A DNA stretch of 64,000 nt from Akkermansiaceae bacterium (lineage in GTDB: Bacteria > Verrucomicrobiota > Verrucomicrobiia > Verrucomicrobiales > Akkermansiaceae), in the NCBI GenBank assembly GCA_903934285.1, contig CAIZNN010000181.1, positions 48,765 to 112,764 of the forward strand, written 5' to 3'. How positions within the stretch are numbered: the first letter of the stretch is position 1; each line of letters opens with the position of its first letter. Made by a program: the position numbers and the translations under genes. This document shows positions 1-64,000 of this stretch, one piece after another. Below the pieces are notes generated by a model. That model saw only the letters and a list, made by a program, of their open reading frames with translations. It was not told the origin of the DNA and made no database searches.

Positions 1-119
1 CAAAAGAAAATGCTGCAAGACAGCAAGGCAAGACAAGTGATGGGGCCCCTGTGGGAAATCAAGCGGCTTTTTGACCGGCGCGGCGTATGGGCTGGAATCT
101 CAGTTGTCAGCGTGGCGCC

Positions 120-1106
120 TCACTCCACCGATTCCTCCACGATGCTGGACAAAACGGTGTCCTCCAGCAGCACGGAACTGTTGGATTCCTGGGCGATGAA
201 ATATAGCGGGCGGCTGCGCACTTCGCCCAGAATGGTGCCGACATATTCGCTGAGCACGGCGAGAATCAAACAGACAAAGAAAAACATGCCGCTGAGTTGG
301 AGCGAGAGCGTCGTCCAGCCCGCGGCGACATCAGGTTTGAGCAGGAAAATGACCACCACGTATGCGGCATACAACAGATTGAGAAAAGCACCTAACAACC
401 CCGTGGCGGTCACCATGCGCAGCGGGTGGCGGGTGTTGGCGGCGAGCAGATCGATGGCGGTGGCAACCTCCACACCCCAGGTGGTGACGCGCGGCGCGCC
501 GGCCCTGGCCTGGATCGCGTATGAGAAGAACTCATGTTGATAGCCGAGGGTGAGGGTGAGCACGCGAAGGTAGCGGCTTTGCTCGCGAACTTGGAGCAAG
601 GCGTTGACCGCCTGCCGGTTCATCACCCGCAGGTCGCACACGCCGCGCTTGATGTCCACACCCAGATGCTTGACGCAGTAGGTCCGGAATGCGTTGCCGA
701 ACCACTCGCGCGCGAGCGAACGCCTCAGCGGATTGGTCGCCACCCCGTGGACGATCCCGCCGCTGTTACGGCAGAGATCTATCATCTGTGGGATGACCTC
801 GATCGGATCGGTCCGCGGGTCGAGGGTCACCACAAAATCGCCGATGGCGGACTCGATGCCGGCGGACAGGGCGACATCCCTGCCAAACGGCCTGGACAGC
901 CGCAGGTAACGCACGCGCTGGATTCGCTGCAGCAGGGGTTGCACCATCGCCGCAGTGCCATCGGTCGAACCGTCATCCACGAGGATGATTTCAAAAAAGC
1001 GGTAGGCCGAGGCGATAATCCGCTCGACCTCGATGACAATTTCCTCAAGCAGCAGGGCATCCTGCTCAAGCGGAACGACAATGCTGATTACGGTGTTCGG
1101 GTCCAT
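120..1106 (-). CDS. Glycosyltransferase family 2 with C-terminal membrane segments (DPM1/GtrB-like)
   Basis: SIVVPLEQD..ILVDDGSTDGT and LDPRTDPIEVIPQMI motifs, two hydrophobic C-terminal helices. Confidence 0.85.
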   Translation of the reverse strand: MDPNTVISIVVPLEQDALLLEEIVIEVERIIASAYRFFEIILVDDGSTDGTAAMVQPLLQRIQRVRYLRLSRPFGRDVALSAGIESAIGDFVVTLDPRTDPIEVIPQMIDLCRNSGGIVHGVATNPLRRSLAREWFGNAFRTYCVKHLGVDIKRGVCDLRVMNRQAVNALLQVREQSRYLRVLTLTLGYQHEFFSYAIQARAGAPRVTTWGVEVATAIDLLAANTRHPLRMVTATGLLGAFLNLLYAAYVVVIFLLKPDVAAGWTTLSLQLSGMFFFVCLILAVLSEYVGTILGEVRSRPLYFIAQESNSSVLLEDTVLSSIVEESVE

Positions 1107-1202
1107 TGGGAGAAAATGCTGGAATGCGGGAAAGTTGGCATGCTGGAATTGGTGATGTTTGGAGCGGAAGCCGACTGGAATTCCAGCGGCGCAGCATTTC
1201 AG

Positions 1203-2321
1203 TTAGCGGCTGGTTCCCAGCAACCGCGCCACTTCATCTTCCACGTCGAAGATATTGTCGATTTTCCCACCCATGACGTGAATGACGGCGGGAAGCTTCG
1301 CGTCGCGGTGAAACAGGATCGGCCTGCCGTCGTCGATTTCACTCAGCGGCAGCAGGGTTTTGACGGTCCACAACGAGTCGCGGTGCACCGCCCCCCGCAA
1401 CGACGGCACATAGCGCGAGGCATCGGCCACCATCAACTCGAAATGGCTTTGCTTATCGAGGGACTTGAATATCCGATAGGGATTGGAGGCGCCGGTTTGC
1501 TCGTTTTCAAACCAATGGGCATGCGGCGTGTAGCGCACATGGCTGAGGGTGGTCAGGCCCAGCGAGGGAAATGGCATGAAGGAGAAGAACGGCCCGCACA
1601 TCATGGTCACCGAGAGCCCGTCGAGGTTTTGCGGCAGCTCGACCAATGCCATTTCGGTCAGTTCGTGCTTCAAGGGAATGAGCGGCAAGCCTGAGGCGGA
1701 AGTGAGGCGATTCAAACCGGCGTAGGTGGCGTTGAACAGATATGCGCAGGGGCATTCGGAACCGTCCGAAAACCTGGCCAGCGCCCCGCTTGGATGGGGT
1801 GTCGCGGTTTGCACCAAGGTGTTAAGTCGCACCTCGATTCCCGCCGCCGCCAATTCCCGCTGCAGCTTGTCCCTGAGCACCGAAAAATCAAACGCGCATT
1901 CCTGCGCCAGCCAAATCCGCTCAGTCAACACCGGGTTGAACAGGCGCTGGATGGCGCTCGGCGCGGCCTTGAGCGGCGCGCCCACCCGCTTCATGAAAAC
2001 TTCGAACTGGTTGGCGGTGACCTTGGAGAAGAGCCGCCCGATGGCATAGACTTTGGTGAATTGATCGACGATCGCGTCGCGGTAATGCAAGCGGAACCTT
2101 TCGTAGTTCTGCCGCGACCGGTACGCCGTCATCAGACTGCGCGGGTAGTGATACCCGCCATGGACCCGGGCTTGGTTGATCCGTGATGCCTGGGTCAACA
2201 GTTCGCCCGCCTCCTCCACCACTATCGGCTGCCAACCCCTGCGCTGCAGCATCATGGCTATGGAGCAACCGAAGAAGCCGCCACCGGCGATGACCACACG
2301 GCGCTTTTCAGCATTACCCAT
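1203..2321 (-). CDS. FAD-dependent oxidoreductase (DAO-like)
   Basis: N-terminal Rossmann motif VVIAGGGFFGCSIAMMLQRRGW; overlaps the next gene by 8 bp. Confidence 0.8.
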   Translation of the reverse strand: MGNAEKRRVVIAGGGFFGCSIAMMLQRRGWQPIVVEEAGELLTQASRINQARVHGGYHYPRSLMTAYRSRQNYERFRLHYRDAIVDQFTKVYAIGRLFSKVTANQFEVFMKRVGAPLKAAPSAIQRLFNPVLTERIWLAQECAFDFSVLRDKLQRELAAAGIEVRLNTLVQTATPHPSGALARFSDGSECPCAYLFNATYAGLNRLTSASGLPLIPLKHELTEMALVELPQNLDGLSVTMMCGPFFSFMPFPSLGLTTLSHVRYTPHAHWFENEQTGASNPYRIFKSLDKQSHFELMVADASRYVPSLRGAVHRDSLWTVKTLLPLSEIDDGRPILFHRDAKLPAVIHVMGGKIDNIFDVEDEVARLLGTSR

Positions 2322-3120
2322 AACTCCCCCTAACTGCCGCCACTGCCTGTTTTATCGCATCAAGCCCGGCCGGTTGGGCCCGCATTTCGATGGCCACGCT
2401 GCCGGTGTAGCCGATTTCATGGAGCACGGCGGCGATGCGGGCATGGACCGCATCCGGTTCGGCAAAGGACCCGAGGTGGGGTTGACTGGCATGCACGTGG
2501 CGCAGCAGATGGGCACTTTGGCGCAAGCACGGTTCGAAGATCTCGCCGCTCAAGGCCAGCCCCCCGGCATCGACATGCAAACCGAAGCCCGGGGAATTGA
2601 CGGATTCGACCAACTCGGCGGCTTGTTCGAGCCGCGTGCAGAAATCGGCGCCATAGGCTTCCGGATTTGCTTCGATCACCAAACAGGACCCTGCCGCCAT
2701 GCACGCATCGCCCACTTCGCGAAACACCGCTGTGGCCCGCCGCGTGGCTTCGGCGTGGCTGAGGCAACCCCGCAACCGGTTGCGTGGCGAACCAAACACC
2801 AGCGGCCCTGCTCCTGCCCAACCGGCAACGCGCCCGACGGCTATCAGCACGGACTTCATCCGCTCGCACGACTCTGGCGCACCGAACAATTCCAACCCCT
2901 CGGTCCCGAACAACAGCGCCTGGAACGATCCGATCTTGAACCCCTGTTGGCGATACCATGCCGCACGCTCACGCACTGCGGACTCGCCCGCCGCCAGCGG
3001 ATCCCCGAACGCACGCAACGGCGCGACCTCGATTTCATCCAGACCCAAACCATGGAGGCATTCCAAGGCCGAGGCCTCGTCCTCCGGTGCCCATGCTATA
3101 TGCGAAAACGAAATGTTCAT
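2314..3120 (-). CDS. Sugar phosphate isomerase/epimerase (AP endonuclease-2-like TIM barrel)
   Basis: LVIEANPEAYGADFCTRLEQAAELVESV...LHVDAGGLALSGE pattern. Confidence 0.75.
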   Translation of the reverse strand: MNISFSHIAWAPEDEASALECLHGLGLDEIEVAPLRAFGDPLAAGESAVRERAAWYRQQGFKIGSFQALLFGTEGLELFGAPESCERMKSVLIAVGRVAGWAGAGPLVFGSPRNRLRGCLSHAEATRRATAVFREVGDACMAAGSCLVIEANPEAYGADFCTRLEQAAELVESVNSPGFGLHVDAGGLALSGEIFEPCLRQSAHLLRHVHASQPHLGSFAEPDAVHARIAAVLHEIGYTGSVAIEMRAQPAGLDAIKQAVAAVRGSYG

Positions 3121-3147
3121 GATGAGAAAATCTGTATGCTCCGGGAG

Positions 3148-3999
3148 CTAAGGCCGGGCCGGCCTATCCGCCCCGGATTCCTCCAACCACGATGCAAGAT
3201 CGGCAAACACCTGCGCCTTGCCATACAAATAGCCGTTCGCACCGCCCCACTCCGGCGCATGTCGCGAACGCATGTCATAGCCCGCCGGTGCCGGGCCTGT
3301 GCCACCCAGTGTTTTGCCCGGGAAAAACCGCTCGCAAATCTCGCCGGTGCCCAGCGGTTCGGTACTCACGTTGAGCAAGGGCAGCCCAAGCTCCCATGCC
3401 CGGTCGATGTCAGCCGCCAGATGCCGCAAATCATAATACTGAAACACCCCTTCCGGATGCACCTTCTCTAACCCATTGTCGTGGATCATGTCGAAGATGA
3501 CGTTTTTCTTGAGTCCCGGGCCGAACAGCCCGGGCAAACGCAGGATCAAAACCTCGGGAAAGCGGTCCCGGATCCAATCCTCCAACTCGACCCGGTGTAA
3601 CCCGTAGGCATGATGGCCGGCCCGCTCAATGGCGGAGTCCTCATCCACCTCCCGCGGTGCCGGATAGACATCGATGGTCGAGATCAGGGTGAAGCGCTTG
3701 GCTCGGACTTGGGAGAGTGGTTCCCGCAACCGCGCGATGCCGGCCCGGTCATCGGCGGGATGGAGATTGGCCCACCACTTCATCGCCTGCACTCCCGCAC
3801 ATACTATGTGCCCGAAGCTTTCACCCCGAATCGTGTCGATGTCCGAAGAGCGGTACTTCGAATCGTAAGCGCGCCGGGCGAGCAGATTGCTGCCGACGAA
3901 ACCGGTGTAGCCAATGAGTGCCGTGGACATGGGGATGTGGGGATATGGGGTTGTGGCGGGGCCGAATTCCACGGTCACTCGCTCAGCTTGCAGATTCAT
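3148..3999 (-). CDS. NAD-dependent epimerase/dehydratase-like protein
   Basis: ALIGYTGFVGSNLL Rossmann motif; 4-bp overlap with the upstream gene. Confidence 0.7.
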   Translation of the reverse strand: MNLQAERVTVEFGPATTPYPHIPMSTALIGYTGFVGSNLLARRAYDSKYRSSDIDTIRGESFGHIVCAGVQAMKWWANLHPADDRAGIARLREPLSQVRAKRFTLISTIDVYPAPREVDEDSAIERAGHHAYGLHRVELEDWIRDRFPEVLILRLPGLFGPGLKKNVIFDMIHDNGLEKVHPEGVFQYYDLRHLAADIDRAWELGLPLLNVSTEPLGTGEICERFFPGKTLGGTGPAPAGYDMRSRHAPEWGGANGYLYGKAQVFADLASWLEESGADRPARP

Positions 4000-4688
4000 G
4001 TTTCGATGACTTCGCCCGCCAGCTCGGGCTTGGCCGGCTTGACCCGCGCACGCAACAAGCGAACCAGAACAAAGGCGGCCACCAGCACCGCGATGCCGGT
4101 GATGGCCATGCCGAACCGACCTTCGAAAACGGCACCGCTGGTAAGGACGAAACCGACGACAAACACCCCATTGATGGGCACCGAGATAAGGATGTAGGGC
4201 AGGAACGGCACCGCCACCAGACCGAGAACGTAATTTTGCAGGAACAACGGCACTCCCGGAGTCACGCGCAGCAGCACGGTGAGTCTGATGCGGTCCTTAT
4301 GTTCCAGACTGCGCCAGCGGTCCCAATGCCGCCCTAACAGCCGAGCGACCAGCGGGCGCGCCGGACCCGCCGCCACCAGATAGGTCCATGTCATGTTCAG
4401 GAACATGGCGCAAACACTCAGCGCGCAACTCTGCCAATTGCTGCCCCAGGTCACGCCCGCGAGCACCAGCAAGGCACTGGCTGGACAGCCGAACGCCGGC
4501 AGCACCACCAGCGCGGCAAACAGCACGATCGGATAGGTGCGGCACCATTCAATAACCTGGTCTTTGGCGTGCCACAGCGTGCTGAGGAAATCCGGCCCGC
4601 GGCTGAGCCACAGCACCCCCGCGATTCCCGCGCCCGCCAGCAGAGACGCCAAACCCCAGCGGATTTTGGGGGACAGAGTGTGGAACAT
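3996..4688 (-). CDS. TVP38/TMEM64 (VTT/DedA-like) membrane protein
   Basis: Multiple TM segments; FGCPASALLVLAGVTWG and RVTPGVPLFLQNYVLGLVAVPFLPYILIS typical of VTT proteins. Confidence 0.8.
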   Translation of the reverse strand: MFHTLSPKIRWGLASLLAGAGIAGVLWLSRGPDFLSTLWHAKDQVIEWCRTYPIVLFAALVVLPAFGCPASALLVLAGVTWGSNWQSCALSVCAMFLNMTWTYLVAAGPARPLVARLLGRHWDRWRSLEHKDRIRLTVLLRVTPGVPLFLQNYVLGLVAVPFLPYILISVPINGVFVVGFVLTSGAVFEGRFGMAITGIAVLVAAFVLVRLLRARVKPAKPELAGEVIET

Positions 4689-4779
4689 GACAGACCGGAG
4701 TTATGGAAACATCAAACCGCCCCGGGGGGGGCGGCTGACCCTAACGAGGCGGGACCGCCTCAGACCAAGCAAACCGCGC

Positions 4780-6096
4780 TCAGGCTTTGACCACTTGCCC
4801 GGGCTGGGTGGCCACGCTGGCCATCGCGTTGCGCGTATCAATGATGAGCCCGGCGTGGGCAGCGAGCAGCGGCAAGTCAAAAGCCGCATGGTGGGTGGCA
4901 ATGACCACGCAATCCGCGGCGGCGAGCGTCGCCGGAGTGCACGCCACCGAGCAGGTGCCTGCCCAGTTCTGGTGCTCGCGGGTCGGCCCGATCACCGGCA
5001 CATGCGGGTCGTGATAGGTGACCTCGGCCCCAAGCTCGCTGAAGCGGTCTAACAGGGCGAAGGTGGGCGATTCGCGCATGTCATCAACGTTGGCCTTGTA
5101 GGCCAGTCCCATGAGCAGGATGCGACTGCCCTTGACCGCCTTGCCACGGCAATTGAGGGCCTCCATGGTGCGTTGGACGACATATTCGGGCATCGCCCGG
5201 TTGATCTCCCCGGCCAATTCGATGAAGCGGGTGTGCACCCCAAACTCGCGCGCTTTCCACGTCAGATAGAACGGATCAATCGGGATGCAATGCCCGCCAA
5301 GTCCCGGCCCCGGATAGAACGGCGTGAAGCCGAAGGGCTTGGTCGATGCCGCCCGGATGACCTCCCAAATATCGATGCCCATGCGGTCGGCGGCTATTTT
5401 CAATTCATTGATGAGGCCGATGTTGACCGAGCGATAGATGTTTTCCAACAATTTGGAAAGCTCGGCCACTTGGGTCGAGGAAACCGGCACGACCCGCTCG
5501 AAGGCCGCGCCATACAGCGCAGTGCCGGCTTGCAGGCAGGCCGCGGTGTGGCCGCCAACCACTTTGGGAATATTGGTCGCGGCAAACTGCGGATTGCCGG
5601 GATCCTCGCGCTCCGGCGAATACACGACGAATATGGCGTCGCCCACTTTGAAGCCGGCCGCCTCGACTCGGGTGACGACCTCTTCCTCGGTGGTGCCAGG
5701 ATAGGTGGTGCTTTCCAAACTCAGGATTTGGCCGGCCCGCAGGTGCGGCACCACCGTGTCCAGCGTCGCGGTGACGAAACTCAGATCCGGCTCGAGATGC
5801 TCATCAAGCGGGGTGGGCACGCACAAGATGATGGCGTCGCAGCTACCGATGCGGGAAAAATCGCTGGTGGCATCGAGTTTGCCGGAGCCGCGCGCCGCCG
5901 CTACCTGCGCGCTTGGAATGTGTTTGATATAACTCGTCCCGGCGTGCAGGTGCTCGATTTTCGTGCTGTCGATATCGAAACCAATCACCGCAAACCCCTT
6001 GTCGGCATAGGCAAGCACCAGCGGCAGTCCGACGTAGCCGAGCCCGACGACGCCGATAACAGAGGATTGTGGTTGGATACAGACGGGTTCGGACAT
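4780..6096 (-). CDS. Nucleotide sugar dehydrogenase (UDP-GlcNAc/UDP-HexNAc 6-dehydrogenase, WbpA-like)
   Basis: [50 protein letters not shown] motifs. Confidence 0.9.
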
Positions 6097-6124
6097 ATGC
6101 GGATAAGTGTGGGTAAGGATAAAA

Positions 6125-6145
6125 ACGCTACCGCCCTTGGTCGCT
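6125..6145 (-). promoter_or_regulatory. ops/JUMPstart-like antiterminator element, copy 2 (AGCGACCAAGGGCGGTAGCGT, followed by TTTT)
   Basis: Identical 21-mer to 13848-13868; core GGCGGTAGCGT; 28 nt upstream of the nucleotide-sugar dehydrogenase start; preceded by possible hairpin CGCCAG-GA-CTGGCG. Confidence 0.7.
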
Positions 6146-6277
6146 TGCGCCAGTCCTGGCGGAAAACCTGAGGGATCAATCGGGAAAATTTGCCACCGCA
6201 GCGCCCATCCGGATCACTGCCACGTCAAACTGACACGAATTCCCGCCTGTTCAATAAAAAATGAACAAAAAAACCCC

Positions 6278-7522
6278 TCACACAATCATCCCGGCGGCGA
6301 CCGTTTCGTTGGTGGCGGGATCGATGAGGATGAACGAGCCGGTTTGCCGGTTGCGGCGGTAGGAATCGTAGAACAACGGGACCGCCGCCCGCAGACAGAC
6401 GCGACCGATGTCGTTCATCGCAAACCCATCGACGTCCTCGATTTTGTGGAGCGTGTTGATATCGACGTGATACCGGACCTGTTGGACCACGGCCTTGGTT
6501 TCCTGGGTGGTGTGGCGGAGGATGAACTTGGCGCGCGGCGGCATGGCGCGGGGGGAAAACCAGCACACCATCGCCTCGATGTCCTGGCCGACCTGCGGCG
6601 GATTGTTGGCCTTGACCAGCATGTCGCCGCGGGAAATGTCGATTTCGTCGGTGAGGGTGAGGCACACCGATTGCGGCGCGAACGCTTCACTGAGCTCCCC
6701 CTTGGGGCTATGGATGGCCTTGACGCGGGTGGTGAAACCGGACGGCAGCACCGTGACGGCGTCCCCGGGTTTGAAGACCCCACCCGCGACGCGGCCAGCG
6801 TAGCCGCGGAAATCATGCCACTCGTCGCTCATCGGGCGCACCACCCATTGGACCGGGAAGCGCGCCTCGACGTGGTTCTCCTCACCGGCAACATAGACGT
6901 TCTCCAGATGATAGAGCAGGGTCGGCCCCTCATACCACCCCATGTTTGCGGATTTTTCGACGACATTGTCGCCATTGAGCGCCGAAATGGGAATGAAGAC
7001 GATTTCGACAATGTTATCCAGGCGCGAGGCAAACTCACGAAACTCCTCGATAATCCGATGGTACCCGGCCTCGCTGAAGCCAACCAGATCCATCTTATTG
7101 ACGGCGACGACGAGGTGCTGGATGCGCAACAAATTGGCGATGAAGCAGTGCCGCTTGGTCTGCTCGATGACGCCTTTGCGGGCGTCGATGAGAATGATGG
7201 CGAGATTGGCCGTGGAGGCGCCGGTCACCATGTTGCGGGTATATTGGATATGCCCCGGCGTGTCGGCGATGATGAATTTGCGTTTCGGGGTGGCAAAATA
7301 GCGATAGGCGACGTCGATGGTGATCCCCTGTTCGCGCTCGGCCTTGAGACCGTCGGTGAGCAACGCCAGGTTGACGTTGGCGTCGCCGCGCCGCCGCGAC
7401 GATTCCTCCATGGCCTCAAGTTGATCCTCGAAAATGGACTTGGAGTCGTAAAGCAAGCGCCCTATCAGGGTGGATTTGCCGTCGTCAACCGAACCGGCGG
7501 TGGTGAAGCGGAGGAGGTCCAT
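6278..7522 (-). CDS. cysN: Sulfate adenylyltransferase subunit 1 (GTPase)
   Basis: AGSVDDGKSTLIGRLLYDSK, DTPGHIQYTRNMVTGAS, NKMD GTPase motifs. Confidence 0.95.
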   Translation of the reverse strand: MDLLRFTTAGSVDDGKSTLIGRLLYDSKSIFEDQLEAMEESSRRRGDANVNLALLTDGLKAEREQGITIDVAYRYFATPKRKFIIADTPGHIQYTRNMVTGASTANLAIILIDARKGVIEQTKRHCFIANLLRIQHLVVAVNKMDLVGFSEAGYHRIIEEFREFASRLDNIVEIVFIPISALNGDNVVEKSANMGWYEGPTLLYHLENVYVAGEENHVEARFPVQWVVRPMSDEWHDFRGYAGRVAGGVFKPGDAVTVLPSGFTTRVKAIHSPKGELSEAFAPQSVCLTLTDEIDISRGDMLVKANNPPQVGQDIEAMVCWFSPRAMPPRAKFILRHTTQETKAVVQQVRYHVDINTLHKIEDVDGFAMNDIGRVCLRAAVPLFYDSYRRNRQTGSFILIDPATNETVAAGMIV

Positions 7523-7530
7523 GGGTGAGT

Positions 7531-8466
7531 CTAAAAGTAACCTTCTTTCTTCCGGTCTTCCATCGCGGTTTCGGAGCGCTTGTCGTCGGAGCGGGTGCCG
7601 CGTTCGGTTTGCCGCGCGGCGGCCACCTCGGCGATGACTTCGTCGAGATTGGAAGCTGTGGATTCAACCGCCCCGGTGCAGGTGGCATCGCCAATGGTCC
7701 GGAAGCGCACCACCCGCGAGGCGGCGGTTTCGTGGCTCTGGGGTTTGAGGAATTCAGTGACCGCCAGCAGCATGCCGTTGCGTTGGAAAACCTCGCGGTT
7801 ATGGGCAAAGTAAATCGATGGCAGCGGGATCTCCTCACGTTTCATATACATCCATATATCCATCTCGGTGAAGTTGGAGAGCGGGAAGATGCGGAAGTGC
7901 TCACCGGGATTTTTGCGACCGTTGAACAAGTTCCAGAGTTCCGGGCGCTGGTTTTTCGGATCCCACTGGCCGAAATCATCCCGATGCGAGAAAAACCGCT
8001 CTTTGGCGCGGGCCTTTTCCTCGTCGCGGCGCCCGCCGCCCAGGCACGCATCATATTGGTGTTGCTCGATGGTATCGAGCAAGGTGACGGTTTGCAGTTT
8101 GTTGCGCGAGGCACCCGGCCCGGTCTCTTCGACCACCCGCCCCCGATCTATCGACTCCTGCACCGATCCGACAATCAGTCGGGCCGCCAGCAGCACGACA
8201 AATTCGTCGCGATACGCCATGGTCTCAGCAAAATTGTGCCCAGTATCAACGTGCACCAGCGGAAAAGGCATGCGCGCCGGCCAAAACGCTTTGCGCGCCA
8301 GCCATGCCATCACAATCGAGTCCTTGCCCCCCGAAAACAACAGCGCTGGTTTCTCAAATTGCGCGGCTGCCTCCCGAAGCACGAAAATCGCTTCGGCTTC
8401 AAGTTGGTCAAGGTGACTGAATCGGTAATTGGACATGGGGCGTGGGGCAACCAGCAGGAGGGGCAC
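7531..8466 (-). CDS. cysD: Sulfate adenylyltransferase subunit 2
   Basis: LFSGGKDSIVMAWLARKAFWP PP-loop, LVHVDTGHNFAE, GGGRRDEEKARAKERFFS. Confidence 0.95.
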   Translation of the reverse strand: MPLLLVAPRPMSNYRFSHLDQLEAEAIFVLREAAAQFEKPALLFSGGKDSIVMAWLARKAFWPARMPFPLVHVDTGHNFAETMAYRDEFVVLLAARLIVGSVQESIDRGRVVEETGPGASRNKLQTVTLLDTIEQHQYDACLGGGRRDEEKARAKERFFSHRDDFGQWDPKNQRPELWNLFNGRKNPGEHFRIFPLSNFTEMDIWMYMKREEIPLPSIYFAHNREVFQRNGMLLAVTEFLKPQSHETAASRVVRFRTIGDATCTGAVESTASNLDEVIAEVAAARQTERGTRSDDKRSETAMEDRKKEGYF

Positions 8467-8580
8467 TGCGACCGCAGTTGGCTAACCACGGCGCCGCCCA
8501 AACTAGGGCCCCGCTGCGCTCCCGTCAAGAAATAATAGGTTTGTAGATCAGTTTAATATAGTATACTGATTCACAACGAG

Positions 8581-9180
8581 TTACAACTCCGGATTGATGG
8601 AAATCCGGTCGGTGATGGCTTCGAGGAGCTCAAACGCGGCGTCCTGCACCGAGGAGGTCTCGGTATTGAGGACGAGCGCGGGGTTTTGCGGAGGCTCGAA
8701 CGACCCGTCCTTGCCGGTGAAATGCGCGATCTCGCCCCGGGCCGCCTTGGCGTAGAGACCTTTCACGTCACGCTTTTCGCAAGTGGCATAGGACGCTTCG
8801 ACGTAGACCTCGAACAAATCCGCGCCGAGCAGACCGCGCACCAAGTCGCGGAGTTCGCCGCGCGGGGTGATGGCAGAGACAAAGGTGATGATCCCCTGCG
8901 ACACAAACAATTTAGCCGTCTCGGCAATCCGGCGGATGTTTTCCAGCCGGTCCTCGTCGCTGAACCCCAGGTTTGAATTCAGCCCGCTACGCAGGTTGTC
9001 GCCATCCAGAATAACGGTGACGCGACCTTGCTGGTACAAAACGCGCTCCGCGGCATTGGCGATGGTCGACTTGCCGGACCCGGACAGCCCACAAAGCCAT
9101 ACCACAATGCCACGCTGGCGCAGCAGCACCTGCTTGTCGTGGCGATTGAGGAAGCGGTGGAACTCAGGGTGGATGTTCAT
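8581..9180 (-). CDS. cysC: Adenylylsulfate kinase
   Basis: WLCGLSGSGKSTIANA P-loop, LDGDNLRSGLNSNLGFSDEDRLENIRR, DVKGLYAKAARGEI. Confidence 0.95.
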   Translation of the reverse strand: MNIHPEFHRFLNRHDKQVLLRQRGIVVWLCGLSGSGKSTIANAAERVLYQQGRVTVILDGDNLRSGLNSNLGFSDEDRLENIRRIAETAKLFVSQGIITFVSAITPRGELRDLVRGLLGADLFEVYVEASYATCEKRDVKGLYAKAARGEIAHFTGKDGSFEPPQNPALVLNTETSSVQDAAFELLEAITDRISINPEL

Positions 9181-9275
9181 AAGAAAATCGGAAGAGAGAG
9201 TGGATGCTCTGAATGGCGCAAGGACGGAAGCTCCGAATGGCCGCAGCAGCTGCTGTCGGGGAGTGGGTGGGACGT

Positions 9276-10067
9276 TCAGACGTTGCGACTTTCAGACCCT
9301 CCAACCCGCCGCAACATATCACGAAAAACGTGATAGAGAAAGAGGCAATTGTAAGTTAAGTAACGCCGGAACAGCCGCCGGGGCTCCATGCAGAGCCGGT
9401 AGAGCCATTCCAGCCCCAGCCGCTGCACGAGCGCCGGAGCCTGGTTGACTTCGCCGGCGTGAAACGCGAAGGCCGCCCCAATCGCAAAGTAAACCCCGGG
9501 AGGCAGGCGCTCCTTGTGCCTGGCGATCCATTGCTCCTGCCGCGGGCAGCCGAGCCCAACCCAGATCAGATTGGCGTCGGCCGCGCGGATTCGTTGGCAA
9601 ATCCGCTCAAACTCGTCCGCTGGCCAGTCGCCAAAAGGCGGCGCATAGGTGCCGCCAATGACGGCACCCGGAAAGCGTGACGCAAAAACTGCCGTGAGCT
9701 TGCTCAGCGTGGCCGGTTTCCCGCCTAACAAAAAATGCCGCAACTCCCCCACCCCGGCGCTGGCTTTGAGTACTTCCAGCATCAAGCTGGGACCGTACAC
9801 GCGGTCGCGGAGTTTCTCCGCCGCCGCCAGACGCGAGTTGACCGCCCACAGCAAGGGCATGCCGTCGGGACAAATCAGATCAAAGCGCTCCATGGCTTGA
9901 CCAAAGGCAACATCCGTGCGCGCCAGCGCGGCCACATGGGTATTGGCGGCTGCCACCGCATAGGCGCGCTCACCCGTCCCGGCGCGCTCAATCGCCCATG
10001 CCACCGCGCCCGCGTAATCGGTCGCAGCAATCGGCAAGCCAATGACTGGAATGGTTCGCATACCCAT
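9276..10067 (-). CDS. WecG/TagA/CpsF family glycosyltransferase
   Basis: AAANTHVAALARTD..LICPDGMPLLWAVN, IWVGLGCPRQEQWIARHKERLPPGVYFAIGAAFAFHAGEVNQAP; start moved to MGMRTIPVIG because the upstream 120 aa of the ORF overlap the next gene out of frame. Confidence 0.9.
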   Translation of the reverse strand: MGMRTIPVIGLPIAATDYAGAVAWAIERAGTGERAYAVAAANTHVAALARTDVAFGQAMERFDLICPDGMPLLWAVNSRLAAAEKLRDRVYGPSLMLEVLKASAGVGELRHFLLGGKPATLSKLTAVFASRFPGAVIGGTYAPPFGDWPADEFERICQRIRAADANLIWVGLGCPRQEQWIARHKERLPPGVYFAIGAAFAFHAGEVNQAPALVQRLGLEWLYRLCMEPRRLFRRYLTYNCLFLYHVFRDMLRRVGGSESRNV

Positions 10068-10161
10068 CAATTCGCCGGAATCCCGCGGGGCGGCACGCGC
10101 CCACTTATTTGCCCGCATGGGCGCTGCAGAGGTGCGGCGCACGGGCCGCGCACCAGCTGCC

Positions 10162-11244
10162 TCACACCCGGCAGAACGGTTCGACCGCGCGGAGATTGGC
10201 GTTGCCAGCCAGCGCCTGTGTCCGCAGCTCCGGCTCGTCAAACAGATAGAGCGCGTAGCCGCCGTGGCCCCCCCCACAATATTTGCAGGCAAGCGCTCCG
10301 GGCAGCGGCGGCAATGGTTCCATCCCCTCGTCAAGTTGGCTTTGATGATAGACCGACATCCCTTCAGCCAGACGCTGCCAATCGGCATGCAATGCCCCCT
10401 CCCGGGCAATGCGTGCCGACTCGGCAATCCGCCCGTAATCCCGCGGATGGTTCGCCACGCTGGGGGTGTCGTGAGGTTTGCCAGTCCACAGGATGGCCAG
10501 GCACCCTGTTAGAAAATCCCCGTTCCGCTTGAAGTCAAGCACCGGAGTGTTGCCGGAACGCCAGACACACAGGCCGGTCTCGCGAATCACCGCCGGATCC
10601 TGCCAGCCCACTCCCAGACCAAACTCCGAATCGACCCCATCACGACCGTTGAGCAGCGCCCACGCACCGCTGCCACCCAGGCCGGCCTGCTTCTCATAGG
10701 GCCATTCGCGCAGTGACACCAGCGGTGAAATGGCACAGTTGACGATGAACTCGCCTGGCCGCGCAAAACGCGGCACATCCAACCACCCACCGGCAAAATC
10801 GACGCGCAGCGGCGCCTCGGTGGGCGCCTGCACCCAGCGCACAATCGAACTGGTGGAAACCGGTTCAAACCGCGGCGGGGTCTTGGGCAGCACCGTGTAT
10901 TGAGCACCCACCCGGGCGCACAGCTCGCGCTTGACCTCGCCGTATTTGTCGTCCTCGGTGACGATGAGGAAATCCGGGCGAATGCGCAGGAAATCCTCCG
11001 CGAAATCCAATCCTTCCTGGTGCCCCTGGGTGACAATCACCTCGTCGATCATACGCAGGCCCATCAGCAGGGCGCGCTTGTGATCATCGGGAATCGACGG
11101 CTTGCGGCGCTTGTGGTGCCACAGCACCTCGGCGGAGGCAAACGAGACAATCAGATAATCCCCCAACGCCCGCGCCTCTTCAAAAAACTGCAGGTGGCCG
11201 GCGTGGAGGATGTCGTAACATCCTGAAACAAATACTTTTTTCAT
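10162..11244 (-). CDS. Bifunctional cytidylyltransferase (TagD/RfaE-C-like) - GHMP kinase fusion
   Basis: N-term VFVSGCYDILHAGHLQFFEEARALGDYLIV (HxGH nucleotidyltransferase); C-term APLRVDFAGGWLDVPRF, GLGGSGAWALL, KYCGGGHGGYALYLF (GHMP kinase-like motifs). Confidence 0.85.
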   Translation of the reverse strand: MKKVFVSGCYDILHAGHLQFFEEARALGDYLIVSFASAEVLWHHKRRKPSIPDDHKRALLMGLRMIDEVIVTQGHQEGLDFAEDFLRIRPDFLIVTEDDKYGEVKRELCARVGAQYTVLPKTPPRFEPVSTSSIVRWVQAPTEAPLRVDFAGGWLDVPRFARPGEFIVNCAISPLVSLREWPYEKQAGLGGSGAWALLNGRDGVDSEFGLGVGWQDPAVIRETGLCVWRSGNTPVLDFKRNGDFLTGCLAILWTGKPHDTPSVANHPRDYGRIAESARIAREGALHADWQRLAEGMSVYHQSQLDEGMEPLPPLPGALACKYCGGGHGGYALYLFDEPELRTQALAGNANLRAVEPFCRV

Positions 11245-11294
11245 GTGGATTACTCTTGGGCTGCGATGAGCGCGGGAATTTCAGCAATTTGGAT

Positions 11295-12455
11295 TCAAGG
11301 GTGCAGCCAGTCCGCGATGGCGGCTATGACTTCGTCGCATTGGGCGGCGCTCAATTCCGGATAGACCGGAATGCTCAGCACCTCGCCGGTAAGGGATTCA
11401 GACACCGGACATGCCTGGATCGCGTGGGCCGGCAATTGCTTGAAACATGCCTGCTGATGGAGTGCCACCGGATAGTAAATCTCACAGCCAATGCCACGCG
11501 CCGTGAGGTGGCTCTTGAGCGCATCACGCCGGCCCGGCCCTGGCACCCGCAGCGTGAACTGATTCCAGACGTGCCCCCGGTCGGCCGCAGCCTGCGGCAG
11601 CACGATCCGCGCCGCCTCGCCGCCATCGCCGGCCAGCGCCTGGCCGACCCCGGGCAACCGCGACAACCGCGCGATGTAGTCCGTGGCGTTGGCGACCCGG
11701 CCGGCAGTATAGGCTCCAAGGTGCCGCAGCTTCACCCGCAACAGGGCGCACTGGAGTGCATCCATCCGGAAGTTGGCACCCACCGTCGCATGATAATAGC
11801 GCGGATGCATGCCATGATTGCGAATCCGCCGGAGTTGTTCCGCCACCTCCCCATCCTGCGTCGTGACCAATCCACCATCACCAAATCCTCCCAGATTCTT
11901 CGACGGGAAAAAACTGAAGCATCCCATCGCACCGAGCGTGCCGCAACCGCGGCCTTGATAGGTGGCGCCGATCGCTTGCGCCACATCCTCAATGACGCGC
12001 AGCCCGTGGGCCGCGGCAAAAGCGCCGAGGCCAGCCATGTCTGCCGCCTGGCCGAACAAATGCACCGGCACGATCGCTTTGGTCCGCGGCGTGAGACGGG
12101 CCGCCGCGGACTCGAGGTCAAGATTGAAGCTGACCGGGCAGACATCGCAAAACACCGGAATGGCCCCGGTCCGCGCAATGCACCCGGCGGTTGCGAAAAA
12201 CGTGAACGCCGGACATAGCACCTCATCCCCCGGCCCGATGCCAAGGGCCATGAAGGCCGCCAACAGCGCGTCGGTGCCCGATGACATCGACACCGCATGC
12301 CCGGCACCGATGACTGCCGCGCATTCCGCTTCAAACGCCTCCACTTCGTCGCCGAGTATGAAGCGCCCCGTGCGGAGCACTCGGCTGAAGGCCGCGGTGA
12401 GTTCCTCTTCCAGCGGGTGATTCTGGGCATTGACGTCAAGCAGTGGGACGGGCAT
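11295..12455 (-). CDS. DegT/DnrJ/EryC1/StrS family PLP-dependent sugar aminotransferase
   Basis: VPLLDVNAQNHPLEEEL, MSSGTDALLAAFMALGIGPGDEVLCPAFTFFATAG, CFSFFPSKNLGGFGDGG. Confidence 0.93.
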   Translation of the reverse strand: MPVPLLDVNAQNHPLEEELTAAFSRVLRTGRFILGDEVEAFEAECAAVIGAGHAVSMSSGTDALLAAFMALGIGPGDEVLCPAFTFFATAGCIARTGAIPVFCDVCPVSFNLDLESAAARLTPRTKAIVPVHLFGQAADMAGLGAFAAAHGLRVIEDVAQAIGATYQGRGCGTLGAMGCFSFFPSKNLGGFGDGGLVTTQDGEVAEQLRRIRNHGMHPRYYHATVGANFRMDALQCALLRVKLRHLGAYTAGRVANATDYIARLSRLPGVGQALAGDGGEAARIVLPQAAADRGHVWNQFTLRVPGPGRRDALKSHLTARGIGCEIYYPVALHQQACFKQLPAHAIQACPVSESLTGEVLSIPVYPELSAAQCDEVIAAIADWLHP

Positions 12456-12481
12456 GGGATGATCGATTGTTAGTTTGAATC

Positions 12482-13657
12482 TCAGGTGATTGGGCAACCA
12501 TAACGGAGCAGGAGCTTCTCGGCTTCGGCAAGGGCCATGCCGACTACCTGGTCCATGTTATAATAGCGGTAGCTCGCGAGGCGGCCCACAAAGCTCACAT
12601 TCGCTTCGCCAGCCGCCAGCTGGACGTAGCGCTGGTAGGCGGCGCGTGCGTCAGGCGCGGGAATCGGATAGTATGGCTCTTCTCCCCGCTGCCAATCCTT
12701 GGGGTATTCCCGCACGATGGTGGTGGCAGCCACTTGTTGTCCGGTGGCATGCTTGATCTCCACTATCCGGGTCAACGGCACCTCCGGTTCCGGGTAGTTC
12801 ACTTGCATCGCAGGCTGCCAAAACCCGGGCTTGCCCGCAATCGCCTCACGGCCCGCCAGTTGCCCGGGCGAAAATGATTCCGCCTCAAACCGCAACGAGC
12901 GATACGGCAAGGGACCATGCCTGTACGCGAAATATTCATCAACCGCTCCGGTGAACACCAGGTGCCTGCAACGCCAGCGTTGGCGCGCCTCCTGGAAATC
13001 CACCCCAAGATGAAGCTCCACCCCGCCGGACGCCGCCAGCATCCGCTCAAACAGCGCAGTGTATCCGTGCGCCGGCAGCGCTTGGAATTCTTCAGTTAGA
13101 TAGCGGTCGTCGCGATCAATCCGCAGCGGGATGCGGCCGCACACCGACACATCCAACTCGCGCGGATGCCGCCGCCATTGCTTGAGCGTGTAGCTCTCAA
13201 AAAACAGTTCGTAGAGCTCCCTGCCAACCTGCGAGATGATGACTTCCTCCGAATTGCGCGGGGCCGCAATCGGCACCCGCACCGCGGCTAACCACGCGGC
13301 GAATTCCCCGCTGTTTGACGGCCGCCCAAGATACTCCTCAAACGTGTTGAGATTAATCGGAAAGCTCCAATACCGCCCCCGGGCATAACTCTTGATCGTG
13401 TATGCCACCGCGTGCCACCCGGTAAACCGCGACAGGTACTCGACAATCCGCGCGGCATTGGTGCGGAAATAGTGCGGACCGTAGCGATGCACCAAAACCC
13501 CCGCGGCATCGGTTTCATCGTAGGCATTGCCACCAACATGCCCCCGCCGGTCCACCACCACGCAATGCCACCCCGCCGCGGCCAGCCGCTCGGCCATCAC
13601 ACAACCGGCAAACCCGGCGCCGATGATCAGAAAATCTGTGGAGGCGTCCGGTTGCAT
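12482..13657 (-). CDS. glf: UDP-galactopyranose mutase
   Basis: FLIIGAGFAGCVMAERLAAAGWHCVVVDRRGHVGGNAYDETDAAGVLVHRYGPHYFRT; YPVP-type C-terminal region YYNMDQVVGMAL. Confidence 0.95.
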   Translation of the reverse strand: MQPDASTDFLIIGAGFAGCVMAERLAAAGWHCVVVDRRGHVGGNAYDETDAAGVLVHRYGPHYFRTNAARIVEYLSRFTGWHAVAYTIKSYARGRYWSFPINLNTFEEYLGRPSNSGEFAAWLAAVRVPIAAPRNSEEVIISQVGRELYELFFESYTLKQWRRHPRELDVSVCGRIPLRIDRDDRYLTEEFQALPAHGYTALFERMLAASGGVELHLGVDFQEARQRWRCRHLVFTGAVDEYFAYRHGPLPYRSLRFEAESFSPGQLAGREAIAGKPGFWQPAMQVNYPEPEVPLTRIVEIKHATGQQVAATTIVREYPKDWQRGEEPYYPIPAPDARAAYQRYVQLAAGEANVSFVGRLASYRYYNMDQVVGMALAEAEKLLLRYGCPIT

Positions 13658-13847
13658 GCTCGCGTTAGACTGAAATGCCTGCTGCTATCAGCGCCCTCAG
13701 TGGTTGACAGTGGCCGCTCCGGTTGATGCCGCCCGATTCACCCCGCAGCAGCTGGCGCTTGCGCCATCCCGTGGCTTGTGGGTTGGCGCGCATGCCCGGC
13801 GCCGCTGCGCCGCTCATCTCCGCCAGCCCCCGCTCATGGCTCCACGC

Positions 13848-13868
13848 ACGCTACCGCCCTTGGTCGCT
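13848..13868 (-). promoter_or_regulatory. ops/JUMPstart-like antiterminator element, copy 1 (AGCGACCAAGGGCGGTAGCGT, continuing GC)
   Basis: Minus strand reads AGCGACCAAGGGCGGTAGCGTGC; GGCGGTAGCGTG is identical to the 12-nt E. coli ops core; lies in the leader between the RfaH/NusG-like gene and glf; identical 21-mer at 6125-6145. Confidence 0.75.
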
Positions 13869-14030
13869 CCTCCCGCTTCTTGGAGAAAACCTATCACTTG
13901 GGCTGGGTAATGTTTGGGCTGGCACCGTTTTGCTGTTCTCCCCCTACGGGGAATAGCTCACGGCCACTATCGGTTCAATCATAACAAAACATTTCACGAC
14001 GTTCGCATTGGCTGACTTGGGGCAGTCGCG

Positions 14031-14579
14031 TCAAGGCATCGGACGCCGCGGCAGCAGGATGGAAAACAGATCCATGTCAATCGCTTGCGGCTGCCCCAGA
14101 AAATCCATCAGGATCTTCACCCGTTCCGCTGCCGGCGCAATGCTCACCACCACCCCGCGCATGCCCGCCAGCGGACCGCTGGCCACTTCGACCTCATCGC
14201 CACACTCAATCGCCGGCGTGACGGTGAGGATTTCCTCGTCCGCGGTGGCATGACTGCGGATCTCCGCGCGCAACACCTCGACGAAGGACTCCGGCACCGA
14301 CGGAATCTCCGGCCCGAACCGCACCAGCCCACGCACGCCTTGGCAAAAGGTCACCGCCCGCTCGCTTTCCATTAGCTTGAACTTCGCCAACAGATAGCCC
14401 GGAAACAACGGCTCCAGCCACCATACCGTGCCTCGCCGCGTCGCCTTGCGATACCTCAAGCGCGGACAAAACACCTCGATGCCCTCCAGTTCGCGCAGAT
14501 GCTCGGCGGCTATGTGCTCCCGCTTCGTCTGGGTGCGCACGCAAAACCACGCCGCTTCGTTCATGTCAAATTCGTTCAT
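14031..14579 (-). CDS. NusG-paralog transcription antiterminator (RfaH/LoaP-like)
   Basis: WFCVRTQTKREHIAAEHLRE..IEVFCPRLRYRK..WWLEPLFPGYLLAKFKL (NGN) and GDEVEVASGPLAGMRGVVVSI..RVKILMDFLGQPQAIDMD (KOW); start overlaps the upstream stop (ATGA). Confidence 0.92.
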   Translation of the reverse strand: MNEFDMNEAAWFCVRTQTKREHIAAEHLRELEGIEVFCPRLRYRKATRRGTVWWLEPLFPGYLLAKFKLMESERAVTFCQGVRGLVRFGPEIPSVPESFVEVLRAEIRSHATADEEILTVTPAIECGDEVEVASGPLAGMRGVVVSIAPAAERVKILMDFLGQPQAIDMDLFSILLPRRPMP

Positions 14580-15106
14580 TCCCCTAAGAGTTTTTGAAGT
14601 ACCGGTAGCACCCGCCCGCTGCTGCGCATCCAATGCTCAATGCGCCCCAACCGTTCGGTTAGAAATTCCCGCCGCTCGGGGTTGCCTTCCACCCGCACCG
14701 CCTCCCCAAGCCGCCCGATCTTCACTTTGCCGCTATCCAGATGGGGGCGGATTTGCTCGCGGATGAAGCCGCCGACCAAGCGTTTCAATTCCACTGCCGG
14801 CTCGAAATACGTCCGCCGTTCCTCGCCCACCGCCGCCTCACGGACCGCCCCGAGCCCCTTCAAGGCACGCAAGCCTTGGCTGGCCGAGCCCTTGCTGATG
14901 CCCAACCGCAGCACCAAGTCATCCAACGCCAGCGGCTCCTGCGAAATAAACAACAACCCGTATATCTCCCCTATCGACCGGGGCAAACCCAGCACCCTCA
15001 CCCCATCCACAAAAAAATCCACCACCTGCCGCTCCAGCGCTCCAAGCTCACTCGCTCCCTTTGACTCATTGTCCAACTGGCGGTTCATGGCCAACATTGT
15101 AGCCAC
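14576..15106 (-). CDS. GbsR/MarR-like winged-helix transcriptional regulator
   Basis: LPRSIGEIYGLLFISQEPLALDDLVLRLGISKGSASQGLRALKGLGAVREAAVGEERRTYFEP. Confidence 0.85.
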   Translation of the reverse strand: MATMLAMNRQLDNESKGASELGALERQVVDFFVDGVRVLGLPRSIGEIYGLLFISQEPLALDDLVLRLGISKGSASQGLRALKGLGAVREAAVGEERRTYFEPAVELKRLVGGFIREQIRPHLDSGKVKIGRLGEAVRVEGNPERREFLTERLGRIEHWMRSSGRVLPVLQKLLGE

Positions 15107-15192
15107 GGTGACGGGTTGTTCAATCTTTTTTGAACAGCCCGCGAGGAATTCCGCTTGTTTTGCCCCCGCCCCGCTCGTCTTCAGTCGTCACT

Positions 15193-17139
15193 TCAACTCT
15201 CGAAGTAGGTGTAGCCGGCCAACCCCGCCCGGTACATGTCGAGAATTTCACGACGTTCCTTGGGTGAGATGAGCCCGTCGGCCACAGCCTGCTCAGCGAA
15301 CGAGCGGAAACGTGTGACCAGTTCCTTCGGATCGAATTCCACGTAGGTGAGCACATCGGCCACCGTGTCGCCTTCCACCTCATGGGTGTACACCGGCTTG
15401 CCCTTTTCCATATGCACCCCGACGACATTGGTGTCGCCCAACAAGTTGTGCAGATCACCCAGGGTTTCCTGATAGGCTCCCACCAGAAAGACCGCGACGT
15501 AGTACGGCTCATCCGGCTTGAGCCCGTGCAGGGGCAAAACCTTGGCCACGTCCTCCTTGTCGATGAAGTGATCGATTTTCCCATCGCAATCGCAGGTGAT
15601 GTCTGCCAGCACCGCGCGGTTCTTCGGCTTCTCATCCAACCGGTGAATCGGCATCACCGGGAAAATCTGGTCAATCGCCCATGAGTCGGGCAACGATTGG
15701 AACAAACTGAAGTTGCCGTAATAAAAATCCACCAGCGTCGATGACAGCTCGCGCAGATCCTCCGGAATATCCTCCAACTCCGCTATCAACTTGGAAATGC
15801 GCGTGATGATATGCCAAAACCAGGCTTCCGCCAACCCCCGCTCGCGCAGCGTGGCACTGCCATAGAAAAACTGGGCGCGCATCTGATCCCGATAGTAGGC
15901 GGCGTCGTTGAAGCACTCTTGCAGGTTCTTCTTGGAAACCACCTTGTTCACCTCGATGAGATTGAGCAGACTCTGCGGCGCATGCTCGGGCACCACCGGC
16001 GCCTTATCGCTGCTTTGCGCGCTGGTCACATCCAGAATGTTGAACACCAACACCGAGTAGTACGCCACCACCGCACGACCGCTCTCCGACACCAGAGTCG
16101 GATGCTCCACGCCGGCCTTGTCGCAGACTTGGGAGATCACCTCCACAATGTCCATGCAGTATTCGGGTATCGAATAGTTGCACGAGGAATGAAAATTCGT
16201 GTGCGACCCATCGTAATCCACCGCCATCCCGCCGCCGATGTCCAGCACTCCCATCGGCGCCCCTTCCTTGACCAAATCACAGTACATGCGCACCGCCTCA
16301 GTGGCCCCTTCGCGGATCGCCGCTATGTTGGGAATCTGCGACCCCTGATGATAGTGGAGCATTTTCAAACAATCCAGCTGGCCCGCTTCCTTGAGCCGAT
16401 CCACCACATCGATCACTTGCGAGGCATTCAGCCCAAACACCGATTTGTCACCGGCGCTGTCCTGCCAGTGGCCGGAGCCACGGGTGGAAAGACGCACGCG
16501 AATGCCCAGATTGGGCAGCACGCCGATTCGCCGCGACCGCTCCAGAATCAACTCGAGTTCCGACGGCATTTCCAACACCAACATCACCCTGAGCCCCATC
16601 TTCTTCGCATGCAGCGCCAGATCAATGAATTCCTCGTCCTTGTAGCCATTGCAGATGATGTAGGCCTCCGGATCGTGCATGTGCGCCAGGGCGGCTATCA
16701 GTTCCGGCTTGGACCCCGCTTCCAGCCCGTAGTGGTACTTTTTGCCAAACTCCGAGATTTCCTCAATGACCTGCCGCTGTTGGTTGACCTTGATCGGGTA
16801 CACGCCACGGTACTCGCCTCCGTAGCCATGTTCCTTGATCGCCTTGCGAAACGATTGGTTGATTTCCGTGATCCGCGAATGCAGCAAATCCCGGAACCGC
16901 AGCAACACCGGCAGATGCGTGCCCCGATCATGCAATCCTTCGATCACATCAAACAACGCCACCTCCGCCGCCGCATCCTCATCCGCCAATCGCACCGTCA
17001 CCTGCCCCTTCTTGTTCACCCCGAAAAACCCGTGCCCCCATTTCTCCACACCATAAAGCTCGGCGGATTGGTCGGGAGTCCAAGCCTTGGCGACTTTGCG
17101 CTTGACGACTTTCCTGGATGACAAGGGGGGCGGAACCAT
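15193..17139 (-). CDS. speA: Biosynthetic arginine decarboxylase
   Basis: YGVEKWGHGFFGVNKKGQVTV, YPIKVNQQRQVIEEI, HYHQGSQIPNI, DIGGGMAVDYDG. Confidence 0.95.
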   Translation of the reverse strand: MVPPPLSSRKVVKRKVAKAWTPDQSAELYGVEKWGHGFFGVNKKGQVTVRLADEDAAAEVALFDVIEGLHDRGTHLPVLLRFRDLLHSRITEINQSFRKAIKEHGYGGEYRGVYPIKVNQQRQVIEEISEFGKKYHYGLEAGSKPELIAALAHMHDPEAYIICNGYKDEEFIDLALHAKKMGLRVMLVLEMPSELELILERSRRIGVLPNLGIRVRLSTRGSGHWQDSAGDKSVFGLNASQVIDVVDRLKEAGQLDCLKMLHYHQGSQIPNIAAIREGATEAVRMYCDLVKEGAPMGVLDIGGGMAVDYDGSHTNFHSSCNYSIPEYCMDIVEVISQVCDKAGVEHPTLVSESGRAVVAYYSVLVFNILDVTSAQSSDKAPVVPEHAPQSLLNLIEVNKVVSKKNLQECFNDAAYYRDQMRAQFFYGSATLRERGLAEAWFWHIITRISKLIAELEDIPEDLRELSSTLVDFYYGNFSLFQSLPDSWAIDQIFPVMPIHRLDEKPKNRAVLADITCDCDGKIDHFIDKEDVAKVLPLHGLKPDEPYYVAVFLVGAYQETLGDLHNLLGDTNVVGVHMEKGKPVYTHEVEGDTVADVLTYVEFDPKELVTRFRSFAEQAVADGLISPKERREILDMYRAGLAGYTYFES

Positions 17140-17286
17140 GATGTATGAATCGAAATTTTGTCCCGCCCGACGGACGGCGCGGCAGTATGCTCACTGCAGC
17201 CGCAGGTTCAATCTCGAACATCCACAAATTCCGGGTCACGCCTCATCGCGTCCTGCCACCTCCCCACCACCGCAACCGGCCTCGAT

Positions 17287-17760
<474 letters not shown>

Positions 17761-17767
17761 TCACTTG

Positions 17768-19072
17768 TCACCCGATGGCCCTGACCACCAATTGTCTGGC
17801 GCTGAACAAGCTGCCGTGAGCGTCTTCGCGCAAGGCCCGTGCTCCGCTCGTGCGTTGCGGCCCGAAATGCCCGCGATAGTGCTGAAACAGCCCATCCACA
17901 TACGATTTCGAGCCCAACACCAATCCATCTGAGAAATACCTCACCCGGCAGCGCAACAACGCGCCGCGGCTCAATTTCCCCAGCCGCTGCTTTTCTGCCG
18001 CCGATTCCTCATTTGAGAATCCCGCCTTCGTCCTTGCGCCGCCGGCTTGGGCGGTCGTCCGCAATTGGCCGTCCTCAAACAACCAGCAGCGATACACTTC
18101 CGCCGCGCTCATGCCTTTGGCCACGGCGGGGGTGTCCCACGCCGTCGCGCCGCGCTCGCCGTGGCCGGCCACCTGGCACAGCCCCAGGCGTGCCGCCTTG
18201 CCGCCGCCCATTGCTTCGCCGTAGCCGCACCACCGATAATCCTTCGGATCTTTGACCATGCCCGCGCGTACCGGGTTGAGGTCGATATAAGCTGCTATCG
18301 TCCGCAGCGCCTCGCCATCCTCCACCAGCACGCTCTTGAAGCGTTCCATCCACAGCGTGCCGCGCCGTCCCCGGTGCCTGTTGTACCAGCGTGAAAACCT
18401 CTCCTTCAGCTCCTTGACAAACACCGGCAGGTTGCACATCCGACGCAGATAGCCGGCGATGAGTGCCTCCGCATCCTCCGGCATCCCGCCTGTCCGCAGG
18501 TCCGCCAACTCTGCCCGCAGTGCTGCGATATAGGTCCGCGAATAGAGCAGGCGCAAGTGGTCGAGCAAGTGTTCCTCGCCGTCCGGGCCGGCAAATTGCG
18601 CCACGAACTCGTCGTGGGACGGCACCCGCGCCAGCACGTGAAAATGGTTGTCCATCATTGCGTAGGTGCGGATTTCCACCCCGGCAAAGCGTGCCAAGCG
18701 CCACATCAGGCGGCGCAGCGCTTCTTTCTCCGTGTCGCCGAGCAAGCGTTCGCCGCCCGCGGTGCGGCTCATGATGTGGTAGCTCGCCCCGTCCGCCGCA
18801 CCCAGCACGAGCCGCCGCCTCCGCCCCTTCCACCCGCGGGCGAACACCTGCCCGAGGCACGCCCCCGTCGGCAATTCAATCCGTGCCAGGGGCGAGAGCG
18901 TGCGTCGCGGCACCCCTGCATCCCCCACCGTCGCTTCCATTTCGTCATGTCCTGGCCCATCCCTCGACTCCCTCGACTCCCTCGACTCCCTCAACTCCCT
19001 CGACTCCCTCCCATTCCCTCCGCCGGCCAACCCGGATTCGACCATCGCACTCAACGTATTACACCCACGGCA
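17768..19072 (-). CDS. REP-associated tyrosine transposase (Y1/IS200-like RAYT); start uncertain
   Basis: IRTYAMMDNHFHVLARVP (HUH), LPVFVKELKERFSRWYNRHRGRRGTLWMERFKSVLVEDGEALRTIAAYIDLNPVRAGMVKDPKDYRWCGYGEAMGG. Confidence 0.85.
   Translation of the reverse strand, partial: CRGCNTLSAMVESGLAGGGNGRESRELRESRESRESRDGPGHDEMEATVGDAGVPRRTLSPLARIELPTGACLGQVFARGWKGRRRRLVLGAADGASYHIMSRTAGGERLLGDTEKEALRRLMWRLARFAGVEIRTYAMMDNHFHVLARVPSHDEFVAQFAGPDGEEHLLDHLRLLYSRTYIAALRAELADLRTGGMPEDAEALIAGYLRRMCNLPVFVKELKERFSRWYNRHRGRRGTLWMERFKSVLVEDGEALRTIAAYIDLNPVRAGMVKDPKDYRWCGYGEAMGGGKAARLGLCQVAGHGERGATAWDTPAVAKGMSAAEVYRCWLFEDGQLRTTAQAGGARTKAGFSNEESAAEKQRLGKLSRGALLRCRVRYFSDGLVLGSKSYVDGLFQHYRGHFGPQRTSGARALREDAHGSLFSARQLVVRAIG
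18962..19006. repeat. 9-bp tandem repeat (CCTCGACTC), 5 units
   Basis: Units at 18962, 18971, 18980, 18989 (variant CCTCAACTC), 18998; encodes RES repeats if the long RAYT N-terminus is translated. Confidence 0.9.
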
Positions 19073-19206
19073 CGGCAATTTCATAACACAACAAGAGCGG
19101 GTTTCGTCGAGCGAGTCAAGAACATAATGCCTGGCAGCATGTGCCTGGCCGCATATCGTTGAAATCTGAGTCTTGAAAGTGGGGGCTGGTTTTGCACACT
19201 CAGCGC

Positions 19207-20295
19207 ATGGCGAAGGTGATGGTGGGATTATCCGGCGGGGTTGACAGCGCGGTGGCGGCGGCACTGCTGGTGGAGCAGGGGCATGAGGTAGTCGCCGGCT
19301 ACATGAAGAATTGGATCAATGAGGAGGGGCTGCCTGGGGATTGCCCGTGGGAACAGGACATTGAAGACGCACGGGCAGTGGCCAAAACGTTGGGGATCGA
19401 GTTTCGAGTGATCGATTTGATCGGGGCCTATCGCGCGCGGATAGTCGACTATCTCATCGATGGCTACCGCGCGGGCATCACGCCCAATCCGGATGTGTGG
19501 TGCAATCGAGAAATGAAGTTTGGAGTGTTTCTGGATTACGCGCTGGCCCAAGGCTTCGAATTGGTGGCCACCGGTCATTACGTCCGCAAGCGCACCCTGA
19601 GTGACGGCACGGCGGTCATACTGCGGGGCGCCGATCCTAACAAGGATCAGAGCTATTTTCTGTCGCTGCTGACGCCACACCAGGCGAGACACGGGTTGTT
19701 TCCGAGCGGCGAAATGCTCAAGCCGCAAGTGCGGGAAACCGCGCGGCGCTTTGGGCTGGCGGTGGCAGAGAAGAAAGACAGCCAGGGGATTTGCTTTCTT
19801 GGGCAAGTGAAAATGAGTGATTTCTTACGCCACTATCTGCCGGATTCGGTCGGCGAGATTGTGGATACGACAGGGCGGGTGATGGGTGAGCACCGCGGCT
19901 TGCATCTCTATACCATCGGCCAACGCAAAGGACATGGGGTGGCCTCGCCGCGCGAGGGCATGGCGTATGTGGTGGTGGGCAAGAACCACGCCAAGAACCA
20001 ATTGGTCATCGGCTGGGACCGCGTGGATTCGCCGGGGCTATACGCGCAGCATTGCGTGATCGGCAGCATTTCGTCGCTAGCGGGGCCGTTGGAATCAAGA
20101 CAGCGGGTAGACGCCCAACCGCGCTACCGGTCGCGCGCGGAGAGCGCAACTGTGCAACCCCGCGACGGTGGCAAACTGGACCTGGTGTTCCGCAACCCGC
20201 AACGCGCCATCGCCCCCGGCCAAATCTGCGCGTTTTATGACGGCGGCCAACTCCTCGGCGGCGGCGTGTTTGAAGAGATCCTGGACCGGGAATAG
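19207..20295 (+). CDS. mnmA: tRNA-specific 2-thiouridylase MnmA
   Basis: VMVGLSGGVDSAVAAALL, TGHYVRK, DQSYFLSLL, DSQGICFLG, HRGLHLYTIGQRKGHGV. Confidence 0.95.
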   Translation: MAKVMVGLSGGVDSAVAAALLVEQGHEVVAGYMKNWINEEGLPGDCPWEQDIEDARAVAKTLGIEFRVIDLIGAYRARIVDYLIDGYRAGITPNPDVWCNREMKFGVFLDYALAQGFELVATGHYVRKRTLSDGTAVILRGADPNKDQSYFLSLLTPHQARHGLFPSGEMLKPQVRETARRFGLAVAEKKDSQGICFLGQVKMSDFLRHYLPDSVGEIVDTTGRVMGEHRGLHLYTIGQRKGHGVASPREGMAYVVVGKNHAKNQLVIGWDRVDSPGLYAQHCVIGSISSLAGPLESRQRVDAQPRYRSRAESATVQPRDGGKLDLVFRNPQRAIAPGQICAFYDGGQLLGGGVFEEILDRE

Positions 20296-20302
20296 GAATC
20301 GG

Positions 20303-20350
20303 TCCGGCGGGTCATTGTGTCCGGCGAGTCATTGTGTCCGGCGGGTCATC
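20303..20350. repeat. 17-bp tandem repeat (TCCGGCGGGTCATTGTG), nearly 3 copies, just after mnmA stop
   Basis: Read directly: two full units with one mismatch plus a partial third. Confidence 0.9.
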
Positions 20351-20470
20351 GGTGCCGCGCCGCACGCAAGGCGCCACCCTTCACGAGCGGCGCACGGCGG
20401 CGGCTTTCCCCCACGGGGCTTGGCAAGCCGCGTTGCCTGGTGGCCAACCCTTGGCGAGGCTTCGCCTCAG

Positions 20471-20512
20471 ACCCAAGACCCAAGACCCAAGACCCAAGGC
20501 CCAAGGAGCAAG
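20471..20512. repeat. 7-bp tandem repeat (ACCCAAG), 4 perfect plus 2 degenerate units
   Basis: acccaagacccaagacccaagacccaaggcccaaggagcaag. Confidence 0.9.
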
Positions 20513-20552
20513 AATTCGACCTAACGAAATCACACGCATTGTTTCAAGGACA

Positions 20553-22415
20553 CTAGCCGCCGGTGCGCGGTGGGGGGCGCTTTTTCTGCGGGTCGGGGGC
20601 GGTTTTTGCTGAGGAGGAACCGCTTTGCTGCCGCGATTTTTGAGCGGTGGCCTGTTGTTCGGCCATGCGCTGGACCCAGCTTTTCTTACCACCATCCTTG
20701 CGGAGCTTGAGTTCAGGCTCGGGGATGCGGTTCATGAGCCAGGTTTGACCGATGGAGAAGATGTTCTGGGTGGTCCAATACAAGGCGAGAGCCGAGGCGA
20801 AGTTATAGCAAAAGAAGAAGAACATGAACGGCATGAACATGATGATGCGCTGTTGCATGGCGTCCCCGGTCTTGGGCGTCATCCTGATTTGCAGGAAGCT
20901 GGAGATCGCCATCACCACCGGGAGGAAGTTGATCGGCACGCCGCCCCAATACATCAGCGTATCGGGCTGGGAGAGATCGTTCACCCAGAGGAACCCCTGG
21001 CCCCGCAGCTCCACCGCATATTGCAACATGCGATAAAAGCCAAAAAAGATCGGGATTTGAATGAACATAGGCAGACAGCCGCCGAGCGGGTTGATGCCAT
21101 ATTTCCGATAGAGCCCCATTGTCTCGGTGTTGAGCTTGTTGGGGTCGTCGGCGTATTTCGCTTTCAGCTTGGCCATTTCCGGCTGGAGCTTACTCATCCG
21201 CTTCATGGTGTGAGTGGACTTGGCATGCAACGGCCAAATGACTATCCGGACCACGATGGTGAGGAAAATGATGGCCAGCCCCCATGCCCATTTTTTGGCG
21301 ATGCCATTGAGATAATAGTGGAAGAAGTTGAGGGTGCGGTTGAGCACGTTGGAGACCACGCCGAACCATCCATATTGCATGAGATCTTCCCAGCCGTTGC
21401 CCATTTTGCGGAGCATGGGGTTGTGTTTGGGACCGATGAAGACGCGGCAGGCGATGGTATGTTTGGCGTTCGGCTCGAGTGAGACATCCGGCAGCCGGAG
21501 TCCTGCCCGAATCGACGGCAGCGCAGTGGCGCCGTCCTTGAGTTTGACTTTGGAGGGTTTGGCCCACACGGTCGTCTGCAGCGACTCCTTAGGTCGAATG
21601 GCGGTGGCGAAGAACTGGTTGGTCACGCCGGCATATTGGATTTTCTTGTCCGCCGGACTGTTGACAATGGATTTTTCGGTGGACAGCCAGCCGCCTGTGA
21701 AACTTGAGGCATCCGTGAAGCTCATCGAATTATTCTCAAGCCAGAACACGCCGGTCTGCTGAATGACCTCTGCCTGATAGAGGGGTGCGGCTTCGCCAAC
21801 ATAAATGCTCCATTGTTGCAGGTTGAGCGCGGCGGCCGAGGCGTTGTCGAATTGCAGGTCGAAATCCAGCAGGTACGGGGCGCCGGGCTCGCCGGTAGCG
21901 ACCAAGCTGAAGGTCTTCTTGACCACCAGGCCGGATTCCAGTTTGGCGGCGTAGACGACCTTGGTGCCGGGAACCGACTCCGCCTCATCGTAGGAGTAGC
22001 TGATGTTTACGAGGGATTCATCGGCAGCCGCCAAGCCGCCGATGGGTCCGCCGCCGCGTTCATTGATGCGGACGAACTCCTTGTGATTGCCGACCTGGAA
22101 TTCGGTCTTGAAATCGGCGAATTTGATGCCGCCGCCGATATTGGAAAAGGTGAATAAGACCTTGTCGGTAGCCAGGGTGACGAACTCCTCCTCGACGGGC
22201 GGCGGCGGCGGATCGACGAGGAGGCCGGCGGTGGCAGGAGCCAGGGGCCCCTCAGCCGGAGCCGCGGGGGTGGCGGGCAGGTCCTTTTGCAGGGCCTCCT
22301 GGCGGGCCTTGTCCTGACGGGTCTTGTCTTGGGCAGTCTTGTTGGATTGGAGGAGTCCGACGGCTAACAACGAGCCGCAGACAGCGAGAACAACCCAGGT
22401 TTTTCGGTCATACAT
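20553..22415 (-). CDS. yidC: Membrane protein insertase YidC
   Basis: N-terminal TM, large periplasmic domain, AIIFLTIVVRIVIWPLHAKSTHTMKRMSKLQPEM, LGGCLPMFIQIPIFFGFYRML. Confidence 0.95.
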   Translation of the reverse strand: MYDRKTWVVLAVCGSLLAVGLLQSNKTAQDKTRQDKARQEALQKDLPATPAAPAEGPLAPATAGLLVDPPPPPVEEEFVTLATDKVLFTFSNIGGGIKFADFKTEFQVGNHKEFVRINERGGGPIGGLAAADESLVNISYSYDEAESVPGTKVVYAAKLESGLVVKKTFSLVATGEPGAPYLLDFDLQFDNASAAALNLQQWSIYVGEAAPLYQAEVIQQTGVFWLENNSMSFTDASSFTGGWLSTEKSIVNSPADKKIQYAGVTNQFFATAIRPKESLQTTVWAKPSKVKLKDGATALPSIRAGLRLPDVSLEPNAKHTIACRVFIGPKHNPMLRKMGNGWEDLMQYGWFGVVSNVLNRTLNFFHYYLNGIAKKWAWGLAIIFLTIVVRIVIWPLHAKSTHTMKRMSKLQPEMAKLKAKYADDPNKLNTETMGLYRKYGINPLGGCLPMFIQIPIFFGFYRMLQYAVELRGQGFLWVNDLSQPDTLMYWGGVPINFLPVVMAISSFLQIRMTPKTGDAMQQRIIMFMPFMFFFFCYNFASALALYWTTQNIFSIGQTWLMNRIPEPELKLRKDGGKKSWVQRMAEQQATAQKSRQQSGSSSAKTAPDPQKKRPPPRTGG

Positions 22416-22435
22416 AAGTGGGGAGGAGAAGGGGG

Positions 22436-22741
22436 TTAGTGGTGCAGGTGATTGCAATGACGGGAATGGGCGGCATGGGAGGATGCCGCTGCCGGCGTCG
22501 GGGGGACCGGGTCATAACCACAACCACCCCACGGATGACAGCGGAAAATCCGACAAATGCCAAGCCAGCAACCACGCAGCGGGCCGTGGGCGTCGACGGC
22601 TTGCAGCAAATAGTTTGAACAGGTCGGGGTGAAGCGGCAACCGGCGGCGGGCCCGGCGGCAACTTTCAGCATGGGATTGAGCACCCGTTGGTAAAAGCGG
22701 ATTGCGATACGGATGAGCGTGCTGAACAAGTTAGAGATCAC
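22436..22741 (-). CDS. yidD: Membrane protein insertion efficiency factor YidD (GTG start likely)
   Basis: IRFYQRVLNPML..CRFTPTCSNYLLQAVDAHGPLRGCWLGICRIFRCHPWGGCGYDPVP. Confidence 0.9.
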   Translation of the reverse strand: MISNLFSTLIRIAIRFYQRVLNPMLKVAAGPAAGCRFTPTCSNYLLQAVDAHGPLRGCWLGICRIFRCHPWGGCGYDPVPPTPAAASSHAAHSRHCNHLHH

Positions 22742-23102
22742 GTGGGGCTTCAGGACGGGGGAAAAGGCCCAAGCGCTTGGCCTGCTTGAACCAATCCGCC
22801 TGGAGTTCGGCGAAAGTGGCCCGTGCCGCGCCGGGGCGGGCGATGGTGACCAGGAACCGCCGGAGATCGGCAAATCCCGGGGCGTGGGCTTGCACCAACG
22901 CGCGGAAATGGCGGCGCAGCAGCACGCGGTCGTGCGCCTTGCCGCTGCGGCGGGTGGTGATGAAGCCGGTTCTCAAGGACTCCAGGGAGGGATCGGCGAG
23001 CGTGCTCAAGACGACGAAGCGCCCGGCTTTGGCTTGGCCGATGGACTTGACGCGAGCGAAGTCGGCGCGCCGGGTGATACTGAATTTCCGCGGGAGGCGC
23101 AT
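22731..23102 (-). CDS. rnpA: Ribonuclease P protein component
   Basis: LPRKFSITRRADFARVKSIGQAK..FITTRRSGKAHDRVLLRRHFRALVQAH; between rpmH and yidD. Confidence 0.88.
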   Translation of the reverse strand: MRLPRKFSITRRADFARVKSIGQAKAGRFVVLSTLADPSLESLRTGFITTRRSGKAHDRVLLRRHFRALVQAHAPGFADLRRFLVTIARPGAARATFAELQADWFKQAKRLGLFPRPEAPRDL

Positions 23103-23146
23103 GACGGGGACGCATCGGGCATCCGTGGCGGCGCGTCAACGGACGC

Positions 23147-23329
23147 TCAGGAATGCTGCTGCGTGTGGCGCGCGAACTGGATCTCCACGCCCTTGGGAAT
23201 CAGACGCTTGCGGCCTTTTTGGCGGCGGCGGCGCAGGATGTCGCGGCCGGATTTGGTGGCCATGCGGGCACGAAATCCGAATTGGTTTTTGCGGGTGCGC
23301 TTGGATGGCTGGTAGGTGCGTTTGCTCAT
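23147..23329 (-). CDS. rpmH: 50S ribosomal protein L34
   Basis: [43 protein letters not shown]. Confidence 0.95.
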
Positions 23330-23504
23330 GGCTGATGCCTGGGGGTGAAGAGTTGGGTGACCGCCGATACGTCCGTGCGGACGCGCAGCCTAGCCACAGA
23401 AACCCGCTTGTCAATCCGCCAGTGTCAGGAAAAGCGAGATTTTTTCCGAATTTGCCACCTGCCCGGTCAGGACGGGGTGGGCAGGGGACGATGCCATGGG
23501 AAAT

Positions 23505-24527
23505 TCAATGGATTCCGTTCTTGCGGCAGGAGGAGGAACAACTGTTGCACTGGATGCAATGGTAAGACGAAATCGTCAATTGCTTGGTTTGGGGATTGCG
23601 GACGATGGCGTCAACCGGGCATTGTTTCTCGCAGATTCCGCATTGCACGCACTGGCTTTGTTCGATTTGGCGGCGCTTGAAGGCCACCATTGAAAACAGC
23701 CCCAGCAGCACCCCATACGGGCAGACGAAGCGGCAGAACGGCCGATAGACCCACAGCCCCAGCAGCACTGCGGCGGCGAAAATCCCCCATGCGGTGAGGT
23801 CCCCAACAAACAACACGCCCGGCTCGACCAAGCCGCCTTGCAGCCAGTGGCTGCCACGCTGAATCCAGCCGTAGCCGAAAAAGAAGGCGGTTTTGTAGGG
23901 ATCGAGCAAGCAGACGAGGAAACAGGTGCCGCGAAGAGCCAGCCAAGCGGTGGCCAGCAGCGCCACGACCGGCAGGCCGCGCAGGATGGCATGGGGAACA
24001 ACGGGGATTTTCAGCGGGCGTCGGCCGCCGAGCAGATGTTGGAGGACGCCGAGCGGACAGCCCGCCACACAAAACACCCGGCCCATGATCAAGGCCACCG
24101 CCAGTGGCAGCAAAAACATCACACCGGTGCTCAGCCCGATCAATTCCGGATGCCTCAGGCCAATCGCCAGATTCGCCACGGACCCGACCGGACAGATGCA
24201 GCCGCCGCGGATGAAGCCGAAGTAGAGCAGGGACATGACCGCGGGAATCCAAAACCGGCGGAAATGGACATGCCGCCACACCATCACGCAGCCGAGCAGC
24301 AGAATGGCCGCCAGCATCGCGATATCCGCCGCGAGCCACCCGCCGGACTCAGGCACAAATTGTTGCGGGCAGGATTGCTGGCGATAGGCGGAGATGACCT
24401 CATTGGAACTGATTTCCTGGGCGCTGGGGATTTTATAACACGGCGGCGCGGGCGCCGCCTCCTGCGCCACGGCAACCTGACCGACCGCCATCGCCAACCA
24501 AACGACCAGCCACCAGAGCGGCCTCAT
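23505..24527 (-). CDS. NapH/NosR-like membrane polyferredoxin
   Basis: CICPVGSVANL, CPLGVLQH, CRFVCPYGVLLGLFS, CVQCGICEKQCPVDAI, CIQCNSCSSSC with several TM segments. Confidence 0.85.
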   Translation of the reverse strand: MRPLWWLVVWLAMAVGQVAVAQEAAPAPPCYKIPSAQEISSNEVISAYRQQSCPQQFVPESGGWLAADIAMLAAILLLGCVMVWRHVHFRRFWIPAVMSLLYFGFIRGGCICPVGSVANLAIGLRHPELIGLSTGVMFLLPLAVALIMGRVFCVAGCPLGVLQHLLGGRRPLKIPVVPHAILRGLPVVALLATAWLALRGTCFLVCLLDPYKTAFFFGYGWIQRGSHWLQGGLVEPGVLFVGDLTAWGIFAAAVLLGLWVYRPFCRFVCPYGVLLGLFSMVAFKRRQIEQSQCVQCGICEKQCPVDAIVRNPQTKQLTISSYHCIQCNSCSSSCRKNGIH

Positions 24528-25159
24528 GATGCCGCCCCGCTTTCCGCGCCCGCCCCACGGAGCGACTGTTCCAATTCATACTCGCCACGGAAATCGTCCT
24601 CCGGATAGGAATGCGCCCACTCCACGGCATCCTCGGGACACACCGCGGCAATCGCACAGCGGTTGCAGCCGATGCACAAATCCGGGCGGATGATCAGAAA
24701 CATCGATTTGGTGCCCAGCTCGTTGCAGCGCTTGGCACATTTGCCGCAAGCGGTGCATTTGGCATCATCGATGGTATAGATGTGGTAGCCGTCCTTGCCA
24801 CCGGCATATTCCCGTCGCTTCACCGCGTCATAGGGGCACACGCGCACGCCCTGGCTTTGGATCAACTCCGAGGCGACGTCGAGCTCCGCGATGTGACCAT
24901 AACAAGCCACGCAATAGGAGCATTTCTTTTGATCATTGACTGCCTTGACGGCGGAGGGGCTCCTAACACATGCAGTCTCGCAGAGCGCGCAGAACGTGCA
25001 TTTATCAGGGTTGATGCGCCAGACGTAGGGGCCCTTGGGCTGGGAAAAAACCGCGTCCGGATCGCTGCCGGTGAAAATCCGCCACGCCGTGGCGCCCAAC
25101 ACGGATGCGCCAATGAGCTGCCCGCCAAACCGGATGAACCTGCGCCTGCCCCCGCTCAC
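24524..25159 (-). CDS. Polyferredoxin (NapG-like, possible Tat/N-terminal anchor)
   Basis: N-term GRRRFIRFGGQLIGASVLG; CTFCALCETACV, CSYCVAC, CTACGKCAKRC, CIGCNRCAIAAVC. Confidence 0.85.
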   Translation of the reverse strand: MSGGRRRFIRFGGQLIGASVLGATAWRIFTGSDPDAVFSQPKGPYVWRINPDKCTFCALCETACVRSPSAVKAVNDQKKCSYCVACYGHIAELDVASELIQSQGVRVCPYDAVKRREYAGGKDGYHIYTIDDAKCTACGKCAKRCNELGTKSMFLIIRPDLCIGCNRCAIAAVCPEDAVEWAHSYPEDDFRGEYELEQSLRGAGAESGAAS

Positions 25160-26133
25160 TGGCCCGCCTTTCCCGAGTGGGTGCCACTGGCTTTCCCGGC
25201 CGCGGAATCGGCGCCGGCATCCGCGGCGGCCGGAGGCGTCGGCTTCCAGGATGCGGGCAGGACAAACCCCCCGCCTAACAAATCAGGCGGGGCCTTGGCG
25301 CCGGACACCTCCAGCAAGGCCGCCTGGAGCCGTGCAGCCTCCGCCGCGGACACCTTGTTCAGGTCGACCAGCAACGAGGCGAGGGGCATTGTTGCGGTTG
25401 CCGCGAGGGTGGTGAAATCCTCCGGCTTGGCGAAATCCGCGGCGCAACTGGCGGTGAGGGCATAACTGGAGACCACCGCCACATCGACCTTGCCGTCCAA
25501 CAGGGCGCTCAAATTCTCACTGCAACTTGAAAAACACAACTGTTGCGCCGGCCGGAGGTGGTTGGCTGCCAACAGTTGCAATGGCGCCTGGTGCTTTTCA
25601 TAGGAATCGTCCCGACCCAGCGCGATGCGCTTGCCCTGGACGTCGGCCAGCGTGCGGACAGGCGATCCGGACAATGTTAGAAACACCCCGGTCATCGACG
25701 CCTTGTTGTCGGGATCGAGCAAATCGGCCACCCGCTTGAAGCGGGCCAAGGATTTGTTAGAATACTGCAATGCGGTCCATGGTTTGCATAACACACCGTC
25801 ATATTGTCTGGCGAGGATGGCTTGCTGCAAATCGAAGACCTCCATGAAGTAGGTCAAGTCCAGCGTGATTTGGTGGCGGGTTTGTAACTCCGCCAGCAGC
25901 GAATCGAAACTGCGGGTCGCGATCCGGCCGATGCAGTCACAGGCAGTCTTGCGGCAATAGACGTCATTGACTGCAATTTTCAACACCAACGGCTTGCGTG
26001 CCGCGGCTTGGGGCGGCGCGGTTGCCGGCGCGGTGGCGAGGGCGGTTTCCGGGTTGGCCGGTCCCCTGCCCTCGCCAGGCGCGGCCGCGACGAAAAGACC
26101 GAGTGCCGCGAGTGGCGTCACCCAAGCCTTCAT
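25156..26133 (-). CDS. PhnD-like (phosphate/phosphonate-type) periplasmic substrate-binding protein, Cys-rich
   Basis: Signal peptide; RSFDSLLAELQTRHQITLDLTYF..AILARQYDGVLCKPWTAL..GKRIALGRDDSYEKHQAPLQLL..LLDGKVDVAVVSSYAL. Confidence 0.75.
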   Translation of the reverse strand: MKAWVTPLAALGLFVAAAPGEGRGPANPETALATAPATAPPQAAARKPLVLKIAVNDVYCRKTACDCIGRIATRSFDSLLAELQTRHQITLDLTYFMEVFDLQQAILARQYDGVLCKPWTALQYSNKSLARFKRVADLLDPDNKASMTGVFLTLSGSPVRTLADVQGKRIALGRDDSYEKHQAPLQLLAANHLRPAQQLCFSSCSENLSALLDGKVDVAVVSSYALTASCAADFAKPEDFTTLAATATMPLASLLVDLNKVSAAEAARLQAALLEVSGAKAPPDLLGGGFVLPASWKPTPPAAADAGADSAAGKASGTHSGKAGQ

Positions 26134-27125
26134 TTGGCAGGCGGAGCGACGGGTTCGGCGGTGGCGGCAGAGTCCGCCACGCCCGGCACGCACTTGACGA
26201 TGCAGTTCTTTTGATCCGATGCCAGATAGAGCGCGCCCTTGCTGTCGACGGCGATGGGAATCTCGTTGCATCCTTCGACGAGCTCAGCGAGGCCGGTGAC
26301 CGGCTTCTCGGTCTTGCCGGTGTTATCATATATCTTGACGCGGGTTGGGGATTTTTCCACGGTGACGATAGAGCCATCGGCGAGGCAGGCGACATTGACC
26401 GGGTTGCAGCACCCGTGAAACTCCGCTTCCTTCTCTCCCCGCGCGCCGAATTCAGCGACCCGCTTGCCGTCCAGGAAGGTCTGGACTTTGAACGCCCCGA
26501 GGTTGGCGACCACCAGCGAGTTGGCAGCCGGCCCCGGGCAGAAATCGAAAATGCCGCAGCACAGGCGGAACACCTTGTCGATGCGCCGGGTCTCCTTGCC
26601 CACCTCGCCGGTCAACGCATAGAACACGAGGCTTTGCCGGGCGATGTCGGCGATGACGAGTTCCTTGCCGATGAAATGCGCGTCGGTGGCAGAAAACACC
26701 CCGGGAAGCTTGATTGCGGAAAGTTTGACACCCGCCGGGTCAAACACCCAACATTTGACCCCGGCAGCCTCCTGCATCTTGACTTTCTTGCCCTGAAACT
26801 CGCGCGTGGTCTCCGTCAGTTCGCCGGCAATCAGATAGATCCGGCCCTCCGCCACGGTCATGGCAGTCGGCGCCGGCTGCATGTCCGCTTTGAAGCTGCC
26901 GGTCATTTTCCCGTCGGCATCGTAAATCACCACCGTCCCGTCTTGGAGCAGCACATGCAAGTGGTCCTTGGCATCCATGGCCAGGCAGGCCGGCGGGGCC
27001 TTGATCTCATTCTGGCCAAAAGATTTAGCGACCTTGTAGGCGGGAACTTCCGCAGCAAGAACTGCTGAGAGCGACACCATCGCGACTAGACTGCGGCAAA
27101 CGACATTTGAGTACTTGCTCATCAC
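26130..27125 (-). CDS. Secreted NHL/beta-propeller protein with CC motifs
   Basis: Signal peptide; DAKDHLHVLLQDGTVVIYDADGK, CCGIFDFC, GCCNPVNVACLADGSIVTVEKSPTRVKIYDNTG. Confidence 0.7.
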   Translation of the reverse strand: MMSKYSNVVCRSLVAMVSLSAVLAAEVPAYKVAKSFGQNEIKAPPACLAMDAKDHLHVLLQDGTVVIYDADGKMTGSFKADMQPAPTAMTVAEGRIYLIAGELTETTREFQGKKVKMQEAAGVKCWVFDPAGVKLSAIKLPGVFSATDAHFIGKELVIADIARQSLVFYALTGEVGKETRRIDKVFRLCCGIFDFCPGPAANSLVVANLGAFKVQTFLDGKRVAEFGARGEKEAEFHGCCNPVNVACLADGSIVTVEKSPTRVKIYDNTGKTEKPVTGLAELVEGCNEIPIAVDSKGALYLASDQKNCIVKCVPGVADSAATAEPVAPPAK

Positions 27126-27257
27126 CTTGAGTAGGGATCGCCGCGGAGCGGGTCAAGGCATTTTGCCAGCGCCATAAATCACGCATGTCATTTGCCAGTC
27201 CGTGCGCAGCAGTCCGCCGCAGGGCGGGCAATCACAACAACCCTGGCACGGGGGACT

Positions 27258-27303
27258 GGTGGCGAGACGCCGCCACCACGGCCTGCCGCGAGACGCGGCG
27301 GCC
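27258..27303. repeat. Two adjacent palindromes sharing GCGAGACGC centre (REP-like pair) downstream of sdhA
   Basis: GGTGGCGAGACGCCGCCACC then CCGCGAGACGCGG on + strand. Confidence 0.7.
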
Positions 27304-27313
27304 CCCCGACGCA

Positions 27314-29284
<1,971 letters not shown>

Positions 29285-29316
29285 GGGAGTGGGGGGAGTG
29301 AGAGTTGAGGATAGGA

Positions 29317-30039
29317 TTAGTGCTTCACGATGCCGAAAAAGATGGCGACCGGGATGGAGACGAAGCCGACCCAGATCACCACGGCGTAGCCGAGGGACAG
29401 CCCCTGGATGATGCTTTCACATTTTTTGAAGCGCAGCCCCAGCGTCTGGAAAATCGACGCGACGCCGTGGCTCAAATGGCTGCAAAGCAAGGTCATGGCG
29501 ATGAGATAGAACAAGGTGGCGGGCCCATAGCTGAAGCCATCAACAACCATTAGCCAGGCATCGTGGCGGACCAATTTCTCGCCGTTGTGCATGACGGTTT
29601 CCTTGTAGCGGTCGAGCGTGTCGTACTCGTTGCCGATGCGCATGGTGAAGTGCAGCATGTGATAGATGAAAAACGCCAGCAGGGTCAGGCCGGAGAGGAT
29701 CATCGAGCGGGATGAGATGGAGGCCTGGATGACCGCCTGGCATTCGTAGGGTTTGCGGGCGGCGCGGTTCTGGAGGGTGAGGCTAACGGTGGCGGCCACA
29801 TGCAGCGCCAGCGCCGTGAGCATGACCAGGCGGAAGAGCCAGATGCCGGCGCCGTGGATCATGTGATGGAGGAAATACGCGTAATCGTTGAATGCCTCGC
29901 GGCCGACGAAGACCAACAGATTGCCCACCAGATGGCCGGCGAGGAACAGCACCAGAAAGGCTCCGGTAAGGGCGACAATGATCTTTTTCCCAATCGAAGA
30001 GGTCCAGATGGCGGTGAGGCTGGCAATAATGGCATTCAT
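29317..30039 (-). CDS. sdhC: Succinate dehydrogenase cytochrome b subunit
   Basis: [33 protein letters not shown], five hydrophobic segments, conserved His. Confidence 0.9.
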
Positions 30040-30220
30040 AGCAGGTGTGAAAACAGTCGGAACGGCCGAAACGGCGCCCGCGACGAATAGGCACTCCTCC
30101 GCAACTTTACAAGCGCAAGCCGTCGCCGGGGCAGAATCCGTGAAGCGAAAGGCAGGATTTGCGCGGTCGGGCGCTGCCGGCACCCCTGGTGGGCCGGCCC
30201 AACAAGCGCACGCGGCGGGC

Positions 30221-30553
30221 TCAAAATGGCTTGCGCAGGCCGAGCCAGGCTGCCAGCGCTGCGGCCGCGATGCATAGGATCATCACCAGCGTGGCCGGCA
30301 GCACCTTGCGCTTGGCCAACACCGGGGCCGCGCCAAGAAACACCCACATCGCGAGCTTGATCACCCACCAGAACTGTCCCAGCGGTGGATTTTTCAGCAT
30401 CGCAAAGCCCACGGCCATAATCAGCAGCAGCGAAATCCCGTGCAACATGGACGCGCCCTTCTTGCCCGAACCGCCGAGCAACACGGCCCCAAGTGAGGTG
30501 AACAAGGCGAACACGCCGGCGAGATGCAACGTTTTGAGGAGAAATGGATCCAT
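30221..30553 (-). CDS. Small membrane protein (about 4 TM), unknown function
   Basis: Hydrophobic pattern from MDPFLLKTLHLAGVFALFTSLGAVLLGG onward; start trimmed. Confidence 0.6.
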   Translation of the reverse strand: MDPFLLKTLHLAGVFALFTSLGAVLLGGSGKKGASMLHGISLLLIMAVGFAMLKNPPLGQFWWVIKLAMWVFLGAAPVLAKRKVLPATLVMILCIAAAALAAWLGLRKPF

Positions 30554-30636
30554 GGTGGGGGGGGGCAGGTCGCCGCAGTGTCGTCGAGTTTTCCGCCCGC
30601 GCAAGCAAGTATTGCGCGCCAGCTGCAAAATCACGC

Positions 30637-31905
30637 CTACTTCTCCGGCGCTTTCCCGATACGATACAGATGGCTGCGTGAGCGCAGGATGAGCGAGTTG
30701 TTATAGACGGCGGGCGAGGCCATGAAGCCATCGCCGAGCTGGTTGTTAGCGAGCAACTGGTATTCGTCGGCGGCGGCGACCACGGGGACTTCGCCCTCCT
30801 CGCCGAAGAAATAGATGCGACCCTCGGCGTACAGCGGCGAAGCGGAGAAAGCGCCTCCCAGGCGTTTTTGCCACACGCTCTGGCCGGACTTGGCATCGAC
30901 GCATGAGATCACCCCCGCATCGCTGATCATGAACAGGCGCCCGCCGCGCAGAATTTGCGAGGAGCGCGTCGGCGCGTTCTTGGCAAACTTCCACGCCACG
31001 TGAGTGTCGGTCACATCACCGCGCCCGTCGGGGCGCACGGCGAAGAGTTGATAGCCGCCGGCCGCGCTGGTGACATAGACCAGCCCGTTGCCGAACAATG
31101 GCAGGGCCGCCGCGTTCATGCCGCCGCTGCGCACCCGCCAAATCTCCTCGCCGGTTTGCGGGATGTAGGCGATGGTGGCGCCGGCACTGGGACTGACCAA
31201 TTGCTGCTGGCCCTGCACGGAAATGAGCGCCGGGGTCGAGTAGGCTTTGTGATAGTCGGTATCGTCGGTATCATAGACGATGTTGCGATCGCGCTTCCAC
31301 ACCGTCTTGCCGGTGAGCTTGTCGAGCGCCGCGAGGTATTGCACATCGACCCCGTCGAAGGTGAGCACGAGCAAGTCGTCCACCACAATGGGTGAGGAGG
31401 CCGGACCGCGGAAATGGTTGCAGGCAAAATCCTGGCGCGTCCACAGCGGCTTGGCGGTGGCGGTGTCGAGGCAGGCCGTGCCATGCACGCCAAAATGCAG
31501 ATAGACCCGGCCCCTCTCGAGCACCGGGGTCGGCGTGCCATAGCTGTTCATGGGATGGCAATACTGTGGGGTGGCAATTTTGAAAACGACCACATCGTGC
31601 AGGATCTTGCCTGACTCGGCATCCACGCACGCCGCACCTAACTCTTTGCCATCCTGGCTGGCGGTGGTCATCCAGATCTGTTGGTCCCACACCACCGGCG
31701 ACGACCACGCCTTGCCAGGCAGCGGGGTTTTCCAAAGCACGTTGTCCGTCTCGCCAAAGGAGACGGGCAAGCCCTGTGCCAAGGTTTGGCCGTCGGCGCG
31801 CGGGCCGCGAAACTGCGGCCAGTTCTCACCGCCGCGCACCGCCATGGTGTTCCATGAGACGAGCGCCAGCCACAGGATGGCACGATGGGATGGGACGAAA
31901 TTCAT
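30637..31905 (-). CDS. Secreted PQQ/BamB-like beta-propeller protein
   Basis: MNFVPSHRAILWLALVSWN signal; WPQFRGPRADGQ, VLWKTPLPGKAWSSPVVW, LDKLTGKTVWKRDRN; start trimmed because the upstream ORF overlaps the FGGY kinase. Confidence 0.85.
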   Translation of the reverse strand: MNFVPSHRAILWLALVSWNTMAVRGGENWPQFRGPRADGQTLAQGLPVSFGETDNVLWKTPLPGKAWSSPVVWDQQIWMTTASQDGKELGAACVDAESGKILHDVVVFKIATPQYCHPMNSYGTPTPVLERGRVYLHFGVHGTACLDTATAKPLWTRQDFACNHFRGPASSPIVVDDLLVLTFDGVDVQYLAALDKLTGKTVWKRDRNIVYDTDDTDYHKAYSTPALISVQGQQQLVSPSAGATIAYIPQTGEEIWRVRSGGMNAAALPLFGNGLVYVTSAAGGYQLFAVRPDGRGDVTDTHVAWKFAKNAPTRSSQILRGGRLFMISDAGVISCVDAKSGQSVWQKRLGGAFSASPLYAEGRIYFFGEEGEVPVVAAADEYQLLANNQLGDGFMASPAVYNNSLILRSRSHLYRIGKAPEK

Positions 31906-32089
31906 CGGGACTTTCACGTGCCGTTGAGAATACCCATCCCTTCTGGAGTGCCAAGTGATTATCTGGAAATTCTCCGATTCGCTCCCCCTGGCTTGGCCCC
32001 AAGCGCCACGACCCCCGCGACATCCAGAGGGTCTTTGACCGCTTCTTCCTGACCGTTTCTTCCGGCTCCCGCAAGGACCGCTGGCGCAC

Positions 32090-33613
32090 TCAGGGCGCCG
32101 GCGCGGCCTCCGCCAGCAACCGGGCGGCGCGCCGGAAGGCCGGCAGCAATTTTTGATAGGTTTGGCGGCTGACAGGGTCGGGCGCGGCGGTGGCCTCGAG
32201 GCGGTGAATGGCATCGATGGGCGTGAAATCGCGCCACAGGCCGGCGGCGACGGCGGCGAGGGCGGCGGCGCCCAATGAGCCGGCATCCTGGCCGACATTG
32301 GTTTGATGGATGGTGAGCTCGAAGGTGTCGGCAAAGATCTGCCGCCAGAGGGCGCTCTTGCTGCCACCGCCCACGACCACCATTTGGTCGCAGACACCAC
32401 AGAGCTTGCGCAATTCATCAAGGGCGAGGCGCAGGTTCAGGCCGATGCCTTCCATGGCCGCGCGGATCAGGTCGGCACGGGTGTGGCCGAGGTCGAGGCC
32501 GAGGAACGCGCCGCGAATGAGCGGGTTGGGGTCGAGCGACGAGCCACCCGCCAGACTGGGGTTGAACATGACGCCGCGGGCCCCGGCGGGCGAGGAGGCG
32601 GCGAGGGCGGACATCAGGTCATAGACATCGACGCTGTCGCGGCGGGCCTGCTCGATGAGGTCCGGGCACAGTTGCTGGCAGACCCATTTGAACGAACTGC
32701 CGGAGGAGAAAATCGCCACCGCCGAGTTGAACAGGCCCGGCATGACATGGGTGAACACGTAGGGCTTGACGCGCAAGTCGAGGAGCGGCTGGGCGGAGGT
32801 GACCGCGATCCAGGCCGACGAACCGAGCGAGGCGTAGGTGCGCCCCTCTGCGATGTTGCCAGCCCCCAGCGCCATGCACGAATTGTCCACCCCGCCGCAG
32901 GCGACCTTGACGGTGCGCGGCAACCCGAGCTCGGTGGCGGCGGCGGATGTCAGCTCGCCGAGGATCGAGGCGGATGGCGAAATGTCAGGCCAGATCTCGC
33001 GCGGCAACCCGCTGGCGTCAACCAGCGCCGGCGCGTAGTCCCACTCGGTCAGGTCATAGACGCCGCAGCCCGAGGCGTAGGAAAAATCGGTGCGCAGCTT
33101 TCCTGTTAGGCGGAAGTTGAGATAATCCTTGGTGCCCACGATCTTGTCCAACCTGCGAAACAGGTCGGGCATGTGGTCGCGATACCACAGCGCCTTGAAC
33201 ACGGTGTAGTGAGCGGCGGGGAAACCGTTGCCTGTTGTTAGATACCATTGTGCCGGATCGACCCGCTTGAAAAAGGCCGCCGCTTGCGCGTCGGCGCGGC
33301 GGTCCGACCAAATCGGGGTGGCGTCGCACAGCAGGCGGCCAGCCGCATCTAACGGGACGCAGCCGAGGCTGTGCCCTGAGATGGCGAGGCACTGGATGGC
33401 GGCGGCATCGGCGCCGGGGCTAACAAGAAGCTGGCGGGTAGCGGCAACCAACACCGCCCACCAATCCGCGGGCCGCTGCTCGTGCCACGACGCTTGCGGA
33501 TAGGACGTCTCATAACCGACGAAGGCGGAAGTCAGGCGCTGCCCCCCGGCATCATAGAGCGAGGCCTTGATGCCGCCGGTGCCGAGGTCGTAGGCAATGA
33601 TGCTGCTGGGCAT
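32090..33613 (-). CDS. FGGY-family carbohydrate kinase (xylulokinase-like)
   Basis: IIAYDLGTGGIKASLYDAGG, YASLGSSAWIAVTSA, GLDLGHTRADLIRAAMEGI, VVVGGGSKSALWRQIFAD. Confidence 0.92.
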   Translation of the reverse strand: MPSSIIAYDLGTGGIKASLYDAGGQRLTSAFVGYETSYPQASWHEQRPADWWAVLVAATRQLLVSPGADAAAIQCLAISGHSLGCVPLDAAGRLLCDATPIWSDRRADAQAAAFFKRVDPAQWYLTTGNGFPAAHYTVFKALWYRDHMPDLFRRLDKIVGTKDYLNFRLTGKLRTDFSYASGCGVYDLTEWDYAPALVDASGLPREIWPDISPSASILGELTSAAATELGLPRTVKVACGGVDNSCMALGAGNIAEGRTYASLGSSAWIAVTSAQPLLDLRVKPYVFTHVMPGLFNSAVAIFSSGSSFKWVCQQLCPDLIEQARRDSVDVYDLMSALAASSPAGARGVMFNPSLAGGSSLDPNPLIRGAFLGLDLGHTRADLIRAAMEGIGLNLRLALDELRKLCGVCDQMVVVGGGSKSALWRQIFADTFELTIHQTNVGQDAGSLGAAALAAVAAGLWRDFTPIDAIHRLEATAAPDPVSRQTYQKLLPAFRRAARLLAEAAPAP

Positions 33614-33621
33614 GAGGGTGC

Positions 33622-34323
33622 TCAGGAAACCTCGACGCCCCCGCCGGCCTGGGCGGCGCAGTCGGCGAGGATGCGGACGCCGTTGGCGGTGCCGATGCCG
33701 AAGCGGCGCACCCCGAGGCGATACATCGCCACGACGGTGGCCAAATCGCGCACGCCACCGGACGCCTTGACCCCGGCGCGCCCGCCCACTGCCTCGTGGA
33801 TGAGCGCGACGTTGTCGAGCGTGGCACCGGTGGGAGCCCAGCCGGTGGCGGTTTTGACCCAGGCCGCGCCGGCCTCGACGCAGAGTTCGCTGCCGCTGCG
33901 GATTTGCTCGGGGGTGAGCCAGTGGCACTCGAGGATCACCTTGACTGGAACCCCACCCGCGGCGTCCACCACCGCGCGAATGTCCTCGCGCACCGCCTCG
34001 TGGCGGCCGCTGCGCAGAAAGCCGACATTAATGACCATGTCGAGTTCGGTGGCCCCTTCGGCCAGCAACTGGCGGGCCTCGGCGACCTTGATCGAGGCGG
34101 TGTGTGCGCCAGAGGGAAACCCCACGACCCCGCCGATGCCGATGTGCGGGGCATCAGCGAGCAGCGACTTGAGCAGGCGCGTATAGCAAGGCAATGAAAA
34201 CGCGCAAACCACGCCCAAGGCGCGGGCGGTGGCGGCGAGTTCGCGGATCTCAGTTTCATCGCACTCAGCACGGACGGAACTGAGGTCGATGAGGCGGGCA
34301 AGGTCTTGGGATGTGAGGGTCAT
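33622..34323 (-). CDS. deoC: Deoxyribose-phosphate aldolase
   Basis: VVGFPSGAHTASIKVAEARQLLAEGATELDMVINVGFL, KVILECHWLT, VKTATGWAPTGATL, VKASGGVRDL. Confidence 0.95.
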   Translation of the reverse strand: MTLTSQDLARLIDLSSVRAECDETEIRELAATARALGVVCAFSLPCYTRLLKSLLADAPHIGIGGVVGFPSGAHTASIKVAEARQLLAEGATELDMVINVGFLRSGRHEAVREDIRAVVDAAGGVPVKVILECHWLTPEQIRSGSELCVEAGAAWVKTATGWAPTGATLDNVALIHEAVGGRAGVKASGGVRDLATVVAMYRLGVRRFGIGTANGVRILADCAAQAGGGVEVS

Positions 34324-34381
34324 GGCGGGGCTAGAAGATTAATGACGCAACAGGAGGCGGCAGAGCAAGCAGAGAATGCAT

Positions 34382-34440
34382 GGAACGGACTTGCCAAGTC
34401 CCGTCGCAATACGACACGGCACTTTGGCAAGTGCCGTTCC
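34382..34440. repeat. Paired-hairpin inverted element (BIME-like) GGAACGGACTTGCCAAGTCC...GGCACTTTGGCAAGTGCCGTTCC
   Basis: Stem 1 GGACTTG-C-CAAGTCC; stem 2 GGCACTT-TGGC-AAGTGCC; outer arms GGAACGG/CCGTTCC. Confidence 0.8.
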
Positions 34441-34506
34441 CTTCCATCACCGGCCCGACGACCTGCCAGCGGGCCGTGTTCTTCCGCGCCAATGGGCCGG
34501 CATCCC

Positions 34507-34701
34507 TCAGCCCTGGCTGTCACGGTCGTAGGGGCCGAGGAAGCGAACGCCTTTGTAGTGGATCATGTGATCCGGCGAATCTGAGATCCACACCTCGGTT
34601 TCCCAGGCAATTGCTGAGTGGAAACGGGTGAATGCCTTGCGCTCGGGAAACGCGGAGATAAAGACGAGACCGGGGCGGGCGCTTACGCGCTGCCCGCGCT
34701 C
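34507..34701 (-). pseudogene. Remnant of BsuBI/PstI-type restriction endonuclease C-terminus
   Basis: Not in ORF track: minus-strand frame reads ..RPGLVFISAFPERKAFTRFHSAIAWETEVWISDSPDHMIHYKGVRFLGPYDRDSQG*; resembles the conserved C-terminus I recall for BsuBI/PstI enzymes. Confidence 0.55.
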
Positions 34702-34711
34702 GGCAGAAGCG

Positions 34712-35467
34712 TCATGCTCCGTTTGAATCGAGCGACACCTCCGCTTGAATGTGAGCCATCAATTTAATGAGGAGATGTCGAAACGTGACATACTCTGATA
34801 GGTCCTCGAATTTTCCCGAGTCTTTGGGTTGCAGGGGCAGCGGAGAGCTAATAGCAGCGGCACTGTCGTAAATGCCTTCTTGAACCATCTTCTCGCACAA
34901 GATTGCCATCCGCCGTTGATAGGAAGCAGTTTTGAAGTCAGGATAGATTGCAAAATGAGGACTAATCCTTTCCAATTTGGGAGGATTGCTAGACTTCTTC
35001 TCATCCTGGACAATGATCATGAATCCGAGAAATGGGGCTGCTCCCGCGCCGAATGCCCCTTCTCGCTGTGCGGTCCGGAAGTCCACGCCTGAGCCAAGGG
35101 CTTCTTCGCAGCGATTGTTGGCATTGTTGCCGTAAGAAGGGCCGCCAAGAGATTTCAATTCAATAGCTGCGAGCAATTTGCCCTTAAAGACAACGACGAC
35201 GTCCCATTGTTTTGCGGGACGGAAGTAGCCAGGCAAGACGACCAACTGCTTGAACAGATGAATCTCCAAGTCACGCAGACCCATCTTCTTGACTTCGCCT
35301 GCAATTAAAGCCGCAAAGCCATCCAGGTTTTTTCCTGCCGTCGCACCACCTCGATTTCCTTGATCCACTGAGCCCTTGCGAACCTTGTCCGCAAGGGCCC
35401 GCTGCCGAGAACTCCAAAAATACTTCACTGCCTTAGCCACCAACTTTCGATAGTAAATCTGATCCAA
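34712..35467 (-). CDS. PaeR7I/XhoI-family type II restriction endonuclease
   Basis: QWDVVVVFKGKLLAAIELKSLGGPSYGNNANNRCEEALGSGVD (PD-ExK-like core, NNAN..R..E pattern); directly downstream of an N6-adenine methyltransferase; visibly lower GC. Confidence 0.85.
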   Translation of the reverse strand: MDQIYYRKLVAKAVKYFWSSRQRALADKVRKGSVDQGNRGGATAGKNLDGFAALIAGEVKKMGLRDLEIHLFKQLVVLPGYFRPAKQWDVVVVFKGKLLAAIELKSLGGPSYGNNANNRCEEALGSGVDFRTAQREGAFGAGAAPFLGFMIIVQDEKKSSNPPKLERISPHFAIYPDFKTASYQRRMAILCEKMVQEGIYDSAAAISSPLPLQPKDSGKFEDLSEYVTFRHLLIKLMAHIQAEVSLDSNGA

Positions 35468-35470
35468 TTG

Positions 35471-37147
35471 TTATAGTAGTTTGTGTTTATGCCCTGAAAT
35501 CGTATCCGCAAGCGCAGGTAATTGGTCCAACCCGTACGCCTCCAACGCGGCCACAGTGGCAAGCTCGAAATCCTGGGTCTCGAATGCCTGGCAGAGCGTT
35601 TCGGCCAGCTTCGGCGAGATGTTGCTCGGATTGGGCACGCGGATGCGGCGGAGGTATTGGGCTTGGAAGCGCAGGTAGCCGCCGCGCATGCGGACACCGT
35701 AGCTGTGGATAAAGAACTCGCCAACCGCCGACATGAGCAAGGCTCCTAACACCCTGAGATCCCAAGTTTCCGAGGTGATCCAATAAAGGTTGTGCTGTGG
35801 ATAGGTCTTGCCGAGATCGAGGGCCGGAAGCAATCGCTCCTTGATATCGGCAATGTAGAGCTTGTGCTTCTTGGCGAGATCAAGGTTCACTCGGTCGATG
35901 GTTTTGTGCCAATTCTCGGCGCGGTCTTTGATTGCGGTATGCCGGCCGCTAAGAAGCTTGTGATGTGGCCGCAGGAAGGACTCGAAGAGCGGATAGGCCT
36001 CCAGATCGACCAGGCCCCGCTTGTTCCACGGATTTGCCAGGCAGTGGCCGGACCATTTGACGCGGCCGTCCTTGAGGTCGGATGCCAGGGCGAGTGGGAG
36101 AATCCGGTCGGACTCGATGTTGGGTTTTTCCGCAGTGATGAACACGCGGTCCGCGCCGGTGGCGACGCCGATACCGATCTTGGTGCGCGTGGTCTTGCAT
36201 TCGAGCGGGAAACAGGTTGCTTCAAGGTGCTTGAGCAACTTGAGCGCCTCGGGGGAGGAGCAGGGCCATGGTTCAGTGCCTTTGAACCAATCAGGAAATC
36301 GCGCGACGCGCAGGACCGGCGAGGTGCGGGCCTGGGTGATGCTTCGCACCAGCGCGGACGATGCGGCGCGCTCAATGCCGGGAAGGGCCTTGGAAACGGT
36401 GACGGGACCTTGATTTTCGCGGGCGATGATGGTTACCGCAGGGTAGGCCGAAACCTCGGTCTCGAAGGCGGACACGTCGTGGGCTTCGATGACGTGGCGG
36501 ACGCTGTAGCCTTCCGTGGTGATGAATTCACGCAGCGCGCTGCCGTAATCGTTGAGCATCCAGCGGTCGGCGCAGATGTAGGCACAGACGCCGCCGGGTT
36601 TGAGTTGCAGCAGGGCGGCCTGATAGAAGGCGATGTAAATATCCGCCCGCCCACGCATCGCGCTGAAACCGTTCCGATACATCGCCGCCTTGCGGGCCGG
36701 GATCTCTTCCAAACGGATGTAGGGCGGATTGCCGATGACGAAGTCGGCGATCGGGAAACAGAGCGACGCTTCGAGAAAATCGCCGACCTTGATCCATTGG
36801 CGGGCGAGCATCACGGCTGTGGCGGCGGGGACATTGAGCGAGACGAGCGTCAAGCGGACTACCTCCACCGCGCGTTCCGCCGCTTCCGCGTCGATCTCAA
36901 ACGCCTGGATCGCCCGACCGGCCCTGCTCAGTGCAATCCCATGCCGCTCACACGACTCGACCAAGCGCCGAACCATCGCACTCAAAAACGCCCCGTCGCC
37001 AGCGGAGGGCTCCAAAGCCACGAGTTCCGCCAATCGCCGCTCCGGCACGTAGTCCGCCAAGTCCAACACCAGCTCGACCACCCATGGCTTGGTGTAAATC
37101 ACTCCGGCCTCGCGAGGCGCGGGAAGCGTGGCGTCCAAATTGATCAT
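35471..37147 (-). CDS. Type II N6-adenine DNA methyltransferase (partner of PaeR7I-like REase)
   Basis: Motif I VALEPSAGDGAFLSAMV; motif IV FVIGNPPYIRLEEIP; C-terminal target-recognition-like region. Confidence 0.92.
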   Translation of the reverse strand: MINLDATLPAPREAGVIYTKPWVVELVLDLADYVPERRLAELVALEPSAGDGAFLSAMVRRLVESCERHGIALSRAGRAIQAFEIDAEAAERAVEVVRLTLVSLNVPAATAVMLARQWIKVGDFLEASLCFPIADFVIGNPPYIRLEEIPARKAAMYRNGFSAMRGRADIYIAFYQAALLQLKPGGVCAYICADRWMLNDYGSALREFITTEGYSVRHVIEAHDVSAFETEVSAYPAVTIIARENQGPVTVSKALPGIERAASSALVRSITQARTSPVLRVARFPDWFKGTEPWPCSSPEALKLLKHLEATCFPLECKTTRTKIGIGVATGADRVFITAEKPNIESDRILPLALASDLKDGRVKWSGHCLANPWNKRGLVDLEAYPLFESFLRPHHKLLSGRHTAIKDRAENWHKTIDRVNLDLAKKHKLYIADIKERLLPALDLGKTYPQHNLYWITSETWDLRVLGALLMSAVGEFFIHSYGVRMRGGYLRFQAQYLRRIRVPNPSNISPKLAETLCQAFETQDFELATVAALEAYGLDQLPALADTISGHKHKLL

Positions 37148-37326
37148 GGGTTCATGTGAACACGTTCTGGTTCAGGTGTCAAATTAAAATTTCAGGATGC
37201 GGATGCCATGCGGGAAAATCTGCCCGTCCGCCCCGCTCTCGTCAAGGCTCATCGCCAACTGCCACAGGTACCGCATAGCCGAATCCCACCGCCGCCCTGA
37301 GGCAGACCTCCGCGGCGAAGGGCGGA

Positions 37327-37400
37327 TCTTCGCTGATGACACCTCTGCAGGTTGACGCAAACCTACCTCCCGGCAATCCCGCTGTCCTCATCAGCGAAGA
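37327..37400. repeat. 13-bp perfect inverted repeat (TCTTCGCTGATGA / TCATCAGCGAAGA)
   Basis: Arms 37327-37339 and 37388-37400, read directly. Confidence 0.8.
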
Positions 37401-37728
37401 CCACCCGAGCTCATCTGATTGGTCTGAGCCTCCACCTTCTGCGGGCTATGGATTGCGGATGGGGGTAAGCCGTAATTCAGAAGTCTCCGACGCAGCAACT
37501 ACGGCCCGCAGGCGCGGGACGGGACGCCGCAGCCACGATGGACTTGCGGCCGCAGGGGATGCGTATGTCAAGCTTACACGCTTCATAGTGCCATTTTCTG
37601 GATTTGCGTTTTGCTCCCCATCTTCCTGCCCAAAATCTTCCTACCTCAACCCATGGTCCTACAGCGAACCGGATTGGGCGTGACGCCCAACACGGTTGGC
37701 TAGTACCTGATTTGATTTCAGAGGGCGC

Positions 37729-37776
37729 CGGGCAGGATGCCCGGGCCACCGCGGGGCGTGGGGCAAGCATCTTGCC
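37729..37776. repeat. Paired-palindrome dispersed repeat CCGGGCAGGATGCCCGGGCCACCG...GGGCAAGCATCTTGCCCG
   Basis: Related copy at 62531-62573. Confidence 0.8.
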
Positions 37777-38212
37777 CGTCCCGTGTCTCTGCCGCGTCGC
37801 TTAAACGAACCGTACCGAGCGCGACGCCCACGCTCCATGCTGCGATTTTCGTGGTGCAGGACCCGCGTGATTGAGGTGGAATCTTTCGCATGAGCCGCCA
37901 GCGCCGCCCTAACATCCACCCCGTGGTTTTGTCGCGGGAGCCCCTGGAATTGAGCGGAGACGAAAAACGCCTGATCCTCGGGGTGGAGGACGTGATGGTG
38001 TACGAGGCGGGTCGCACGACCTTGGCGCTCGCGCTGCGCGGCAGCAGGAACCAGAAACTGGCACGCTTCAAGGTGGATGATCTCGCCGGAAACGGCATGG
38101 CTGCCCATGTTGAGAGAATGGTGGGCCTGCGAAGTGACAAAAGTGCGGGCGAGACTCGCACCCCTGATCGAACGCTGCAACAGCCACGGCCTGCGCCAGG
38201 ACGCCGCAGCCA

Positions 38213-39166
38213 CTAGAGGCGGAACGCGGCCTTGAAGGCGTCGGCGATTTCGGGGTGCAGGTCGGGGTTGATGCCGTCGGCGTCGAAGGGGACCCCCATG
38301 GCTGTTAGATCGTGTTTGAGTTGGACAGTTTCCTGTTCGGGGGAGATGCGCGGGGGCAGCGCGCGGCCAAGCGGGACGAGCCAGGCGTTGAGGGTGTGGC
38401 CGCCATCGACCATCAGGTCGTGGCCGGTGACGTAGTTGCTGGCGGCGGAGGCGAGGAAGACGACCGGGCCGTGGAGGTCTTCGGGGCGTTCGACATATCC
38501 TAACGGAGTGAGGTCGCGGATGCGCTGGCGCACCACGATGGGGGTGGACGCATGCATCGGGCTGAGGATGTAGCTGGGGCTGATGCAATTGACGTTGATG
38601 TTATGGCAACCCCACTCGGCGGCGAGCGTCTTGGTCATGTGGACGATGCCCGCCTTGGATGCGTCGTAGGACGCGTTGCAATTGGCGATGGTGGCCGACA
38701 TGCTGGCGGTGTTGATGATCTTGCCGCCGGCTTGTTGCGCGATCATCTGGCGGGCCTCGGCCTGGCAACACAGGAACGCGCCGGTTAGATTGACGGCGAT
38801 GACCTTGTCCCAGTCTTGTTGCTCGAGGGTGGCGTCGGCGCCGAGAATGGCGATGCCGGCATTGTTGACGGCAATGTCGAGCCGGCCGAAGCGCGCGACG
38901 ACGGCATCGACCATCGCCTGGACCTGCGCGGCCTGGGTCACGTCGCAATGGAGGTACAGGCTATCACGACCCAGCGCCTGGATTTCCGCGGCGGTTTTGG
39001 GGCCGACGTTGTCGTCGATATCGACGATGGCGACGTCGGCGCCGGCTGAGGCCAGCGCGATGGCATAGCCGCGGCCGATGCCGACGGCGCCGCCGGTGAC
39101 GAGGGCTTTCTTACCGGTTAGATCGAACAATGGGCACGGGGCTGGGCAGGAGGTGTCGCTTGACAT
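38213..39166 (-). CDS. SDR-family oxidoreductase
   Basis: ALVTGGAVGIGRGYAIALASAGADVAIVDI, NNAGIAI, YDASKAGIVHMTKTLAAEW; start trimmed to MSSDTSC. Confidence 0.93.
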   Translation of the reverse strand: MSSDTSCPAPCPLFDLTGKKALVTGGAVGIGRGYAIALASAGADVAIVDIDDNVGPKTAAEIQALGRDSLYLHCDVTQAAQVQAMVDAVVARFGRLDIAVNNAGIAILGADATLEQQDWDKVIAVNLTGAFLCCQAEARQMIAQQAGGKIINTASMSATIANCNASYDASKAGIVHMTKTLAAEWGCHNINVNCISPSYILSPMHASTPIVVRQRIRDLTPLGYVERPEDLHGPVVFLASAASNYVTGHDLMVDGGHTLNAWLVPLGRALPPRISPEQETVQLKHDLTAMGVPFDADGINPDLHPEIADAFKAAFRL

Positions 39167-39225
39167 GGCGGCAATGATGGCAGCCGCGGCCGGTTCGACA
39201 AGCGCGAAGATTCGGGCGGCGGGCC

Positions 39226-40350
39226 TCAGAAAAACCGCGCCTCGCCCGCCTCCACGCAAGTGGCGGCATAGAGGTACATGGAAGCCGACCAAGTCTGCCA
39301 ATCCTCACCGGCGGGACGGCCATCCTGGGCACGGCACCACTCGTTGAAGCCGAAGGCATCCGGTGGCGTCGGCGGCGACTTGCGGGCGACACGCACCAGC
39401 GCGGTGAGGGCGCGCAACTTGTCAAGCGCGAGGCGCTGCTCGCCGGCGGCCACCAACGCGGCGACGTAAAAGCCGCAAACAAACGGCCACACCCCGCCGT
39501 TGTGGTAATGGCCGGGATGATTGTACGCAGCGTAGCGCGGGTGCCAGTCGGGATCGACAGGCTGCAGATAGGGGAAGTAGCAGGGTGGCAGCTCCACGGC
39601 CAACTCGCCACGGGCGCGCAATCCGGCGCAGCCCGCTTCGATCCAGTCGGCCATGGCGCGGGCCCGCGCGGGATCGGCCAGTCCCGTGAGGATGGCCAGG
39701 CTGTTGCCCAGCACATCACAGCGCGGGTCGCGCAGCACCTTGTAGAACCAGGTGGCATAGGTCGGTTGGCCCGGGGTGACAAAGCCCCTGCCGTTGGCCC
39801 GGTTGGCATCGATTCGCAGCGCCTGGGCGCGCGCGTCCATGCCGAGGAGCTTGCGGTAGCCGTGGACCAGGGCGTTGACAAACAAGCCATGGCCGAGGAC
39901 CCATTGTTCATCCCGCCAATCGCTGGTGGGTTGCTGGCCCACCAATTCCCGGTCATCAATGGTTTGATAGTCCATCCACTGCAGGGCCTTGGCCGCCGCG
40001 TCATGCAAAAAGCCCGGCTCGCCGGTGAAGCGCCGGAACATCCCTAACACCAGCAGGAACAACGGCGTGGTATCGCTGGCACCCCGGTCCTCCGGATCAT
40101 GCACCAGGGAGGGCATTTGCCCGCGCGGGCTCTGGGTGCGGGCCAATGTTGTTAGAACCCGGCGCAACGAGAGGAGCAGCACTTGGTTGCCAGAGGCGAG
40201 GATGCCCAGTGCGGAGATGAGCAGATCGCGGGTGTAGGGTTCCGGATAGCCCCAGCCCGCGGTGCGCGGCAGAGCGTCGTAGGGACCGCTGGCGTTGTGC
40301 AAAAGCACGTCCAGCGCGGCACTCTTGGCGGCTTGAATCGATGCGTCCAT
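39226..40350 (-). CDS. (alpha/alpha)6 glycoside hydrolase-like protein (GH100/amyloglucosidase-like)
   Basis: YTRDLLISALGIL, YNHPGHYHNGGVWPFVCGFYVAALVAAGE, NEWCRAQDGRPAGEDWQTWSASMYLYA. Confidence 0.7.
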   Translation of the reverse strand: MDASIQAAKSAALDVLLHNASGPYDALPRTAGWGYPEPYTRDLLISALGILASGNQVLLLSLRRVLTTLARTQSPRGQMPSLVHDPEDRGASDTTPLFLLVLGMFRRFTGEPGFLHDAAAKALQWMDYQTIDDRELVGQQPTSDWRDEQWVLGHGLFVNALVHGYRKLLGMDARAQALRIDANRANGRGFVTPGQPTYATWFYKVLRDPRCDVLGNSLAILTGLADPARARAMADWIEAGCAGLRARGELAVELPPCYFPYLQPVDPDWHPRYAAYNHPGHYHNGGVWPFVCGFYVAALVAAGEQRLALDKLRALTALVRVARKSPPTPPDAFGFNEWCRAQDGRPAGEDWQTWSASMYLYAATCVEAGEARFF

Positions 40351-40351
40351 T

Positions 40352-41488
40352 TCAAGGTTGCCTTTCAGTGAGGATGTCCAGCAAGTGCCGCGCCACGTGG
40401 CGGTAATCGAAGTGCGCCACCACCCGGCGGCGCCCCGCCGCGCCCAAGCGCTGGCGCAGCGCGGCGTCGTTGAGCAGCAGTTTCAAATACACGGCGATAT
40501 CCTGCGGGCTGGCGCGGTAGTCCGCGACGCGCGGCTTATCGAACACGACGCGATGGCCCGGCGCGAACCCCGCCTCCGGCCCTAACACCGCCTCGGTGAT
40601 GTGGATGGTCTCGGCCACCTTGGCGAGCAACGCGGTTTCGCCGTGGACCAGCGTGTCTAACATGGCCATCGCGCGGATGCCGATGACCGGTTTGGCGCAG
40701 GCCCCGGCCTCCACCTGCGGCATTCCGAATCCCTCCAACCGGGACGGGCCGGCATAGACATCGCACGCGGCTATCAGATAGGGCATGAGGTTGCGCGACA
40801 CCAGGTGGGTGTGGAAGCGCACCCGGTCCTGGATGGCGAGGGACTTGGCCAAGGCGACATCGAGTTGGTTCTGGACCTCGGTGCGTTCCTGTGGCCACAC
40901 CTTGCAGACATAGCGCCACGGTGGCACCTCATCGCCCAGGGTGGCCAAGGCTTCCATCACCTCGCGTGCGCCCTTGGAGGCGGCATCGCCGCCGACCGTG
41001 AGGATCAGCAATTCGCCGGGCAGCACGCCGAGGGTATCGCGCACGGCGCGCACCTTGGGATCGTGCGGCTGGCGCGGGATGAAGCTATCGGTATCGCAGC
41101 CGACTGGCAAGACCACGGCGTGGTCGACCCGGATGCCATCCCGCGCGAATGTTTCGCGGACCCAATTCGAAGTCACCAGCATCAGCGGCAGCGCATTGAG
41201 AATGTCGCGGTAGTTGGCGACGTAACCGTCAGCCAGCAACCAGGGCACGGCACGGAAACCAAAGCTTTGGGGGTGGCACACGATATCGGGCACGTCGCCC
41301 CAGAACCCGACGCCGAGCACCACGTCGGGTTGGAACCAGCGGTAGTACCATTCTTTTTCGAGGTCCGATCTGAGGTTGACGGCGTGGGCATCCACCCCGA
41401 TGTCCAACAGCCCCCTGTAGAGCAGGTCGCCTTGGGTGGGCAAGCCGCCGGGAGCGGGCGGATAGTGGTAGAGGAGGAGGATTTTCAT
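40352..41488 (-). CDS. Glycosyltransferase family 4
   Basis: MKILLLYHYPPAPGGLPTQG, VLPVGCDTDSF, YAGPSRLEGFGMPQVEAGACAKPVIG. Confidence 0.88.
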   Translation of the reverse strand: MKILLLYHYPPAPGGLPTQGDLLYRGLLDIGVDAHAVNLRSDLEKEWYYRWFQPDVVLGVGFWGDVPDIVCHPQSFGFRAVPWLLADGYVANYRDILNALPLMLVTSNWVRETFARDGIRVDHAVVLPVGCDTDSFIPRQPHDPKVRAVRDTLGVLPGELLILTVGGDAASKGAREVMEALATLGDEVPPWRYVCKVWPQERTEVQNQLDVALAKSLAIQDRVRFHTHLVSRNLMPYLIAACDVYAGPSRLEGFGMPQVEAGACAKPVIGIRAMAMLDTLVHGETALLAKVAETIHITEAVLGPEAGFAPGHRVVFDKPRVADYRASPQDIAVYLKLLLNDAALRQRLGAAGRRRVVAHFDYRHVARHLLDILTERQP

Positions 41489-41525
41489 CAGTCAAGTGGC
41501 AGGCGCTGCCACGTCTGGCGTGGCT

Positions 41526-42155
41526 TCAGGGTGGATTCAGGCAACACGTGAATGCCTCCGTGCGCGGCACCACCCGGGCTTCCCAGGTGGTCTCGCCGAA
41601 TCCGTAGACTTGGGTGATGAGGTGGTATTTGCGCGCCCAGATGGCCTCAGACAGCGGCACGCGCAAGGACGCGTCCTGCCGCGGCCGGGGCAGATAGGCA
41701 CCGCCGCCATCTTCATAGGCGAAGTGCCAGAGGTGCCTGGCATGGAGCTGGCCGCGCTGCCACAGCACCCGCAGCGCCCGGGACACCTCATGATGCCGCT
41801 GGTGCCGGGTGTATTCGCCGCGCGGGGCGTGGGTTAGCAGCAGATCGTAATCGCGCTCGGGCAACAGATCCAGAATGGCGTCCCGCACCTGGCTGGCGAC
41901 GAGGGGAACTTGCTCGGTTCCATCGTCCAGGTCGCCCATGACGCCCTGCGCGTGGAGGAGTTGGAGAATTCGCGCGAATTTGGGTGCGCGGTCCGGATCG
42001 CTGCCGCGGCACAGCGTCACGATGAACGGCGACCACTCGGGATGACTCAGCAGCAACCCGCCCGCCCACAGCGTCTCATCATCGGGATGGGCCACCACCA
42101 CCGCCACGCGGCGGATCTCCCCCCGCTGCGGGTCTTGTTCCACGGGTGTGTTCAT
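41526..42155 (-). CDS. PIG-L/LmbE-family deacetylase
   Basis: VAVVVAHPDDETLWAGGLLLSHP, THAPRGEYTRHQRHHEVSRAL. Confidence 0.92.
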   Translation of the reverse strand: MNTPVEQDPQRGEIRRVAVVVAHPDDETLWAGGLLLSHPEWSPFIVTLCRGSDPDRAPKFARILQLLHAQGVMGDLDDGTEQVPLVASQVRDAILDLLPERDYDLLLTHAPRGEYTRHQRHHEVSRALRVLWQRGQLHARHLWHFAYEDGGGAYLPRPRQDASLRVPLSEAIWARKYHLITQVYGFGETTWEARVVPRTEAFTCCLNPP

Positions 42156-42454
42156 AGTGTCCTGCGGTTGCGGCACGAGCCAACCAGCACCAACCCGCCC
42201 CCACCGCTTGGAGACCATCGCACAAATCGCCCGCAACGCAAATCCGGCCGGCAAATCCCCATCCGCGCCCGGCCACGGCCCGGTGGTAGCGGCGCAGTGT
42301 GAGGACCGCGGCGGGCGGGACAATCGCGCCAGGATTTTAGACGAGTGCGGCAGATTACGCCGCTTGACTAGCCGAGCGGCCGGTCTTTGGGCCGCGGCGC
42401 CACACGCCACCCTGCCACACAGCCCCACCCGACCTCTATCAACGCAACCGAATC

Positions 42455-43474
42455 ATGACCCTGCAAATGGAAAACCACCCGCCGCCAGCCATCAACCAAG
42501 TGGCTGCCGAGACGCTGGTGCACGAGGCCTCACACTGGATTTTGCCGCTGCGCGCGGAAATCGGCCGCTACCTCATCGGCCAGAGCGACTTGGTGGACCG
42601 CTTGCTCATCTCGCTGCTGGTGAAAGGCCACATCCTGTTGGAAGGGGTCCCCGGCCTGGCCAAGACCCTGGCCCTCAAAACCCTCGCCTCACTGGTCGAC
42701 GCGAAATTCAACCGCATCCAGTTCACCCCGGACATGCTGCCGGCCGATATCGTGGGCACCGAAATCTACGACCCGCGCGACGCGCGCTTCCGCGTCAAGC
42801 ACGGCCCCGTCTTCGCCAACTTCATCCTCGCCGATGAAATCAACCGCGCCCCCGCCAAGGTGCAGAGCGCGTTGTTAGAAGCGATGCAGGAAAAGCAAGT
42901 CACCATCGGCGAGCAATCCTATCCGCTGCCCGCGCCGTTTTTCGTGCTGGCGACCCAGAACCCGCTCGAGCAAGAGGGCACCTATCCGCTGCCCGAGGCG
43001 CAGTTGGATCGCTTCATGATGAAAGTGGTCATGGATTACCCGAGCGAAGACGAGGAGCTGCGCGTGCTCGATCTGGCGGGCACCACCGACGACCAGCCGC
43101 AGCCCACGCCGTTTGTCTCCCTCGACTCGATCCAGCAGGCGCGCAGCGTGGTCAACCATCTCTATCTCGATGACAAGGTCAAACGCTACATCGTGCGCCT
43201 GGTCCATGCCACCCGCCGGCCCGATGCCTTCGGCGTGCACATCGCGCCACTCATCCGCGTCGGCGCCTCGCCGCGCGCCACCATCAATCTGGCGCTCACC
43301 AGCCGGGCTCACGCCTTCCTGCATGGCCGCGCCTACGTCACGCCCCACGATGTGAAATGCGTGGCGATGGATGTGTTGCGCCACCGGGTCACGGTGACCT
43401 ATGAGGCGGAAGCGGAAGGGCTCGACAGCGAAAAGATCATCACGCGCATCCTCGATGAATTGCCGGTGCCATGA
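42455..43474 (+). CDS. MoxR-family AAA ATPase
   Basis: HILLEGVPGLAKTLALKTLA, GPVFANFILADEINRAPAKVQSALLEAMQEKQVTIG, ATQNPLEQEGTYPLPEAQLDRFMMKV. Confidence 0.95.
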   Translation: MTLQMENHPPPAINQVAAETLVHEASHWILPLRAEIGRYLIGQSDLVDRLLISLLVKGHILLEGVPGLAKTLALKTLASLVDAKFNRIQFTPDMLPADIVGTEIYDPRDARFRVKHGPVFANFILADEINRAPAKVQSALLEAMQEKQVTIGEQSYPLPAPFFVLATQNPLEQEGTYPLPEAQLDRFMMKVVMDYPSEDEELRVLDLAGTTDDQPQPTPFVSLDSIQQARSVVNHLYLDDKVKRYIVRLVHATRRPDAFGVHIAPLIRVGASPRATINLALTSRAHAFLHGRAYVTPHDVKCVAMDVLRHRVTVTYEAEAEGLDSEKIITRILDELPVP

Positions 43475-44418
43475 TCCAGCCGAAAGCCAGCACGCCTATC
43501 AGCCTTGCCGACGAGGCCCGCGCCGCTGAGATCCTGGGCCGGGTGCGGCAGATGGAAGTGCGCACCAACCGGCTTGTCGATGACGCGCTGGCCGGGCGCT
43601 ATGCCAGTGTGTTCAAAGGCCGCGGCATGGACTTCGACCGGGTGCGCAACTACGTGCCCGGCGATGACGTGCGCACCATTGACTGGAACGTCACGGCGCG
43701 CACGGGCGAGCCGCATGTGAAACTCTTCACCGAGGAGCGCGAGCTAACCATCATGCTCATCATCGACGTGAGCGCGTCGGCGGATTTCGGCTCGGTGGCC
43801 GATTCCAAGCGCGAACTGGCCGCCGAAGCCGCCGGCGTGCTGGCGGCCTCGGCGATTCGCAACCGCGACAAAGTGGGCCTGATTTTGTTCAGTGACATTG
43901 TCGAGTTATACATTCCGCCGGGCAAGGGCCGGATGCATATCATGCGCTTGATTCGCGAGACGTTGTTTTTCCAAGCGGCGCGCGGCGGCACCGACATTGC
44001 GCAGGCGCTGGACTTCGCCAACCAGGTGGTGCACCGCAAATCGGTGATGTTCCTGGTGTCGGATTTCTGCCTCGGCGCGCCCTTTGAAGAACGCCTCGCC
44101 AAACTCCGCAACAAGCTGCAACTCACCAACCGCCGGCATGATGTCATCGCCGTGTCGGTGACCGATCCGCGCGAGGCCGCGCTGCCCAATATCGGCCGCA
44201 TCTGCATCGAGGACGCGGAAAGCGGCCTGGTCGTGGAGATCGATACCGGCAACGCCAGAGTGCGTGAGGCGTTTGCCACCCAATCCCGCCAGCGCCGCGA
44301 ACTCACCGCCGCGCGCATCCGCTCGCTCGGCGTGGATCTGTTGGAATTCATCAACGGCACTAACTGGCTGCCCGAGCTGATGGGCTTTTTCCAAAACCGC
44401 CGCCAACGCTCGGGCTAA
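43471..44418 (+). CDS. DUF58 (VWA-like) protein
   Basis: GRGMDFDRVRNYVPGDDVRTIDWNVTARTGEPHVKLFTEERELTIMLIIDVSASADFGS. Confidence 0.93.
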   Translation: MIQPKASTPISLADEARAAEILGRVRQMEVRTNRLVDDALAGRYASVFKGRGMDFDRVRNYVPGDDVRTIDWNVTARTGEPHVKLFTEERELTIMLIIDVSASADFGSVADSKRELAAEAAGVLAASAIRNRDKVGLILFSDIVELYIPPGKGRMHIMRLIRETLFFQAARGGTDIAQALDFANQVVHRKSVMFLVSDFCLGAPFEERLAKLRNKLQLTNRRHDVIAVSVTDPREAALPNIGRICIEDAESGLVVEIDTGNARVREAFATQSRQRRELTAARIRSLGVDLLEFINGTNWLPELMGFFQNRRQRSG

Positions 44419-44431
44419 CCAAGCCATTGCC

Positions 44432-45148
44432 ATGTTCGCACGCCGCTGCTTGCCCCGCCCTCCCCTCGCCCGCGCCGCCATGCTCGCGCTGGTGACGATG
44501 CTGTTGGGGGTGACCGCCGCCCTCTCCGCCCTCTCCGCCCAGTCCGCCGCGCCTGCCGCGCCCCTATCCGCCGGGCCTGCCGGGCCTGCCGGGCCTGCCG
44601 GGCCTGCCGGGGCGGGCGAGGACATACGCGCGGCCAAGCCCTTGGTGGAACTCCCCCAACCCAAGCGAACGCCCGTCGCGCTCTGGGCGGGCATCACCGG
44701 TGGGGTTGTCTTGCTGGCCATTGCCGCGGTGCTGTGGCGCCGCCACGCCCGCAGGCGGCGGCTCAAGAGTCCGGCCGAGCTCGCGCTGATGTCCCTGACC
44801 GAGCTCGCCGCAAGTCGTGAGACGATCGCCGCGGAGGCATTCGCCAACCGCGCCGCCGAGACGATTAGACAATACGTCGCCGCGCGCTTCGGGCTGGCCG
44901 CGCCGCGCCGCACGACCGAGGAATTCCTGCTGGATCTAACAACCTCGGAGGACTCGCCGCTGCGTGGCCAGAGCGACCACTTGCGCGGGTTCCTCAAGGC
45001 GTGCGATCTCGCCAAGTTCGCCGGTTGGCATCTCGATGCCACGCAGCGCGGCGAGCTGCTCCAGACCGCGCGGGGTTTCATCACCGCCACTGCCACCGCC
45101 ACTGCCACCGCCGCCGCGGCAGCCAAGCCCAGAGTCATTCCGCCATGA
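44432..45148 (+). CDS. Membrane protein of Bat locus (DUF4381-like), with GPA repeat
   Basis: Position between DUF58 and BatA; signal/TM segments; AGPAGPAGPAGPAGAG low-complexity. Confidence 0.7.
   Translation: MFARRCLPRPPLARAAMLALVTMLLGVTAALSALSAQSAAPAAPLSAGPAGPAGPAGPAGAGEDIRAAKPLVELPQPKRTPVALWAGITGGVVLLAIAAVLWRRHARRRRLKSPAELALMSLTELAASRETIAAEAFANRAAETIRQYVAARFGLAAPRRTTEEFLLDLTTSEDSPLRGQSDHLRGFLKACDLAKFAGWHLDATQRGELLQTARGFITATATATATAAAAAKPRVIPP
44573..44608. repeat. 9-bp tandem repeat (GGGCCTGCC) x4, in frame
   Basis: Read directly; encodes GPA repeats. Confidence 0.9.
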
Positions 45149-46152
45149 CCGAGAGTTATCAATTTGTGCATCCGCAATTCCTGTGGCTGCTGTTGTTGCT
45201 GCCGTTGCTGGCGCTCTGGAAGGGGCGCTGGGGCAGACCCGTCGCGCTGCGCATGCCGTCCACCGACGATGCGATCCGGGTGGGTGCCCGGCCCCGTTCG
45301 GCGGTGGGTGGCGTGCTGGCGTTTCTGGGTCTCTTGGCCTTGGCCTTGCTCATCGTTGCCCTCGCCAGGCCGCGCCACGGCACAGGCTCCACCGATATTG
45401 AGGCCAGCGGCATTGATCTGGTGCTCACCCTCGATGTCTCCGGCTCGATGGAAGCGCTCGACTTCAAACTCGCCGGCAAACCGGCCAACCGCCTCGAGGT
45501 GGTCAAAAACGTCGTCGCCAAATTCATCGGCCAGCGCCCGAATGACAAGCTCGGCATGGTGGCGTTCGCCGGCCGGCCGTATCTGGTCAGCCCGCTCACG
45601 CTCGATCACGAGTTTCTGGCCAAGCGCCTGGCCGAGGTGAAGCTCGGCCAAGTCGAGGACGGCACCGCCATTGGATCCGCGATTGCCTCGGCGGCGAGCC
45701 ACCTGCGCGATTCGACGGCCAAATCCCGCATCATCATTCTGCTCACCGACGGCGTGAACAATGCCGGGGCGGTCAATCCGCTCACCGCCGCCGAAGCGGC
45801 GAAAGCCATGGGCATAAAGATCTACACCATCGGTGCGGGCACCCGCGGCGAGGCCCCGGTTCCGGTTAGGGATGGTTTCGGCCGCACCCACCTGCAAACG
45901 ATGAAAGTGGAAATCGATGAGGAGGTGTTGCGCGCCATCGCCAGCGCCACCGGCGGGCAATCCTTCCGCGCCACCGATACCGATTCGTTGGCAAAAATCT
46001 ACGACGCGATCAACCAGCTCGAAACAACCACCCGCAAGCTCAAACAATACCAGCACTACGACGAACTTTTCCTGTGGTGGCTGGCACCCGGACTTGGCCT
46101 GCTGCTGCTGGAACTCGTCCTGAACCAAACCCGCTACCGGCGCCTGCCGTGA
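45145..46152 (+). CDS. VWA-domain membrane protein, BatA-like
   Basis: FLWLLLLLPLLALWKGRWG, DLVLTLDVSGSMEALDFK, LLTDGVNNAG, C-terminal TM. Confidence 0.92.
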   Translation: MTESYQFVHPQFLWLLLLLPLLALWKGRWGRPVALRMPSTDDAIRVGARPRSAVGGVLAFLGLLALALLIVALARPRHGTGSTDIEASGIDLVLTLDVSGSMEALDFKLAGKPANRLEVVKNVVAKFIGQRPNDKLGMVAFAGRPYLVSPLTLDHEFLAKRLAEVKLGQVEDGTAIGSAIASAASHLRDSTAKSRIIILLTDGVNNAGAVNPLTAAEAAKAMGIKIYTIGAGTRGEAPVPVRDGFGRTHLQTMKVEIDEEVLRAIASATGGQSFRATDTDSLAKIYDAINQLETTTRKLKQYQHYDELFLWWLAPGLGLLLLELVLNQTRYRRLP

Positions 46153-46182
46153 CCGGCCTGGCCACTTCCCCCGCCCCACCCC

Positions 46183-48072
46183 ATGGATGACTCCTCCCTG
46201 CATTTCGCCCAGCCGCTCTGGTTGCTCGCCGGCCTGCTCTGCGGCGCGGCCATCCTCGGCTTGTGGCGCCGCTGCGACCGGCGGCGCGAGGCGGATCTGG
46301 CCATGTTGATCCACCCGCGTTTCCGGCAGCGGCTCACCGAGGGGGTTTCGCCACGGCGGCGCCACCTCAAACGCGCGCTGTGGCTGCTGGCCGTGCTGCT
46401 GGGGTTCGTCGCCATCGCCCGGCCGCAGCAGGGCTACGAATGGCGCGAAGTGACGCGCCGGGGCATCGATATCCTGTTTGCCGTGGACACCTCACGCAGC
46501 ATGCTGGCGGAGGACCTAACACCCAACCGGCTCGAGCGCGCGCGCCTCGGCATCCTCGATTTCGTGGCCCGCCTCGAAGGCGACCGGATCGGCCTGATTC
46601 CATTCGCCGGCAGTGCCTTTGCGCTGTGCCCGCTCACCCTCGACTACGACGCGTTCCGCGAATCGCTGCACGCGCTCAATACCGAACTCATCCCGCGCCA
46701 GGGCACCGATCTGGCCAGTGCGATCAAGGAAGCCGAGCGCCTCTTCGATGACAATGGCAACAACCACCGGGTGCTGGTGCTCCTGACCGATGGCGAGGAC
46801 CTGCAGGGCGCGGTGCTGGCTGCCGCCACGGCTGCCGCAAACAAGGGCATGGCAATCTTCACCGTTGGCGTCGGCAGTGCCGGGGGCGCCACCATGCCCA
46901 TCCATTTCCAAGACGGCCGCACCGAACAGGTGCGTGATGCCAGCGGCAACGTCGTGCGCACGATGTTGGATGAAACGACCCTGCGTAAAATCGCGGAGCT
47001 GACCCACGGCCTGTATGTGCCGCTGGGCCGCGGTGCCGAGGGACTCAACACGATCTATCAGGAAAAACTCCGCCTCATCCCGCAGAGCGAATTGAACCAG
47101 CGGATGGAGCGGATTCCGTTAGAGCGCTTCGAATGGCCGCTGGGCGCCGCCCTCACCCTGCTGCTGCTGGAATTTTTCATCAGTGACCGGCGCCGGACGC
47201 CGCGCCCCCGCCCGGCGGCCCCTGCCCTGCGGCATGTGAAGGCCGTGCCGCACCCGACGGCGATCCTGATGCTGGGACTCATTGCTGCGGCCAGCCCTGC
47301 AAGCCGTGCCGCTGAAGCGGTTGGAGCGGAGCAGGACCCGCGCCGAACCTACAACCAGGGGACGGAAGCCTACGCCAAGGGGGATTTCGCGAAAGCCACC
47401 GATGCCTTGCGCGCCTCCCTGCGGACTCCCGATCTGGGGCTCCAGCAGCGGTCCTACTACAATCTGGGAAACTCTCTCTATCGGACAGGTCAGGGAACCT
47501 TGGAAAAGGATCCCGAGGCGACACTCAAGACTTGGGAGGAATCCATCAAGGCCTATCAAGACGCCCTCACCTTGAATGACGCCGACGAGGACGCCAGCTT
47601 CAACAAGACCCTCGTCGAGAAGAAACTCGAGGAGTTGAAAAAACAGCAGAAAAAGGACGATAAGAAGGACGATAAGAAGGACGATAAGAAGGACGATAAG
47701 AAGGACGATAAGAAGGACGATAAGAAGGACCAGAAGGACCAGAAGGACCAGAAGGACCAAAAGGATCAGAAGGATCAGAAGGATCAGAAGGATCAGAAGG
47801 ATCAGAAGGACCAGAAGGACCAGAAGGATCAGAAGGATCAGAAGGATCAGAAGGATCAGAAGGATCAGAAGCAAGAGGCTGCCAAGCCCGGTGAAGAAAA
47901 GGAAGGTGCCGTCAGCAACGAACGCGAACAAAAACAGGAAATGACCCCCGAGGAAGCCCGCCAATTGCTCGAAGCCCTGCGCGATGACGAACGCACGGTG
48001 ATTCCGATTCCGCAGCAACGACGCACCCGCAATGCCACCCCTGACAACTCGACCAAAGGCAAGACATGGTAA
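46183..48072 (+). CDS. BatB-BatC fusion: VWA domain plus TPR and Lys/Asp/Gln repeat tail
   Basis: DILFAVDTSRSMLAEDLTPNRLERARLGI, LLTDGEDLQGAV; TPR DPRRTYNQGTEAYAKGDFAKATDALR; (KKDD)6(KDQ)16. Confidence 0.92.
   Translation: MDDSSLHFAQPLWLLAGLLCGAAILGLWRRCDRRREADLAMLIHPRFRQRLTEGVSPRRRHLKRALWLLAVLLGFVAIARPQQGYEWREVTRRGIDILFAVDTSRSMLAEDLTPNRLERARLGILDFVARLEGDRIGLIPFAGSAFALCPLTLDYDAFRESLHALNTELIPRQGTDLASAIKEAERLFDDNGNNHRVLVLLTDGEDLQGAVLAAATAAANKGMAIFTVGVGSAGGATMPIHFQDGRTEQVRDASGNVVRTMLDETTLRKIAELTHGLYVPLGRGAEGLNTIYQEKLRLIPQSELNQRMERIPLERFEWPLGAALTLLLLEFFISDRRRTPRPRPAAPALRHVKAVPHPTAILMLGLIAAASPASRAAEAVGAEQDPRRTYNQGTEAYAKGDFAKATDALRASLRTPDLGLQQRSYYNLGNSLYRTGQGTLEKDPEATLKTWEESIKAYQDALTLNDADEDASFNKTLVEKKLEELKKQQKKDDKKDDKKDDKKDDKKDDKKDDKKDQKDQKDQKDQKDQKDQKDQKDQKDQKDQKDQKDQKDQKDQKDQKDQKQEAAKPGEEKEGAVSNEREQKQEMTPEEARQLLEALRDDERTVIPIPQQRRTRNATPDNSTKGKTW
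47650..47868. repeat. Coding tandem repeats: 12-bp (KKDD) x6 then 9-bp (KDQ) x16
   Basis: Units counted from sequence: 47650-47721 and 47725-47868, with aaggaccag/aaggatcag variants in blocks. Confidence 0.93.
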
Positions 48073-49934
48073 CCCGCATTCCCGGCTGCAACACGTTCCT
48101 GCGCCGCGCCACCTGCGCCGCGGCATTCCTGATGCTGGCGCTTTGCCCGGGGGCGCGCGGCGCGGAAGTGCAAGCACAACTCGACCGCGACTCCGTCCCC
48201 GCCGGCAACGGCGCCCTGCTGACACTGCGCATCTCCGGCGGCAGGGCCGGCCAGCCCGACATCCCGCCGGTCGAAAACCTCATCGTCCAACCGCGTGGCC
48301 AGAGCCAACAGATGCAAGTCATCAACGGCCAAACCACGGTCTCCGTGACATATAACTATGTCGTGGGTTCCAACACGCCCGGAGTCTATCAAATCCCGGC
48401 CGTCGAGATCATGGTCGATGGCAAGAAATTCTCGACCCAGCCGCTCAAGCTCAAGGTGCTCGACGCTGGTGCCGCCAACCCGCCGGCAGGCACCCCGCCC
48501 AGCCCGCCCGGCTCGCCACCCGCCGGAGGTGCCGATGCGGACGCCGCCGAGCACCGCTTCGGCCAGCTAACCGTCGAACTGGTGCTCAAAGACCGCAACT
48601 ATCTATTTGTCGGCGAGATTGCGCCGGTGTGTATCCGCGCCTGGATTCCGGCCGACGCGCGCGCCCAACTCCGCAGCGGCATCCAACCGGAGGGCCAGGC
48701 CTTCACCCTCCACCACGTCAGTGATCAACCGCAGCAGACCCAAGAGCGCAAGGACGGCAAACGCTACCTCGTCGTCACCTGGTTTGGCGGCATCTCCGCC
48801 ACCAAGGCCGGCAAGTATCCGGCATCGCTCTCGGTGAATGCCACCGTCGCCGTGCGCGACACCTCGGCAGCCACGCCACGCCGGCGGATGGGCGGGCCGT
48901 TCGACGATCCGTTTTTTGATCGCATGCTCGACGACATGAACACCCCGATGATCCAGAAGGACGTCACCCTCAAGTCCGATGACGAGCAAATCGAGGTGCG
49001 CCCGCTGCCCAGCGCTGGCCGCCCGGCCGAATTCACCGGCGCGGTGGGCAACTTCAAATTCGACACCTGGGAACTCCCCGCCACCTGGACCACCGGCGAA
49101 CCACAACAAATTTTCGCGCGCCTGAGTGGCTCGGGCAATTTTGCGCTGATGAATGCGCCCCAACCCGGTCCTGCGGCTGCTTGGAAGACCTATCCCGGGC
49201 AGAGCGAGTTCACCCCGGGTGACAATGCCTCGTTTGCCGGCAGCAAGAGTTTTCAATTCAGCGCGGTGCCGCGCAAGGGCGGCCCACAACAGGTCGCACT
49301 CACCTTCAGCTTTTTCGATCCCGCCACCGCCGCCTACAAAACACTCACCAGCCCACCGCGCAATATCGAGGTGGCCGGCGAGGACCTCGTCGATGCGCAA
49401 CCTAACACCACCACCACCGCCAAGGAACCAGACAAACCACAAGACGATCTGGCCGGACAGCATCCCGCGCTCACGCCCCCAGGCACCCTGGTCCCGCTGG
49501 TGTCGCGGCCGGCATTTGTCCGGTTGTTAGCCGCCGCCGCGGCGCTTTGCGGGTTGGGCCAACTCCTCGCGTGGCTGCGCCGCCGCCGGGGCGATCCGCA
49601 GCGCCGCGCGCGCGCCGCCATGGAATGCGCCACCCGCCAGGCGCGCCAGACCGCCGCACAATGCGCCGCGGCCCGCGACGTCGCCGGTTTTTTCGCCGCC
49701 GCCCGCCGCGCCATTCAACACCGCCTCGGCGCATTATGGAACCAACCCGCCCAAGCCATCACCCTGGCGGAAATCCAGGCCCGCCTGCCCGCCGCCTCAC
49801 CGGTTGCCAGGTTCTTCCATGAGGCCTACCACCAGGAATACAGCCGCCAGACCATCGGGGACATCGAGCCGCACTGGCAGGCATTGCTGGATGAAGCCCT
49901 GGCCTCTCTAACCGAACCCGCGCCCCGGCCATGA
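48066..49934 (+). CDS. BatD-like protein (oxygen tolerance family)
   Basis: AEVQAQLDRDSVPAGNGALLTLRISGG..QPDIPPVENLIVQ..GQSQQMQVINGQTTVSVTYNYVV..TPGVYQIPAVEIMVDGKKF. Confidence 0.9.
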   Translation: MVTRIPGCNTFLRRATCAAAFLMLALCPGARGAEVQAQLDRDSVPAGNGALLTLRISGGRAGQPDIPPVENLIVQPRGQSQQMQVINGQTTVSVTYNYVVGSNTPGVYQIPAVEIMVDGKKFSTQPLKLKVLDAGAANPPAGTPPSPPGSPPAGGADADAAEHRFGQLTVELVLKDRNYLFVGEIAPVCIRAWIPADARAQLRSGIQPEGQAFTLHHVSDQPQQTQERKDGKRYLVVTWFGGISATKAGKYPASLSVNATVAVRDTSAATPRRRMGGPFDDPFFDRMLDDMNTPMIQKDVTLKSDDEQIEVRPLPSAGRPAEFTGAVGNFKFDTWELPATWTTGEPQQIFARLSGSGNFALMNAPQPGPAAAWKTYPGQSEFTPGDNASFAGSKSFQFSAVPRKGGPQQVALTFSFFDPATAAYKTLTSPPRNIEVAGEDLVDAQPNTTTTAKEPDKPQDDLAGQHPALTPPGTLVPLVSRPAFVRLLAAAAALCGLGQLLAWLRRRRGDPQRRARAAMECATRQARQTAAQCAAARDVAGFFAAARRAIQHRLGALWNQPAQAITLAEIQARLPAASPVARFFHEAYHQEYSRQTIGDIEPHWQALLDEALASLTEPAPRP

Positions 49935-50746
49935 CCCTGTATCGCCTCAGCCACCTGATCTGTCTCTTGCTAGGAAGCGCAGCCCTCGGCGCTGCCGCCA
50001 CCACCACCCCCTTCGAGCAGGCGAACCAGCACTTCAAGACCGGCGAATTCGCGGCAGCCGCTCGCGCCTATGAGCAGCTCCTAACCACTGAGGGCCCGCG
50101 TGCCGCCGTTTTCTATAACCTTGGCAACAGCTATCAACGCCTCGGCCAATTCGGCCCGGCCATCCTTGCCTACGAACGCGCCCGCCTGCTCAGCCCGCGC
50201 GATCCGGATCTGTCAGTCAATCTCGCCCTCGCCCGCAAGGCCGCCGCCGCATTCGAGGAACCCGGCGCCCACCCGCGCCTCGATGGCCTGCTCAATCATC
50301 TCAGCTGCAATGAATGGTCCTGGCTGGTCGCCGCCGCAGCATTGGCACTCGGCGGCCTCACCCTGGTCTGTGGCGCAGTGCCGCTGCCGCGCCGATGGCT
50401 GCGCACCTCCGCCCGGGTGGCCGCAGCGATGGCCGGCATCACCATCGTGACCGGCGCCGCCGCCCTCTATCTGCGGCGCGGCGAGCATACCCGCGGCATC
50501 GTGCTGTCCGCCGCGGCCACCGTCCGACTCTCGCCGTTTGATTCCGCCGAAGCGCTTGGCACTCCCGGCCCTGGGCGCAGTGTGCGCCTCGGCGCCCACA
50601 CCGGCGCCTTCCGCTACGTCGAAGTGCCCGCCACCCACCTCCGCGGCTGGATGGCGGACGCCGACGTCGCCGCCATCATCCCATCCCTAATTCTTAATCC
50701 TAAAGAAGGAAAAGGGAACCGGTTGGGGTGGCGTTTTTTACCATAG
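49931..50746 (+). CDS. BatE-like TPR protein with SH3-like C-terminus
   Basis: FEQANQHFKTGEFAAAARAYEQLL..VFYNLGNSYQRLGQFGPAILAYERARLLSPRDPDLSVNLALAR; 4-bp overlap with batD. Confidence 0.85.
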   Translation: MTLYRLSHLICLLLGSAALGAAATTTPFEQANQHFKTGEFAAAARAYEQLLTTEGPRAAVFYNLGNSYQRLGQFGPAILAYERARLLSPRDPDLSVNLALARKAAAAFEEPGAHPRLDGLLNHLSCNEWSWLVAAAALALGGLTLVCGAVPLPRRWLRTSARVAAAMAGITIVTGAAALYLRRGEHTRGIVLSAAATVRLSPFDSAEALGTPGPGRSVRLGAHTGAFRYVEVPATHLRGWMADADVAAIIPSLILNPKEGKGNRLGWRFLP

Positions 50747-50824
50747 ATTTCACGGATTGAACCGGCCCGCCCCTCAGCAGTTAGATCCGGCGCTGGCCGC
50801 GCGGCGGGGCCACGGGCCGGCGGA

Positions 50825-52840
50825 TCAGTTAGACCGCGGGCGGCGCGATGGCGGCAGCGCCGGCAGGACCTCGCCGGCATGATCTTTTTCGAGCTGCTCC
50901 TTGGCCTTGCGCCAGACGCGGATCTGATCGGGATCGGCCCCGACGGCCGGGCCGGGTTGGGCGGCGCCAGGGATGTTGGGAGCTAACAGGGCGGGCAGCA
51001 CATCGCCGGCACGGTCCTTCTCGAAGCGTTCCACCGCCTTGCGCCAGACCGAAACCTGATCGGGATTGGCCGCCACTCTCGGGCTGGCCAACTCCGCCAT
51101 CGGCAATTTCGAGCTTTCGAACTTCACCAGCAGATTGCGGAAGACGATGCGTTCCTGACTCATGAATGAGCGCCAGTTGACGTCTTTGAGCAAGGCGGTT
51201 CCGGCCTCGGTCTCGCCGGCGAGGATGCGGGCGGTGCCTTCGAGGGCAACACCCATCATCGGCGCCACCCCCTTGCCATTACGCACCTGCGACAGCAGAG
51301 CCAGCGCATCGGCCGGACGACCGTCCAGCATCGCGGCTAACATCAAGGTGGAACGGTACACCGGCTGGTCGTGGCGCTCGATGAGTTTGGTCAGCACCGC
51401 GACCACCTGAGCGGGCGGCAAAACCCCTTGGATCAGCGCGAAATAATAGGCGTTGTTGACTAGTTCGGGATTGGCAGGTTCGAAGCGCAACAGGGTGCGG
51501 AACATCGCCATCAGGTCCTCCGAGCGCCCCTGGGCACCCAGCGAAGTGAAGAGCGGCAACAGATCGGCATAGAGCGGCAATTGGCCCCACCCCAAGCGCA
51601 CCGCCGCCACCCAGGCGTCTTCGGCGGCATCCTTCGCGCCGTTGCGTTCCGCCATGCGGGCGATGTCGAGGCAGCGGTTGCGGGTCGTATCGTACGCCGC
51701 GTGATTCAGCGCCCGGGTCCACGCCGCCCCCGCCGCAATCATATCGCCATGGCTCGTGGCCAGCTTGGCCTGCACCAACTCGATCTCCACAAGGTCGGCC
51801 GACGCCGGGGGTGCGGCCAACGCGGCGGCAATTTCGGTGTCCTTTTTCAAATGCAGCAAGGCGTAGAGGCGGGCGATGTAGGCATCGGAGCGGGTTTTAG
51901 CGGGTTCTTCGAGGGTGCGCACGGCCAACTCGGCCTGTTCATGGCGCAGCAACCAAGTGCCGAGCACCGCCGGATCGGTGGCCAGAAAACGCTTGATGGC
52001 TGCATCGTAGTAGCGTTCGGGTGCCGCCGGACGCCCCCGCAACGCCGGATGCATGCCGAGCAGGTGGTGCAACGTCGTGGCTTTCGGCTGGCTCTTGAGC
52101 CACTCCGGCAGCGCGGGCAGCGGCGCGTCCTCGGCGAGGCCACCGGGCGCATCAGCGAGAACCGGCAGCGCGGCCAGGGCTTCATCGTCGGCCTTGGCGG
52201 CGACCAAATCGGCGAAAATCTGCCGTGCCTCGGTCACGCGGGCGGGTTGCGGCCGGCTGCACAAGGTGCGCAACAGCGCGAGCCGGACTTTGGGACCGTC
52301 CGTGGGTTGCGCCACCTCGCGCAAGCTCTTCTCCGCAAGGTCGAGCTGCCCGCGTTGGAGCAGCAACGGCACGATGGCGGCGCGGAATTCTGCCTGATTG
52401 CGGAACACCTCCGGCAGGCAGGCGTAGGCACTCAAGGCCACCGCATGGGGCGCTTGCAGCGCCATCACCTCGAGTGCTTCCAACAAGTCCTCGCGGATGG
52501 AGCGGGAGTCGGTGAAGAGTTCGGCCACGGCCATGTAGGCGCTTGGCGCGTTGAGTTTGCCGAGGGCACGGGCCCAGATGCGATAGGCCTCGAAATCCTG
52601 CCGCACCAACAGGACGCTGCGGGCGTTATCGCGCGCGGCGCTCCAGTTCTCATTGCGCGCCGCGGTCTTGGCGGCTTCCAGATTCTGATTGATGCGGTAC
52701 TCGCGAAACGCTCGGTAGGCCGGCTTGACGGCGAAGCCAAGCGCGACGAGCAGCACCACGAAGCCCGCGCGAAACACCTGCCGCTCGATCAGCGTTCGCA
52801 GCGTTTGCAGCGCTTTCCTTGCAGAACCAGTGGCCGTCAT
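50825..52840 (-). CDS. Large TPR-like membrane-anchored protein, unknown function
   Basis: N-terminal TM and helical repeat content; long ORF. Confidence 0.65.
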   Translation of the reverse strand: MTATGSARKALQTLRTLIERQVFRAGFVVLLVALGFAVKPAYRAFREYRINQNLEAAKTAARNENWSAARDNARSVLLVRQDFEAYRIWARALGKLNAPSAYMAVAELFTDSRSIREDLLEALEVMALQAPHAVALSAYACLPEVFRNQAEFRAAIVPLLLQRGQLDLAEKSLREVAQPTDGPKVRLALLRTLCSRPQPARVTEARQIFADLVAAKADDEALAALPVLADAPGGLAEDAPLPALPEWLKSQPKATTLHHLLGMHPALRGRPAAPERYYDAAIKRFLATDPAVLGTWLLRHEQAELAVRTLEEPAKTRSDAYIARLYALLHLKKDTEIAAALAAPPASADLVEIELVQAKLATSHGDMIAAGAAWTRALNHAAYDTTRNRCLDIARMAERNGAKDAAEDAWVAAVRLGWGQLPLYADLLPLFTSLGAQGRSEDLMAMFRTLLRFEPANPELVNNAYYFALIQGVLPPAQVVAVLTKLIERHDQPVYRSTLMLAAMLDGRPADALALLSQVRNGKGVAPMMGVALEGTARILAGETEAGTALLKDVNWRSFMSQERIVFRNLLVKFESSKLPMAELASPRVAANPDQVSVWRKAVERFEKDRAGDVLPALLAPNIPGAAQPGPAVGADPDQIRVWRKAKEQLEKDHAGEVLPALPPSRRPRSN

Positions 52841-52966
52841 CTCGGCCTACCCTAGTCACGACCCAAACCAACACAAGACGATTATAGGATTTGTCAAATC
52901 CACGAAACGCTCACGGGCGGGCGGCCTGTGGACGGCGCGCCCCGCACTCCGGCTCCATTGGCATGG

Positions 52967-54124
52967 CTACAGCCGCTCGCCGAGGGTGCCGGCGGCCCAG
53001 GCATCGAGCAACTGTATCATCTCGGCGAATGCAGCGGACCGTCCGGAGCGGACAAAATGCCCGCTGGCACAGTTGCCGGCCAGCAGCAGTCCCGCGTCAT
53101 CCAATCCCCTCAGGGCGGCGGCGAGGCAACCGGCACCGAAATTATCGCCCGCCCCGGTCGAGATGAGCGGCTCACGGCAATAGGGCCCCGGCACATAGAC
53201 CGTGCCGGCAGCGCTGGCGCAGGCGGCACCGTCGTTGGGATGAATGATGACCCGGTCCACGGCGATGTGGGAATGCAGCAGCGCGGCGAGTTCCACCACC
53301 GCCTCGGCATCCCTGCGCCCATGATAGGCGGCGCCAAACACTTCGCCCATTTGCCATGCCTCCTTCAAATTGAAACTGAGTATGGTCTGGCACTGCCGGG
53401 TGATTGGCCCGAGGCGCTCGAGCAGGTCCGCCCGGTCGGCCGCCGGCCGCGTCTCAAACTCTGCCAAGTCCATGAAAAACACCACCGCCTTGGCTGCCAC
53501 ACCGAGCTCCGCCAGACGGGCCGCCAGATTGCTCCAGATCGCGCCGGCATGCGGCAGCTTGCCCCAGTTGAGCGCGCCGATGAAACCGGCCGCCTGCAAT
53601 TCCGTGTCGAGCGCGCTGGGGCCCACACGCTCTAACAACCGCGCCCAGGTCACCTCCTCGCACGCGGCCATATCGCACAGCATGATCTTGCCGTCGGTGA
53701 ACTCAAGGCAGGTGGTGCGCGCGGGGTCCGCCAGCGTGAAGAGGCGCTGCATTTTGCCGCCCAGCGCCTCCTGATAGATCGGCAGCACCTCGCCACTGCC
53801 CATCGCGCCGATGTAGGTGAGGTCAATCGCGCCAGCGTGGATGGCATGCATGGCGGCGGCAAAGAGCGGGCCATTGCCGCCGAACTTGTCGCCCAAGTGC
53901 CGCGCCGGATAGGAAGCCGAGACACCCGCGGCGGCGGCCACCTTGGGCCCGAACTCGGCCATCGTGGCCGGCATTTGCAAGCGCACGAACGTGTCGATAA
54001 AGCCATCGAAGCCACACAGCCCGGCAGGTCGCGGCGGCGCGGTGGATGTTAGATCCGCCTTGAACTCCGCAATGACCCCGGCGAGTGCTGCGACGTTGCG
54101 ATAGATCCTGATCGGGGTGGCCAT
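52967..54124 (-). CDS. PfkB-family carbohydrate kinase
   Basis: GFDGFIDTF, HLGDKFGGNGPLFAAAMHAI, PLISTGAGDNFGAGCLAAAL. Confidence 0.85.
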   Translation of the reverse strand: MATPIRIYRNVAALAGVIAEFKADLTSTAPPRPAGLCGFDGFIDTFVRLQMPATMAEFGPKVAAAAGVSASYPARHLGDKFGGNGPLFAAAMHAIHAGAIDLTYIGAMGSGEVLPIYQEALGGKMQRLFTLADPARTTCLEFTDGKIMLCDMAACEEVTWARLLERVGPSALDTELQAAGFIGALNWGKLPHAGAIWSNLAARLAELGVAAKAVVFFMDLAEFETRPAADRADLLERLGPITRQCQTILSFNLKEAWQMGEVFGAAYHGRRDAEAVVELAALLHSHIAVDRVIIHPNDGAACASAAGTVYVPGPYCREPLISTGAGDNFGAGCLAAALRGLDDAGLLLAGNCASGHFVRSGRSAAFAEMIQLLDAWAAGTLGERL

Positions 54125-54160
54125 GGCGGATGGGGCGATTGGTCCGCCCGGGGGTTCATG

Positions 54161-55054
54161 CTAATGGGCTATCTCATTTTTGGTCACATCCCCCGGCACA
54201 TCCAACAATTGGATGCTGGATATGGTTTTGAACGCCTGGTGGTCGGCAAACGTCCAGACGACTTTCTTGTCAGGCGTGATTTCGATGAGGTGCGGGGCTT
54301 TGCCGAATTGGCCGTGGCCGAGCCAGTTGGAAACCACGGTGTTGCCGTTAGGCAGGCGCTGCAAACCCGTCATGAAATGCAGCGCGATGCCCGCCAAGTC
54401 GCCGTCCTTGATTTCCCACACCGTGGTGCCTGCCGCATCCACCTCGCACACCCTGCGGCCGCCGGGAAAATCGCCACAGGCAATGAGCGTGTTGCCGCTG
54501 GCCAGGCGGATCACGCTGTGCGGCCCGCCCGCGGCCGCAATTTCGCGGACCACCTTGCCCTGCGAATCATATTCGCGCACGACCTGTTCGCCGTAGTGCG
54601 CGACGAGATAATGGTCGTTGGCCAGGCGCCGGGCATTGCGCATGTAGAGGTGGCCACCGTCCTTGCCCGCGGGCAACAACTTGATTTCCTTGACGATTTT
54701 GCCGCTCGGGTCGACGTCGAGCAGGCGTCCGGCATTGCACTCGCCGATGAAGGTGTTGCCATTGGCGAGGCGCTGGCAAGCATATATCTCACTGCTGGAT
54801 TGATAGTCGAAGACGACCTGCTTGTCGCGGGTGACTTCCTTCACGCCGTGCCCGGTGTTGAACAGCAGGTTGCCATTGGGCAACACCCAGACATCATTGC
54901 AGTCCTTGGCTGGATACTCCCACTCGATCTTGCCGTCGGCGGCGACCACGCACGCTTTCCCCTGGCTGTAGTCCGCGCAAGCAAACCGGTGCCCTTCGGC
55001 ATGGGCAAACGCTGCCCAACCCACAATCACTGCTGATATGATGTTCGTTTTCAT
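54161..55054 (-). CDS. Secreted beta-propeller protein
   Basis: Signal peptide; repeated LPNGNLL/LANGNTF/LPNGNTV blades. Confidence 0.75.
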   Translation of the reverse strand: MKTNIISAVIVGWAAFAHAEGHRFACADYSQGKACVVAADGKIEWEYPAKDCNDVWVLPNGNLLFNTGHGVKEVTRDKQVVFDYQSSSEIYACQRLANGNTFIGECNAGRLLDVDPSGKIVKEIKLLPAGKDGGHLYMRNARRLANDHYLVAHYGEQVVREYDSQGKVVREIAAAGGPHSVIRLASGNTLIACGDFPGGRRVCEVDAAGTTVWEIKDGDLAGIALHFMTGLQRLPNGNTVVSNWLGHGQFGKAPHLIEITPDKKVVWTFADHQAFKTISSIQLLDVPGDVTKNEIAH

Positions 55055-55135
55055 TGGTTATTGTTCTTGAGATATACCTACCCGGCCGCATGCGCCCGTA
55101 GCCCCGGCCCTGCCATCCAACCCATCCGCTCCGCA

Positions 55136-56137
55136 TTAGACCGGCTCGCCGAGCGCCACCACATCGGCACGCATGCGGCGCATGTCGGCGGCTTCCAGCG
55201 CCAACCCGCCGGCCTTGGCATTGTCGGCCAATTGGCTCAGCGTGCGCGTGCCGCACAAAACGTGGGTCACTCCGGGTTGGGCCGCGGTCCAGGCAATCGC
55301 CAATTGCGAGAGGGTGCAGTCATACTTGACGAGCAACTCGCGCCAATTGGCAAGCACGTCGAGCACGCGGCGGCGGTTGGCCGGGGTGAACCACGGGTTC
55401 CAGGCCTCGTTGCTGCGAAACTCGTCGGCACGAAACACGCGCTCCATGCCGACCTTGCCGGTCAACAAGCCTTGTTCCAGCGACATGTATGTTAGGGTCG
55501 CCATCTGGTGCTGCGCGCACAACGGCAAAATCTCCTGCTCCGCCTCGCGGCACAGCATCGAATAGCGCAACTGATGGCTCACAATTGCCCCGCAGCCAAG
55601 GAACTCCTGCAACTCGTCGGGCGTCACATTGCTGACACCGATGTGGCGGATTTTCCCCTGCTCCTGGAATTTGAGCAGGCAGGCCATGCTGTCGGCTACC
55701 GGGGTTTTGTCCGGCGCCATTGCCGGCCAATGCACCTGATAGAGGTCGACATAGTCGGTGTGCAGGCGGCGCAGGCTGTTGTCGATTTCGAGCTGCAAGG
55801 TGTCCGGCCGCAAGCTGCGGTGCATCGCCTTGCCATCCAAATCGGCAAAATACGAGCCGCGCGCATCCTCCCACCACAGCCCGCACTTGGTGGCGATGAG
55901 CGCCTGCTCGCGGCGGCCTTTCACCGCCTTGCCAACCACCGTCTCGCTGCGGCCCCAGCCGTAGGCCGGTGCCGTGTCGATCAAGTTGATACCGAGGTCG
56001 AGGGCGGTCTGGATGAGGCGGATGGATTGCGCGTCATCCGGGTTGTCGCCCCAAGGGGTGCCGCCGCCCAGCACCCAGGTGCCCAGGGCGATGGTGGATG
56101 CGTTGATGCCGGATTGGCCAAGAGGTCGGTATTGCAT
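55136..56137 (-). CDS. Aldo/keto reductase
   Basis: MQYRPLGQSGINASTIALGTWVLGG, NLIDTAPAYGWGRSETVVGKAV, DYVDLYQVHWP, HIGVSN. Confidence 0.95.
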   Translation of the reverse strand: MQYRPLGQSGINASTIALGTWVLGGGTPWGDNPDDAQSIRLIQTALDLGINLIDTAPAYGWGRSETVVGKAVKGRREQALIATKCGLWWEDARGSYFADLDGKAMHRSLRPDTLQLEIDNSLRRLHTDYVDLYQVHWPAMAPDKTPVADSMACLLKFQEQGKIRHIGVSNVTPDELQEFLGCGAIVSHQLRYSMLCREAEQEILPLCAQHQMATLTYMSLEQGLLTGKVGMERVFRADEFRSNEAWNPWFTPANRRRVLDVLANWRELLVKYDCTLSQLAIAWTAAQPGVTHVLCGTRTLSQLADNAKAGGLALEAADMRRMRADVVALGEPV

Positions 56138-56605
56138 GGGATGGGGGGGGGGGCTGGGGGGGAAGATTGACTGACGGCTTCGAGAGTAGCGCCGACCAAC
56201 CGGTCCGGCAATCGCAGAAAATAGAATCACCGCGCTCTTTGGCGATGAACTCCACGCCTCCAACAACAATTGGCTTCCCTTCGACCCGCAGAATGGTTGA
56301 ATGAACCTCAATGCTTGCGCCAAACCATCAGGCGGGCCGTCGGCCCTTGACTCCCGGGCCGCGCCGGCCAACCGTAGCTAGCATGGCTATGGGATGGAGA
56401 GGGTTCATGGACGTGGTGACAGCCGCGCACAGGATGCAATGCAATTCATCCTGCCGCTAACCATTCCGCCCAGGCCCCGCCCGGGAGCGCAGGGCGCCGG
56501 GTCGTTTCGACCACGAAAAATACCTGTCGAACCCACGCAAGCAATGGGGACGATAACACCGCCCCTGCCTGTTGCATCAGGGGCGGGACACAAGCCGACT
56601 AGCGC

Positions 56606-56713
56606 CTAGGGCTTCTTGGCAGAAGCCTGTTTCTTCGCCTGGGAGGCGCTGCTGCTCTTGACCTGTTTTTGCGCGGACTTCTTTTGGTTCGCTTTGGGGG
56701 ATTTGTCGCCCAT
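56606..56713 (-). CDS. 35-aa Lys-rich small protein (MGDKSPKANQKKSAQKQ...)
   Basis: Short ORF MGDKSPKANQKKSAQKQVKSSSASQAKKQASAKKP; N-terminus resembles a small hypothetical family I recall from several phyla. Confidence 0.65.
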   Translation of the reverse strand: MGDKSPKANQKKSAQKQVKSSSASQAKKQASAKKP

Positions 56714-56915
56714 GGTGGTGGTTCGGTTAGTATGGTTAGAGTTGCCGGCGGCACCTGATTGTCCCGTCTGCGATTTCACCATCGACACTTCGGCCGCCGA
56801 TGTCAAGCGTCGGGTTTGCGGGGGATTTGTCATCGTCATGGCCGCGGCGCTTGGCGGCAAACCAAGCAACGACAGGCGCGGGCGCCTGTCTGCCATCACC
56901 GCCGGGACGGCTGTG

Positions 56916-57617
56916 TTACTTAGTGCAGGCCTGCAAGCCTCGCGTGGCGGCGTCCTTGACCACCTTGGAGGGCGTGCTGGCGAGAACCTTCTCGTAAGTG
57001 ATCTTCGCGGCGTTCTTGTTACCAGCGGCCAGCAGATGTTCCGCGCAATTCAGCGAGGCATCGGCGATGGCGGCCATGGTCCCGGCCGCGGGTTTGGCCA
57101 TGAGGAGGGCCTTGGCCGCGTCTTGCGAAGCGATGTCACCCACGGCATGGGCGGCGGCGGCGGCGACGCCCGGGTCGCTATCGGCGAGCAGGGGGGTCAG
57201 CGCGGCCAGCGCGGCGGCTTCACCACGGACACCTAACGAGCTGATCATGCCGATCTTGAGCTTGGCGGGAACCTTCGGGAGCGCGTCACGCAGGGCTTGG
57301 CCGGCTTCCGGTCCGGGGATGCGCTCCAAGGCATAGCGGGCCATGTGGGAGAGCTTCTCATCCGCCAGCAACGGGGCCAGCGCCGGCACCGCGGCGGCGG
57401 TACCGATGGTCCTGAGGGCGCGACACACCGCGTCCTTGGCGGCTTGGGGCACTTCGGTCTTGAGCACCGCGATGAGGCCGGATTCCAACTCCTTGCGGGC
57501 TGCGGCATCGGTGTGAGTCGCCACGATCGCGTCGTCGATGGGCATGAGGAGGTTGGGATCCGTGCCCCAATCGTAGGTTTTCAGAGCTTCCAGGGCTTTG
57601 GCCAGATTTTCAGTCAT
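56916..57617 (-). CDS. HEAT-repeat protein
   Basis: Ala/Leu-rich repeats such as AVPALAPLLADEKLSHMARYALERI, AALTPLLADSDPGVAAAAAHAVGDI. Confidence 0.85.
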   Translation of the reverse strand: MTENLAKALEALKTYDWGTDPNLLMPIDDAIVATHTDAAARKELESGLIAVLKTEVPQAAKDAVCRALRTIGTAAAVPALAPLLADEKLSHMARYALERIPGPEAGQALRDALPKVPAKLKIGMISSLGVRGEAAALAALTPLLADSDPGVAAAAAHAVGDIASQDAAKALLMAKPAAGTMAAIADASLNCAEHLLAAGNKNAAKITYEKVLASTPSKVVKDAATRGLQACTK

Positions 57618-57671
57618 AATGTGGTTCCTTCTAAAAAGAGTTCAGGTGGTTGGATAAAGGCGGCGGCGGGA

Positions 57672-58907
57672 TCAAAGCTGCCATGGTTCGCGGCGGGCCC
57701 GATCGATGAAGCGGTTGGCCTCGTCGTCGCCGATGAATTGTTGTTTCGCCGCGTCCCACTTGAGCGAGCGGCCCAAGGTGTAGGCGATGATGCCGAGATG
57801 ACAGACGGTCACGGTATTGACGGCGAGTTCGATGTCGCGGAAGGGCTTGGCGCGGGTCTTGATGCACTCCAGGAAATCGGCGCCGATGCCGCCCTTGGCC
57901 GCATATTCAGGGATCTTCTTGGGCTCGCGCTTCTCACCGGGAGTGCCGTCGACTTGATGCTGCGATTTGCCCGGCTTGTTGAGAGTCAGCTCGACGCCGT
58001 TGGGATACTTGAAGGCAAGCCATCTCTTGTCGCCCTCCACGGTGAGGATCACCTCCGTCGGTTGCAGTTCGCGCACGTCCACGGCGAAGGTGGCGCCACC
58101 GATGTGATGGGCGCCCCAGTCGGTCATGTTGCCGCCGGAATAATCGGAATAGGACCGCCAACTGCCACCCTCGCAAGAGAAGTTGCCGTCGCAGCGACTG
58201 TGATTGTAGGGTGCCCAGGGTGCCGGCCCGAGCCACATTTCCCAGTCCATGTCGGCGGGGCAATTCTCGGCCGGCAAGTTGCATGCCTTGGAGATTGTCC
58301 CCATCTCGACGTTGATCGCCTTGATCGGGCCGAGTTCGCCGCTCCAACAGGGATTGACGATCTTGCGGTAATCCTCCAGGACGCGCTGGCTGCCGCCGGA
58401 TACCACGCGGCCGTAGCGGCGGGCGGCTTCGACGACCAGCTGGCCCTCGCGCAAGGTGCGGGTTTCCGGTTTCTGGCAGAAAACATCCTTGCCGGCGCGG
58501 CAAGCCTCGATGATCTGGATGCCATGCCAGTGGTCCGGGGTGGCGATGTGCACCGCGTCGATGTCCTCGCGAGCCAGCATCTCGCGGAAATCAACGTAGG
58601 CTTTGCAGTCCTTGTTGCCATATTTCCCGTCGACCTGGTTCTTGCGCTCATTGCGGACGTTGCCGCGCACTTCGCACACGCCGACATACTGCACCAGCGG
58701 GTTGTTGAGGAAATTGCTCATGTCGCCGCTGCCCATGTTGCCCAGGCCGATGCCGCCCATGACGATGCGGTTGCTGGGTGCGGGCTTCTCGTCATTGCCA
58801 AGTGCGCTGGAGGGAATGATGGTGGGAAACCCGAGGGCGACGGTCGTCAAACCGGTCGCTTTCAGGAAATCACGGCGTGTGTGTTGGTTCTGCTTCGTCT
58901 GGGACAT
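57672..58907 (-). CDS. Gfo/Idh/MocA oxidoreductase with Tat signal
   Basis: HTRRDFLKATGLTTVALGFP; GIGLGNMG, DAVHIATPDHWHGIQIIEACRAGKDVFCQKP. Confidence 0.93.
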   Translation of the reverse strand: MSQTKQNQHTRRDFLKATGLTTVALGFPTIIPSSALGNDEKPAPSNRIVMGGIGLGNMGSGDMSNFLNNPLVQYVGVCEVRGNVRNERKNQVDGKYGNKDCKAYVDFREMLAREDIDAVHIATPDHWHGIQIIEACRAGKDVFCQKPETRTLREGQLVVEAARRYGRVVSGGSQRVLEDYRKIVNPCWSGELGPIKAINVEMGTISKACNLPAENCPADMDWEMWLGPAPWAPYNHSRCDGNFSCEGGSWRSYSDYSGGNMTDWGAHHIGGATFAVDVRELQPTEVILTVEGDKRWLAFKYPNGVELTLNKPGKSQHQVDGTPGEKREPKKIPEYAAKGGIGADFLECIKTRAKPFRDIELAVNTVTVCHLGIIAYTLGRSLKWDAAKQQFIGDDEANRFIDRARREPWQL

Positions 58908-59161
58908 GATCTGCTCACAACGCTGGGAAAAACCGGCGTCTTTCAGCAATCTGAGGGCACGACGACATTTCTGCCGAGCCCCGCCGCGCCGCCCGCCGAT
59001 ACCGGCCCGGGCAGCGGGAAATTTCCCGCCGCCATCGCCGCGCGAGCCGGCGTGGATCGCGGCTGGCCCTGCCCGAAGTGCCGCCGCACTCCTCAAATCG
59101 GCTGGCGCACGCCAATCCCGCCTTGAAATCCTGACACGCCCGTGCATTCTCCGGCCCGCCC

Positions 59162-60457
59162 ATGGCCGAACCTTCCTTCCAGTCGCTTCCCGGATTCCGC
59201 GATTTCATTCCCCGTGAATGCGCCGTGCGCAATTATTTGTTCGAGACATGGCGGGCGGTGGCACGGCGCTGCGGCTATGCGGAATACGAGACGCCGATTC
59301 TGGAAGACACCGCGCTGTACCTCAAAAAGTCCGGCGGCGAGCTCTCGGCCCAGTTGTTCCGCTTTGAGGACCAAGGCGGCCGTGATGTGACGCTGCGGCC
59401 GGAAGTGACCGCCTCGCTGGCCCGCCTCGCCGCGCAACACCAGCGCGATTTCCCCAAGCCGCTCAAGTGGTTCGAGATCGGCCAGTGTTTCCGCTACGAA
59501 AAGCCGCAAAAAGGCCGCGGCCGCGAGTTCCACCAGTTCAACGTCGATATCCTCGGCGAGGCCGGCCCCGCCGCCGATGCCGAACTCATCGCCCTGGCCA
59601 TCGAAACCATGCTCGCCTTCGGCTTCGTCGCCGGCGACTTTGTCATCCGCGTCTCGGATCGCAAGGCATGGATGGATTTCGCCTCCCGCCATGGCCTCGC
59701 CGAAGATGCCATCCCGGAGTTCCTCAACATCATCGACAAACTCGAGCGCGAAAAACCCGAGTTGCTCAAATCCAAACTCGCCGGCTTCGGCCTCACCCCG
59801 GAGCTCGTCCGCGACTTCATCGCCCATCCCGACCATGCCTCGGCCGCCTATCAGGCGATCCTCGCCGATCTAACGGCCCGCGGGTTTGCCGCCTTTGTGG
59901 AGCTCGATCTCTCGATCGTGCGCGGCCTGGCCTATTACACCGGGGTGGTGTTTGAAGTTTTCGATGCCACCAAGTCGATGCGTGCCGTCGCCGGCGGCGG
60001 CCGCTACGACACGCTGGTGGCCACCATTTCCGGGGGGGCCACCGATCTGCCCGCCACCGGCTTTGCCATGGGCGACTATGTGATCCGCAATCTGATTGAG
60101 GAAACCACCCACGCCGCAATGCAAATGGAAGTCTGGCTGCAACGCAACGCCGCCGCCTGCGACGTGTTTGTCGTCGTCGCCGATGAATCCATGCGCCCCG
60201 CCGCCTTGCGCCTCGTCACCGACCTGCGCCGCGCCGGCGTGGCCGCCGATCTGCCGCTGGCCCCGGCCAAGGTGCCCAAACAATTCCAAAGCGCCGAACG
60301 CTCGCGCGCCCGCTTCGCCCTGATCGTGGGCGCGGAATATCCCGCCCTCAAACTCAAAATCCTCGCCAGCCGCGCCGAAGAAGCCGGCCACGCCAGCACC
60401 GCCGTCGCCTGGATCGCCGGGCGCCTCCAACAACCCGACGGCCCGCTGATTGCATGA
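59162..60457 (+). CDS. hisS: Histidyl-tRNA synthetase
   Basis: GFRDFIPRECAVRNYLFETWR, TLRPEVTASLARL, IGQCFRYEKPQKGRGREFHQFNVDILG, VRGLAYYTGVVFE. Confidence 0.94.
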   Translation: MAEPSFQSLPGFRDFIPRECAVRNYLFETWRAVARRCGYAEYETPILEDTALYLKKSGGELSAQLFRFEDQGGRDVTLRPEVTASLARLAAQHQRDFPKPLKWFEIGQCFRYEKPQKGRGREFHQFNVDILGEAGPAADAELIALAIETMLAFGFVAGDFVIRVSDRKAWMDFASRHGLAEDAIPEFLNIIDKLEREKPELLKSKLAGFGLTPELVRDFIAHPDHASAAYQAILADLTARGFAAFVELDLSIVRGLAYYTGVVFEVFDATKSMRAVAGGGRYDTLVATISGGATDLPATGFAMGDYVIRNLIEETTHAAMQMEVWLQRNAAACDVFVVVADESMRPAALRLVTDLRRAGVAADLPLAPAKVPKQFQSAERSRARFALIVGAEYPALKLKILASRAEEAGHASTAVAWIAGRLQQPDGPLIA

Positions 60458-60471
60458 AGACCGAAGACAGA

Positions 60472-60579
60472 AGACAGCAGACCGCTGCGCTGCCAGACAG
60501 AAGACAGAAGACCGGACGCAGCGGCATCTCTTTCTCTTTTCTTCTGTCTTCTGTCTGGCAGCGCAGCGATCTGCTGTCT
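60472..60579. repeat. 40-bp near-perfect inverted repeat (1 mismatch, 28-nt loop) between hisS and aspS
   Basis: Arms 60472-60511 and 60540-60579: AGACAGCAGA(C/T)CGCTGCGCTGCCAGACAGAAGACAGAAGA. Confidence 0.93.
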
Positions 60580-60630
60580 CTTCCCTGATAACTTCCAACA
60601 TCTAACAGCCAACCCGTAACCGAGCCCCCC

Positions 60631-62478
60631 ATGCGCACCCACCACTGCAACCAACTCCGCGAATCCCACATCGGCCAAACCGTGACCCTCATCGGCTGGG
60701 TGAATTCCGCCCGCGATCATGGCGGCGTCATCTTCATCGACCTGCGTGACCGCGAGGGCCTCACCCAGTGCGTGTTCCGGCCCGAGACCCCCGAGAATCT
60801 CGGGCCTGAGGCCGCTGCGGCGCATCAACAGGCGTTTGTCACGTCCCACAGCCTGCGCGAGGAAGACGTCGTCCAAGTCGTCGGCATGGTCTCCCACCGG
60901 CTCGAAGGGACCGTCAACGACCGGCTGCCAACCGGCGCGATCGAGGTGGTCGTCAGCCATCTGCGGATTGTCAACAAGGCCGACGTGCTGCCGTTCCAAC
61001 TCGACAAGGAGTTGTCTAACGAAGACATGCGGATGAAATACCGCTATCTGGATCTGCGTCGCGCGCGCATGAGCCGCAACATCCGCCAGCGCCACACCAT
61101 CACCTCCGCCGCCCGCCGCTTCCTCGACGACGCCGGGTTTTATGAGGTCGAAACCCCGATTCTATCCAACCCCACGCCCGAGGGGGCGCGCGATTTCCTG
61201 GTCCCCTCGCGCCTCAACCCGGGGCGCTTTTACGCCCTGCCGCAGGCGCCCCAACAATACAAGCAACTGCTGATGGTGGCCGGCTTGGAGAAATATTTCC
61301 AAATTGCCCGGTGTTTCCGTGACGAGGACCTGCGCGCCGACCGGCAACCTGAGTTCACCCAGATCGATATCGAGGCGAGCTTCATCGGCCAGGATGATAT
61401 CATCACCCTCGTCGAAGGCTTGCTCGGTGCCATGTTCAAGGCCGGGCTCGATGTCGACGTGCCGCTACACTTCCCGCAGTTGACCTATCGCGAGGCGATG
61501 GACACCTATGGTTCGGACAAGCCGGACACCCGCTATGACATGAAAATCATTGATCTGGCAGACATCTTTGCCAGCACCGAGTTCAAGATCTTCCGCGGCA
61601 CGCTCGATGGCGGCGGGGTCGTGCGCGCCATCAACGCCAAGGGTTTTGCCGGCATCACCACCGGCCAGATGAACCGCCTCAATGAGATCGCCATCCAGGC
61701 CGGCCTGCCCGTCAAGACACTCGCCTTCATCAAATGTGAGGGCGGCGAATACAAAAGCCCGCTGTGGAAATTCTTCACCGGCACCGAGCAGCAAGCCATC
61801 ATTTCCAAGCTCATCATCGAGGAAGGCGACATCGTGTTCTTCGGCGCCGGGACGCTCGACACCGTCTCCACCATCCTCGGCCGCACCCGCACCGAGATCG
61901 CCAGCATGATGGAACTGAACAAAAACTCGACCGCCTTCAACTTCCTGTGGGTGGTGGATTTCCCCTTGCTCGCGCACGACGAGGACACCGGCGGTTGGGG
62001 CGCGGTCCATCATCCCTTCACCCGCCCCCATCCGGACGACCTGGAGTTGTTAGATGCGGGCGCCTATGACAAGGTCCGTGCGGTCGCCTATGATGTGGTG
62101 CTCAACGGCTACGAACTGGGCGGCGGCTCGATCCGGATTCACGAAAAAGACCTCCAGGCCAAAATGTTCCAAGTCCTCGGCGTCGGCCCGGAGGAACAGC
62201 AAATCAAGTTCGGCCATCTGTTGGATGCCTTCCGCTTCGGCGCCCCGCCACACGGCGGGTTGGCCCTCGGCTTGGATCGCATTGCCATGTTGATCGCCGG
62301 CGAAGACAGCATCCGCGAGGTCATCGCCTTCCCGAAAAACAACAAGGGCGCCGACCTCATGTCCCACAGCCCGTGCCACATCGAAACCAAATTGCTGCGC
62401 GAGGTGTATGTCCAATCGACTTGGAAAGACCCCAAACACGCCGCCGATAAGGCCGCGCTCCCCCCGCTGGCAGATTGA
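60631..62478 (+). CDS. aspS: Aspartyl-tRNA synthetase
   Basis: VTLIGWVNSARDHGGVIFIDLRDREGLTQCVF, MKYRYLDLRRARMSRNI, GARDFLVPSRLNPGRFYALPQAPQQYKQLLMV. Confidence 0.96.
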   Translation: MRTHHCNQLRESHIGQTVTLIGWVNSARDHGGVIFIDLRDREGLTQCVFRPETPENLGPEAAAAHQQAFVTSHSLREEDVVQVVGMVSHRLEGTVNDRLPTGAIEVVVSHLRIVNKADVLPFQLDKELSNEDMRMKYRYLDLRRARMSRNIRQRHTITSAARRFLDDAGFYEVETPILSNPTPEGARDFLVPSRLNPGRFYALPQAPQQYKQLLMVAGLEKYFQIARCFRDEDLRADRQPEFTQIDIEASFIGQDDIITLVEGLLGAMFKAGLDVDVPLHFPQLTYREAMDTYGSDKPDTRYDMKIIDLADIFASTEFKIFRGTLDGGGVVRAINAKGFAGITTGQMNRLNEIAIQAGLPVKTLAFIKCEGGEYKSPLWKFFTGTEQQAIISKLIIEEGDIVFFGAGTLDTVSTILGRTRTEIASMMELNKNSTAFNFLWVVDFPLLAHDEDTGGWGAVHHPFTRPHPDDLELLDAGAYDKVRAVAYDVVLNGYELGGGSIRIHEKDLQAKMFQVLGVGPEEQQIKFGHLLDAFRFGAPPHGGLALGLDRIAMLIAGEDSIREVIAFPKNNKGADLMSHSPCHIETKLLREVYVQSTWKDPKHAADKAALPPLAD

Positions 62479-62530
62479 GTGTGGAGCCTCAGACATCCTG
62501 GCGAGTGCCTGGAAATGTGCCCCATTGAAT

Positions 62531-62573
62531 CCGGGCAAGATGCCCGGACCACCGTGGCGCGGGCATCCTGCCC
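62531..62573. repeat. Paired-palindrome dispersed repeat, second copy (CCGGGCAAGATGCCCGGACCACCG...GGGCATCCTGCCCG)
   Basis: Aligns with 37729-37776. Confidence 0.8.
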
Positions 62574-62619
62574 GCCGCCTGACTTGTCGGACTTGTCTGA
62601 CTTGTCGCCAAATGCCCGC

Positions 62620-63801
62620 CTACCGCTCCTTCACCAGCGCCGCGGCGTAGAACCCGTCAAACCCGCTGGCGGCCGGCGACACCGGCCGCTCCTCTAACAA
62701 GCGGAACCCGCCCTTTGCCAGCAACCCATCCACAGCCGCCCGGTTTTCCGAGGGCAGAATCGAGCAAGTCGCGTACACCAGGCGCCCGCCCGGCTTGAGC
62801 ATCGCCGGATACCTGTCTAACAAATCCGCCTGGATCCCGCGCAACCGCTCGAGTTGCGCGGGTTTGAGGCGCCATTTGAGGTCCGGCTGGCGTTTCAAGG
62901 TGCCCAGTCCGGAACACGGCGCATCAATCAGCAAACGGTCGGCCACCTCGGCAAAATCCGCGGCGGTGGCAGCCGTGATCGCCTTGGATTTCACACAGCT
63001 GGCACCGGCACGCTTGGCGCGGCGTTCGAGTTCGACGAGTTTCCTGGCATCCACATCCATCCCGAAGACGCGGCCCTCGTTGCCCATCAGTGCGGCCAGA
63101 TGCAACGATTTGCCGCCAGCGCCGGAACACGCGTCGATGATGCGCTCGCCGGGTTGCGGATCTAACAACGGGGCGATCATCTGCGAGCCCGCGTCCTGGA
63201 TTTCCACCCGGCCATCGAGCCGCATCGCCTTGGGCAGGGATTTGCCGGCGGCCAGCACCAGCGCCTCCGGCAAACCGGGCACGGCACTGGCCTCGATGTT
63301 AGACGCGGCCAGCCAGGCGGTGACCTCCTCGCGGGTGGTTTTGAGCGTGTTGACGCGCAGAAAAACCGACGCGCGCTGGTTGAGGGCGGCCAGTTCGGCG
63401 CCCCAGGCCGCGCCGAGTTCCGCCTCGCCGAGCGCGTCGAGCCAATCCGGAATCGATTCGCGCACCGCCCGCGGCTGCGTGGCGAGTTGCGTCTCGCGGG
63501 CGGCCATCTCCGCCGCGGCGGCACCCCGATAGATCCACCACTCCGGAAGGTCGTAGCCCATGCGCACCCATTGCGCGGCGCACAGCGCGGTGGTTTCCTC
63601 GCTGTCCGCTAGAAATCCCAACACCCGCCGCCAGCGCGCCACTTCAAACACCGTCTCGGCTATGAACCCACGGTCGCGCTTGCCCCACTTCGGGTTGTCC
63701 TCAAACGCCTCCGCCAAGGCATGGTCGAGCACGCGATGCTCGCGAAACACGGACTTGGCGATGGCAGAAGCGGCTTCTGCAAGGAGGCGGTGCATTTTCA
63801 T
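62620..63801 (-). CDS. RsmB/NOP2/Sun-family rRNA methyltransferase
   Basis: FLRVNTLKTTREEVTAWL, QDAGSQMIAPLLDPQPGERIIDACSGAGGKSLHLAALMGNEG, DAPCSGLGTLKRQPDLKW. Confidence 0.94.
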   Translation of the reverse strand: MKMHRLLAEAASAIAKSVFREHRVLDHALAEAFEDNPKWGKRDRGFIAETVFEVARWRRVLGFLADSEETTALCAAQWVRMGYDLPEWWIYRGAAAAEMAARETQLATQPRAVRESIPDWLDALGEAELGAAWGAELAALNQRASVFLRVNTLKTTREEVTAWLAASNIEASAVPGLPEALVLAAGKSLPKAMRLDGRVEIQDAGSQMIAPLLDPQPGERIIDACSGAGGKSLHLAALMGNEGRVFGMDVDARKLVELERRAKRAGASCVKSKAITAATAADFAEVADRLLIDAPCSGLGTLKRQPDLKWRLKPAQLERLRGIQADLLDRYPAMLKPGGRLVYATCSILPSENRAAVDGLLAKGGFRLLEERPVSPAASGFDGFYAAALVKER

Positions 63802-63860
63802 GGGCGCGGAGCATCACCCACATTTCACGCCTTGGCAAATCAAACGATGCACCGAGGCAT

Positions 63861-63986
63861 GGGTCATGGGTCATGGGTCATGGGTCATGGGTCATGGGTC
63901 ATGGGTCATGGGTCATGGGTCATGGGTCATGGGTCATGGGGCATGGGGCATGGGGCATGGGGCATGGGGCATGGGGCCTGGGGCAT
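63861..63986. repeat. 7-bp tandem array: GGGTCAT x11 then GGGGCAT-type x7
   Basis: Counted directly, one GGGGCCT variant; upstream of the rRNA methyltransferase. Confidence 0.93.
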
Positions 63987-64000
63987 GGCCCAACGGGCCA

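Follow-up and report, generated by a model that had tools for sequence, protein, structure and literature searches.

A structured leader element resembling ops and JUMPstart accompanies a NusG paralog at surface-polysaccharide loci of Verrucomicrobiota

A 21-mer that occurs twice in the 64-kb stretch of DNA analysed here (the window) is the 3' end of a conserved 46-nt element, which we interpret as a verrucomicrobial JUMPstart/ops element that probably pauses RNA polymerase and loads a NusG paralog for antitermination. We infer pausing, binding and antitermination from what was observed, namely conservation of sequence and structure, gene context, and co-occurrence and adjacency with the paralog. 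The relevant features of the window are as follows.

120..4688, minus strand: genes beyond the dehydrogenase (VTT-domain protein, epimerase-like, TIM-barrel, FAD oxidoreductase, glycosyltransferase 2)
4780..6096, minus strand: nucleotide-sugar (UDP-glucose/GDP-mannose type) dehydrogenase, headed by copy 1; Pfam PF03721/PF00984/PF03720, TIGR03026
6125..6170, minus strand: element copy 1, complete 46-nt structured leader (CAGGTTTT CCGCCAGGACTGGCGCAAG CGACCAA GGGCGGTAGCGT); R1 62.5 bits, R2 58.3 bits
6125..6136, minus strand: ops/JUMPstart core GGGCGGTAGCGT of copy 1
6147..6162, minus strand: inner hairpin P2 of copy 1, CGCCAG-GA-CTGGCG, model columns 9-24
6278..12497, minus strand: genes between the elements (DegT-type aminotransferase, cytidylyltransferase-like, WecG/TagA glycosyltransferase, APS kinase, PAPS-reductase domain protein, CysN-like GTPase)
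12482..13657, minus strand: UDP-galactopyranose mutase, first gene after copy 2; PF03275, TIGR00031 slightly under cut-off
13848..13893, minus strand: element copy 2, complete 46-nt structured leader, after the NusG paralog and before UDP-galactopyranose mutase; R1 62.5 bits
14031..14579, minus strand: NusG paralog (NGN + KOW, 182 aa), proposed partner protein; stop codon 137 bp upstream of copy 2

AGCGACCAAGGGCGGTAGCGT was found exactly twice in the window, at 6125-6145 and 13848-13868 on the minus strand, and in none of the shuffled sequences even when three mismatches were allowed, so its occurrence is not due to chance. The preliminary description had reported the copy at 6125-6145 as a second identical 21-mer on the same strand, ending 28 nt before the ATG of the dehydrogenase, followed by TTTTT and preceded by a possible hairpin. 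All of this was borne out: TTTTT follows copy 1 only, copy 2 being continued by GCGTGG, and the hairpin is real and proves to be a key part of the element. The APS kinase, PAPS-reductase-domain and CysN-like genes lie within the polysaccharide operon at 6278-9180 and suggest that the polysaccharide is sulfated. Elsewhere in the window, an ORF at 17768-19264 resembles a REP-associated tyrosine transposase (Y1_Tnp; NF047646 below cut-off).

When class-wide matches were printed in register, the conserved unit began 25 bases further upstream than the 21-mer and comprised NNGGUUUU, a variable stretch, CGACCAAGGGCGG, one variable base and AGCGU. The 46-nt element can accordingly be written as NNGGUUUU, a variable hairpin and CGACCAAGGGCGGYAGCGU. 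Alignments made with MAFFT had ragged 5' ends and misplaced GGTTTT; gapless 46-mers were used instead, eight of which served to build model R1. The earlier view of an ops-like signal that is longer than E. coli ops and tied to polysaccharide operons and a NusG paralog is upheld by these data. The extension, described as lineage-specific, is indeed longer than ops, but it reaches beyond the nine upstream bases first noticed and forms a structured element of 46 nt that contains a covarying hairpin. The CCAAGG upstream of ops does not qualify as lineage-specific, because the layout of the 46-nt element matches that of JUMPstart.

The sequence of the inner hairpin, P2, varies while its pairing persists through compensatory change. 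Among 29 gapless sequences P2 covariation was 0.461 (0.125 in shuffles), with 56 double-change cells compared with 22.3 in shuffles, all five pairs varying on both sides and 86% of cells pairing; most of these sequences were aligned by a model already holding the structure, which favours structure. Sliding the partner by 1-3 columns reduced the covariation to 0.10-0.13. The first eight elements, found by core pattern alone and picked for equal length, show the same P2 signal, and thermodynamic folding of each variable stretch agrees with P2 (mean z -2.3). The putative outer helix P1, GGU/ACC, would lie directly 5' of GGGCGGUAGCGU; it is the weaker of the two and largely uninformative because it hardly varies. 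Its U-A pair is swapped for C-G in four elements of family f43, and in genus g50 of family f8 P1 is likewise UUGGC/GCCAA. The outermost P1 pairs, 1 and 2, were paired in 20/74 and 33/74 elements, which equals the chance expectation and leaves them unsupported.

The core is identical to E. coli ops. A 12-nt core of the GGCGGTAGCGTG type was present in all 74 distinct strong elements that we collected, with T6 mostly replaced by C (57/74) and with G4, G5, A7 and G8 invariant, in a set partly selected on the core itself. The core alone is not diagnostic, because a core-only genome search with GGGCGGYAGNRT returned 54 mostly chance matches versus 20 in the reversed control. We counted as strong those elements that reached a cut-off of 30 bits, a value of our own choosing; E-values of the covariance models are rough.

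In the 4.8-Mb genome from which the window derives, each of the four strong copies stands at the head of polysaccharide genes; one further copy is atypical and C-rich. Dispersal in dozens of unrelated copies, the outcome that the preliminary description had named as fatal, was not seen: a genome-wide search at up to three mismatches returned four copies, all ahead of polysaccharide genes. Of the two copies outside the window, one (L003) heads a dTDP-glucose 4,6-dehydratase-like gene located after a Wzz/tyrosine-kinase-like gene, and the other (L004) heads an undecaprenyl-phosphate sugar transferase; these gene-family names come from sequence reading and a pooled Pfam scan. The flanks of the copies are unrelated to each other.

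The collected strong elements all come from Verrucomicrobiota and mostly stand ahead of surface-polysaccharide genes. For the 65 with a readable next gene, this gene was again mostly of surface-polysaccharide type: epimerase/GDP-mannose dehydratase (11), UDP-galactopyranose mutase (10), bacterial sugar transferase (10), and otherwise dehydrogenases, ABC-2 exporters and nucleotidyltransferases. The next gene lay on the strand of the element in 54 of 62 tested cases, at a median gap of 75 bp; naive ORF calling is no proof of intergenic location, since antisense shadow ORFs are common in this GC-rich DNA. G263 represents a different genus of the window's family; there, UDP-galactopyranose mutase and a nucleotide-sugar dehydrogenase are each preceded by an element. 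These are the same two gene positions as in the window, and copy 1 has therefore been kept in evolution.

Further arrangements were noted at individual loci. A third element of the G263 cluster (C1:71293-71339; L268 13294-13340) stands ahead of small nucleotidyltransferase-like genes that by eye resemble an MNT/HEPN toxin-antitoxin pair. Contig JAFLEH010000015.1 carries three same-strand elements in about 3.2 kb (L070 7800, L128 1238 and 3037), one of them before a nucleotide-sugar dehydrogenase. A C-rich subgroup (L016, L119, L146, L150, L168, L179), which includes the own-genome C-rich copy (L016 1467-1512, that is C74:14535-14580), is not ahead of polysaccharide genes. In L119, L146 and L168 the C-rich element is oriented towards the 3' end of a gene resembling an integron integrase (L168 286-1683); in L116 an ordinary element is placed in the same way. 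The C-rich elements are possibly part of a recombination site.

In a 286-genome sample of the class, all 35 genomes with an element of at least 30 bits also carried the NusG paralog, which was present in 151 genomes overall. For this association p is about 2e-11 when genomes are counted and 7e-6 when genera are counted, values that ignore relatedness; many of the genomes are drafts. At 23 loci the element lies 27-183 bp after the stop codon of the paralog on the same strand, and low-scoring elements of other families are also found downstream of the paralog (G016, G237, G262). Many genomes carry the paralog without a strong element, and some of these have weak, divergent elements. Within f1, the family of the window, paralog and strong element are both absent from the sampled genomes of genus g2, which suggests their joint loss. 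Family f70, from a second class of the phylum, shows the same architecture, and three of seven loci there have the paralog upstream; in L250, L254 and L258 of this family the element is flanked by the NusG paralog on one side and by a glucosamine-fructose-6-phosphate aminotransferase-like gene on the other. As a control, 30 non-verrucomicrobial genomes containing the exact core yielded one match of at least 30 bits, within a Sphingomonas ORF.

The protein encoded at 14031-14579 qualifies as NusG-type (NGN and KOW domains). PF02357 (NGN) scored above its cut-off and KOW models under their curated cut-offs, and the fold matches RfaH and NusG structures. The preliminary description had called the transcription units RfaH-dependent. 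This goes too far, since the paralog shares only about 28% identity with E. coli RfaH, lacks K10 and R73, and falls below the cut-offs for RfaH (TIGR01955, 67.4 versus 144.5 bits; PRK09014, 52.3 versus 124), UpxY (NF033644, 62.2 versus 100) and LoaP (NF033641, 56.1 versus 125). We mapped residues across 43 paralogs together with E. coli RfaH and NusG. The RfaH DNA-contact residue K10 is Q in 36 of the 43 and R73 is Q in 22, while H20 is retained in 25. E48, an RfaH autoinhibition residue (PMC7593976), is invariant, as is R138, and F130 is replaced by V or I while E48 is kept. An AlphaFold2 model of the paralog (mean pLDDT 84) places a helix at 150-160, with KOW-region pLDDT of 61-79, too uncertain for a fold-switching call.

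In the mechanism that we propose, RNA polymerase would transcribe the leader and the nascent RNA would fold into P2, enclosed by the short helix P1. The 3' edge of the hairpin would then lie 11 nt behind the end of GGGCGGYAGCGU, where the polymerase would pause. A spacing of 11 nt between helix and RNA 3' end is known for hairpin-stabilised pauses such as his, and the end of P1 would likewise be placed at 11 nt. The exposed non-template strand of the core would recruit the adjacently encoded NusG paralog, with or without help from the RNA hairpin, and the paralog would stay on the polymerase, carrying it past pauses and terminators through long surface-polysaccharide operons. Copy 2 would couple the paralog gene to the operon that it precedes, and copy 1 could act as a second loading point ahead of the dehydrogenase.

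For E. coli ops, mutants have assigned G4, G5, A7 and G8 to RfaH recruitment and not to pausing (eLife 2018, PMC5995543). The invariance of these bases next to a variable T6 would fit a factor that is recruited through an altered pocket better than a signal for pausing only, bearing in mind that the elements were partly chosen by their core. In the paralogs Q mostly takes the place of K10 and R73, and most elements have C where ops has the flipped T6, so that the DNA contact cannot be an unchanged copy of that of RfaH. In E. coli, RfaH is believed to remain bound until the end (PMC7819879), which would favour a separate transcription unit at copy 1 over reloading. The division of the locus into two transcription units put forward in the preliminary description is nevertheless only possible, because all locus genes run in one direction and a consensus scan found no sigma-70-type promoter match in the 181-bp gap before the dehydrogenase; promoter and terminator consensus scans around the elements gave nothing useful.

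The element resembles JUMPstart (RF01707) in ending in GGGCGGUAGCGU, in the putative helix of NUGGN/NCCAN form directly 5' of it and in its position in leaders of surface-polysaccharide operons. In contrast to JUMPstart, the verrucomicrobial helix encloses a second, covarying hairpin, T6 is usually C, and the regulator gene adjoins the element in 23 loci. Copy 1 reached 13.8 bits with RF01707, below the gathering threshold of 35; an Rfam scan of the window and 15 related loci gave this sub-threshold match only, with no JUMPstart at E<=1 in the 15. JUMPstart was listed for gamma-Proteobacteria by Weinberg 2010 (PMC2864571). With RfaH-ops of E. coli the system shares the 12-nt core, a NusG paralog with invariant E48 and R138, and a structural match to RfaH entries; it differs in its lack of conserved K10 and R73, in an H20 that only 25 of the 43 paralogs retain, and in that the paralog gene adjoins its target operon whereas RfaH is encoded alone. 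Recent horizontal transfer of RfaH and ops from Gammaproteobacteria would explain the identity of the core. We regard it as very improbable given the spread over many families of the class and a second class, the distinct hairpin architecture, the divergence of the paralog from RfaH and the failure of the JUMPstart model to detect the element. An old shared origin with the gammaproteobacterial system may be considered.

Antitermination by LoaP of Bacillus velezensis requires a small RNA hairpin in the target leader, to which LoaP binds (PMC12691694), and the LoaP/dfn system also has the NusG paralog gene beside its target. With this precedent the paralog might recognise the RNA hairpin, and GGGCGGYAGCGU would merely be a pause site; the strong covariation of the hairpin and the absence of RfaH base-contact residues speak for this. 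However, loop and stem of P2 vary freely, so that only GGUUUU and CGACCAA stand out as candidate sites for sequence-specific RNA recognition, and the core bases that in E. coli recruit rather than pause are invariant. Hairpin recognition of this kind appears unlikely to us. The LoaP/dfn system itself differs in that dfn is a UNCG-type hairpin not described with ops, and the paralog scores below the LoaP cut-off. Somewhat better placed, though still tentative, is a composite signal in which nascent RNA hairpin and ops-type non-template DNA jointly recruit a phylum-wide class of NusG paralogs, joining the RfaH and LoaP modes. The UpxY proteins of Bacteroides are also NusG paralogs encoded within polysaccharide loci, but they act on leaders upstream of their own gene (PMC7819879), whereas the verrucomicrobial element lies downstream of the paralog gene.

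A structured, conserved leader ahead of one functional gene class could also be a cis-acting RNA (a riboswitch or another protein's site, like the EAR/epsC RNA) or a simple pause or attenuator, inherited with the paralog by chance. The 35/35 co-occurrence, the repeated placement just downstream of the paralog gene and the identity of the core to ops make this improbable. An ordinary dispersed repeat would account for several copies per genome and for the C-rich subgroup beside integron-integrase-like genes, but it is contradicted by low copy number (four strong copies and one C-rich copy in the genome), unrelated flanks, the shared strand of the next gene and the compensatory changes, and we rejected it as exceedingly improbable.

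RfaH has been described as largely confined to Proteobacteria, and how NusG paralogs are recruited when their genes lie inside the operons they control was said to be unknown (PMC7593976). In the open PMC literature that we searched, no paper described ops, JUMPstart or recruitment of the RfaH type for Verrucomicrobiota. The loading system of E. coli relatives appears to exist, in modified form, in this distant phylum. The pair of paralog and element can be read from sequence across Verrucomicrobiota and comes with dozens of natural variants in the hairpin, core base 6 and the protein surface; target finding by operon-encoded NusG paralogs therefore becomes directly testable. Composite recruitment, if true, would give the JUMPstart stem-loop a natural function. 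With the covariance model, operons for surface polysaccharides can be flagged in a phylum that has received little study, and the findings suggest that the ops/JUMPstart solution is older, or has been invented more often, than thought.

Follow-up and report, generated by a model that had tools for sequence, protein, structure and literature searches.

The data suggest that Verrucomicrobiota possess their own, so far undescribed variety of the RfaH/ops system, known from Proteobacteria: a 44-nt composite leader element, made of a covarying RNA hairpin followed by an ops-like core, which by our comparative sequence analysis very probably signals processive, factor-dependent antitermination in the leaders of polysaccharide operons. 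The window, the whole 64,000-nt stretch of Akkermansiaceae DNA that was analysed, carried two such elements and a gene for a specialised NusG paralogue (Table 1), and the lineage was Verrucomicrobiota, a possibility that the preliminary description of this DNA had raised. That description had reported an E. coli-like ops site behind an RfaH-like gene; the hairpin directly upstream of the site and the second element were both overlooked in it.

Table 1. Coordinates of the features discussed in the text.
Feature	Position	Strand	Evidence or content
Composite leader element 1	13848..13891	-	model R1 58.2 bits, E 1.2e-16; RNA fold; covariation
Element 1, P1	GGUU 13891-13888 / GACC 13865-13862	-	
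Element 1, P2 hairpin	13887-13882 / 13873-13868	-	8-nt loop
Element 1, bulge	13867-13866	-	2 nt
Element 1, linker AA	13861-13860	-	
Element 1, ops-like GGGCGGUAGCGU	13859-13848	-	
ops-identical 12-mer GGCGGTAGCGTG	13847..13858	-	3' end of the 44-nt element 1
Composite leader element 2, ops-like GGCGGTAGCGTT	6125..6168	-	model R1 58.4 bits, E 1.1e-16
Specialised NusG paralogue, NGN + KOW	14031..14579	-	Pfam NusG 1.3e-12
MarR/GbsR-like HTH gene	14576..15106	-	Pfam MarR_2 8e-5
glf, UDP-galactopyranose mutase	12482..13657	-	Pfam GLF 1.6e-64; first gene past element 1
Remaining polysaccharide gene run	6278..12497	-	neighbouring-gene annotation: DegT aminotransferase, cytidylyltransferase-like, WecG glycosyltransferase, APS kinase, PAPS_reduct-like, GTP_EFTU (CysN-like)
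Genes past element 2	120..6096	-	neighbouring-gene annotation: UDPG/GDP-Man dehydrogenase, VTT-domain protein, one protein without Pfam match, xylose-isomerase-like TIM barrel, DAO, family 2 glycosyltransferase

The 12-mer identical to E. coli ops was present as an exact match, one base away from the coordinates 13848-13868 first given for it, and the minus-strand string was found at 13841-13867 as quoted. The site lay, as described, in a noncoding leader, the 373 nt that separate the NusG-paralogue stop (14031) from the glf start (13657), on the coding strand of both genes and at the head of a polysaccharide operon, with element 1 preceding glf and the polysaccharide gene run. No convincing intrinsic terminator or sigma-70 promoter was found in this leader, and no poly-U terminator followed the element. 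The bare 12-mer was without significance: with up to two mismatches the window held 8 matches versus 9.4 expected, and the whole genome held two exact copies, one inside a beta-hexosaminidase-like ORF, versus five for the reversed control. In the comparison with background frequency that had been proposed earlier as a way of refuting the site, the 12-mer occurred at background frequency in the genome and was dropped as evidence, whereas the longer context of hairpin plus core was far above chance. Copies C31 and C131 of the same genome, in coding DNA and without a hairpin, were dismissed as chance, and so were 19-mer matches outside Verrucomicrobia (Actinobacteria, Alphaproteobacteria and others), which had no upstream hairpin. 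A weak ops-only match in the window, CCAAGGGCGGCATCGG at 57883-57900 on the minus strand (model R1, E 0.44), had no hairpin and is probably also due to chance.

Element 1 (13891-13848) consisted of GGUU, a covarying hairpin, a 2-nt bulge, GACC, A-N and GGGCGG[C/U]AGCGU, and in loci of the genus the same block read GGUUU-hairpin-NC-GACC-A-N-GGGCGG[C/U]AGCGU. The ops-like site was kept in relatives, but the conserved unit was this covarying hairpin with its core and not the E. coli 12-mer. The 16-nt core CCANGGGCGGYAGCGT was found at 142 sites in 74 genomes of the window's genus, compared to 3 sites for the reversed pattern. The window's own genome had six such sites, of which five carried the hairpin; the sixth (C131) was hairpin-less and lay within a coding frame. 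Both ends of the hairpin were anchored, with P1, the bulge and the first six P2 pairs free of gaps. Over 85 unique hairpins, 87.5% of P2 cells were paired, compared to 55.7 +/- 1.8% when the arms were swapped between species; slid registers paired less (64% at best), all four Watson-Crick pairs were in use in the P2 columns, and a separate count on 22 sequences gave a covariation score of 0.562 versus 0.136 after shuffling. P1 was almost invariant within the genus and showed compensatory changes in other families (U-A to C-G; U.G to C-G or U-A). The folding energy of the single element sequence was below significance (z -1.1), and the structural case for the predicted hairpin stands on covariation, not on folding energy.

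Among 102 hairpins found without requiring ops, about 100 had the ops core at fixed spacing behind them, a count biased upwards because the loci were partly picked via that core; model R1, which joins hairpin and ops, was likewise built from sites picked via the core. Core positions G1G2C3G4G5 and A7G8C9 were almost invariant, position 6 was C or T (C in about 70% of sites), and T11 and G12 were present in 94% and 57%, respectively. In E. coli ops, changes of G4, G5, A7 and G8 abolish RfaH recruitment, changes of C3 and T6 weaken it, and G12C loses the U11 pause without abolishing recruitment (PMC5995543). Comparison of the conserved positions with these mutation effects indicates that the part retained here is the recruitment core.

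The element was linked to the NusG paralogue, which was present in most genomes of the genus. Of 49 genus loci selected through the paralogue protein alone, 40 had the element 50-190 nt past the paralogue stop codon, ahead of polysaccharide genes, as had been predicted for relatives; at least one of the other nine was cut by a contig end, and a few loci had no element behind the paralogue. Of 74 genus genomes, 68 had elements at E <= 0.01, with between one and thirteen per genome, and all six genomes without any element also had no paralogue. Elements were found in 49 of 49 paralogue-positive and in 5 of 11 paralogue-negative genomes (Fisher p = 9e-6; p = 4e-4 when restricted to genomes at least 90% complete), these five being mostly incomplete assemblies, with one (G031) 92% complete.

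Across the phylum, 60 loci were fetched by protein, and 22 carried the element at E <= 2e-4, with 5 more showing it weakly at the same place. Strong elements (E < 1e-5) were present in 31 of 380 genomes, spread over seven families, and usually lay directly behind the paralogue; Opitutales and Kiritimatiellales/Pontiella are among the named examples. All 31 genomes were among the 81 of 380 that were paralogue-positive (p = 7e-24, uncorrected for relatedness); this and the genus p-values overstate independence, since the genomes are related, and many assemblies are incomplete. The link was not universal, as many paralogue-bearing families had no recognisable element, indicating that the paralogue does not always need a signal of this kind. 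In family f27 (loci L278, L284 and L288) and in other families the paralogue was accompanied by a weak element or none, and their loading signal may differ. Among 582 genomes of three other groups (182 Gammaproteobacteria, 201 Planctomycetota and 199 Bacteroidota), the model had no match better than E 5e-5. The MarR/GbsR-like gene overlapped the paralogue start by ATGA, and tblastn placed it next to the paralogue in 62 loci drawn from across the phylum; it is probably part of the paralogue module and perhaps its regulator.

The genome held only two NusG-family genes, a housekeeping NusG and the paralogue at 14031-14579, which as a second copy with NGN and KOW domains classes as a NusG-SP. The protein had been called RfaH-like; it is a NusG paralogue, but the curated cut-off does not class it as RfaH, and it differs from RfaH at most ops-contact residues. 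Its scores were below the curated cut-offs of the RfaH (TIGR01955; 67.4 bits, cut-off 144.5), UpxY (NF033644; 62.2 bits, cut-off 100) and LoaP (NF033641; 56.1 bits, cut-off 125) models, which places it as a specialised NusG paralogue outside all three families. All 68 members of the phylum alignment matched these NCBIfam models. The best sequence matches among solved structures were 8f5g ("NusG", 2.5e-9) and RfaH (7.6e-9). AlphaFold2 with 68 sequences gave a model with pLDDT 88, superseding by its deeper alignment an earlier one from 28 close sequences with pLDDT 60 and low-confidence helices in the C-terminal domain (CTD). The C-terminal KOW domain is predicted as a beta-barrel, though it may still switch fold to the alpha-helical autoinhibitory form known from RfaH. 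Foldseek matches of the model included NusG, RfaH bound to the ops-paused complex (8phk) and 8f5g, whose title is "NusG-RNA complex" and which we take to be LoaP; the closest structural matches of the predicted fold are of the NusG/RfaH/LoaP type.

The RfaH residues K10, H20, R23 and R73, which contact ops, corresponded to Q, H, E and Q in the window protein. Only H20 was retained, also within the genus, as were RfaH E48 and F81, and R8/K12/R13 were strongly conserved in the genus instead of K10, R23 and R73. With these three residues replaced, direct recognition of ops bases via the contacts of RfaH is unsupported. The loop I-F-G, with which NusG contacts Rho, was F-L-G in the paralogue.

The elements preceded polysaccharide genes both in cis and in trans. 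Element 2 had the same structure as element 1 and was flanked by the CysN-like gene and the UDP-glucose/GDP-mannose dehydrogenase gene. In the window's own genome, elements preceded glf and UDPGDH and, on C1 and C278 respectively, a gene resembling GDP-mannose 4,6-dehydratase and one for an initiating sugar transferase, Bac_transf. At 29 cis sites of the genus the next gene was most often GLF (17) or an epimerase (8). The first genes at 46 sites, nearly all trans copies but with cis sites of other genera not purged, were dominated by Bac_transf (10), GDP-mannose dehydratase/epimerase (9), GLF (5), SIS/GATase (3) and Wzz (3). In the window's own and in related genomes the core occurred in leaders of unlinked operons, as ops does for RfaH, with either C or T tolerated at position 6. 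At least ten genus genomes carried two elements on one strand at a distance of 8-13 kb. The APS kinase, PAPS_reduct-like and CysN-like genes (6278-9180, minus strand) within the polysaccharide run suggest a sulfated polysaccharide. One relative (G018; loci L226 and L227 and other contigs) carried five elements with identical scores, on different contigs and within DNA rich in repeats; this may be a cluster that was duplicated or is mobile.

Three other explanations were weighed. A chance 12-mer in a GC-rich leader would fit the background frequency of the bare 12-mer, but it is hardly credible given the conserved 44-nt context, the covariation, the synteny and the 16-mer enrichment, and conservation in relatives refutes it. 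A gammaproteobacterial JUMPstart/ops element gained horizontally would explain why CCA-N-GGGCGGUAGCGU is common to the element and E. coli JUMPstart, together with a GG..CC-closed hairpin at equal spacing. We consider such a gain very unlikely, as the hairpin differs in length and sequence and the element is spread over many Verrucomicrobiota families, accompanied by a resident paralogue that the phylum has conserved; the Rfam JUMPstart model (RF01707) scored element 1 at only 14.6 bits, below its gathering score of 35 and with the hairpin unaligned, compared to 57.3 bits for the E. coli wza control, and an Rfam scan of nine related loci gave no match.

The hairpin and core could also form a pause or attenuation signal for another reader, with the NusG paralogue a mere neighbour; ribosome loading, NusA, Rho, a small molecule and an RNA-binding protein outside the known ones were considered. 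The first ORF often begins a few tens of nt past the ops-like core, which fits ribosome loading, and some element-bearing genomes had no detected paralogue. This explanation is nevertheless unlikely, because presence of the element tracks the paralogue, copies in trans, on other contigs, stand before genes of the same functional class, the leader has no poly-U terminator past the element, and the ops-like core is a known loading signal for a NusG paralogue in E. coli (PMC5995543).

For the preferred reading, a signal for processive antitermination, we infer the following course. RNA polymerase transcribing the leader would pause at GGGCGG[C/U]AGCGU, a near match to the E. coli ops pause, and the GGUU..GACC hairpin would by then be just out of the exit channel, the 3' base of P1 being 14 nt behind the ops U at the RNA 3' end. 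Non-template ops bases would recruit the NusG paralogue encoded just upstream, both in cis and at the trans copies, with the hairpin, as RNA or as DNA, perhaps acting as a second recruiter. It would then remain on the polymerase, exclude NusG/Rho and suppress pausing and termination along clusters of 10-20 kb, a second element within the cluster may reload it, and the MarR/GbsR-like gene probably sets its supply. Dual recruitment on one paused elongation complex, by nascent RNA hairpin as for LoaP and by non-template ops DNA as for RfaH, is a tentative proposal that we hold at somewhat below even confidence. If true, it would link the two known modes of recruitment and make ops/JUMPstart widespread rather than proteobacterial.

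RfaH is mostly proteobacterial according to a review (PMC7593976), and a conserved stem-loop among JUMPstart elements was described by Weinberg et al., with Gammaproteobacteria listed (PMC2864571); for Verrucomicrobia, our search of the open-access literature turned up no work on ops or JUMPstart. Recruitment of specialised NusG paralogues other than RfaH has been described as unknown (PMC6391919, PMC7593976), with the RNA hairpin of LoaP a later exception (PMC12691694). Here one phylum supplies the paralogue together with a precise signal of 44 nt, targets both in cis and in trans, and natural variation. Recruitment and the part played by the JUMPstart RNA hairpin can thereby be tested directly, and the system gives a handle on regulation of surface polysaccharides in Verrucomicrobiota.

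Compared to known systems, the element shares with LoaP/dfn of Bacillota a NusG paralogue tied to a leader RNA hairpin, but the dfn hairpin is of the UNCG type, whereas here an ops core follows the hairpin at fixed spacing; we know of no non-template DNA signal for LoaP dfn. As with UpxY in Bacteroides capsule operons, the NusG paralogue gene heads a polysaccharide locus; UpxY, however, works on the leader that precedes its own gene, and the element described here is downstream of the paralogue gene. With JUMPstart RNA it has in common a G-G/C-C-closed hairpin, A-N and GGGCGGUAGCGU ahead of polysaccharide genes, and the presence of these features in E. coli wza JUMPstart makes spacing and core common to both; it differs in having GGUU/GACC as P1, a conserved bulge and a P2 that is longer and free in sequence, and it lacks the U-A and c-g pairs that form the outer part of the Rfam stem. 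E. coli RfaH/ops likewise combines a NusG paralogue with the core G1G2C3G4G5.6A7G8C9 on the non-template strand of polysaccharide operon leaders at several unlinked targets. In E. coli, however, position 6 is T where C predominates here, and G12 is not conserved here; a covarying hairpin precedes the core, the paralogue is encoded beside a target whereas RfaH is unlinked, the contact residues are Q, H, E and Q, the CTD is a predicted beta-barrel, and the phylum is different. The best reading of this comparison is that the system would work like RfaH/ops-JUMPstart while being a member of neither family.
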